Shown: one piece after another, positions 1 to 31,942 of the stretch
How positions within the stretch are numbered: position 1 is the stretch's first letter
Layout of the letters: every line of letters begins with the position of its first letter
IMG/VR virus record: IMGVR_UViG_3300022209_000009
Coordinates: 1 to 31,942 of that record
Source: a virus
DNA: 31,942 bases
Direction: 5' to 3' (one strand)
The notes under the pieces: model-generated
Database searches by the model: none
What the model was told of the DNA's origin: nothing
The model's input: only the letters and a program-made list of their open reading frames with translations
Program-made: the position numbers and the translations under genes

Positions 1-126
1 CCGGATGCAAAGCGTCCCAGGCAGCGTCCCGAGCAGCGGCCCCAGGCAGCGTCCCAGCAGCGGCCCAGGCAGCGTCCCAGGCAACGGCCCCAGCAGCGTC
101 CCCAGCAGCGGCCCCAGCAGCGGCCC
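1..126. repeat. Terminal direct repeat, left copy
   Basis: Bases 1-126 are identical to 31802-31927. After that the copies differ: the last 15 bases of the window do not match 127 onward. Most of the repeat is itself a 12-bp tandem array, so the end could be an assembly overlap of a circular molecule, a true terminal redundancy, or a collapse of variable repeat number. The minus-strand reading frame is in the same phase in both copies, which supports joining the ends. Confidence 0.9.
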
Positions 127-724
127 CAGCAGCGGCCGCAGCAGCGTCCCCAGCAGCGTCCTGAGCAGCGGCCTGAGCAGCGGCCCAGGCAGCGTCCCGA
201 GCAGCGGCCCCAGGCAGCGTCCCAGCAGCGGCCCAGGCAGCGTCCCAGGCAGCGTCCCAGGCAACGGCCCCAGCAGCGGCCGCGTCTAATCGCACAGTTT
301 CCAATGTGGGCAGAATCGCAGGCGTCGTATCAGCGGCAAGGGCTGGCATCCCGGCGAACAGCTCGGCTTGCGCGATCAGTCCAGCGAAGCGCAGCCAAGT
401 GGGGGTCTGAACTCGGACGAGCCAGTCGGCCGCCATCCACGCCAAATCAGACTCGACCTGCGGGTTGTCGGTTCGGGTGCCTACCACCTCCCAGAACAAT
501 GGTTTGATCAGGCGTTGACGGTCGGCGTCGTCGAGGCCGTCCTGCCATGTTCGCCCGACCGCTGCGATCACCGGCGAAACACAGTCAGGATGGTCGCTGA
601 AGTCCTCGCCGTTGGCGAAGCTGATCGCTTCCATCCAACACATTCCATCGTCGGGGTCGGTGTGTTCGCCCTGGTCGAGGGTGAGGTTGTCTAGCCAGAC
701 ATCGGGGTTATCGAGTGCGGTCAT
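1..724 (-). CDS. Ala/Trp/Asp-rich tetrapeptide-repeat protein, N-terminal part (continues across contig junction)
   Basis: The function is unknown. The frame starts at ATG 724, preceded by GAAGGAGA at a good distance, and has no stop down to base 1. It continues in phase at 31801 and stops at 31671. Joined across the 126-bp overlap it makes about 284 residues. Residues 1-150 are a non-repetitive, acidic, Trp-containing domain beginning MTALDNPDVWLDNLTLDQ. Then come about 20 tetrapeptide units of the AAWD/AAWA/AAGD/AAAR type, likely an alpha-helical rod. Similar AAWDAAW-type proteins occur in many actinobacteriophages without known function (from memory). The gene lies 61 bp after the previous one. 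The antisense ORF at 5-289 is a shadow of the repeat. Confidence 0.8.
   Translation of the reverse strand, partial: MTALDNPDVWLDNLTLDQGEHTDPDDGMCWMEAISFANGEDFSDHPDCVSPVIAAVGRTWQDGLDDADRQRLIKPLFWEVVGTRTDNPQVESDLAWMAADWLVRVQTPTWLRFAGLIAQAELFAGMPALAADTTPAILPTLETVRLDAAAAGAVAWDAAWDAAWAAAGTLPGAAARDAAWAAAQAAAQDAAGDAAAAAAGAAAGAAAGDAAGAVAWDAAWAAAGTLPGAAARDAAWDALHP
12..284. repeat. Degenerate 12-bp tandem repeat inside a coding region
   Basis: The array is built from variants of agcagcggcccc and aggcagcgtccc. Because the unit is 12 bp, each copy adds four residues to the minus-strand protein. A longer period is visible: 16-83 is repeated exactly at 184-251, an offset of 168 bp or 14 units, after which the second copy carries one extra 12-bp unit. 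This is what slippage or unequal crossing-over between units would leave. The array continues at 31813-31942. Confidence 0.9.
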
Positions 725-785
725 GTTTGGTCTCCTTCGGAATCGGCGTTCCACGTCATAACGGGCAGGTTGAAACATCGCCGGA

Positions 786-998
786 TCATTGCTCGCCCCG
801 ATCTTGGAGTTCGTCGATGGCCCATCGGATTGTTTGGGCGTTCTGGGCGGCGGCCTGGCGTGAGTGGTTCGGCATGTTCTTGGACACGGCCACGACCTCG
901 AGCTTGCGGGCTATCTCGCCTAGCCGGTGCATCATCGTTTCTCGGCCGACGTAGCGCACGGCGAACGCTTGCGTACCGGCGGGGTCCTTGAACCTCAT
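786..998 (-). CDS. Small hypothetical protein, 70 aa
   Basis: I do not recognise the family. The start is taken as ATG 998, which overlaps the TGA of the upstream gene in an ATGA tetranucleotide; a longer version from 1040 would run back into that gene. The protein begins MRFKDPAGTQAFAVRY, is predicted mostly helical, and has a basic N-terminal half and a Gln/Ala-rich C-terminal half. It sits in the minus-strand replication/accessory operon between the winged-helix protein and the junction repeat protein, and is probably translationally coupled to the former. Confidence 0.75.
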   Translation of the reverse strand: MRFKDPAGTQAFAVRYVGRETMMHRLGEIARKLEVVAVSKNMPNHSRQAAAQNAQTIRWAIDELQDRGEQ

Positions 999-1564
999 CG
1001 GTCGACCGTCAGCTGTAGCGGCCGGCGGGTGGCCAGCCATCGGACATCGACGAGACCGGCGACAGGGTCGGGGTCGGCATCAGAGAACGGGTCGCCAGGG
1101 TCGAGCAGGTACCACGCACGCTGCCCGCCGATCTCGGTCAGCTCGATCTGCTTGGTAGTTATCCACAGGTGCGCGATGCGCTGGTTGTACTCATCGACGC
1201 CGACGCCGAGCTCGGCCTGGAGTTGCTCGTTGGTGGTAGCGCCATACACGGCGAGGTGGCGCACGATCGGGTCGGCTCGTGGCCGTAGCTGTAGCTCGGC
1301 CTTGAGTGCTCCGATGATGAGCTCGGCCTCGGTCAGCTGGCGGCGGTACCGCTCGACGGTGACGTTTTGCGCTATCGGTTCCGGTATCGGTGGCCGTTGT
1401 GCTGGTTTGCGACGTCGTGCCGGCTCCAGTGGCGGGCTCTGGGTCCTTTGGGCGGGGTTTGGGTGCTCGGTGGCCGCTGGAGCGTCTGTGGCGCTCTGAG
1501 CGCTCCTCTTGGATGGTGAGCACCATGAGCCAGACAACGGCGATGGCAAAGATGATTCCGGCAA
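995..1564 (-). CDS. Winged-helix-like protein (start undefined; possible +1 frameshift product)
   Basis: The C-terminal 110 residues look like a genuine folded domain: a helix with LTEAELIIGALKAEL, then VRHLAVYGATTNEQLQAELG (helix-turn-helix-like) and a strand-rich end with QRAWYLLDPGDPF. This is typical of a small winged-helix DNA-binding domain, possibly regulatory or linked to replication. No ATG or GTG lies upstream in this frame without running deep into the methyltransferase gene; the first in-frame start is a TTG at 1564. The frame just upstream (1580-1191) has a good start and a membrane segment and is offset by +1, so the two may be one protein made by frameshifting, or one gene broken by an indel. 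The stop overlaps the next start (ATGA). Confidence 0.6.
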   Translation of the reverse strand: MPESSLPSPLSGSWCSPSKRSAQSATDAPAATEHPNPAQRTQSPPLEPARRRKPAQRPPIPEPIAQNVTVERYRRQLTEAELIIGALKAELQLRPRADPIVRHLAVYGATTNEQLQAELGVGVDEYNQRIAHLWITTKQIELTEIGGQRAWYLLDPGDPFSDADPDPVAGLVDVRWLATRRPLQLTVDR

Positions 1565-1580
1565 TGAGGATGGGGTCCAT
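1191..1580 (-). CDS. Membrane-anchored N-terminal ORF, probably joined to the winged-helix frame
   Basis: ATG 1580 lies 19 bp after the methyltransferase stop, with a purine-rich stretch (GAAAGAGA) upstream. Residues 4-22 (ILIAGIIFAIAVVWLMVLT) form a clear transmembrane helix, followed by a charged and Pro/Thr-rich linker. The far C-terminal part is Arg/Ala-rich and is an evident out-of-frame reading of the winged-helix domain, so the real protein probably either ends earlier or shifts +1 into that frame. The predicted topology is a short extracytoplasmic N-terminus and a cytoplasmic tail. Function unknown. Confidence 0.5.
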   Translation of the reverse strand: MDPILIAGIIFAIAVVWLMVLTIQEERSERHRRSSGHRAPKPRPKDPEPATGAGTTSQTSTTATDTGTDSAKRHRRAVPPPADRGRAHHRSTQGRATATATSRPDRAPPRRVWRYHQRATPGRARRRRR

Positions 1581-1598
1581 GGATGGTGGTCTCTTTCT

Positions 1599-2942
1599 CT
1601 AGATGAGTGTTTGTTGGTGCCCGTGGGCGGTGACGGGCGACAGCCCGGCCGTTGGTTTGAGGTTGCGCCACACTTCGGCGTACCGCTCGGGCAACAGCTG
1701 AGCGTTGTCGGGGTCGAGGTCGATACCGGTGGCGTCACGCCCGTGGATGTCGGCTACGGCCAACGTGGTGCCGGTCCCGGCGAACGGGTCGAGGACGTGA
1801 CCTGGCCTCCAGTTGTTGTGCCCGCAGTCGGACCAGCCGAGCGTGCGGGAAACGACCGCCATCCTTGGGCCGCCGTTGATGCCCCGATTGTTTCCTTCGG
1901 GTTCAGTAGCGTCTCTTCGTGTTGTTGCTCCTCCGCCGGAATGATCTGGCACATATGACCGATCGGTGATTCGTCGGCGTGGCTCTGAGCATTCCCGGCA
2001 GACCTCTGCGGGGCACATCGAGAGGATCAGGCGTTCAGCGAGTTTGGCGGGCCACATGGCGTAGTGGGCGAGCGAGCTCCCGGCCGAGTTGATCAGCCAT
2101 GTGAGGTCGCCGTCGTATTCGTCGTGCCAGTGATCGACCGGCGGCGCACCACCAGGATGGACACCAAGGTTGCTGATGCCCTTGTCGCCCCGGTCGTTGT
2201 TAGGTCCTTTGAGTCCTTCGGTCGCTGTCCGAAGTCGCCAACCTGCAAATGGTTCGGTGCGTACGGCGTCGAGGTCGAACCACCGGCGACCCGACGGACA
2301 CGCCACCGTGATATACGACGTCGCCGGGCGGACCTTGTCGCCGAGCGCACCCACTGGCGGGTTGTTGCGGGCCCAGACGATGACGTTACGGATCCGCCAC
2401 GGTTCGAATACCGGCTTGATCGGGATGGCACGCGTTAACCAGTCGGCCGACGGGGCGCTGATCCCGAGCCGGGCCAGCCGACAGATCCACTCGACCCGCT
2501 CGGCCCCGATCGACGGGTCGACGAGGTTGCGTCCGTAGGCGAGCGACCAGGCGAACAGGGTCGGGACACCGGTCAACGACTTCGACAGGGGCCAACCGGG
2601 CCCGCTGGCGTTCGGCTTCTCCGCATTCGATGTCACGCCGCGCCCGTTCGGATATCTGCTATTGCCGTTGTCGTCTCCCCAGCCTGATTTGCCGCTGTAG
2701 GTGTCGCCCAGCTCCCAAGCCAACGAACCATGCGGCGCCAACACACGACGGCACTCGACCGCCAACGTCAGCAGGTTGTCGAGGAAATCGGCCGGTGTCG
2801 CCTCGGAACCCCATTGCCCGTCGACGTCGTTGTAGTTCCGGAGCGCGAGGAACGGCGGCGAGGTGGCGACCAGGTCGACCGAGTCGTCGGGCAGTGTGCG
2901 GATAGTGGTCAGGGCGTCGCCCGTCAAATATTCGATAGTCAT
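1599..2942 (-). CDS. DNA methyltransferase (N4-cytosine or N6-adenine type, beta-class order)
   Basis: The protein transfers a methyl group from S-adenosylmethionine to an exocyclic amino group in DNA, probably to protect phage DNA from host restriction. The catalytic motif TSPPF is at residues 27-31; SPP(Y/F) favours N4-cytosine. The AdoMet-binding motif DPFAGTGTT is at about 385-393, followed by GIDLD. Motif IV before motif I is the beta-class order. Between them lies a target-recognition region with Trp-rich segments and a Cys cluster (CPAEVCRECSEP, with a later SDCGH) that may bind zinc. The start is ATG 2942, overlapping the previous stop as ATGA; a longer frame to 3215 overlaps two genes. 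No restriction enzyme gene is adjacent, so it is probably a solitary methyltransferase. Confidence 0.93.
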   Translation of the reverse strand: MTIEYLTGDALTTIRTLPDDSVDLVATSPPFLALRNYNDVDGQWGSEATPADFLDNLLTLAVECRRVLAPHGSLAWELGDTYSGKSGWGDDNGNSRYPNGRGVTSNAEKPNASGPGWPLSKSLTGVPTLFAWSLAYGRNLVDPSIGAERVEWICRLARLGISAPSADWLTRAIPIKPVFEPWRIRNVIVWARNNPPVGALGDKVRPATSYITVACPSGRRWFDLDAVRTEPFAGWRLRTATEGLKGPNNDRGDKGISNLGVHPGGAPPVDHWHDEYDGDLTWLINSAGSSLAHYAMWPAKLAERLILSMCPAEVCRECSEPRRRITDRSYVPDHSGGGATTRRDATEPEGNNRGINGGPRMAVVSRTLGWSDCGHNNWRPGHVLDPFAGTGTTLAVADIHGRDATGIDLDPDNAQLLPERYAEVWRNLKPTAGLSPVTAHGHQQTLI

Positions 2943-3121
2943 TCGACGCGGAACCAGCGCAATCGGGCGGAGTCTCGGGCTCGGGCTCGACGCTTGAGCC
3001 GCTCGGCTCGCTGCTCGTCGGTGAACACGGTCAGGTCCTCGGTTGGCTGGTTCGGTTTGTCGGCGATCGACGACAGGAACCGTCGAGCGTCGGCGAGCGC
3101 TTGAGCATCGTTCGGGGTCAT
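2939..3121 (-). CDS. Small hypothetical protein, 60 aa, charged
   Basis: The protein begins MTPNDAQALADARRFLSSIA and ends in a strongly basic Arg-rich segment (RLKRRARARDSARLRW), which would suit nucleic-acid binding. I recognise no family. Both ends are 4-bp ATGA overlaps, with the replisome-organizer-like gene upstream and the methyltransferase downstream, so it is almost certainly translated as part of that operon. Confidence 0.75.
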   Translation of the reverse strand: MTPNDAQALADARRFLSSIADKPNQPTEDLTVFTDEQRAERLKRRARARDSARLRWFRVE

Positions 3122-4152
3122 AGCTCGGCCTCCCTGGCCGCTCGGTTGGCTCGCTGTAGCGCTTCTCGTGCTGCGGCGAGATTGGTCTTGGCGACCTCGG
3201 GCTCGACCTGCTCAAGGTTCAGGTAGTCGAACGCTTCATCGCCAGCGATGTTGGCCATCGGGTTCGGCTCGTCGTGGTTGCCGTTGAGCTTGACCGGTGG
3301 CGTGCTCGTGACGGTGCCGAGCTCGGTTAGGCCCTTGAGCCATGCCCGACGTGGGTTGTCGGCGTCAGCGCATCGCTCAGCAAGGTCGAGAACTTGGTCA
3401 TAGGTGGTCCCTCGGCTGAGCGCTCGGGCAACAGTTCGTATCTCACCCTGCGTGGTTTCTGGTTTCACGTAGCCCATGGCCTTGAGAGCGTCGATGGTGG
3501 TGAGCGCTGCTGGCTCGCTGGTTGTCCGATTCTCATCGTCGTCCAATTTTGACGCTGACCCTCTTTGGTAAATTGTGGACGACGGAGTGTTTTTTACGTC
3601 TCCGTCTCCGTCTCCGTCTCCGTCTCCGTCTCCGTCTGAGCACGTGCTAGCACTGTCCTTCACCTCAGGTGGAGCATGATGCTTGACCCCTGGAGTAGCA
3701 CTAGGTGAAGCATGGGGTGGAGCATCGCCACCAGGGGAAACGCAAAGCGGGCAAGCATCGTGCGGATCCTTCGAGTGAATGCCGCGCTTGTGGTGAGCGA
3801 TCAGCGCTCCGATTCGTTTCCGGTCTCGCCGTTGCTCTATCTGTGTTTGAGATTCGTTCCATCTCAGAAACGAACGCACGAGATAGGCGTCGGGGTCGTC
3901 GGTTTGCTCCCAAAGTCCCATTTTGACCAGTTCGGCGGCGCCCTCGAGCACATCGTCGGGCTCGAGGGCGCCCCACTGAACGCCGACCATCGCCCGTAGT
4001 GAGATGATCCCATCGTCTTGTGATGCCTTGGCCAGCGCTATCGATGTCACGAACAGCAACCGAGCCGGTGCGCCACAAGCGAGCCACGCACGGTCATGGA
4101 TGATGCCGGCGGACAGTCGAGCCCATCCCGACTCCGGCGCTAGTTCGCTCAT
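3118..4152 (-). CDS. Replisome-organizer-like / winged-helix replication protein
   Basis: The N-terminal 110 residues (WARLSAGIIHDRAWLAC, then a winged-helix-like segment with LVKMGLWEQTDD and LVRSFLRWNESQTQIEQRR) match the pattern of phage replisome organizers and DnaD-like initiators, which bind the origin and help load the helicase. A low-complexity linker follows at about 140-210, with Cys residues and a run of Asp-Gly dipeptides encoded by a hexanucleotide repeat. A helical C-terminal domain lies at about 215-280, with ALKAMGYVKPETT and a tail rich in Ala, Arg and Glu. Its place beside the RecT-like and YqaJ-like genes supports a replication role. The start is ATG 4152, in an ATGA overlap with a 30-codon ORF. 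Confidence 0.75.
   Translation of the reverse strand: MSELAPESGWARLSAGIIHDRAWLACGAPARLLFVTSIALAKASQDDGIISLRAMVGVQWGALEPDDVLEGAAELVKMGLWEQTDDPDAYLVRSFLRWNESQTQIEQRRDRKRIGALIAHHKRGIHSKDPHDACPLCVSPGGDAPPHASPSATPGVKHHAPPEVKDSASTCSDGDGDGDGDGDGDVKNTPSSTIYQRGSASKLDDDENRTTSEPAALTTIDALKAMGYVKPETTQGEIRTVARALSRGTTYDQVLDLAERCADADNPRRAWLKGLTELGTVTSTPPVKLNGNHDEPNPMANIAGDEAFDYLNLEQVEPEVAKTNLAAAREALQRANRAAREAEL
3601..3636. repeat. Hexanucleotide repeat (tccgtc)x6 in replication gene
   Basis: There are six perfect copies of tccgtc, read as Asp-Gly pairs on the minus strand. The unit is frame-neutral, so copy number can change without breaking the gene. Directly beside it (3572-3598) is an A/T-rich stretch including gtgtttttta, unusual for this G+C-rich genome. 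Repeats plus an A/T-rich element inside an initiator gene resemble the lambda O arrangement and make this a candidate replication origin; that is inference. Confidence 0.85.
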
Positions 4153-4241
4153 GACATCGCCCCGAGAGAGGGCCCGAGCGTGCTCTGTAGCGCTGTGGTT
4201 CCCGCCGCCAGCGCGGCTCCGCTCGGGCCCTCGATCTTCAC
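4149..4241 (-). CDS. 30-codon micro-ORF locked between RecT-like and replisome genes
   Basis: The ORF starts at GTG 4241, overlapping the RecT-like TGA as GTGA, and stops at 4149, overlapping the next start as ATGA. It fills the whole gap between two otherwise unconnected genes and continues the operon's overlap rule. The product begins MKIEGPSGAALAAGTTALQS and is rich in Ala, Gly, Ser and Thr. It could be a real micro-protein or only a coupling device that carries ribosomes to the next start. No family recognised. Confidence 0.5.
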   Translation of the reverse strand: MKIEGPSGAALAAGTTALQSTLGPSLGAMS

Positions 4242-5080
4242 GCCGTCACCTCGGCGAGTACGGCGCGGGCAAGGTCCTGGTCTTGCACGATGTCGGCCAC
4301 CAGAGCGACGCCACCGGCGCCGAGCTTACTGGCAGCCCGGAGCAGGTCGCCGACCTTGGCCGCCTTGCGTAGCTCTTCCTCGGTGATGGATGGCTCGGGC
4401 TCGTCGTCGTCGACGATCTCGGCATCGGGCGGCTCATCGTCGAACTCGTCGTCGAACTCGGCTGGAACTTCGTGCGGGTGCTGGCCGTCGATGATGTCGA
4501 GCGGGTCGGCCTCGGGCTCGTCGTAGTCCTGTTCGGCGTCGATCATGCCGGCAGCGGTGCGCACGTAGCGCCGGTCGGCCTTGCGGCAGGCCTCAGCAAA
4601 CAGCATGTCGTCGGGATGGAGGGCCCACGGTGTCGGCTTGCCGCTCTTGTACTTCAGGTTCCGGGGTCGATCGTCGAAACGGGCCGTGATGGGGTCGCCG
4701 ATTCGTTTCGGTACGCCGCCGGAGTGGTTCCACACCTCGACGGTGCACAGCTCGGTTGTGGTCTCGGTGACCTTGAACTCGAAGCCACGAGCAACAGCCA
4801 GCTCGATCCGCATCTGCGTTTTCACCCACGGCTTGCCGTCGATGACGTCGATGTTCTGGACGGCGGTGAAGATGTCGACATCATGCTTGTCGCCCCACAT
4901 CTTGGCCAGGAGCACAGCACCAGGCTTGCCACGGTAGGCGACCGGTATTAGGTCACCGGCCGAGGCGATGGCGTTGCACAGCTGGAGCACCTCCGGTAGC
5001 TGGCCGGACACGCCAGCGATGGCGTGCGGTACGGGCGCGCTCGGCTCGGTCCTGTTGCGCACGGTGATAGCTTCGCTCAT
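4238..5080 (-). CDS. RecT-family single-strand DNA annealing protein
   Basis: The protein anneals complementary single strands in phage recombination, working with an exonuclease. The recognised core is at residues 40-180: DLIPVAYRGKPGAVLLAKMW, then FTAVQNIDVIDGKPWVKTQM, an Ala/Arg helix, beta-strands with TTTELCTVEVW, and KPTPWALHPDDMLFAEACR with RRYVRTAAGMIDAE, in the usual RecT order. The C-terminal third is very acidic (repeated DEFDDE and VDDDEPEP) and ends in a short helical domain; such tails often mediate partner binding. The start is ATG 5080, in an ATGA overlap with the upstream gene. The YqaJ-type nuclease two genes upstream is its natural partner. Confidence 0.85.
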   Translation of the reverse strand: MSEAITVRNRTEPSAPVPHAIAGVSGQLPEVLQLCNAIASAGDLIPVAYRGKPGAVLLAKMWGDKHDVDIFTAVQNIDVIDGKPWVKTQMRIELAVARGFEFKVTETTTELCTVEVWNHSGGVPKRIGDPITARFDDRPRNLKYKSGKPTPWALHPDDMLFAEACRKADRRYVRTAAGMIDAEQDYDEPEADPLDIIDGQHPHEVPAEFDDEFDDEPPDAEIVDDDEPEPSITEEELRKAAKVGDLLRAASKLGAGGVALVADIVQDQDLARAVLAEVTA

Positions 5081-5322
5081 GACGGCACCTGCCATGTATC
5101 GGTCAGCACCTTCAGTGCATCGAGCTGCCTAGGCGTTGGATCTGGTCGGTGCTGTGGCGCCGCTCCCATCACACCGTTGAGCGAGCACACCTGCAGCTGC
5201 CCGTCGGGTGTGATGGCAAGCGCTCGGTTGACGGGGGTAGTCAGCACAAGCAACGGGAGCCTTTCGCGAATGCGAACGTACGGCTCGCATGGTTCTAGTG
5301 TGAGTCGTTCTTCAGTCATCAT
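5077..5322 (-). CDS. Small hypothetical protein, 81 aa
   Basis: The protein lies between the exonuclease and the RecT-like gene, with ATGA overlaps on both sides. The frame can start at either of two successive ATGs (5322 or 5319); GGAGGA in the end of the exonuclease gene serves as ribosome-binding site. It begins MTEERLTLEPCEPYVRIRER and contains a beta-rich middle (LPLLVLTTPVNRALAITPDG). I recognise no domain. Its position suggests an accessory role in recombination, but this is only context. Confidence 0.75.
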   Translation of the reverse strand: MMTEERLTLEPCEPYVRIRERLPLLVLTTPVNRALAITPDGQLQVCSLNGVMGAAPQHRPDPTPRQLDALKVLTDTWQVPS

Positions 5323-6383
5323 TCCTCCATGTTCTTGATGGTCAGGCGACGGTCTCGGGTCGCGAGCCGGAAGTCGTCGTACTCGTCGGGCATCGTCGAT
5401 TTCGCAAGGTCGCGGTTGAGCGTCTCGATGATCAGCTCAGGATGTTTCGGCCCGTAGACCTCGAGGAAATCGACCTCGGATTGCACGGTGAACTTGCGGA
5501 CCGGTACGCCGCAGCGGACACGCCAGCGGCCATCGGACGTCAGCGCCTCGGTGGCCTCTCCCATGCGGTCTCGGATGACGGCCTCGGCGGTGACTCGCTC
5601 TTCCTTGGCCGCCTTCTCGGCCTGCTTCAATTCCTCGTATCGAGAGATCAGGTCGGCGAGGTCGTCGATGTCGGCGGTAGCGGTGGCGTCGGCCTCGGCG
5701 TTGGCGGCCTTCACGTATGGCAGAGCGTCGGCGCTCGTCGGCGGCGGCAGTCGGCCGGCATCGACATAGCCGAGCAACTCGTCGGCCAGGTCGACAAGAT
5801 TGGCCTGCATCAGCTCGTCGGCGTAGACCCATCGGTACTTGACATCAGCCACGGCCTCGGCGGTCAGCGCTCCGGTCGGTTGGTCGAGCTCGCTATCGAT
5901 AGTGGCGATGACGAGCAGCCAGCGCGGCAGACCGGTGACGTACATGCCCCACTGGCATTGCGTGATCCAGTAGTGCCACGGCCACGGCGCATGCGGGAAC
6001 CTGGTCTTGATTTCCAGGCCGGCGAGTGCGTCATCCATCGTCGGCTCGGGCGTATCGAACAGGAAGCCGTCGGGTGTGCATCGATGCCGTGGCCGGTCGG
6101 CGTGCTGTAGCCACATCTGCTCGCCGCCGACGTAGAGGCCGGTGTGAGCGATGATGCCGTCGGCGATCGGACCTTCCCACCGCTTGCCTCGCTCGGCGTA
6201 CTCGGCCGGTATCTCGTCGACGTCGACACCGATGCGCAAGGCGACGGCCTTGTATGCGCCGCCGTAGAGCCCGGAGTAAGCAGCGGCCACATCGGAGCCA
6301 CCGATACCGTCGAGACGCCACTCGATCCAGTCGTCATGATTGGTGTCTGGCCGCTCGTCGGACTTCTCGAATTGGAGCGTCAT
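5319..6383 (-). CDS. YqaJ-like / lambda-exonuclease-type recombination nuclease
   Basis: This is a predicted PD-(D/E)XK exonuclease that resects double-strand ends so that the RecT-like protein can anneal them. The motifs are in order: GIGGSDVAAAYSGLYG near residue 28 (the family's substrate loop), the Glu in KRWEGPIADGI, CTPDGFLFD near 105 with the metal-binding Asp, and GLEIKTR with the catalytic Glu and Lys near 125-130, followed by HYWITQCQWGMYVTG. A helical region with a coiled-coil-like EELKQAEKAAKEER follows at about 255-275. The start is ATG 6383, within an ATGA overlap with the small membrane protein gene; the five extra codons to 6398 are unlikely. Confidence 0.9.
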   Translation of the reverse strand: MTLQFEKSDERPDTNHDDWIEWRLDGIGGSDVAAAYSGLYGGAYKAVALRIGVDVDEIPAEYAERGKRWEGPIADGIIAHTGLYVGGEQMWLQHADRPRHRCTPDGFLFDTPEPTMDDALAGLEIKTRFPHAPWPWHYWITQCQWGMYVTGLPRWLLVIATIDSELDQPTGALTAEAVADVKYRWVYADELMQANLVDLADELLGYVDAGRLPPPTSADALPYVKAANAEADATATADIDDLADLISRYEELKQAEKAAKEERVTAEAVIRDRMGEATEALTSDGRWRVRCGVPVRKFTVQSEVDFLEVYGPKHPELIIETLNRDLAKSTMPDEYDDFRLATRDRRLTIKNMEE

Positions 6384-6520
6384 GATGGCAGCGCCCAATT
6401 CAGCGCTCGGATGAGCAGCCCGACCGCTGCGATGAGCAGCGCGAGGAACAGCACGAGCGAAACGAAACAGCTAGCGGCAATCAGTAGCGACGGGATGATC
6501 GGTGGGTCGTCGATGTCCAT
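6380..6520 (-). CDS. Small membrane protein, 46 aa
   Basis: ATG 6520 to TGA 6380, overlapping the nuclease start as ATGA. After a short acidic N-terminus (MDIDDPP) residues 8-40 form one long hydrophobic helix (IIPSLLIAASCFVSLVLFLA followed by LLIAAVGLLI). The predicted topology is a single or hairpin membrane span. Its place at the head of the recombination operon is unusual. Function unknown; host-membrane modulation or superinfection control are guesses. Confidence 0.7.
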   Translation of the reverse strand: MDIDDPPIIPSLLIAASCFVSLVLFLALLIAAVGLLIRALNWALPS

Positions 6521-6686
6521 GGCGGATGCTTTCGGTTGGCGGGATGGTGTGACGCGACCGCGCTCTCACGGCGAGGGTGGGGCAGCTAGAGAGCGCGGTC
6601 GCGATCGATTCGGTACGGGCCGAGCTCACTGGAGGATGTGACCCAGCCCGTACCGGGGAGCTCCGGCGCAGAGCTCCGATCTTGAC
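6521..6686. other. Dyad-rich 166-bp intergenic region
   Basis: No gene is seen here. Two perfect inverted repeats follow each other: 15-bp arms at 6553-6567 (cgcgaccgcgctctc) and 6589-6603 with a 21-bp spacer, and 10-bp arms at 6611-6620 (cggtacgggc) and 6646-6655. Two gagctc palindromes follow at about 6658-6675. There is no T-run, so an intrinsic terminator is not indicated. It separates the HTH gene from the recombination operon and may hold an operator, promoter, origin element or structured RNA. Confidence 0.75.
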
Positions 6687-6932
6687 TCATGGTGTGCGTT
6701 GTCGTGCGTCTGCGACGTCGTTGTCGTCGGCGAACCATCGCCAGAGCGTCTGGTCGAGTACGTCCTCGCCGGTGATGGTGGAGAGCTGGCGGGCCATCGT
6801 TCTCCATGATGCGCCTTCGGTGCGACGGTCGATGACCCATTGCTTCAGTGAGCCGTGGCCCTGCTCGGTCAGCACGTGGTCGAAATACTGATGCCGGTTG
6901 GTTTTGGTCGTGTCATCTTGCGGCATCTCCAC
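6687..6932 (-). CDS. Small helix-turn-helix DNA-binding protein
   Basis: This 81-residue protein has a central helix-turn-helix-like stretch, SLKQWVIDRRTEGASWRTMA followed by RQLSTITGEDVLDQTLWRWF, in which a first helix, a turn at Gly, and a second helix ending in WRWF can be traced. It is likely a transcriptional regulator of the early region. The start is GTG 6932 or ATG 6926. Just upstream, at 6941-6960, are two copies of the palindromic 9-mer TGTGACACA spaced by one helical turn, a plausible self-operator. It is the second gene of the early minus operon. Confidence 0.75.
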   Translation of the reverse strand: MEMPQDDTTKTNRHQYFDHVLTEQGHGSLKQWVIDRRTEGASWRTMARQLSTITGEDVLDQTLWRWFADDNDVADARQRTP

Positions 6933-6940
6933 GCCTTAGA

Positions 6941-6960
6941 TTGTGACACATTGTGACACA
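6941..6960. promoter_or_regulatory. Tandem TGTGACACA palindromes, candidate operator
   Basis: ttgtgacaca occurs twice in direct succession. Each copy contains the near-perfect palindrome TGTG-A-CACA, and the 10-bp period puts both on one face of the helix. The site lies between the 66-aa gene and the HTH gene, close to the HTH start. A repressor binding here would block the HTH gene and everything downstream. Confidence 0.5.
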
Positions 6961-6965
6961 TTCCG

Positions 6966-7166
6966 TCAAGGGGTGTCGGTGGGAATCTCGGCAATGTCGG
7001 GCGGCGGGTTCGGGTTGACCGGTACGTCGACGCCAGCGGAGCGGAGCGTCGCAATCAACATCGCGGTGTAGAGCTCGGCCTGGGACTTCTGCGAGTTCAC
7101 CAAGATGTGTACCTCGCGGACATCTCGCACGACTCGCTGGTGGCCGCGCCAGACAACGATCCTCAT
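6966..7166 (-). CDS. Small hypothetical protein, 66 aa; first gene of early operon
   Basis: ATG 7166 is preceded by AAGG about 7 bases upstream. The protein begins MRIVVWRGHQRVVRDVREVH, has a helical middle (SQAELYTAMLIATLRSAG) and a Pro-rich tail (VPVNPNPPPD). I recognise no family. It is the first gene after the divergent intergenic region at 7167-7312 and so probably lies right behind the early promoter. Confidence 0.65.
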   Translation of the reverse strand: MRIVVWRGHQRVVRDVREVHILVNSQKSQAELYTAMLIATLRSAGVDVPVNPNPPPDIAEIPTDTP

Positions 7167-7201
7167 CGAAAACCTTGAGGTGATTACCCGCCCCTAGTTC
7201 T

Positions 7202-7249
7202 GCTGCCGTCCCGAGTTCACACGCACACCCGCACGCCCGGGACGGCAGC
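7202..7249. repeat. 12-bp inverted repeat in divergent intergenic region
   Basis: The arms gctgccgtcccg (7202-7213) and its exact complement (7238-7249) flank 24 bp. The dyad lies 36 bp upstream of the first early gene and upstream of the plus-strand membrane-protein cassette, where an operator for either unit would be expected. The remainder of the 7167-7312 gap holds the terminator-like hairpin and no gene. Confidence 0.7.
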
Positions 7250-7275
7250 GGTTACGGTAGGTACGGTCACCCACT

Positions 7276-7297
7276 AAAAACCCTGTTCAAAGCAGGG
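7276..7297 (-). terminator. Putative intrinsic terminator of the tail operon
   Basis: On the minus strand CCCTG, a 7-base loop and CAGGG are followed by five T residues. The stem is only 5 bp, so strength is uncertain. It would stop transcripts that run past the minor tail gene and through the plus-strand cassette in antisense, just before the early operon begins. In plus orientation it looks like a tRNA T-arm, but no tRNA could be built around it. Confidence 0.45.
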
Positions 7298-7312
7298 AAG
7301 TAGACTCGTCGG

Positions 7313-7507
7313 GTGGGCGGAGACAGCAGCGACCGGATCAGCAGCCAGCCGGTCGGGTATTGGGTCGTCCGGCTCGTCATGGGTCTCGCCATCGCAGTGC
7401 TCGGCGGCGTCGAATTATTCGCTGAGACCGACGTGAGCGCCACCGTGTACCTGATTTTGGCGTCGATCGCTGGAGCGCCGGAGGTCGTCGCCGCACGCAG
7501 GAAGTGA
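7313..7507 (+). CDS. Putative holin-like membrane protein 1, 64 aa
   Basis: GTG 7313. Two transmembrane helices are visible: about residues 16-37 (VRLVMGLAIAVLGGVELF) and 43-58 (VSATVYLILASIAGAPEV), with a basic C-terminal end (ARRK). Size, two spans and a basic tail fit class II holins, which permeabilise the membrane to start lysis. It is first of three small overlapping membrane-protein genes on the plus strand, opposite to all surrounding genes. The holin role is inferred; the endolysin lies elsewhere on the minus strand. Confidence 0.65.
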   Translation: MGGDSSDRISSQPVGYWVVRLVMGLAIAVLGGVELFAETDVSATVYLILASIAGAPEVVAARRK

Positions 7508-7743
7508 ACTATCCTGGCGGCATGGCCGTTCTAGATCGTGTGTTTGTTCGCGTGTACCGCATCGCTATTGGCCTGGCGTTGGTCAACCTTGCCGAGCTCG
7601 TCGGCGTCATCGGTCTCTCATCCGATCAGCTCGCCGCCGTCAATTTTGTTGGTGGCGCTGTTATCGCTGCGTTCACGAGCGGTCAGCAGATCGCCACTCG
7701 CGTCCAACAATCGAGAGCTGCTCACCCATCGAGCGCTCAGTGA
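7504..7743 (+). CDS. Putative holin-like membrane protein 2, 79 aa
   Basis: GTG 7504 overlaps the previous TGA as GTGA; an ATG at 7522 is an alternative start. Hydrophobic segments lie at about 18-40 (IAIGLALVNLAELVGVIGL) and 43-58 (LAAVNFVGGAVIAAFTSG), and the C-terminus is polar and basic. The two-span layout resembles its neighbours, so holin, antiholin or a membrane-fusion helper are all possible. Confidence 0.65.
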   Translation: MNYPGGMAVLDRVFVRVYRIAIGLALVNLAELVGVIGLSSDQLAAVNFVGGAVIAAFTSGQQIATRVQQSRAAHPSSAQ

Positions 7744-7940
7744 TCTCGTCGAAAGTCCTCGCACAAACCGCCGTCGCGGTAGCGGCCGGCGTAGCGTGCG
7801 TGGCCGCCGATCTGCAAGAGCAAGGGCTCGAGCTGCCCGGGTGGGTCGCCATCGCGCTCACGGCAGCATCGCCGATCGTCGGATACATCAAGGCCGAGAA
7901 CCATCCAGCGCCGTCAGCGATAGCGGCGGCGTCTCGCTAG
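7740..7940 (+). CDS. Putative holin-like membrane protein 3, 66 aa
   Basis: GTG 7740 overlaps the previous stop as GTGA. Two hydrophobic segments are seen: residues 7-24 (LAQTAVAVAAGVACVAAD) and 34-50 (GWVAIALTAASPIVGYI), then a polar tail. The gene ends in TAG at 7938-7940 within the palindrome CTAG, which also supplies the stop of the converging minor tail gene. It is the third member of the cassette; a holin or related lysis function is likely from context. Confidence 0.65.
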   Translation: MISSKVLAQTAVAVAAGVACVAADLQEQGLELPGWVAIALTAASPIVGYIKAENHPAPSAIAAASR

Positions 7941-10900
7941 TTAGCGGGGTGAGGTTGAAAAGCCCCAGGGTTCGGAGTGGTCCTGTTGATGGTGCGCTGT
8001 GAGATGTCCTCGGCGATGTAGAAGTCGATGTCGGTGATGCTCGCACCGGCCCCGATGAGCGCCGAGGTGAGCGCCAGGTCGAACGCTGAGCCGTTGCCGT
8101 AGGTGAGCCACTCGGCGTCGCCAGCGGCCCCGATGGCCGGCACCGTGGCGATGAAGTCGGCCGCCGCGGCGTCTACCTCGCCGGTGGCCGGTGACGCCTG
8201 GTCGACGATGTTGTTTCTCAGGTCAAACGTGATAGTCCCAGGGAAGGCACCAACAAACGGGCTCCCATAGCCGGCGTTCTCGAATGAGTCATCGCCCCAG
8301 AACGTATTGTTGATGACCCACGTCGGGTCGTTGCGGAACTCGGCCAGGGCCTCGGTGTCGTTGGCGCCGAGCTCGTTACGGGCCCGCCACATCGGGTGCG
8401 TGCCGGTCTCGGGTTTGGCCCACATCACATTGTTGGCGATGCGGATTCCCGAGAGGCCGATGTAGCCCATGATGTTCGTCGAGGTGCCTTCGGTGTTGGT
8501 GATGTTGTTGTCGTAGACCCGGTTGCCTTCGACCCACACCTCGGGGTCGATGTCGAACGCTGTCCCGTCTCGGGTGTCGAGGTCGGCACTGACATAGAGA
8601 ATCGACATCGGCGCGCCGCTCGAAGCGTGACCGATATAGAACTCGTTGTCGGTGATGTAGATACGGCGGCAACCTGGTTTGACGTCGAGAGCGTCCGATG
8701 TCCAGTCGGTGGCCCTGTTGCCTCGCACCCAGACGTCGGCGGCGTAAGAGACCCAGCCAGGCGCCGAGCCGCGGCCAAGGTAGATGCCTTCACCCGGAGC
8801 GACACCGGTGCGTAAGCCAACGCCGTCGATGGTGTTCTCTTCGACGACGGCGAACTCGCTGTATCCCCACTCGTTGCCCGAGCCCGCCGGTGGCGTACCG
8901 CCCGATGTGGTGATGAGCTGGAACCATCCCTGGAGCGTGATGCCGGCGTCGCCGATGTTGTCGACCGTGCAGTAGGCGATATAGGCGGGGAAGCCAGCCG
9001 TACCGCCCCAGTTGAGCGTGCGGATACCGAACTGCCCATCGCGGACGTTGAAGCCGACCGCCCAGACATGGCGGCAGTTCGTGAGGTCGAGCACGCCGAC
9101 ATTGCTGCTCGTGTCATTGTCGTCGACGAACACACCGTCGGCGCACGTCACGATGATCGGCAAGCCAGCTTCGCCGCCATCGGGTGACGCCGTCAGGTTG
9201 GAACCAGACAGGCCGTAGAGGTCGCCTCGGGCGGTGATGGCGCCACCAGGGTCGAAGCCCGTCGTTACTCTGACCAGGTCGCCAGGTAAAGCGTTACCCA
9301 TCGCCGTGGTCCACGTGGCGGCCGAGGTGACGTTACGGGTCGCGCCACCGGTCGAGGCGACCCAATCATCGAGGATGTCATCGAGGTCGGCCCGCACAAT
9401 CGGATAGGTGCCGGTGTAGCCGAGCGCGTCGAGCACGTGAGCCGGTGCGCCCGAGGTGGCGAGCGTGTCCTGTCGGCGGAACGACACCGAGTGCGCCTCT
9501 GGTGGATCGACCACACCGCCGCCGGTAGCCCACGGCGAGTACGGCGTGGTGAGCGCATCAATGGTGTGGGTGTAGTTCCCGATCTGCTCGCGGGTCCCTT
9601 GGATGATCTGGTCGATGTCGGCCGTGCCGAGCGCGACCGTGAGATTGTTGGCCACTCGGATGCGGTCGCCGAGCGATGAATCGAGAATCGCCGAGGTGAG
9701 CGCCACATCGCCGACGAGCTCGGGTGTATGAAGGGCGAGCGTGAGCTTGGACACTCGCGGCTCATCCACCGTGGACAGCGCCAGTCTGGTCTCAGCCAAG
9801 TCCTTGAGTCGGGTGTCCTGGCCGTTCACGTCGAAGGTGTCGTCGTAGCGGCCGGCGCCGACCGGTGGCTCGGAGACACTCAACGCCGAACCGTCGTCGA
9901 GCACAGCGCGAGCGGTACTCCCGCTCTTGTTCTTCACCTGGACATCGTTGGCGAAATCGGAGTCATCGCGGTCGAGCTGTGGTGGTGCCGCCACCTCGCC
10001 GGCGGAGTAGTCGAGGTCGATGATGATCGGCTGATTCGTCATCGACGTACGGGTGCGGTACCCGACCGCCACCGATTCTCGGGACTCGTGCAAGATGCCG
10101 AGGTCGGTGGCTGCGCATTCGTCGAGCAGGTCCATCAGGGTCCCGGCCCGCTGTGGGCCCATCTGCTCGGTGTCGGATGGATTGCCCTCGATGCGATGGG
10201 CGATGCCTTCCTCCTCGAGCAGTCGGACGATACGGTCGCCGGCCTTCTCGCCGTCATAGGCGTTCAGCTCGGTGGCCAACTCGGTGCTCGGCGTCTCGGT
10301 GCCCTGCAACGTGAAGTGACCGAACGCCCAATCGCCGACGTTGAACTGTGGGTTGATGTCGATGAACGTGACTCGTCCAGCGCTGCCCGCTACCGCTGAT
10401 GTGATATCGAAACCACCGGCGATCGGCTGGTCTTGTTCCTGGCCGGTCAAGAGCAGGTTGACACTGGAGCCGTTCTGTTGGACTGACAGTGTCATACGGA
10501 ATCCGCGCCCGGTGGCGTTAAAGCTGGTCCATGTGCCCGTGTAGACGTTGGTCAAGCCGCGGGACGCCACAATGCGCAGCTGCCCGCCGGCGTCGTCCCG
10601 AAACTGGACGAACCAGTCAATATCTGTGGTGCCGATGCTCAAATAGGTGAGAGCAGCACCAGCGGTGAAAGTGTCGGGGATGTGCTGCAACCAGCGGAGC
10701 TGCCACTCGCCGCTAGCGGTGTAGGAGTCGACGTTGCAGTACATGTGCGAGTCGCCGAGGGTCGGCAGTGGAGCCGACGCAAGGAAGACATTGTTCGATG
10801 CGGCGTTCGGTGCCGGAACATGCGTTGGGTCTTCAAGGATGAACGAGGCCGTACCGATGGCTGCGCCAAAGGCCGACACGTTCGGGCCCTCTTCCTCACA

Positions 10901-12733
10901 CGGCCAGTACTGAATCACGTCGGTGGCTGAGCTGACAATCGCTCGACGAATCGCCGAATCAAGGCGCCGCTTGCCTTGACGCAACCGCCGGAAGAGTCCG
11001 GTCGCCTCTACCGGCGCGGTGACGTCGACGCCTTGGACTTCCCAGCGCACCGGCAACGATGCGAGCTCGCCGTGGAACCTCCATAGCATGTTAGTGATTC
11101 GCCCACCAGTGCCGATGGTCCATGTTCGCCCGGCAGCATCGGCGAACGATGTGGCGCCGACGGCCTGGGCGTTGAAGCGAGGGTTTGCTATGACGGTGTC
11201 GATTTCGTTGCGCAGGTCGAAGGCGAATATCTTGCCGGGGAAGGGTGCGTGGTTGGCGTCGCCAGGGTTCCCGCCGATCCGTAGCGGCGCATCGTTGGTC
11301 CCGATCGATGTGGTCCCGGCCGTGGTGACCGTCGAGCCGAGCTGCGTCCACGTGCCGTCGATGACGGTCGACGTATACCACGTCAGGTCGTGGCCCGAGG
11401 CGCCGTTGTCGACATCGAGATCAACACGTAGCGCTCGGTGCTCGTGCAGGAAGTCGAGCGGCAGGTCGGTGCCGGTGGCCTCGGTCGTGACGTTGTGGGC
11501 CACACCGCTCGAATCCCACCACGAGAAATTGCTGACCAGCGCGCCGTCGTTGGCGGTGTAGAGCTCCCACTCGAAGCCGTCGGCCCCGCTCGTCTTGTGG
11601 GCCAGGCGGATCCGTTCGCCGGTGCCGTCGGCGGCCAAGCGGTTCGGGTCCTCGGCCGGCTCGAGCTCTACCCGCAGGTCGATGTCGCCCGAGACGTCGA
11701 GCACACCGTCGGAGCTGGCATCCTCGATGGCCCGGAACACGAGCGTCACGCCCTGCCAATTCTCGGCGCCGGTCAGGGTGAAAACGGCAGGGTCCAACGT
11801 GGCGAGCGAGGTCGTGTGATGAGCCGACCCGATCTGAACCAGCGATGCCACGTTGCCGTCAGCCACCGAGGTGAACGACGTCGGATAGGCCGACACGGTC
11901 TCACCGGCCGACCCGTAGAACGCGAAGGCATACCACCTGTGCTCATCCGCGCCCCATGACGTGGTGAGCGATGGTGGATTCGGTGAAGCGCTGGACGTTG
12001 AGGTCAAGTCATAGGCGATGTCCCAGGCGATGCCTTCGCCACCGGCCCGAGAGCCGCCGACACGGATCACCTGAGCCGACGAGCGCACGGCGTTGGTCGT
12101 GGTGAAGGTCACGGTTGCACCGGCCAGCGCGGCGGCGGCGGTCGTATCGAGCACGGGTGAGATGTAGATGGCCCAGCCGTTCCACGGCGTGTAGAGGTTC
12201 TCGGCGGCGGCGAGTGTCCACGTGGCGAGCTCGGTGGGCGCGGTGTAGTTCTGGTGGCCGAACGTGACGGCGCAGACGAGGCGGTTACCGGCGGCCACCG
12301 TGGCCGGCATGTCGACATCGTGACTCGTGGTGTAGGCGGTCTCGGCCGATTCGGTGACGTCGATGTGGGTTGGCGCGGTCGGTGCCCCGCCACCGGTACC
12401 GGCAATGTCGGGCGTCGATGCCACGTCGGCCGAGACCGCCGTCGGGGCTAGGTGGACCTCGCCGCGCCCAATGCCGACCCGGCACGGGATGTTCCGTCGG
12501 TAATTGCCGGCGTAGGCGCCCGCGCCGTAGTCGGGCGACCAGCGGCCATCGCGGTTATCCAGCGTGAAGCTGGCCCGACCCGGATCGACCTGAGCGGCCC
12601 AATCCGAGCGGCCATGGTTCAAGGTGACCGCATCAGACAATCGGACGCCGTCGCCGGTCGCCACCGCATCAACCCATGCGCCATTGATGAACAGACCGAC
12701 CTCGAGGTCGATCGGGTCGGTTGGCCACGCCAT
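7937..12733 (-). CDS. Giant minor tail protein with LamG-like and C-terminal beta-helix domains
   Basis: This 1598-residue protein probably forms the tail tip and binds, or enzymatically trims, the host surface. The N-terminus (residues 1-95, with FTLDNRDGRWSPDYGAGAYA) matches the usual start of actinophage minor tail proteins. A concanavalin/LamG-like beta-sandwich begins at YWPCEEEGPN near 611 and ends near 810. Residues 850-1100 resemble the tail-hub part of these proteins. From about 1110 the sequence becomes a right-handed parallel beta-helix with Asn ladders (VEENTIDGVG, VRGNRATDW, ITDNEFYIG, VEGNRVYDNN). The gene starts in a TGATG overlap with the tape measure. Fusion of tail-hub and spike-like domains in one chain is notable. 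No catalytic residues can be assigned. Confidence 0.9.
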   Translation of the reverse strand: MAWPTDPIDLEVGLFINGAWVDAVATGDGVRLSDAVTLNHGRSDWAAQVDPGRASFTLDNRDGRWSPDYGAGAYAGNYRRNIPCRVGIGRGEVHLAPTAVSADVASTPDIAGTGGGAPTAPTHIDVTESAETAYTTSHDVDMPATVAAGNRLVCAVTFGHQNYTAPTELATWTLAAAENLYTPWNGWAIYISPVLDTTAAAALAGATVTFTTTNAVRSSAQVIRVGGSRAGGEGIAWDIAYDLTSTSSASPNPPSLTTSWGADEHRWYAFAFYGSAGETVSAYPTSFTSVADGNVASLVQIGSAHHTTSLATLDPAVFTLTGAENWQGVTLVFRAIEDASSDGVLDVSGDIDLRVELEPAEDPNRLAADGTGERIRLAHKTSGADGFEWELYTANDGALVSNFSWWDSSGVAHNVTTEATGTDLPLDFLHEHRALRVDLDVDNGASGHDLTWYTSTVIDGTWTQLGSTVTTAGTTSIGTNDAPLRIGGNPGDANHAPFPGKIFAFDLRNEIDTVIANPRFNAQAVGATSFADAAGRTWTIGTGGRITNMLWRFHGELASLPVRWEVQGVDVTAPVEATGLFRRLRQGKRRLDSAIRRAIVSSATDVIQYWPCEEEGPNVSAFGAAIGTASFILEDPTHVPAPNAASNNVFLASAPLPTLGDSHMYCNVDSYTASGEWQLRWLQHIPDTFTAGAALTYLSIGTTDIDWFVQFRDDAGGQLRIVASRGLTNVYTGTWTSFNATGRGFRMTLSVQQNGSSVNLLLTGQEQDQPIAGGFDITSAVAGSAGRVTFIDINPQFNVGDWAFGHFTLQGTETPSTELATELNAYDGEKAGDRIVRLLEEEGIAHRIEGNPSDTEQMGPQRAGTLMDLLDECAATDLGILHESRESVAVGYRTRTSMTNQPIIIDLDYSAGEVAAPPQLDRDDSDFANDVQVKNKSGSTARAVLDDGSALSVSEPPVGAGRYDDTFDVNGQDTRLKDLAETRLALSTVDEPRVSKLTLALHTPELVGDVALTSAILDSSLGDRIRVANNLTVALGTADIDQIIQGTREQIGNYTHTIDALTTPYSPWATGGGVVDPPEAHSVSFRRQDTLATSGAPAHVLDALGYTGTYPIVRADLDDILDDWVASTGGATRNVTSAATWTTAMGNALPGDLVRVTTGFDPGGAITARGDLYGLSGSNLTASPDGGEAGLPIIVTCADGVFVDDNDTSSNVGVLDLTNCRHVWAVGFNVRDGQFGIRTLNWGGTAGFPAYIAYCTVDNIGDAGITLQGWFQLITTSGGTPPAGSGNEWGYSEFAVVEENTIDGVGLRTGVAPGEGIYLGRGSAPGWVSYAADVWVRGNRATDWTSDALDVKPGCRRIYITDNEFYIGHASSGAPMSILYVSADLDTRDGTAFDIDPEVWVEGNRVYDNNITNTEGTSTNIMGYIGLSGIRIANNVMWAKPETGTHPMWRARNELGANDTEALAEFRNDPTWVINNTFWGDDSFENAGYGSPFVGAFPGTITFDLRNNIVDQASPATGEVDAAAADFIATVPAIGAAGDAEWLTYGNGSAFDLALTSALIGAGASITDIDFYIAEDISQRTINRTTPNPGAFQPHPAN

Positions 12734-14094
12734 CAGGCGACCGCCCCGCGCCCGAGCACAACCTCAACGGTTGAGCCGCGGTTCCGTATGCCCTTGCGCA
12801 TGATGTCGATCAGCAGGTCTTCCAGCGGTGTGCCGCCGGACTTGAACTCGATGGTGACCGTGCCCGGGCCACCGAATCCACCGCCAGCACCGCGCCCGTT
12901 GCGGCCGAGCGGTACAACGGCCTCGGGCCCAGCCTCGCCGATGAGCGCAAACGTCGGCTTCTTGACGATTCCACCCTTGGCCAGCCGGGGAATGGTGAAC
13001 GAGATCCCGCCAAATCCGAGGAAGCCAGGAATCGAGAACCCTTTACCACCAACGGTCGAGTTCCAGATCCGTTTGACGGCGTTGAAGGCCGAGCGGATAG
13101 GCGCGGTGATGGCCCGACCGACGGCGTTCATGATCCGGGTGACCGAGCTCTTGAGCGTGTTGATGACCCGGACGATGGTGTCCTTACCGGTCCGCACGAT
13201 CGAGGTCAGGCGATTCCAGACGTTGGTGACGTTCGTCTTGATGGCGTTCCACGTGGCCGTGGTGATGGCCTTGATGACGGTCCATGCCATCGAGATGATT
13301 GCTCTGATCTGCGCGATCTGCGCTTGGATGCGGGCCTTGATGGCGTTGATGACGGCCGATATGGCGGCCTTGATGGCATTCCACACCGTCGAGCTGATCC
13401 GCTTGACGAACTCCCAGCCGGCCTGGATGACGGCCTTGATGGTGTCCCAGTTCCGAATGATCAGATAGACGAGCCCGATAACGGCAGCAATCACAATGGC
13501 TATCGGCCCGATGGCGATCAGCCAGGCCAGCGCCACCTTGGCGGCGTGCAGGAGCGATTGCACACCGAGGATGGCCCAGGCCACAATCTGGCGGGCCACC
13601 GAGGCGATGACCGAGGCCGTGGCCCTGGCGGCCGAGGCGATCCACACCGCCGCCGATTTCGCCGCTGTGATGGCGTTCGATACCGCCATGCGGGCGTTGT
13701 TGGCAATCCAGGTGGCCGCCGTCTTGGCGTGCTCAACACCGGCCTTCACGATCGGCACCACGAGGTTCTCGACGCCGGATGCCAGGTCGCCGATGCCGGC
13801 ACCGAGGGTGAACAGCCCGCCGGCGATGTCGCCAGACATGAGCTGCGACCAGCCGCCCATCGTGTCTTGGACGCCGGTGATGGTGTCGCGGAATCCCATC
13901 GCTCGGGTATCGAGGTCGCCGGCCCGGTCGCCGACCGTATCGAACGAATCGGCCGCCGAGCGGCTCATCTCCCGCGATGCGCTGCTGACCTCATCGGCCA
14001 TCTCGTCGGCGGAGTCGCCGACGCGGGAGAACGTCTTTTCGAGCTGGTCGGCGTCGCCGGCGAAGGTGAGCGTGACCTTCGATTTACTGGCCAT
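12733..14094 (-). CDS. Tail tape-measure protein
   Basis: The protein sets tail length and helps DNA cross the cell envelope. Features seen are an N-terminal helical part with SADEMADEVSSASREMSRSA, several hydrophobic helices between about 80 and 230 (for example AIGPIAIVIAAVIGLVYLII), a repeated amphipathic pattern of WNAIKAAISAVINAIKA type, and the family's C-terminal signature GGIVKKPTFALIGEAGPEAV. At 453 residues it is short; with about 0.15 nm per residue the tail would be near 70 nm. It starts in a TGATG overlap with the gene before it and follows the chaperone genes as expected. Confidence 0.93.
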   Translation of the reverse strand: MASKSKVTLTFAGDADQLEKTFSRVGDSADEMADEVSSASREMSRSAADSFDTVGDRAGDLDTRAMGFRDTITGVQDTMGGWSQLMSGDIAGGLFTLGAGIGDLASGVENLVVPIVKAGVEHAKTAATWIANNARMAVSNAITAAKSAAVWIASAARATASVIASVARQIVAWAILGVQSLLHAAKVALAWLIAIGPIAIVIAAVIGLVYLIIRNWDTIKAVIQAGWEFVKRISSTVWNAIKAAISAVINAIKARIQAQIAQIRAIISMAWTVIKAITTATWNAIKTNVTNVWNRLTSIVRTGKDTIVRVINTLKSSVTRIMNAVGRAITAPIRSAFNAVKRIWNSTVGGKGFSIPGFLGFGGISFTIPRLAKGGIVKKPTFALIGEAGPEAVVPLGRNGRGAGGGFGGPGTVTIEFKSGGTPLEDLLIDIMRKGIRNRGSTVEVVLGRGAVA

Positions 14095-14519
14095 CAGCTC
14101 TCCACATCGATTCCGGCCTGGCGTGCGACGTCGACAAGCTCCTTGGTCATGATCTCCAGGAACTCGCCGCTATCTCGGGCTTGGAAGTAGGCGCGGTAGA
14201 TGTAGCGGCCCTTCGGCTTGTATGCCCGCTTGACCGAGCCACGGCGCCCGACCTTGCCGCCGAAATCGAGCCACGGATAGTACTGGGCCCGACCGCCGCC
14301 GCCCGACACTCGGGACTTCGTGCGAGTAGATGCGGCCTTTACCGACTTGCGTGCTCGGCCGCCATGGGGCCCTGTCGGTACCCGAGGCCGTGCATCGTCG
14401 ACCACCAGGTTCGCGGCGGCGTTGTTGGCCAGGCGGACCAGCTTCGGCAGATCGGAGTCGATGCGCTTGAGGTCGCGGGTGAACTCCTTGAGGCCTTCGA
14501 TCTTGATAGCTTCGGTCAT
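14094..14519 (-). CDS. HK97 gp10-like head-tail / tail-completion protein
   Basis: This 141-residue protein begins with an amphipathic helix (KIEGLKEFTRDLKRIDSDLP) and continues with LVVDDARPRVPTG, a typical gp10-family stretch, then a basic middle (ARKSVKAA, RTKSRVS) and a C-terminal helix. The family takes part in joining head and tail. It lies between the tail chaperone and the tape measure rather than before the tail-tube gene, which is less usual. ATG 14519 overlaps the chaperone extension stop as ATGA. Confidence 0.7.
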   Translation of the reverse strand: MTEAIKIEGLKEFTRDLKRIDSDLPKLVRLANNAAANLVVDDARPRVPTGPHGGRARKSVKAASTRTKSRVSGGGGRAQYYPWLDFGGKVGRRGSVKRAYKPKGRYIYRAYFQARDSGEFLEIMTKELVDVARQAGIDVES

Positions 14520-14668
14520 CGCTTGGCCTTCTTCATCTCGAGCTCTTCACGCTGTTGCTTGAGCGCGTAGTAGGCGTTCCACTGGACCCATTCCTGATTG
14601 CTCATCCGCCGCCGCATCTCGCCAACCGTCATGCCGAGCTCGGTCGCTAGGAAGAAATCGAACTCGTC
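14516..14668 (-). CDS. Tail assembly chaperone, frameshift extension (T-like)
   Basis: This short frame reads DEFDFFLATELGMTVGEMRR and then MSNQEWVQWNAYYALKQQRE, a clear match to the T part of lambda-type G/GT chaperones, which bind tape measure and tail tube. It is offset from the G-like frame by +1 (equivalently -2) and overlaps its end. No good ribosome-binding site was found; an internal ATG at 14632 could start a 38-residue product. The slip site was not pinned down; it must lie between about 14739, where this frame opens, and the G stop. It ends in an ATGA overlap with the next gene. Confidence 0.75.
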   Translation of the reverse strand, partial: DEFDFFLATELGMTVGEMRRRMSNQEWVQWNAYYALKQQREELEMKKAKR

Positions 14669-15056
14669 ACTCGGACTCGTCAAGAAAGGTGGCCATCGCC
14701 TCTTTGCGTGCTCCCTCCCACGTGCCTGATTTCTTGGAGATCATGTCGGTGATGGTCTGCATGATGCCGGCCCGCTTCCGGGTGAGGAGCTTGGCCTCAT
14801 CAAAGGTCAGCTTCGGATTCACCATGCCGAGCACGATCATCTGAATCTCGGCGTCGAGCGCCGTTTTCTTCTTGGCGATCAGGTGCGACTCGTCGCGAGT
14901 CAGCCCACGAACGGTGACGGTACCGATGCCCTCGATCTCAATGTCGACGGTGTCGGCTTCGAGGTCATCAGGTGCCAGTAGCGCGGCCTTGAGGTCATCG
15001 ACGACCGGCTCGCCGCCGTTGGTCTCGGCCCGCGCCTTGGTCCCCTGCTTGGTCAT
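14667..15056 (-). CDS. Tail assembly chaperone (G-like)
   Basis: The 129-residue protein starts at ATG 15056, in an ATGA overlap with the tail-tube gene. After a polar N-terminus it shows DIEIEGIGTVTVRGLTRDES, KKKTALDAEIQMIVLGMVNP and LTFDEAKLLTRKRAG, as in tail chaperones placed between tail tube and tape measure. It probably holds the tape measure during tube assembly. A longer form made by frameshifting into the T-like frame is expected. Confidence 0.85.
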   Translation of the reverse strand: MTKQGTKARAETNGGEPVVDDLKAALLAPDDLEADTVDIEIEGIGTVTVRGLTRDESHLIAKKKTALDAEIQMIVLGMVNPKLTFDEAKLLTRKRAGIMQTITDMISKKSGTWEGARKEAMATFLDESE

Positions 15057-15460
15057 ACCTGGTCGGTCTGGTCGACATCGCCGGAGATTTGGAGCTCGGC
15101 CGACCATGCGACCATGTCGTCGACCGGTGAGCTCTCTTCATAGCTCGTGACGATGGCCGAGAATGAATCCTGAGCGAGCCCGGAGCCGGCGCCTTCGGGT
15201 TGGCGTAGCACGGTGACCGCTGCGCCGCCGAGCAACGGGGCCAGCACGAGCCGTGGCGTCGATGCCGCGGCGTCGTCGTAGAAGCCTTCCATGCTGAACG
15301 TGCCGTCGGTGAGACCGCTGGCGTAGCGCTTGCCGTCGAGGCCGTACACCGTGGTCTCGTGGCTGTCGGCCGAGCGGGGGAACTCGCTCGACTTGGTGAA
15401 GCTGGACAGGTCGACGGCGTTGACCGTGACGACCGTGTTTTTGCCGTGGACTAGGGCCAT
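15053..15460 (-). CDS. Major tail (tube) protein
   Basis: The 135-residue protein begins MALVHGKNTVVTVNAVDLSS and continues with SSEFPRSADSHETTVYGLDG and GTFSMEGFYDD, the all-beta pattern typical of small siphovirus tube subunits. It polymerises into the tail tube around the tape measure. Its place between the tail-terminator-like gene and the chaperones is canonical. Start ATG 15460; a 12-bp gap follows the previous gene. Confidence 0.85.
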   Translation of the reverse strand: MALVHGKNTVVTVNAVDLSSFTKSSEFPRSADSHETTVYGLDGKRYASGLTDGTFSMEGFYDDAAASTPRLVLAPLLGGAAVTVLRQPEGAGSGLAQDSFSAIVTSYEESSPVDDMVAWSAELQISGDVDQTDQV

Positions 15461-15472
15461 TCTGATTGCTCC

Positions 15473-15880
15473 TTAGGTGGCGCCTTGGCCGATGACGTCG
15501 ACCTCGAATAGTGCAGCTATGTGGGCGATGTCACCATAGGTGGTCTCGTCGACCTCGCCCGCGGTGACCGTGGCCGAATCGTAGCTAGTGGCCTCGGTGT
15601 AGTCATCGATCGCAGCCTTGACGCTGTAGGTGCCGGAGCCGGCCAGATACTTGCCGACCGCGGCGTAGGATGCCCGGTCGTTCGCTCGGCCGACCACGAT
15701 GGCGACAGGGAACGTCCACCGGTCCTTGCCGCGGCCATAGGTGGCATCGAAGTTGACATCGGGGTATCCGAGGATGGCGGCCGGTGCCGGCACCATGTCG
15801 GCATCGAACGGCAGCACACGAAGCCCAGGGATGGCGCCAAGGGCCCGCCCGAGGTCGGTGGCGACCGATGCCAGGTTCAT
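15473..15880 (-). CDS. Tail terminator-like / head-tail completion protein
   Basis: The 135-residue protein starts with helix MNLASVATDLGRALGAIPGL, followed by alternating beta-strands (RWTFPVAIVVGR) and a second helix (SYAAVGKYLAG), ending in a strand (HIAALFEVDVIG). This alpha/beta layout and the position just before the tail tube gene fit lambda U-like tail terminators, which cap the tube and join it to the head. The start overlaps the previous gene by 4 bp (ATGA). The assignment is mainly from order and fold pattern. Confidence 0.7.
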   Translation of the reverse strand: MNLASVATDLGRALGAIPGLRVLPFDADMVPAPAAILGYPDVNFDATYGRGKDRWTFPVAIVVGRANDRASYAAVGKYLAGSGTYSVKAAIDDYTEATSYDSATVTAGEVDETTYGDIAHIAALFEVDVIGQGAT

Positions 15881-16482
15881 AGCCTCGGCCAGTCCCGCCG
15901 GTACTTCTTCAGGATGACGGCGACGTCAGGGTCGACCATCGCCAGTAGGCGCAGCTCCGAGCCGATGTCGGGTGAGCCGGCGACACCGAAGGGCGCATGA
16001 CGTCGGTTGAACAGTCGAGACGCCTGCAATAGACATGCTTGCTTGATGGCGACCGGCACCGACGTCCATCCATAGGTGGCGTCTATGGCGACGGTGCCGG
16101 GCCCGGTGCCCTTGGTCGGGCTCGTCACGGCGTCGAGGTGCATGCTGGTCCAGGGTCGGCCCTCGGCCGCGGCGTTGGTCGGCAACAGGGAGTAATCGCT
16201 TGCCGCCACCGCGCTCCCGTCAACGGTGACGACAAGGCCTGTGGCGGTCATGATGTCATCGATCTTGACCACGTAGCGGCCATGGAGTCGGGACCAGCGG
16301 TCGACCTCGAATGTGCGCTCTTCGACTGAGTCCGTCTTCCCGAATTGTCGGGAGGTCTCGTGGTCGATGGCTCGACTGGCGGCCTCCAGGGCGACACCGA
16401 GCTCCAGGTCGTCGTCGGTGTCGGTGATGCGCAAGTACGCCGCCAGCTCAGGCGTCGACGCATATGTGGGTGCCCATGCCAT
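15877..16482 (-). CDS. Head-tail connector (gp6-like adaptor)
   Basis: The protein has the usual connector opening: a helix with TPELAAYLRITDTDDDLELG, then VALEAASRAIDHETSRQFG, then a beta-rich middle (FEVDRWSRLHGRYVVKIDDI, VVTVDGSAV), and a C-terminal helical part (AIKQACLLQASRLFNRRHAP). Such adaptors form a ring under the portal. The length, 201 residues, is usual. It ends in an ATGA overlap with the terminator-like gene. Confidence 0.85.
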   Translation of the reverse strand: MAWAPTYASTPELAAYLRITDTDDDLELGVALEAASRAIDHETSRQFGKTDSVEERTFEVDRWSRLHGRYVVKIDDIMTATGLVVTVDGSAVAASDYSLLPTNAAAEGRPWTSMHLDAVTSPTKGTGPGTVAIDATYGWTSVPVAIKQACLLQASRLFNRRHAPFGVAGSPDIGSELRLLAMVDPDVAVILKKYRRDWPRL

Positions 16483-16485
16483 CGC

Positions 16486-16557
16486 TTACCTGGTTTCCGT
16501 TTCGAGGGGTGAAGTCCTGCCCGGCTTGCACCATCCATCAGCCGAGCAGAACTCCAC
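16486..16557 (-). CDS. Possible 23-aa micro-ORF with two Cys
   Basis: GTG 16557 to TAA 16486 gives VEFCSADGWCKPGRTSPLET plus three residues. It fills most of the 77-bp gap between two head genes and ends 4 bp before the next start. There is no overlap with the gene before it and only weak support, so it may simply be spacer. Confidence 0.25.
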   Translation of the reverse strand: MEFCSADGWCKPGRTSPLETETR

Positions 16558-16559
16558 GA

Positions 16560-16784
16560 TCAGTCGCCGGTCCGCTTGGCGGCACGCTTGGTGGCCTTCT
16601 TGACCGGCTCGGCCGGTGGCGGTGATGCGACCTCGCCCGGCACGGTGGCCGTGGTCCGCACCACGTCGGTGAACATACCGGGATAGCGCTTGACGATCGG
16701 GTCGTCGGCATCGAACTCGCGGCCCTGGCCGTACATCATGCCGCCGGTCGTGAACGACGTCGTGCAAGTGACTATCTCGCCCAT
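16560..16784 (-). CDS. Small head-region protein, 74 aa
   Basis: The protein begins MGEIVTCTTSFTTGGMMYGQ, continues with FDADDPIVKRYPGMF and a Val/Thr-rich strand, and ends in a Lys/Arg-rich tail (VKKATKRAAKRTG). It lies between major capsid and connector genes, where short proteins of this kind are common in actinophages. The basic tail may touch DNA or the capsid interior. A structural or assembly role is inferred from place only. Start ATG 16784 with AAAGGAAC upstream. Confidence 0.7.
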   Translation of the reverse strand: MGEIVTCTTSFTTGGMMYGQGREFDADDPIVKRYPGMFTDVVRTTATVPGEVASPPPAEPVKKATKRAAKRTGD

Positions 16785-16814
16785 GGTTGTTCCTTTCGGT
16801 TGGATGGTGGGCCA

Positions 16815-16855
16815 TCGCGGCGGGGTCCCCCTGACTGGTGAGGATCCCGCCGCGA
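16815..16855. other. Strong hairpin after the major capsid gene
   Basis: tcgcggcggg (16815-16824) pairs exactly with 16846-16855, and the stem can extend inward by gtcc/ggat with one G-T pair, closing a 13-base loop. It lies just after the capsid stop on the minus strand and before the next gene. There is no T-run, so it may protect the 3' end of capsid mRNA or attenuate downstream transcription. Confidence 0.6.
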
Positions 16856-16865
16856 CGAGCCATTA

Positions 16866-18314
16866 CTACAGCGTGGTCGGAATCGAGAGCACGCGGAATG
16901 CGTTGTCGTCCACCGATTCGGCGCCGGTCCGCATCCAGGCGTAGAGCCCGCGCTGGCCGGAGGGGAGGTTGGTGGTCGTGCTGAACAAATGCGGAATCAA
17001 CTCGACGTTCATACCGATCCGGTCGACGATGACGTAGCGGCTCCAGTTCCCGAGGAACAGGATGAAATTGTCCTCGGTGGCGCCGGCGTCGATGTCGGGC
17101 GAGTCGTCGAGGTTCGAGACCTCGACCCACGGATACCCGAGCAGGGTCTCCGGTGCGCCCGGTGCCAGCGACGTCCAGAAGTTGCCGCCGCCGCCGGTGT
17201 CGAACTGGCGAATCGCGTTCGCCGTGCCGATGTTCATGGCCCACGTCGGCCCCGCCTGGCGATGCCGTGGCGGAAGCTGACGCATCAGGTTGTAGACATC
17301 GGCCGCAGCGAATACCTCGGCGGTCGCTGGTGCGATCTCCGAGGCCGTGCCGTCGAGCTCGACCTCGATACCGGTCGGCTGACCCGAGCCGGTGCCCTTG
17401 GCGTGCGCCAGGGCCTCGGCGTTGTCTCGGCCTTCCATCATGGCGGTCCGCAGATCGGAGTCGATGTCGGCCCAATCGGCGCCGACCTCGACACTGAACG
17501 GCACGAATCCGGCCAGCTTGTAGACCGGAATCGACGGTTGCGCCAACGTGATTGCATCGTCGCTCACCTCGGCCGCCTCAGCGTCCCAGCTGAACGAGAC
17601 CGCCGTACCGGTGACACCGTTCCATGAGTCGCTCGTGGTTTGCACCACTCGGGCGATCTGGCGGATCGGGTTGAAGCTCAGGCCATCGATACCGATGATC
17701 GTCGGGTCGAGGGTGAACGGCACCGCGAAACCACCAGCGGCATCGGTCAGGGACTGAGCACGAGCGACCATCATGCGCTCGTTGTCGGTCCACTGGTTGG
17801 ATGCGCCCTGCATCAACTTCGTGAAGGCGTTTCGATACGTGACCGAGCCGGTCGCGAGGTAGCGCTTGGCAACCGACATCTTGTCACCAGACACGCGGGA
17901 CAGAGTCCGCATCGCCTGGTCCTTGACATCGTCGGGCGTGACCTCATCGCGCTCGAGGCCGGTCCGTACTCGGCCCCGAAGGTTCGGCAGATCGGCGTCC
18001 ATCCCAATGGTCGCGATGTCATAGGGGTCGCGGTTTTGGTTGATGTAGAACGGCGAATCGCCGCCTCGGGTGACGTTGCTGTCGTCGCCAGGCTCAAACG
18101 AGTTCGATCGGGCGATGACCGAGCGGCGGCGCTGCGTGGTCTTGATCTGGTCCTCGACCTTGGCGATCTCGGCCTCGAGCTCATCGAAGCGGGCCTGGGA
18201 TTCGGCCGGCATCGACCATTCCTCGGGCTCGTCGAAATCGTCGGGCGGGGTCGTCAAGGCCTCGAGCTGGCTGTACAGCGACCGCCAGTGAGTCTCTAGC
18301 TCTTTGATATCCAT
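16866..18314 (-). CDS. Major capsid protein, HK97 fold
   Basis: The protein builds the icosahedral head. The N-terminal region (residues 1-75) is helical and coiled-coil-like (SQARFDELEAEIAKVEDQIK), resembling the scaffolding delta domain removed by the protease. The body shows HK97-type segments: QSLTDAAGGFAVPFTLDPTI (N-arm and start of shell domain), SISWDAE-like strand (TAVSFSWDAEAAEVSDD), YKLAGFVPFSVEVGADWADI, GTGSGQPTGI, and ILFLGNWSRYVIVDRIGMNV near the C-terminus. Length is 482 residues. The start overlaps the protease gene by 19 bp. Confidence 0.95.
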   Translation of the reverse strand: MDIKELETHWRSLYSQLEALTTPPDDFDEPEEWSMPAESQARFDELEAEIAKVEDQIKTTQRRRSVIARSNSFEPGDDSNVTRGGDSPFYINQNRDPYDIATIGMDADLPNLRGRVRTGLERDEVTPDDVKDQAMRTLSRVSGDKMSVAKRYLATGSVTYRNAFTKLMQGASNQWTDNERMMVARAQSLTDAAGGFAVPFTLDPTIIGIDGLSFNPIRQIARVVQTTSDSWNGVTGTAVSFSWDAEAAEVSDDAITLAQPSIPVYKLAGFVPFSVEVGADWADIDSDLRTAMMEGRDNAEALAHAKGTGSGQPTGIEVELDGTASEIAPATAEVFAAADVYNLMRQLPPRHRQAGPTWAMNIGTANAIRQFDTGGGGNFWTSLAPGAPETLLGYPWVEVSNLDDSPDIDAGATEDNFILFLGNWSRYVIVDRIGMNVELIPHLFSTTTNLPSGQRGLYAWMRTGAESVDDNAFRVLSIPTTL

Positions 18315-19021
18315 CTTTCGTAAAAGTCCTTGTGTGTCTGGAGTTCGGGCACGCCGGACATCACCGAGGCGACCTCATGGTCGGGGTCGGTGTCAGTGGC
18401 GGGCGACTCTGGCGTCGAGTCGGTGCCTGGCCCACAAGGTCGACCGCGCCCTGCGCGATCAAGCGAGACACCGCCGAGCAGGGCCTCAGCGAGGCGGTGT
18501 CTGTCGTCATGGTCGGTCAGGTCGAACGATCGGAGATCGACGCTGGTACCGGCGTAAGCGGGGAAAATCACGGGCCCGAGCTCGATCAGCTCGGCCTCGG
18601 TGACCGAACGCAGCTCGACGTCGCCGTCGCGTTCCTCGATCGTGGTGGCCAACGGGCGGAACCGAATCGACATGCCGTCGATGGCCTTGGACGCGATGGC
18701 TTCACGCAATGGGGCGAACAGCTCGGCGTCGAACATTCGGGCCTCAACCTCGAGCCCGCGGGATGTCTCGGTGAGCTTGCGGAAGTCGCCGACCGGCAAC
18801 GAACCGAAAAGCGGGTGCGTGCCGTGGTCGAACTGGAGTTTCGGTGTCCGCTGGCCGAGCGACCGACGAAACGCACCCCGTAGGAACTGCTCGTCGAAAG
18901 TGCCCTCATAGGCGTTGTCGATGCGGGTCGGCTCGTTGAACGGGACCGCCAGGCCGACGAGAGTCTTGCCGTCGGAATCGCTCGGCTCGAAGCGAACATG
19001 ACGCGTAGCAACCTGGCTCAT
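18296..19021 (-). CDS. HK97-family prohead protease
   Basis: This serine protease cuts the capsid delta domain during head maturation. Landmarks are GLAVPFNEPTRID near the N-terminus, LQFDHGTHPLFGS near residue 63 with the catalytic His, and the GMSIRFRP motif near 115 with the catalytic Ser; ELIELGPVIFPAYAGTSVD follows. The C-terminal 70 residues are variable and polar. ATG 19021 has AGGGTGGG upstream; a GTG at 19030 is an alternative. It is the first gene of the late minus-strand operon and is divergent from the terminase unit. Confidence 0.9.
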   Translation of the reverse strand: MSQVATRHVRFEPSDSDGKTLVGLAVPFNEPTRIDNAYEGTFDEQFLRGAFRRSLGQRTPKLQFDHGTHPLFGSLPVGDFRKLTETSRGLEVEARMFDAELFAPLREAIASKAIDGMSIRFRPLATTIEERDGDVELRSVTEAELIELGPVIFPAYAGTSVDLRSFDLTDHDDRHRLAEALLGGVSLDRAGRGRPCGPGTDSTPESPATDTDPDHEVASVMSGVPELQTHKDFYERWISKS

Positions 19022-19030
19022 GTCACCCAC

Positions 19031-19096
19031 CCTAGAGCGATTCCCATTCCCATTGCTGCAAGACTAGTCCGCAGAGCGACAACGAGGAGATGGCGA
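19031..19096. promoter_or_regulatory. Divergent intergenic region between protease and terminase units
   Basis: These 66 bp must contain the start signals for both the plus-strand packaging unit and the minus-strand capsid/tail unit. cattcccattcccattg holds a short direct repeat (attccc twice), and AGGAG at 19085-19089 is the terminase ribosome-binding site. I see no convincing -35/-10 pair; the regulation is unresolved. Confidence 0.4.
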
Positions 19097-19525
19097 GTGG
19101 AGCGACGACGTAGGCCGAGACGGCGGGCCCGAGGTCTCGTCGCCGATCCGACGACAACGCTCGACCTCGCCGGATATGAGCCAGCGCTCGAGCTCGACAA
19201 GCGCGGCCAAGAGCTGTGGGACCAATTCGCCGACGAACCGCCGTTCTGGTGGGATGGCGCCGACGTGCCGATGGTCGCGGTGCTATGCGCCACACTCGAC
19301 GCCGTTGGCGCAGCGCTCAAGTCCAACGACGTCAGCCCAGCCGGTAAAGCGGCCATCGTGAAGGAATGGCGGACTCTAGCCGATCAGCTCGGCCTCTCGC
19401 CCACCTCACGAGGCCGGTTGAAGATGACCGAAGCGCAGGGCGCGGTAGCGGCCAAGAAGGTCGAATCGATGGGCGCCAAGCGAGCACAAGCGATAGATAT
19501 CGACGAGCTCGACGACGATGGTTAG
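19097..19525 (+). CDS. Terminase small subunit (probable)
   Basis: The protein would recognise phage DNA for packaging. It is 142 residues if started at GTG 19097, which has AGGAG 7 bases upstream; the longer frame from 18998 runs into the protease gene. It begins with an Arg-rich stretch (ERRRRPRRRARG), followed by helices with ELDKRGQELWDQFADEPPFW, VPMVAVLCATLDAVGAAL and AIVKEWRTLADQLGLSPTSR, the last typical of small terminases of HK97-type phages. The acidic end overlaps the large subunit start. Confidence 0.8.
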   Translation: MERRRRPRRRARGLVADPTTTLDLAGYEPALELDKRGQELWDQFADEPPFWWDGADVPMVAVLCATLDAVGAALKSNDVSPAGKAAIVKEWRTLADQLGLSPTSRGRLKMTEAQGAVAAKKVESMGAKRAQAIDIDELDDDG

Positions 19526-21071
19526 TCGCCCGCGCTGGTCGTCGCCGGTCACCAAGGCAGAGATGGCGGCCGGTGACGGCGCAGACGTCATCGAGTTCAT
19601 TCAAACCCATTGCCGCATCGACAAGGACTCGGTCGGCGGCAACCGTGGCGAGCTGATCCGACTACGCGATTGGCAACAGCTCCAGGTCTACCGCCTGCTG
19701 GCCCGGCGCGAGGATGGCCGACGCAAGCATCGGGTCGCCCTGCTCGGCCTGCCACGCAAAAACGGCAAGTCAGGGCTCGGCTCTGGCCTCTGTCTCGCCG
19801 AGGCCGACCAGGGCCCGCACGGCGGCGAGGTCTACTGCTGCGCCGGCGACCGAGAACAAGCACGCATCGTGTACGGCACAGCGCGCCAGATGGTCGAGAT
19901 GGACCCGGAGCTTGCAGCGCGGGTGAAGGTCTACAAGAACGAGCTGATATGGCCCGAGACCGAGACACGCTTCAAGGTCCTATCGGCCGAGGCCTACAGC
20001 AAGGAAGGCCTGAATCCGACGTTCGTTCTGTTCGATGAGGTCCACGTCCAGCCAAACGATGAGCTGTGGGACGTCATGGAACAGGCGATGGGGGCCAGGG
20101 TCGAGCCGATCATGCTCGGCATCACAACGGCCGGCGACCCGACGGACTCACTCGGCAACGACTCGCTGTGCAACCGCCTCTACCAACACGGCCAGAAGGT
20201 CGCCACCGGCGAGATAGACGACCCGACGTTCTATTTCGCGTGGTGGGAGCCGAGCGCCGGCGGCCGAGCCGACTGGCGAGACCCAGAGGTGTGGTATGAA
20301 TCCAACCCTGGCCTCGGAGACTTGATTTCCATCGAGGACTTTCAAGCCAAAGTGATCAGAGGTCCCGAGGCCGTCGTAAAGACGAAGCGGCTCAACATGT
20401 GGGTTGCCGGCCGTCTCACCGCTGTACCCGATGGCCGGTGGGAGTCGCGCCAGGTCGACCGCCCGAAAGGTGATCGGTTCGTCGAAGTCGGCAACGGAAC
20501 CAAGATTCCGGCCGACTGGCTCGACGACTGCGCGCTCTTCCTCGATGGCTCGTGGTCTGGTGACTCGACTGGAATCGTCGGATGCACCCGCGACGGATTC
20601 GAGTTCGTCATCGCTCACCACGAGAAAGGCGAGAACGACGGCCCCGACTGGCGGGTGCCGGTCAACTCGGTCAAAGCCGACGCCAGGACGGCAATGGACC
20701 ATGGAGCGCGGGGTCTCCTGCTCGATCCCCACGGGTGGATGGCGGTGGCCACCGACCTCCAGGATGAGGGCTACCCGGTCGTCGAGTGGCCGACGAACGC
20801 GCTGGCCCGAATCGTTCCGGCATGGAAGGACTGGTATGCCGCGATACTGGACGGAGAGCTCACCCACGACGGCAACCCAGCCCTAGCGCGGCACGTCGCC
20901 AATGTGGTCCTTAAGATCGATGCGCGTGGAGCACGTCCAGTGAAGACAACCAAGACCAGCCGCCGACACATCGACCTCGCCATCTGCGCGATAGGGGCCT
21001 ATGTGAACCGCGACCTCGACTTCGGCAAACAGGAACGGCCCCGGGCCCAGCTGTGGAGCTCCTACGCATGA
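19518..21071 (+). CDS. Terminase large subunit
   Basis: This is the ATPase-nuclease motor that packages DNA. Walker A is LGLPRKNGKS near residue 77, with VYCCAGDREQA after it; Walker B is FVLFDEVH near 170, and LGITTAGDPTDS is the coupling motif near 198. The nuclease domain starts at LFLDGSWSGDSTGIVG near 338, with LLLDPHGWMA and RRHIDLAICAIGAY as later metal-binding segments. Length (517) and order are complete. ATG 19518 lies inside the end of the small subunit gene. Confidence 0.95.
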   Translation: MVSRPRWSSPVTKAEMAAGDGADVIEFIQTHCRIDKDSVGGNRGELIRLRDWQQLQVYRLLARREDGRRKHRVALLGLPRKNGKSGLGSGLCLAEADQGPHGGEVYCCAGDREQARIVYGTARQMVEMDPELAARVKVYKNELIWPETETRFKVLSAEAYSKEGLNPTFVLFDEVHVQPNDELWDVMEQAMGARVEPIMLGITTAGDPTDSLGNDSLCNRLYQHGQKVATGEIDDPTFYFAWWEPSAGGRADWRDPEVWYESNPGLGDLISIEDFQAKVIRGPEAVVKTKRLNMWVAGRLTAVPDGRWESRQVDRPKGDRFVEVGNGTKIPADWLDDCALFLDGSWSGDSTGIVGCTRDGFEFVIAHHEKGENDGPDWRVPVNSVKADARTAMDHGARGLLLDPHGWMAVATDLQDEGYPVVEWPTNALARIVPAWKDWYAAILDGELTHDGNPALARHVANVVLKIDARGARPVKTTKTSRRHIDLAICAIGAYVNRDLDFGKQERPRAQLWSSYA

Positions 21072-21226
21072 CGTTCGTCCGTCGTTACTTCGACTTACTG
21101 GTCGGCATGCTCGGCGGCGTCGGCATGGTGGCCGCTATCGCCATTCTCTTCGGTTGGGTCATCGCTCTACTACTCGGCTCGCTTGCCCTGCTCGCTCTAT
21201 CACTGGTGGTGCCCTCGTGGGACTGA
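21068..21226 (+). CDS. Small membrane protein between terminase and portal, 52 aa
   Basis: ATG 21068 overlaps the terminase TGA as ATGA, and the stop at 21226 overlaps the portal start. After MTFVRRYFD the product is hydrophobic almost to the end, including VGMLGGVGMVAAIAILFGWV and a Leu-rich second span (LLLGSLALLALSLVV). Two transmembrane helices are likely. A membrane protein inside the packaging unit is odd; holin-like or membrane-associated packaging roles are possible but unproven. Confidence 0.7.
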   Translation: MTFVRRYFDLLVGMLGGVGMVAAIAILFGWVIALLLGSLALLALSLVVPSWD

Positions 21227-22593
21227 TCAACCGATTCCGACCGACCGAGCCCGAGAGCACCAAACGGTTCAACCTTGAAGCACTCCTGAACCAGGTGAAC
21301 TACCTCGGCCACAACTACCCGCTCGGTCTCCAGCAAACCATGCTCGGCGGCGACACCGAGGGACCCGACACGAGCTTCCGGTCGATGGTCGAGGGTGCCT
21401 ACCGCAGCGGTGGCCCGGTGTTCTCCTGCATCCTCGCTCGGGCGATGCTCTTCTCAGAGGCTCGGTTCCAGTGGCAGGAACTCAGAGACGGTCGGCCCGG
21501 CAAGTTGTTCGGCACGCCAGACCTGGCGGTGCTCGAACAGCCATGGCCGACCGGCACCACTCGGGAGATGCTGTGGCGAGCAGAGCAAGACGTCAGCCTC
21601 TCCGGCAATTTCTACCTGCGGAAGTTCCGCGACCGCTTGTGGCGGCTCCGGCCCGACTACATGCACATCGTGCTAGGCAGCCAGACCGACGCCAAGGAGC
21701 CAGCAGCCGCCATCGACGCCGAGGTGATCGGCTACCTCTGGGGCGAGCCGGGCTCGAATAACAAAGAAGTCCTCATGCCCGAGGAGGTCGTTCACTGGTC
21801 GCCGATACCCGACCCGATGGCGTCCTATCGCGGGATGAGCTGGATCACGCCAGTAGCTCGAGAGGTCGGCGCCGACCGTGGAGCGACCACGCACAAGGGC
21901 CGATTCTTCGAGAACGCGGCGACACCGAACCTCGTGGTGATGCCCGACGCCACCGTCAGCTATGACGAGTTCAAGCCGTGGAAGGAAGAGTTCCAAGACC
22001 AGCATGAGGGCGCGTGGAACGCCTACAAGACGTTGTTCCTCGGTGGCGGCTCGACCATTCAATCGGTCGGCCTCGATTTCAAGGCCATGGATTTCAAGGG
22101 CGTCCAGGGCTCCGGCGAAACACGCATCGCGGCGGCGGCCAACGTGCCACCGATCATCGCCGGATTCAGCGAGGGCCTGAGCAGCGCCACCTATTCAAAC
22201 TATGGCCAGGCTCGACGCAAGTTCGGCGACCACTTCGCCCGACCACAGTGGGGAAGCTTCGCCGCCGCCGTGGCCAAGATCGTGCCGCCACCTCGGTCGG
22301 GTGTCTCACGCTTGTGGTATGACGACAGAGACATCGCGTTCCTACGTGAGGACCAGGGCGACGAGGCCGACATCCGCCAGAAGGATGCAGCGACGGTGCG
22401 AACGCTCGTCGAGGCCGGTTTCGAGCCCGACGCCGCCGTGTCGTTCGTCCAGTCGGGCAACCTGGTTGCGCTCGAAGGCAACCACAGCGGCAACGTCTCT
22501 GTACAACTACAACCGGCCGACGGCAGTGGGAACAGCGCGGGTGGGACGTTCGACGTGAACCAAGACGACGAAGGCGCCGCAACCCCCAACTAG
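21217..22593 (+). CDS. Portal protein, HK97 family
   Basis: The protein forms the dodecameric ring at the head vertex through which DNA passes. Recognisable segments are GPVFSCILARAMLFSEARFQ near residue 70, WRAEQDVSLSGNFYLRKFRD, MPEEVVHWSPIPDPMASYRG, FFENAATPNLVVMPD, and NVPPIIAGFSEGLSSATYSN, the family's strongest signature. Length 458. The start is GTG 21217 (MGLINRFRP); the longer frame from 21154 covers the membrane gene. The gene ends just before the pentanucleotide array. Confidence 0.95.
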   Translation: MGLINRFRPTEPESTKRFNLEALLNQVNYLGHNYPLGLQQTMLGGDTEGPDTSFRSMVEGAYRSGGPVFSCILARAMLFSEARFQWQELRDGRPGKLFGTPDLAVLEQPWPTGTTREMLWRAEQDVSLSGNFYLRKFRDRLWRLRPDYMHIVLGSQTDAKEPAAAIDAEVIGYLWGEPGSNNKEVLMPEEVVHWSPIPDPMASYRGMSWITPVAREVGADRGATTHKGRFFENAATPNLVVMPDATVSYDEFKPWKEEFQDQHEGAWNAYKTLFLGGGSTIQSVGLDFKAMDFKGVQGSGETRIAAAANVPPIIAGFSEGLSSATYSNYGQARRKFGDHFARPQWGSFAAAVAKIVPPPRSGVSRLWYDDRDIAFLREDQGDEADIRQKDAATVRTLVEAGFEPDAAVSFVQSGNLVALEGNHSGNVSVQLQPADGSGNSAGGTFDVNQDDEGAATPN

Positions 22594-22985
22594 GAGAGTT
22601 ACGGCGCCATCCGTGCCGGGCTTGCCGTGCCTGGCCACGCCGAGCGTTGCCCTGCCTAGCCCTGCCTGGTCACGCCCATCCGCGCCATGCCGTTGCTGGC
22701 TTGCCATGCCATGCCCCGCCACGCCCAGCCCAGCCGAGCCGGACCGAGCCCAGCCCCGCCATTGCTGCCAGGCCTTGCCTGGCCGCGCCTCGCCGTGCCA
22801 GGCCTTGCCAGGCCCGGCCCCGCCGAGCCAAGCCATTGCTGCCATGCCTTGCCCAGCCCCGCCTTGCCAGGCCCAGCCAGGCCTTGCCGCGCCCAGCCGA
22901 GCCGTGCCCATCCGTTGCTGCCATGCCGAGCGTTGCCCTGCCTAGCCACAGCCAGCCGCGCCTTGCCGTTGCTGGCTTGCCATTC
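22594..22985. repeat. Degenerate pentanucleotide (GCCNN) array
   Basis: About 390 bp consist almost entirely of GCCNN units on the plus strand (GGCNN on the minus), for example ccatgccatgccccgccacg. The repeat is broken at five places by ttgctg, at 22693, 22762, 22836, 22915 and 22969; the spacings are 69, 74, 79 and 54, each one less than a multiple of five. All six reading frames are open through it, giving Gly/Ala/Arg or Pro/Leu/Cys-rich nonsense, so I treat it as non-coding. It lies between the converging portal unit and the minus-strand pair. Terminator, origin or recombination roles are open. Confidence 0.9.
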
Positions 22986-23396
22986 TCAGCCGTCGAGCGC
23001 TCGACTGAGGAACTCGACCAAGGTCTCATCGCCAAGCCGACGATGTTTCAGCACGAACGTACGGGCATCGCGCATCGCCGCTTCTTCGAGTTGGCCACGG
23101 TGATCGGCTACCGCTAGGTCCCCGTCCATCCATCGGCCCTCGGATGCAACACGCGTGAACTTGCGAACTGTGACGGTTCGCTCGCTCGACTCGATCGTTA
23201 CCCGGTATCGGACAATGAGCCGCCCGGCTTGGGCTAGCCGGTGCTGGTGAGCCGCCGCCGAGTCATCCCACTCGAAATCTGAGTGACACGGATGGTCTGG
23301 GTCGGATGCCATGTCGAGCAGAGTCTCCTGGTCAAGTTTCCCGGCGGCCTCCAGCTCGACGAGCGCAGCCAGCTTCTCTGCAGATGACGCGCTCAT
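22986..23396 (-). CDS. Conserved phage protein of unknown function (partner of 23393-24019 gene)
   Basis: The 136-residue protein begins MSASSAEKLAALVELEAAGK, then LLDMASDPDHPCHSDFEWDD and SAAAHQHRLAQAGRLIVRYR, followed by a beta-rich half. HP(L/C)H...FEWDDS.AA followed by a helix is a pattern I have seen in many phages, usually just downstream of a gene like the one here. The N-terminus may be a small helical DNA-binding unit. Start ATG 23396 is in an ATGA overlap with the partner, so the two are co-translated. The stop is at the edge of the pentanucleotide array. Confidence 0.75.
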   Translation of the reverse strand: MSASSAEKLAALVELEAAGKLDQETLLDMASDPDHPCHSDFEWDDSAAAHQHRLAQAGRLIVRYRVTIESSERTVTVRKFTRVASEGRWMDGDLAVADHRGQLEEAAMRDARTFVLKHRRLGDETLVEFLSRALDG

Positions 23397-24019
23397 TCGA
23401 CTACCTCGAAGGTTCCATAGGTGCCGGTCGCCGACTTGGGCGCTGTGGGGCGCCACTCGCCGACTCCCCCAACGCCAGCCGCATCCACGAGAGCGAACAT
23501 CGAGCCGGTATCCACCTGTCCTTCGATCGTGCGAACCTGCAAGACAGCCGACCAGCCGTTGTACTGAGCCCGGTACCGGAGATCGGCAACGCCGGATGCG
23601 TTGCGGGGTGTGTCTTCCCGCATGATCACGTCATCGAATTCGAGCTTGACCAGTTCGTCGCCTCGATCATCGACGCCGTCACCCTTGACCAGAACCGTTT
23701 GCTTCAGACTGACCTGAGTGATGCCGTCGAAGAGTCGGCCGGCGTGAACAATCGCGGCCTTGAATGCCGTCGCGGGGAAGCCGTCGGCGCCATCCTTGAG
23801 CAGGTACTTGCTGGCTTCGTAGTTGGCGACAGGGTCCTTCGCCTCTTTCTTGGCTCGGGCGTTGGTCTGTTGCTTCTCAAGCATCATGTCGCGGGACTTC
23901 TGCGACCAACGGTTCACGATAAGCGGCGTTACACCGCGAATCGGAATCTCGATGGTGATCCGCTCCAGGCGTCGCAGCTCGATAACTGGAGCTTCGTTGT
24001 TTGCTACCTTGGTAGGCAT
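23393..24019 (-). CDS. Conserved phage protein, possible RAMP/Cas7-like fold
   Basis: The 208-residue protein starts at ATG 24019 after a strong GAGGAGG. Its segments are ITIEIPIRGVTPLIVNRWSQ, a basic helix (MMLEKQQTNARAKKEA), GFPATAFKAAIVHAGRLFDG, and a Gly-rich end with DAAGVGGVGEWRP and TGTYGTFEV. Proteins of this pattern are widespread in phages without assigned function. The beta-start, a proline followed by FK and an Ala-helix, and a late Gly-rich loop recall the RRM-like fold of RAMP/Cas7 proteins; this is only a shape-based guess. A nucleic-acid-binding role near replication or recombination is plausible. Confidence 0.75.
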   Translation of the reverse strand: MPTKVANNEAPVIELRRLERITIEIPIRGVTPLIVNRWSQKSRDMMLEKQQTNARAKKEAKDPVANYEASKYLLKDGADGFPATAFKAAIVHAGRLFDGITQVSLKQTVLVKGDGVDDRGDELVKLEFDDVIMREDTPRNASGVADLRYRAQYNGWSAVLQVRTIEGQVDTGSMFALVDAAGVGGVGEWRPTAPKSATGTYGTFEVVE

Positions 24020-24549
24020 CGGTGGGCCCTCCTCGAAAGGGTTCGTCGATTCGCAGTGGCTTCGATCCTTAACCGATCGGGGCTACTGCACGCCGACACT
24101 TGCGGCGTGGTGGTGAGTGTAGAGGACACAGACGACCGACGCAAGCGCGGGGAAGTCTAGCGGTACCATATAACACTCGCCCTATTTGACCTATATAGAC
24201 CGTAGAGAAAGTCCCGACTATGTCTATATGGATGTGGTGGGAATTGACTATATGGAATTGGGAAGCGCCAGAGCCGTAGAGCCATTCTAAGCGCCGCAGA
24301 GCCCGACCAAGGGTACCACCTTGGAGCCTGGTCAGAGCGCCGTAGACAGCCTGCCAGAGCCTTCTACGGCCAGCCTAGCGGTCAATCGGCCGGGAGGTTT
24401 TGTCCGCAGGCGTGCGCAAATAACTAGCAACGGGTTTAGGGCACGGGGGGTGTCCGCCGCGTCGGCACCCTCCCCCCTACCCCTGGCATTTCTCAATTCT
24501 ATTTGTGTTTATTCGTGCAGTTTCTTTGGTAATTCATATGGCTATATGC
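24020..24549. other. 530-bp non-coding region with short repeats and G/C-rich dyad
   Basis: No gene is seen. Part of it (24165-24260) is A/T-rich and has TTGAC followed closely by TATAT twice (24187 and 24244), plus ctatatgga at 24224 and 24248. CCGTAGA occurs three times (about 24200, 24274, 24340) and inverted at 24363. ccaagg/ccttgg form a small dyad at 24308-24325. At 24445-24478 ggggggtg faces caccctcccccc around gcg-rich sequence, a strong dyad near the HNH gene. Origin, promoter region or packaging site are candidates. Confidence 0.6.
24116..24144 (-). promoter_or_regulatory. Candidate sigma70-like promoter for the two-gene unit
   Basis: On the minus strand TTGCGT (24144-24139) and TACACT (24121-24116) are separated by exactly 17 bp. 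Each matches the consensus at about four of six positions. It is about 100 bp upstream of the strong ribosome-binding site of the 23393-24019 gene. Confidence 0.35.
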
Positions 24550-24903
24550 CTACCGTCGGGCGGCGAGTCGTGCGCGGTTCTCGGCTTGAGTCTTGATGGC
24601 GTGACACCCATGGCACAGTGGCTGGAGGTTGGCCGGCTCGTCGAGGCCACCATCCTCCAGTGGTAGGACGTGGTCTATCTCGATGGCCCTGGCCGAGTGA
24701 GTCCCCCGGCAGTGAGCGCATACCCCGATGCCGGCCCTGTTGATGGCCCGCCTCATGAGAGCGCCGGCCCCTTTCGATGGGTGGGCCCTTGATGCCCGCC
24801 GCTCATTCTTGGCCCGGCCCTGTTGCTGCAGGTGGGTGGGGCATCGAGCCTCCCCCTGCTTTGCGAGCTGGCTACATCCGGGCTCGATGCACGGGCGTCT
24901 CAT
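24550..24903 (-). CDS. HNH endonuclease
   Basis: The 117-residue protein has an N-terminal Cys cluster (RRPCIEPGCSQLAKQ, ARCPTH) and the HNH core: CAHCRGTHSARAIEIDHVLP, then LDEPANLQPLCHGCHAIKT, with the DH pair, the Asn and the final His, and CxxC pairs for zinc. In HK97-type phages such an HNH protein works with terminase at the packaging site. Here it is on the opposite strand from terminase and ends the long minus operon. The start overlaps the previous stop as ATGA. Confidence 0.92.
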   Translation of the reverse strand: MRRPCIEPGCSQLAKQGEARCPTHLQQQGRAKNERRASRAHPSKGAGALMRRAINRAGIGVCAHCRGTHSARAIEIDHVLPLEDGGLDEPANLQPLCHGCHAIKTQAENRARLAARR

Positions 24904-25430
24904 GGCGCCAGTGTGGTGAGCACCGTGGTGCTCGGCCCGGTGGTCGTGGTGACTATCGAGGTAGCCAACGTGGTCGTGGTGGATGGTGGCTCGGTCGTGG
25001 TGGTCGTGGATGGTGCTGTGGTTGTGGTGGCCACGGTAGTTGCCGGCGTTGTCGTGGTGGTAGTGGTGACCGTGGTTGGCCGTGGTGCTGTGGTCGTGGT
25101 TGTAGCTCGAGCTGTGGTGGTTGTGGCCTGCGTGGCTATGGGTCGTGGTGCGCTGGTGGATACCTGGCCGATGGATGCGGGCGAGGTGATGGGGCCGAGC
25201 GCGATGGTGGTCGATGGTGAGAGCCTGCCGAACGCATCGAGCAGGCCGAGCGATGGCATGACCGTCGTGGTCGTGCTGACCGTGCTGGTGCTAGAGCTCG
25301 TGCTTGGCAGGTGGCCCAGCTCGGGCGGTGGCTCGGCTCTAGCGAGGATGAACAGAGCGACGATGGAGACGAGCGCGGCGGTGCCGAGGGTTGCCCCGGA
25401 TAGTGCTGTGGTGATGGTGGTGGATGGCAT
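24900..25430 (-). CDS. Membrane-anchored Thr-rich mucin-like protein
   Basis: Residues 8-30 (ALSGATLGTAALVSIVALFI) form an N-terminal anchor or uncleaved signal; the remaining about 140 residues are more than half Thr, Ser, Pro and Ala, with runs such as TTTTTAPRPTTVTTTTTTTP. This is a mucin-like, potentially glycosylated stalk. Mostly ACC and ACG codons are used, so the DNA is a ggt/cgt-rich tract. It sits between a structural gene and the HNH gene and overlaps the latter by 4 bp. A surface-exposed role in the infected cell is an inference; a decoy or exclusion function is only a guess. Confidence 0.7.
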   Translation of the reverse strand: MPSTTITTALSGATLGTAALVSIVALFILARAEPPPELGHLPSTSSSTSTVSTTTTVMPSLGLLDAFGRLSPSTTIALGPITSPASIGQVSTSAPRPIATQATTTTARATTTTTAPRPTTVTTTTTTTPATTVATTTTAPSTTTTTEPPSTTTTLATSIVTTTTGPSTTVLTTLAP

Positions 25431-25484
25431 AGACCGACCGTAATGGGCGGCGTTGCCTCGCTCGACGGCGGCGGGGATTACTGC

Positions 25485-25820
25485 TCAGGTGATGACGTCG
25501 ACAATCCGGAAGATGCCGGTGAAGAGCCGATCGGTGGCGGCCGTGGTGGTCGTGAGCTGCCACGTGTAGGTACCTGGCGTGATGTCGAGATCGCCCGCTC
25601 CCCAGGTAATGGTGATGTTCGGGGTGCCGGTTGGCTCGGTACCCGCACCAACGGCACCGGTGATGCCGGCGCTCTTGGTGAGCAGCGCCGCATTGCCGAC
25701 GGTGCCGATCTTGAGCTCGAAGGTGTAGCCGGCAGAGAAATCGATGAGCGAGCCGTCGTCGTCGAGTAGCCATAGGGCCAGGGATGGCCGCTCGGCGAGC
25801 CGTTGGTATCTGATCGTCAT
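25485..25820 (-). CDS. Ig-like structural protein, possible fibre or baseplate (BppU-N-like)
   Basis: The 111-residue protein begins MTIRYQRLAERPSLALWLLD and continues with DDGSLIDFSAGYTFELKIG, an all-beta Ig-like pattern common in N-terminal domains of phage fibre and baseplate proteins, and ends with TPGTYTWQLTTTTAATDRLF. It probably attaches to the virion, perhaps with the repeat protein upstream, with which it shares an ATGA overlap. Exact role unknown. Confidence 0.65.
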   Translation of the reverse strand: MTIRYQRLAERPSLALWLLDDDGSLIDFSAGYTFELKIGTVGNAALLTKSAGITGAVGAGTEPTGTPNITITWGAGDLDITPGTYTWQLTTTTAATDRLFTGIFRIVDVIT

Positions 25821-26899
25821 AGTGCCGACATCTCTCTCGTGGTCATGGTGCTGCGCTCGTGCGTGGTCATGGTGCTGCGCTCGTGAACGGTTGCCGTGTG
25901 GCCAGTGTCGCGTACGGTGATGGTCGCAGGGTTGGGGCCGAACACGAACGCTCCGGCGATGGCATCTATGGCAAGCCCGGTAGCAGTTGCGGCCGTGGGA
26001 TTGACAACGATGGCTATGGATGGCTCGAGACCTGTGCCGGTGCCTGTTGCCACTTCGGCGATGGCAATGGTTGTGGCGAGTCCCGATGCGGTGGCGTCGA
26101 GGCCGGTACCGGTGCCGGTCGCGGTCTCGGCGTTGATGACGATGGCTATGGCAGCATCGACGCCGGCGCCTGTGCCTGTTGCGACCTCGGCGGGTGCTGT
26201 TGTGCCCGATGACGTCGAGACCGTGGCATCGAGCCCTGTGCCGGTAGCGGTAGCGGTCTCGGCGTTGACGCCGACCGATACCACACCGTCAACACCTGCG
26301 GCTGTCCCGGTGGCGGTGCCAGCGTTGATTCCGACAGCGATGGCGGCGTCGAGCCCTGCGCCGGTGGCCGGAGCGACCTCGGCGGGTGCTGTGGTGGCCG
26401 ACGAGGTTTGCACCGTGGCGTCGACACCGACACCGGTCCCGGTCGCGGTCTCGGCGTTGACGGTGACACCAACAGCAGCATCCACGCCGGCGCCGGTAGC
26501 GGGAGCAACCTCAGCGACAGCGGTAGTCGCTGCTGCGGTGGACACTGTCGCGTTGACAGCGACACCGGTCCCGGTCGCGGTCTCAGCATTAGCTACGATC
26601 GAGATCGCAGCGTCGACCCCGGCACCGGTTCCGGTGCTGGTTTCAGCAGCGGAAGCGACCGATATCGCAGCGTCAACACCGGCACCCGTGGCGGGCGCAA
26701 CCTCTGCGATAGCGGTGGTCGATGCCGCTGTGGAAACGGTGGCATCGACACCGGCCCCGGTACCGGCCGCGGTCTCGGCATTAGCTACGACTGATACCGC
26801 CGCGTCAACACCTGCGCCGGTTCCCGTCGCGGTGCCAGCAGGCGCCGTCGTAGCGGATGGATCACTGGCGAGCAGTAGCCACCAGTGCTGGGTGGCCAT
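25817..26899 (-). CDS. Ala/Thr/Gly repeat protein (about 14 units), probable fibre
   Basis: After MATQHWWLLLASDPS the protein is built of about 14 units of the kind TATGTGAGVDAAVSV. Two unit lengths mix: about 20 residues ending NAE, and about 25 residues ending AIAEV or APAEV. The repeats suggest a beta-strand-rich fibrous shaft. The C-terminus differs: FGPNPATITVRDTGHTATVH, then HERSTMTT twice in tandem, from a 24-bp duplication near 25840-25885. The same repeat motif occurs in the 28242-29066 and 30034-30165 products. It is placed among presumed fibre genes; an adhesin or fibre function is inferred. The long open frame on the opposite strand is a by-product of the repeats. Confidence 0.75.
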   Translation of the reverse strand: MATQHWWLLLASDPSATTAPAGTATGTGAGVDAAVSVVANAETAAGTGAGVDATVSTAASTTAIAEVAPATGAGVDAAISVASAAETSTGTGAGVDAAISIVANAETATGTGVAVNATVSTAAATTAVAEVAPATGAGVDAAVGVTVNAETATGTGVGVDATVQTSSATTAPAEVAPATGAGLDAAIAVGINAGTATGTAAGVDGVVSVGVNAETATATGTGLDATVSTSSGTTAPAEVATGTGAGVDAAIAIVINAETATGTGTGLDATASGLATTIAIAEVATGTGTGLEPSIAIVVNPTAATATGLAIDAIAGAFVFGPNPATITVRDTGHTATVHERSTMTTHERSTMTTREMSAL

Positions 26900-26903
26900 C
26901 GGC

Positions 26904-28232
26904 TTAGGTCACCGTGCCTTCCGTGGACACGATTTTCCACTCGGTGTCGCCGATGGAGACAATACCGATCGCCGCGCCATCCGACCCGAGGGTTTTCACG
27001 GTGGCGGCGTCGTCGAATGTGTCGGCGCCTGCTCTGGTCACGGTGGCGTTGCTGGCGCCGTCTCGGCGAACGATGTAAGAGCGGCCCGTGGCGGCAGCGT
27101 TATCGGGCAGAGTCACCGCGACGGTTCCGCCTGAGGTGTCAACAGCCAACACGCCAGGATCGGTGATAGTGAGCGTGTGAGCGGCTGAGACCTCCAATGC
27201 GGCCTTGTCGGGGTAGCCGTGGTTGCCCTTGATGATCGTGTCAGCGGCTAGATCGTTGATGACGGCCTCGTCGCTGGTGACGTGCGGGCCGATGATGTTG
27301 CCGGTGATGATGGTGCCGGTGACGGCGGCGTCGTTGATGTTGATGGCTCGATCTTGGGTGGGTGTGCCGAGTGTGTCGAAGATCTGGTTTCCGGTGATGA
27401 TGTTGTCATCGGCCCCGATCCCGGCCGTAGCGAAGTCGTCGATGACGATCCCGTCGTCGTAGGTGCCCGCGCCTTTCCCGTTGTTCCAGATCTGGTTGCC
27501 TCGAACGATGTTCCGGGAGCACTCCAGGATTTCGATCCCTGCCTCGTCGTTCTCATAAATCGAGTTGGCTTCGATGATGTTTCGGCTCGAGTCTTGCGCC
27601 GGTGACGTGTCCCGGTTGAGTTTGATTCCTGATTCGCCGTTGCCGTGGATCCGGTTGCCGGTGACGATGTTGTCGTCAGCGGCGAGTAGTTGAATACCGC
27701 TCAGGTCGGCGCCGGTCACTTCGCAATCTCGGACGGTGTTCCGTTGCGAAAGGGTGCCATCCTTGCCGTCGAACACGATCCCATCGCCCCTCGACAAAAT
27801 GACTCTGACCCGCTCGACCAGGCAATCATCGCCAGCGTCGAAGTCGAGAGCGTCCGACGTAGAGCGGGCTGTACCGCCCGCCGAAACGGTCATATCTCGA
27901 ATCGTGATGTGGTCTACGGTCGTGAAGCTGAACGGCTCAGAATCGTTGGCGGCGTTGGTGCTGTTCTGGATCGTGGTCATGTCGACGCCTGCGCCGGCAA
28001 GGGTCACGTTCGAGACCGTGTTGAGGGTCCAGTTTTCTGTTCCCATGTCGAACGTGCCGACGTCGAACAGAAGCATGAAGTTGCCCGAAGAGTTCGCCGT
28101 TTCGATCGCGTTCAAAACATCGGTTACGAGAGACGACCCGGTGTACGTGGCCGCCGCTTCGTTGTCCTGCCATGCTTCGTAGGTTGCTGCGTTGTTTCGG
28201 ATGTAGTAGATCTTCGTGAACCGTGAAGCCAT
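26904..28232 (-). CDS. Right-handed beta-helix protein, probable tailspike
   Basis: This 442-residue protein shows a parallel beta-helix: after ANSSGNFMLLFDVGTFDMG the strands recur as VTLAGAGVDMTTIQNS, VDHITIRDMTVSAGG, RNTVRDCEVTGADLSGIQLL, DNIVTGNRIHGNGESGIKL, RNIIEANSIYENDEAGIEIL and RNIVRGNQIWNN, the NosD/pectate-lyase-like Asn-ladder pattern, until about residue 320. The last 90 residues form a separate beta-rich domain (TLTITDPGVLAVDTSGGTVA) as in other fibre tips. It may bind or cut host surface glycan. ATG 28232 has GGGAGAGAC upstream. Confidence 0.85.
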   Translation of the reverse strand: MASRFTKIYYIRNNAATYEAWQDNEAAATYTGSSLVTDVLNAIETANSSGNFMLLFDVGTFDMGTENWTLNTVSNVTLAGAGVDMTTIQNSTNAANDSEPFSFTTVDHITIRDMTVSAGGTARSTSDALDFDAGDDCLVERVRVILSRGDGIVFDGKDGTLSQRNTVRDCEVTGADLSGIQLLAADDNIVTGNRIHGNGESGIKLNRDTSPAQDSSRNIIEANSIYENDEAGIEILECSRNIVRGNQIWNNGKGAGTYDDGIVIDDFATAGIGADDNIITGNQIFDTLGTPTQDRAININDAAVTGTIITGNIIGPHVTSDEAVINDLAADTIIKGNHGYPDKAALEVSAAHTLTITDPGVLAVDTSGGTVAVTLPDNAAATGRSYIVRRDGASNATVTRAGADTFDDAATVKTLGSDGAAIGIVSIGDTEWKIVSTEGTVT

Positions 28233-28241
28233 GTCTCTCCC

Positions 28242-29066
28242 TTAGGCGATCGCTGCGAGTATGGCCGTCATTGCCCCACCAGCGGCAGTGTCAATAGTGG
28301 CATCGACACCAGCACCCGTGCCGGTTGCGGTCCCGCCGGTGGCGCCAACAGCAGCGGCAGCGTCGATACCGGCGCCCGTGCCGGTCGCGACGACAGCGGT
28401 GGCTGTGGTGCCTGCCGCCGCTGCCGGCTTGATGACGATCGTAAAGCCGACGTTCTCTTGAGCTCCCGCAAGCGTCATCGCTCCAGGATCATCAGATGAT
28501 GCGTTCAGCTCCCGAGCGGAAAGGTGCAGGACTCCGCCGTTACCGCCAGGGTTGACCGAGTTTCGGTGCAGCGAGTAGTTGGCGTCCCACGTGGTGACGA
28601 CGTCGTTCGAGTCGCTACCACCGACAGAGATGAAGAGGTTATCGTCGGCGCCCCAACCAGCAGTTACCGAGTCGGGGTCGCAGCTTGACCCGTTGGAGGT
28701 CGCACCGGCTGAGACGTCGATGTCGGTGGCGATCGTCCCGCCCCAGTCTTGGATCTCCCACACTGCTGCTCGACCGGATTCGACGCCGCTGGTGACGACA
28801 TCGACCGTGTTCCCGCCCTCTGTCCCGTCTGAGACTTTGGCCCACACCCCGGTTCTGGACTTATTGGCCCAAGCTGCGTATTCCGCTATCTCTGTCCATG
28901 TTCCCTGCTGCGTCGGCAACGTCATATCGTCGCCGCCGTCGTCGCAGAAGAACAACAGGATGAGGTTGCCGCTCGTGTGAGTCGAATACAGGTTGATGTC
29001 GTGCGAGGTCGTGTCCGTCGCGAAAGATGTGTAAACCGCTGTTCCTACGAGGCTCGGGAACGTCAT
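28242..29066 (-). CDS. Beta-sandwich fibre-like protein with C-terminal ATGTGAG repeats
   Basis: Residues 1-215 are beta-rich (LVGTAVYTSFATDTTSHDIN, LILLFFCDDGGDD, TWTEIAEYAAWANKSRTGVW, ENVGFTIVIKPAA), a layout also seen twice in the N-terminal part of the giant minor tail protein (GNRLVCAVTFGHQNY, WTLAAAENLY, QGVTLVFRAIED), so both may carry the same module. Residues 220-274 switch to VVATGTGAGIDAAAAVGATG and TATGTGAGVDATIDTAAGG, the motif of the 25817-26899 protein. A virion surface or tail fibre role is inferred. The start overlaps the previous gene by 4 bp (ATGA). Confidence 0.7.
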   Translation of the reverse strand: MTFPSLVGTAVYTSFATDTTSHDINLYSTHTSGNLILLFFCDDGGDDMTLPTQQGTWTEIAEYAAWANKSRTGVWAKVSDGTEGGNTVDVVTSGVESGRAAVWEIQDWGGTIATDIDVSAGATSNGSSCDPDSVTAGWGADDNLFISVGGSDSNDVVTTWDANYSLHRNSVNPGGNGGVLHLSARELNASSDDPGAMTLAGAQENVGFTIVIKPAAAAGTTATAVVATGTGAGIDAAAAVGATGGTATGTGAGVDATIDTAAGGAMTAILAAIA

Positions 29067-29491
29067 CGCTCGCGGCGTGTCTGCTTGGGCCCGAGCTGAT
29101 TACGGCGCGGCCAACGGAAAGACACTGTGATGTCTCGATGGCCCAGGGTGTCGATGTGGCCCGTAGCGGCGACACCTACGGCATGATCTAACCATTCATC
29201 GGTGATGACCACCAGACCGGGACCAATGTCGAGCGTCCACTCATCGGCCCCACGGTCGTAGGTGATGGTCCCGGTCAGTGGCGCCCGCTTCGGGCCTCCC
29301 AACCCCAGCAAGTCAGGGAAGTCGACCGTGACCGTTATCTCCTGATTGAGAAAAAAGGCCATCGACGCGTTGATTGCCTCGTCGAGGATCCCCTCTAGAT
29401 TTTCGTAATCGAGGGTTATCACCGTGCCGTCCACGGATCCATGCCACGATGCTGTCGCGTCGTTGTAGGTTATTTGGACTGTCCTAGCCAT
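29063..29491 (-). CDS. Hypothetical beta-rich protein, 142 aa
   Basis: The protein begins MARTVQITYNDATASWHGSV, has an amphipathic helix (ILDEAINASMAFFLNQEITV), and alternates strands (LTGTITYDRGADEWTLDIGP) up to a basic end (RRNQLGPKQTRRE). I recognise no family. It lies between fibre-like genes and overlaps the next gene by 4 bp, so it is likely structural or an assembly helper. Confidence 0.65.
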   Translation of the reverse strand: MARTVQITYNDATASWHGSVDGTVITLDYENLEGILDEAINASMAFFLNQEITVTVDFPDLLGLGGPKRAPLTGTITYDRGADEWTLDIGPGLVVITDEWLDHAVGVAATGHIDTLGHRDITVSFRWPRRNQLGPKQTRRER

Positions 29492-29548
29492 GGATCAGAG
29501 AACCCCGATCGAGCTGTTAGCTGATCGTCACTCAACGTGACTGGCGGG

Positions 29549-30034
29549 TCAGGTCAGGGTGAGCGTGAAAATACCGGTCGCGGCCCACTGGACCGTGAAC
29601 GTCCCACCGGTGACACCTTGCGGGCCGCCGAAGTAGTTGTAACAGATCCCCTGGTTGGCGACCGGTGTGGCAATCACCTCGCTGTAGCAAAGGCAACCTT
29701 CCACACCGGCAACGGTGGTGTTGCTGCCCGACACGACGTTTGTGCCGTCGTCGTCCCACGTGATCACCGCTGACGCTTTGGTCAGGTCGGGCAACACGAT
29801 CGCTTCGCCGCCAGTGGCCCAATCGGCCCCGGACGTTTGCTCGTTGCCGACGACCCACTGCCCGACCGCGTAGGCGGTTTGCGCAGCGGCGACGGTGTTG
29901 TCCGGTGCCGTGGTCGAGTTGTACAGCGCGCACTTGTAGTCATCCGCTGTGGCCGAGTCGAGGTCGATGGCGGTGGTGCCGTCGAGGATGTCGAGGATCG
30001 TCTGAGCGAAAATCCGTGAATTGGTCCAGGCCAT
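29549..30034 (-). CDS. Conserved phage structural-type protein, 161 aa
   Basis: The protein begins MAWTNSRIFAQTILDILDGT, then DSATADDYKCALYNSTTAPD and AQTAYAVGQWVVGNEQTSGA, followed by beta-strands and a Cys pair (EGCLCYSEV, GICYNYFGG). Proteins with the CALYNST.TPD and TAY..GQW pattern are common in tail or fibre regions of actinophages (from memory), with no fixed function. It is likely a virion component. The start overlaps the preceding stop as TAATG. A small dyad (gtcac/gtgac) lies in the 57-bp gap after it. Confidence 0.7.
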   Translation of the reverse strand: MAWTNSRIFAQTILDILDGTTAIDLDSATADDYKCALYNSTTAPDNTVAAAQTAYAVGQWVVGNEQTSGADWATGGEAIVLPDLTKASAVITWDDDGTNVVSGSNTTVAGVEGCLCYSEVIATPVANQGICYNYFGGPQGVTGGTFTVQWAATGIFTLTLT

Positions 30035-30165
30035 TACTCACCCACCTCGTTACCCGCACCGGTCGCGGTCGCTGTACCGGCGGCGACGGTCACGTCTTCA
30101 CCGTCGACCGCTTCCGTCTCGTCGACCTCTTCGACCTCTTCGGTCTCGGGTGTGTCTGGTTCCAT
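30034..30165 (-). CDS. Small acidic protein with one ATATGAG repeat unit, 43 aa
   Basis: ATG 30165 overlaps the previous stop as TGATG and has AAAGG upstream; the TAA overlaps the next ATG. The product is very acidic (MEPDTPETEEVEEVDETEAV) and ends with VTVAAGTATATGAGNEVGE, a single copy of the repeat seen in two larger proteins of this region. Its placement at both ends in overlaps makes it a credible gene. Function unknown. Confidence 0.65.
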   Translation of the reverse strand: MEPDTPETEEVEEVDETEAVDGEDVTVAAGTATATGAGNEVGE

Positions 30166-30524
30166 CAGGGTTGCCTTTCGTCAGGGTGAGAAGCGCCAAC
30201 AGCGGTCGGAGCGAAAACAACGGTGTCGTTCGTATCATCCCACCGTTCGGTGCGGACAGCCGAGATTGCCCGCCCGTCGACATCGTGAGTGACACCATGC
30301 TCTGTCCCGACCCAGTCTTCCCGTTCGACTGGTAGATGCCGGACCCGTACCGGGTTGAGCCGGTCGGTGTGCTCCACATACGGCACCGAAAGACCGGCCT
30401 GGCCTGGGCAGTCGTGCATCGGGGTGTGCACCCCAGCCAATTTGGTGACGTGGGTGGCCGGGCACGACGGGCAAACCCAATGACGGGTCGGGTCGAGAAT
30501 CGTGGTAGCCACGCCCGACATCAT
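30165..30524 (-). CDS. Conserved phage protein with Cys/His cluster, 119 aa
   Basis: The N-terminal half has HWVCPSCPATHVTKLAGVHT and PMHDCPGQAGLSVPYVEH, a CxxC...H...H.C arrangement that could bind zinc, followed by VEREDWVGTEHGVTHDVDGR and a C-terminal DTNDTVVFAPTA. This layout is frequent in actinophages near lysis or tail genes, without known function (from memory). The start may be either of two ATGs (30524 or 30521). It directly follows the endolysin gene. Confidence 0.7.
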   Translation of the reverse strand: MMSGVATTILDPTRHWVCPSCPATHVTKLAGVHTPMHDCPGQAGLSVPYVEHTDRLNPVRVRHLPVEREDWVGTEHGVTHDVDGRAISAVRTERWDDTNDTVVFAPTAVGASHPDERQP

Positions 30525-30536
30525 ATGCCATGGCCG

Positions 30537-31346
30537 CTACTGGCCGGTGAGACGCTGAGCCTCTTCCCAGAGCCCGACAAAGCGACGGCCAACGTCGGCC
30601 AGCCCATCGATGTCGGCCTCACGGTCGGCAACGTCCTGCTGGCATTCCTCCAGGTCGGCCGTCAGCTGGCGAATGTCGGCGTTGCGGCCATCGAGAATCT
30701 CGACCGAGCCGGCCAGGGTGAGACGACCGAAATCGCCGTCGATGCCGTCGCCGTTCGGCCCGGAGTCGCCGAGGTCGGCGCCGTTGGCGACAAGAGCTCG
30801 TTGCCATTGCTCGATGAAGCTGGATCGATCGGGCACGGTGGTGTTTCCTTCCACGTGAGGGATGAGCTGGCGGATGTTTCCGGGGTCCCAGTGCGTGTTC
30901 TCCGGCACGTGTTGGTGGCCGACGATGCCGGCGACCTCCTGCCACTGGCGATTGGTGAGCCGGGCGACACCGTTGCGGCCGTAGCCAGACTGCCCGACGA
31001 ACGGGTAGGGGAACCGCCGCAAGATGCCGTGGCGGTTGCATATCGTCTTCACCCACTCGCCGAGCTGGCGATACCACTGGTCGGGGTAACCCTCGGTGCC
31101 GGTGCGGCCGATGGTGGCAGCAAACCCGACAATCTCGAGCTGATAGACACTGCCTCGGTTGTTGGTTTCGACACCGCCGGACAGGTTGCGCAGCGAGCGA
31201 GCGGGTCCGGATGGGTCGACGAGCTCCTCGAACTCACCGGTTGCGGGGTCGCCGAGCCAGTGCGACATCGAGTTGTTGGCGAACAGGGTGCGGCGGGCGC
31301 CGGCGAACGTCGAGCCCTCGGTCGAGTGGAGAACGAGAACGCTCAT
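30537..31346 (-). CDS. Endolysin, N-acetylmuramoyl-L-alanine amidase
   Basis: The enzyme cuts the amide bond between muramic acid and the stem peptide to lyse the cell. The amidase-2-type domain spans residues 1-175: VLVLHSTEGSTFAGARRTLF with the first zinc His, NNSMSHWLGDPATGEF, VYQLEIVGFA, and HQHVPENTHWDPGNI with the later His and Asp-Pro-Gly. Residues 180-220 (SFIEQWQRALVANGADLGDS, then DGIDGDFGRLTLAGSVEI) look like a short peptidoglycan-binding domain. The last 45 residues form a coiled coil. No signal peptide is present, so export needs a holin. It overlaps the gene before it by 4 bp. Confidence 0.92.
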   Translation of the reverse strand: MSVLVLHSTEGSTFAGARRTLFANNSMSHWLGDPATGEFEELVDPSGPARSLRNLSGGVETNNRGSVYQLEIVGFAATIGRTGTEGYPDQWYRQLGEWVKTICNRHGILRRFPYPFVGQSGYGRNGVARLTNRQWQEVAGIVGHQHVPENTHWDPGNIRQLIPHVEGNTTVPDRSSFIEQWQRALVANGADLGDSGPNGDGIDGDFGRLTLAGSVEILDGRNADIRQLTADLEECQQDVADREADIDGLADVGRRFVGLWEEAQRLTGQ

Positions 31347-31525
31347 CCGCGCCCTGGCCGCCAGCGCGACGGGCGCACGATCTTGGCTCCCGCGGCTTTG
31401 TCGGCCTTGCGTTGAGCGGCCCTCTCAGCGGCGGCTTTCTCCTCGGCCGCCCGGGTGGCGAGCCGTTCCTGTCGTGCGGCCTCCTGCGAGGCGGTCGAAT
31501 TGTCGGAGTCGTGGTATCGGGTCAT
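31343..31525 (-). CDS. Small helical charged protein, 60 aa
   Basis: The protein begins MTRYHDSDNSTASQEAARQE and forms one long charged helix (RLATRAAEEKAAAERAAQRK), ending in a basic tail. Coiled-coil or RNA/DNA binding are possible. It overlaps both neighbours by 4 bp, the Cys-rich ORF upstream and the endolysin downstream. Function unknown. Confidence 0.7.
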   Translation of the reverse strand: MTRYHDSDNSTASQEAARQERLATRAAEEKAAAERAAQRKADKAAGAKIVRPSRWRPGRG

Positions 31526-31674
31526 GGTTTCCTTTTGTCGGTTTCGTGGTCACAGTTGGTGCAGACCCACGCGCACGGTTGCCACGTTCCGCCGATCCAT
31601 GCCATGGCAGTGGGGAACGGGCGCGGGTCGGCACAGCAGGGGGGGAAGACTCGGCAGGGTTCAGCGGCAATCAC
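31522..31674 (-). CDS. Cys-rich small protein, 50 aa
   Basis: GTG 31674 overlaps the stop of the repeat protein as GTGA, and the TGA at 31522 overlaps the next start as ATGA. The product has seven Cys: one in AAEPCRVF, two in PPCCADP, and WQPCAWVCTNCDHETD near the end. The CxxC with following Cys and His suggests a zinc ribbon. AAAAGGAAACC at its end is the ribosome-binding site of the next gene. Confidence 0.55.
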   Translation of the reverse strand: MIAAEPCRVFPPCCADPRPFPTAMAWIGGTWQPCAWVCTNCDHETDKRKP

Positions 31675-31942
31675 TCTGGTTCATCCCCTGCATAGTCGGC
31701 GTTATCCATCGTTCTCGCTCCGAGATCCATCCTTCTGGCCTTGGCATGAACACACATGCGAACGAGCAGGTCCCCAGCAGCAGCCTGCAGCTCGACCACA
31801 ACCGGATGCAAAGCGTCCCAGGCAGCGTCCCGAGCAGCGGCCCCAGGCAGCGTCCCAGCAGCGGCCCAGGCAGCGTCCCAGGCAACGGCCCCAGCAGCGT
31901 CCCCAGCAGCGGCCCCAGCAGCGGCCCAGGCAGCGTCCCCAG
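31671..31942 (-). CDS. Ala/Trp/Asp-rich repeat protein, C-terminal part (continues from base 724 across junction)
   Basis: This is the other end of the gene that starts at 724. The frame enters from the right edge in the repeat, passes through ARDAAWDALHPVVVELQAAA and ends GARTMDNADYAGDEPE at TGA 31671. The non-repetitive end after the array holds an amphipathic helix (VVELQAAAGDLLVRMCVHAK). The phase matches the left part exactly when 31802-31927 is laid over 1-126. The stop overlaps the Cys-rich gene start by 4 bp. Confidence 0.8.
   Translation of the reverse strand, partial: GDAAWAAAGAAAGDAAGAVAWDAAWAAAGTLPGAAARDAAWDALHPVVVELQAAAGDLLVRMCVHAKARRMDLGARTMDNADYAGDEPE
31802..31942. repeat. Terminal direct repeat, right copy, with 12-bp tandem array
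   Basis: 31802-31927 equals 1-126. 31928-31942 then differs from 127 onward, although it still consists of the same 12-bp units in a different order. The final bases could therefore be another arrangement of the array, from population variation or assembly through a repeat. Confidence 0.9.

What the first reader, a model, noticed from the sequence alone, without database searches (positions are those of the whole stretch)
22594..22985. Pentanucleotide GCCNN array with phased TTGCTG interruptions
About 390 bp follow a strict 5-bp period with two variable bases per unit. Interruptions ttgctg at 22693, 22762, 22836, 22915 and 22969 are spaced 69, 74, 79 and 54 bp, all one less than a multiple of five, so each interruption shortens one unit to four bases and each block is a whole number of units. 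All six frames are open. It lies exactly where a plus and a minus transcription unit converge. The constraint on GCC but not on the other two bases suggests selection on a structure or a protein-binding or strand-exchange property, or generation by an error-prone templated process.
Basis: partly seen in the sequence, partly recalled or inferred. Interest (0 to 1): 0.75.

Follow-up and report, generated by a model that had tools for sequence, protein, structure and literature searches.

The report
Five-guide VIPR array in a phage
The odd five-base repeat is a row of five guide RNAs beside a CRISPR-like protein gene, which a phage probably uses to find and silence the DNA of rival phages; this kind of system (VIPR) was first described in a 2026 preprint and this is a new member of it.

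Summary
From 22618 to 22967, read on the minus strand, lie 66 pentamers GGY-NN: GGC mostly fixed, NN close to random (entropy 1.92 and 1.98 bits). Four-base slips (usually CAAY) divide them into five blocks of 10, 15, 14, 13 and 14 units. The first block starts 18 bp after the last gene of a minus-strand pair: a Cas7/RAMP-like protein (23393-24019) and a small partner (22986-23396).

Such arrays sit near the same protein in 80 of 120 viral stretches fetched by the repeat pattern alone, and the protein is absent from 80 portal-relative controls. Conversely, 8 of 10 isolated phages picked by the protein alone carry the array. The protein family matches PDB 36pp, 'SUSP1 Vipr protein' (E 5e-47). 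The locus fits VIPR (PMC13142463, 2026): guide RNAs of 9-16 GGY/NN repeats bound by Vipr, only NN being read against DNA.

So this is a VIPR guide array, a new member of a very recently known kind. Added here: a minus-one register break at most guide junctions, and whole-guide gain or loss between sister mycobacteriophages. I found no target for the guides; targeting of rival phages is inferred from the preprint.

The parts
23393..24019 (-). vipr: Cas7/RAMP-like protein, 208 aa, phrog_4652, G-loop region GVGEWRPTAPKSATGTYGTF
   Evidence: PHROG match E 2.4e-31; family profile matches PDB 36pp SUSP1 Vipr, E 4.8e-47; AlphaFold pLDDT 93.8; closest solved folds are Csm3/Cas7, Z 11.6
22986..23396 (-). 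vap (probable VIPR accessory gene), 136 aa, phrog_15946, conserved FEWDD..AA...R..QAR; its ATG overlaps the vipr stop as ATGA. The longer ORF call to 23456 adds 20 residues modelled at pLDDT about 40
   Evidence: PHROG match E 1.2e-14; same family beside vipr in other loci; ATGA overlap; pLDDT
22618..22967 (-). vrRNA guide array: five guides of GGY/NN pentamers
22914..22967 (-). guide vr1: 10 units + CAAC; NN = AA GC TG GT TA AG AA TC AT AG
22835..22913 (-). guide vr2: 15 units + CAAT; NN = TG AC TC TG GC AA CT TG CT AA GG TG AA AT AG
22761..22834 (-). guide vr3: 14 units + CAAT; NN = TT TC GG CG CT AA CT AC GA GC CA AA CT AG
22692..22760 (-). guide vr4: 13 units + CAAC; NN = GG TG TC CC TC TG TG GT GG AT AT AA AG
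22618..22691 (-). guide vr5: 14 units + GCCC; shares the core GGCTA GGCAG GGCAA CGCTC GG with vr1
22968..22991 (-). start of the array: GGCTG AGAAT GGCAA GCCAG CAAC, spanning the vap stop, with the first copy of the CAGCAAC junction word
22594..22617 (-). degenerate 3' end of the array, running up to the portal stop codon

Best explanation
The array is the guide-RNA part of a phage VIPR system. The minus-strand gene pair vipr-vap is followed at once by a string of five vrRNAs. Each is 10-15 GGY/NN pentamers, and a four-base slip (usually CAAY) breaks the five-base register between them. Shown here: the anatomy, the protein family and fold, the two-way association of gene and array, and the GGY/NN statistics. 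Inferred from the preprint on relatives: the transcript is bound by Vipr subunits; GGY is held and does not pair; the NN pairs are read against double-stranded DNA with one skipped base between pairs (NNxNNx...); the complex silences matching genes, mostly of competing phages, satellites or prophages. My own inference: one Vipr subunit sits on each pentamer, and the register break at each junction ends one Vipr filament and starts the next, so that a continuous repeat text is read as separate guides.
For: Grammar: in 2815 units from other arrays, chosen by their neighbours only, position 1 is G 97.8%, position 2 is G 96.8%, position 3 is C 92.6% or T 5.5%, and positions 4-5 have entropy 1.92 and 2.00 bits. 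Guides of 10-15 units fit the published 9-16. Array to gene: Vipr in 80 of 120 viral stretches fetched by pattern only, and in 0 of 80 controls; in every stretch with both, the nearest array lies on the strand opposite to vipr, so GGY is in the sense of the gene. Gene to array: 8 of 10 phages picked by Vipr homology alone carry an array scoring above all their shuffles, with the same strand sense. In bacterial stretches, Vipr is present in 4 of 13 with diverse NN against 1 of 107 with low-diversity NN. The family profile matches the solved SUSP1 Vipr at E 4.8e-47. AlphaFold pLDDT 93.8; best solved folds are Csm3/Cas7. Coliphage Alf5 shows one repeat tract upstream and two downstream of vipr and its partner, much like the one upstream and three downstream reported for SUSP1. 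Published biochemistry: PMC13142463.
Against: No target was found: 8-unit seeds of vr2-vr5 in IMG/VR gave 29 hits whose flanking units match at chance (81 of 352), and vr3 and vr4 gave none in 296 genomes of the class of an Acidimicrobiia genome; vr1 was not scanned. The window protein alone does not reach 36pp by phmmer; only the family profile does. No transcript data. There is no room between guides for the 3' tail described for SUSP1 vrRNAs. A few units are degenerate (GCTGT, CGCTC, GACCA). 40 of 120 pattern-selected viral stretches show no Vipr; some end near the array.
Confidence: 0.94

Rival explanations
1. It is a plain pentanucleotide microsatellite made by replication slippage, with no function.
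For: Such arrays exist in bacterial genomes: 107 of the 120 bacterial stretches fetched have low-diversity NN, for example (GCCGA)n in Saccharibacillus.
Against: Slippage copies NN as well; here NN is near maximal entropy while GGY is about 97% fixed. Diverse arrays go with the vipr gene.
Confidence: 0.02
2. It is a DNA element: a protein-binding tract for recombination, replication or packaging, acting as double-stranded DNA.
For: It lies beside the head genes; the phage has RecE- and RecT-like genes; the GCC register is strict.
Against: Portal relatives lack it; its strand sense relative to vipr does not vary, which a DNA tract would not need; related arrays are known transcripts bound by Vipr (PMC13142463).
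Confidence: 0.03
3. It is a VIPR array, but decayed or aimed mainly at something other than rival phages (self-regulation, host genes).
For: No target found in viral contigs; some units are degenerate.
Against: Both genes are open, translationally coupled and keep conserved residues; 60 of 66 or more units keep each GGY base; the CGCTC variant recurs in two guides, so it is copied rather than random decay.
Confidence: 0.15

Closest known systems
VIPR systems (Viral Interference Programmable Repeat), PMC13142463, bioRxiv 10.64898/2026.04.26.720920
   Same: Vipr RAMP homolog, small accessory gene, GGY/NN guide RNAs of 9-16 repeats beside the genes, in a phage.
   Different: The type II systems characterised there (SUSP1, P. 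fulva prophage) have vrRNAs with a 3' tail and, in SUSP1, a vap1 gene. Here five guides abut with four-base junctions and the accessory gene is of another family (phrog_15946). [quoted passage not shown] S18), perhaps this layout; its supplement could not be read here.
VIPR loci of Cheoctovirus mycobacteriophages such as Donkeykong and Quico
   Same: Vipr 55% identical to the window's, same accessory family, same array strand sense.
   Different: The array lies upstream of vipr, between it and a DUF7304 gene; the usual junction word is GGCAGGC instead of GGCAGCAAY. That these are VIPR loci is my reading; the preprint's main text does not mention mycobacteria.
Class 1 CRISPR-Cas (Cas7/Csm3 backbones and CRISPR arrays)
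   Same: Same protein fold (Z 11.6 to Csm3); a row of guides beside the gene.
   Different: No long identical repeats and no contiguous spacers; guide information is spread over NN pairs.

Membership tests
VIPR | RAMP-fold Vipr protein with glycine-rich loop | tested here: met
   AlphaFold pLDDT 93.8; Foldseek and VIA-align best matches are Cas7/Csm3; GVGEWRP loop, with W156, R190 and G202 invariant in 66-68 homologs
VIPR | Sequence homology to the characterised SUSP1 Vipr | tested here: met
   Profile with the window protein as first row against PDB 36pp_D, E 4.8e-47 over 192 residues; single-sequence phmmer does not reach it
VIPR | vrRNA of 9-16 repeats, GGY fixed, NN hypervariable | tested here: met
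   Five blocks of 10-15 units, each GGY base 95-97% kept, NN entropy 1.92 and 1.98 bits; that they are transcribed is not shown
VIPR | Minimal locus: vipr plus a vap gene, flanked by noncoding guide DNA, mostly in viruses | tested here: met
   ATGA-coupled gene pair followed by the array in a record with terminase, portal, capsid and tail genes; the accessory gene is identified by position only
VIPR | Guides transcribed and bound by Vipr | not testable with these tools
   Needs sRNA-seq and pull-down
VIPR | Targets matched with the 1-nt skip rule | tested here: inconclusive
   No target for vr2-vr5 in IMG/VR, nor for vr3 and vr4 in 296 genomes; the true target may not be in these sets
VIPR type II (SUSP1-like) | vap1 accessory protein | tested here: not met
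   The accessory profile finds the window, ODay, Cy-LDV1 and Donkeykong genes (E < 1e-33) but not the partner genes of Alf5, LESphi2, LittleE, MakoManhole (E > 0.2); Alf5 stands in for SUSP1, whose own record I did not fetch
VIPR type II (SUSP1-like) | Each vrRNA followed by a conserved structured 3' tail | tested here: not met
   Four bases separate one block from the next; a tail overlapping the next block was not tested
CRISPR array | Identical repeats of about 21-48 nt with unrelated contiguous spacers, with cas genes | tested here: not met
   The words shared by junctions are about 9 nt (GGCAGCAAY); no PADLOC match to the window's two genes
Simple sequence repeat | One unit repeated with few variants | tested here: not met
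   15 different NN types in 47 adjacent units

The most novel reading that the evidence does not exclude
The minus-one register break (GGCA-GGC, or longer words that also add 4 mod 5) is a general punctuation rule of tail-less VIPR arrays: it caps each Vipr filament, so that a phage can pack many guides head to tail with a four-base separator and gain or lose whole guides by recombination.
Probability: 0.35. Interest if true: 0.65.

Novelty: new member of a known kind. Interest (0 to 1): 0.55.

Why it matters
VIPR was reported only in April 2026 and its diversity is barely mapped. This locus is a compact five-guide example in a phage whose portal resembles those of phages of Actinobacteria, with an accessory gene unlike that of the characterised type. 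The survey shows how to find more: GCCNN arrays with diverse NN mark vipr genes, and several GenBank phage records annotate such arrays as proteins. Sister mycobacteriophages that differ by what look like exactly one or two whole guides are natural material for asking how guides are gained and lost, which bears on the origin of CRISPR.

Tried and rejected
Treating the repeat as a conserved neighbour of the portal: 80 portal relatives carry none. Reading the array as coding: frames are open for trivial reasons. Literature searches for pentanucleotide repeats in phages gave nothing relevant. Pfam and NCBIfam give no meaningful name to the two genes, and PADLOC has no match to the window's. Finding Vipr relatives in IMG/VR by peptide patterns failed, so the reverse test was done on isolated phages. 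Target search: 8-unit seeds of vr2, vr3, vr4 and vr5 found 29 places whose flanking units match at 23%, that is by chance. My first impression that vr3 hits a conserved small-terminase motif did not hold up: the hits lie in different proteins. A guide shared by mycobacteriophages gave two hits that I did not follow. An all-against-all skip-rule test on fetched loci was confounded by the seeds used to fetch some of them and by repeats. The accessory protein's model has no confident structural match in the PDB, so its role stays open; this is no evidence of a new fold.

Full report
What is there. The minus strand from 22967 to 22618 reads as pentamers GGY-NN. Splitting at the four-base slips gives five blocks of 10, 15, 14, 13 and 14 pentamers, 54, 79, 74, 69 and 74 bp long. 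The pattern is far from chance: chain score 118 against a maximum of 13 in 300 shuffles of the window and 25 in 2000 resamples of the region itself.

Where it sits. The record is a phage genome or fragment of 31.9 kb with terminase, portal, capsid, tail, RecE- and RecT-like genes. The portal gene runs toward the array on the plus strand. On the minus strand two coupled genes run toward it: 23393-24019 (phrog_4652) and 22986-23396 (phrog_15946), overlapping by ATGA. The first full block starts 18 bp beyond the stop of the second gene. Portal relatives at 43-80% identity have no array, so the array does not belong to the head module.

What it goes with. I fetched 120 viral stretches using only the pattern (GCCNN)5GCC. 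A profile search begun from the window's 23393-24019 protein found a homolog in 80 of them, in none of the 80 portal controls, and in 5 of 120 bacterial stretches fetched with a longer pattern. Of those five, four have diverse NN; most bacterial hits are simple microsatellites without the gene. In every stretch with both, the nearest array lies on the strand opposite to the gene, so in gene sense it reads GGY/NN, and it often starts within 3-70 bp of the stop codon of this gene or of its phrog_15946 partner. The reverse test used isolated phages chosen by the protein alone: 8 of 10 carry an array scoring above every shuffle, again on the opposite strand (Gordonia phages ODay, UmaThurman, Trine and MakoManhole; cyanophage Cy-LDV1; coliphage Alf5; Pseudomonas phage LESphi2; mycobacteriophage LittleE). 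Medea1 is marginal and phiHSIC has none.

What the protein is. A profile of 68 homologs matches one PDB sequence, 36pp chain D, 'SUSP1 Vipr protein', E 4.8e-47. The AlphaFold model of the window protein (pLDDT 93.8) matches Csm3 and other Cas7 proteins (Foldseek probability 1.00; VIA-align Z 11.6, 154 residues, rmsd 3.6). The only paper in the library on such systems is PMC13142463. It reports phage-encoded Vipr proteins, guide RNAs (vrRNAs) of 9-16 YNNGG repeats, reading of DNA by the NN pairs with one skipped base, silencing of targets without a PAM, targets mostly in satellites and prophages, and seven types with different accessory genes.

Fit to VIPR. Guide length, GGY/NN grammar, gene pair, phage context and protein family all fit. 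In 2815 units from other arrays, chosen by their neighbours only, the three GGY positions are 97.8, 96.8 and 98.1% conserved and NN has 1.92 and 2.00 bits. The window does not look like a type II system: its accessory protein belongs with those of mycobacteriophage Donkeykong, Gordonia phage ODay and Cy-LDV1 and not with the partner genes of Alf5 and LESphi2, and there is no room for a separate 3' tail between guides. Which other type it is I cannot tell, because the supplement was not available. The accessory protein's model has no confident structural match.

Grammar of the junctions. In all arrays together, 179 of 218 block junctions shift the register by 4 mod 5, most often through GGCAGGC (124 cases), and internal blocks peak at 8-12 units. 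My reading, not tested, is that the broken register ends one Vipr filament and starts the next.

How arrays change. Cheoctovirus mycobacteriophages carry homologous arrays. SwagPigglett and ByChance differ by one 59-bp indel and nothing else; Donkeykong and Brocalys by 113 bp and one substitution in an NN; SwagPigglett and Gorge by 5 bp. These sizes fit one guide, two guides and one repeat unit. Substitutions in the alignable parts fall mostly on NN, though the alignment of distant pairs is uncertain.

Targets. With the 1-nt skip rule, 8-unit seeds of vr2-vr5 found 29 places in IMG/VR, but the remaining units match at 23% (81 of 352), which is chance. vr3 and vr4 have no match with up to 3 mismatches in 296 genomes of the class of an Acidimicrobiia genome; that the host is actinobacterial is itself only a guess from portal and Vipr relatives. 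The targets are unknown, and 'weapon against rival phages' is an inference from the preprint.

Verdict. Observation confirmed; interpretation partly right. The feature is a VIPR guide array with vipr and a vap-like gene, a new member of a kind first described in 2026.

Noticed in passing
L343:3894-4280, L345:1099-1287, L376:3628-3951, L392:3082-3885: GenBank records of mycobacteriophages Donkeykong (gp48) and Pippy (gp47) and Gordonia phages UmaThurman (gp40) and Trine (start of gp40) annotate proteins over what look like vrRNA arrays; the ORFs are open only because GCCNN text has few stops.
   Followed up: partly
L389:2098-2392 and 2507-3579: Pseudomonas aeruginosa LES prophage LESphi2 carries a vipr gene and partner with three short repeat tracts upstream, between a gene annotated as sigma factor and vipr.
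   Followed up: partly
L294:892-1716 and 3762-4355: An alphaproteobacterial MAG contig carries two vipr-like genes about 2 kb apart, with an array and a phrog_15946 gene.
   Followed up: no
window 16-281 and 31812-31942: Both window ends lie in a 12/24-bp tandem repeat (CCCAGGCAGCGTCCCAGCAGCGGC); the first 120 bases recur exactly at 31802, so the record may be circular or terminally repetitive.
   Followed up: partly
L082:3502-4530, L126:1970-2653, L347:1-661: ParB-like genes (phrog_1033) lie directly beside some arrays, possibly another accessory type; a gene annotated as ParB-like also lies near the corresponding place in the array-less relative DosHalletts.
   Followed up: no
window 22618-22691 and 22914-22967: Guides vr1 and vr5 share an identical stretch GGCTA GGCAG GGCAA CGCTC GG, suggesting guide duplication and divergence within the array.
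   Followed up: no
window 7937-12733: A 1598-aa ORF on the minus strand matches phrog_5313 (unknown function) and more weakly a phosphodiesterase family, next to a tape-measure-like gene.
   Followed up: no
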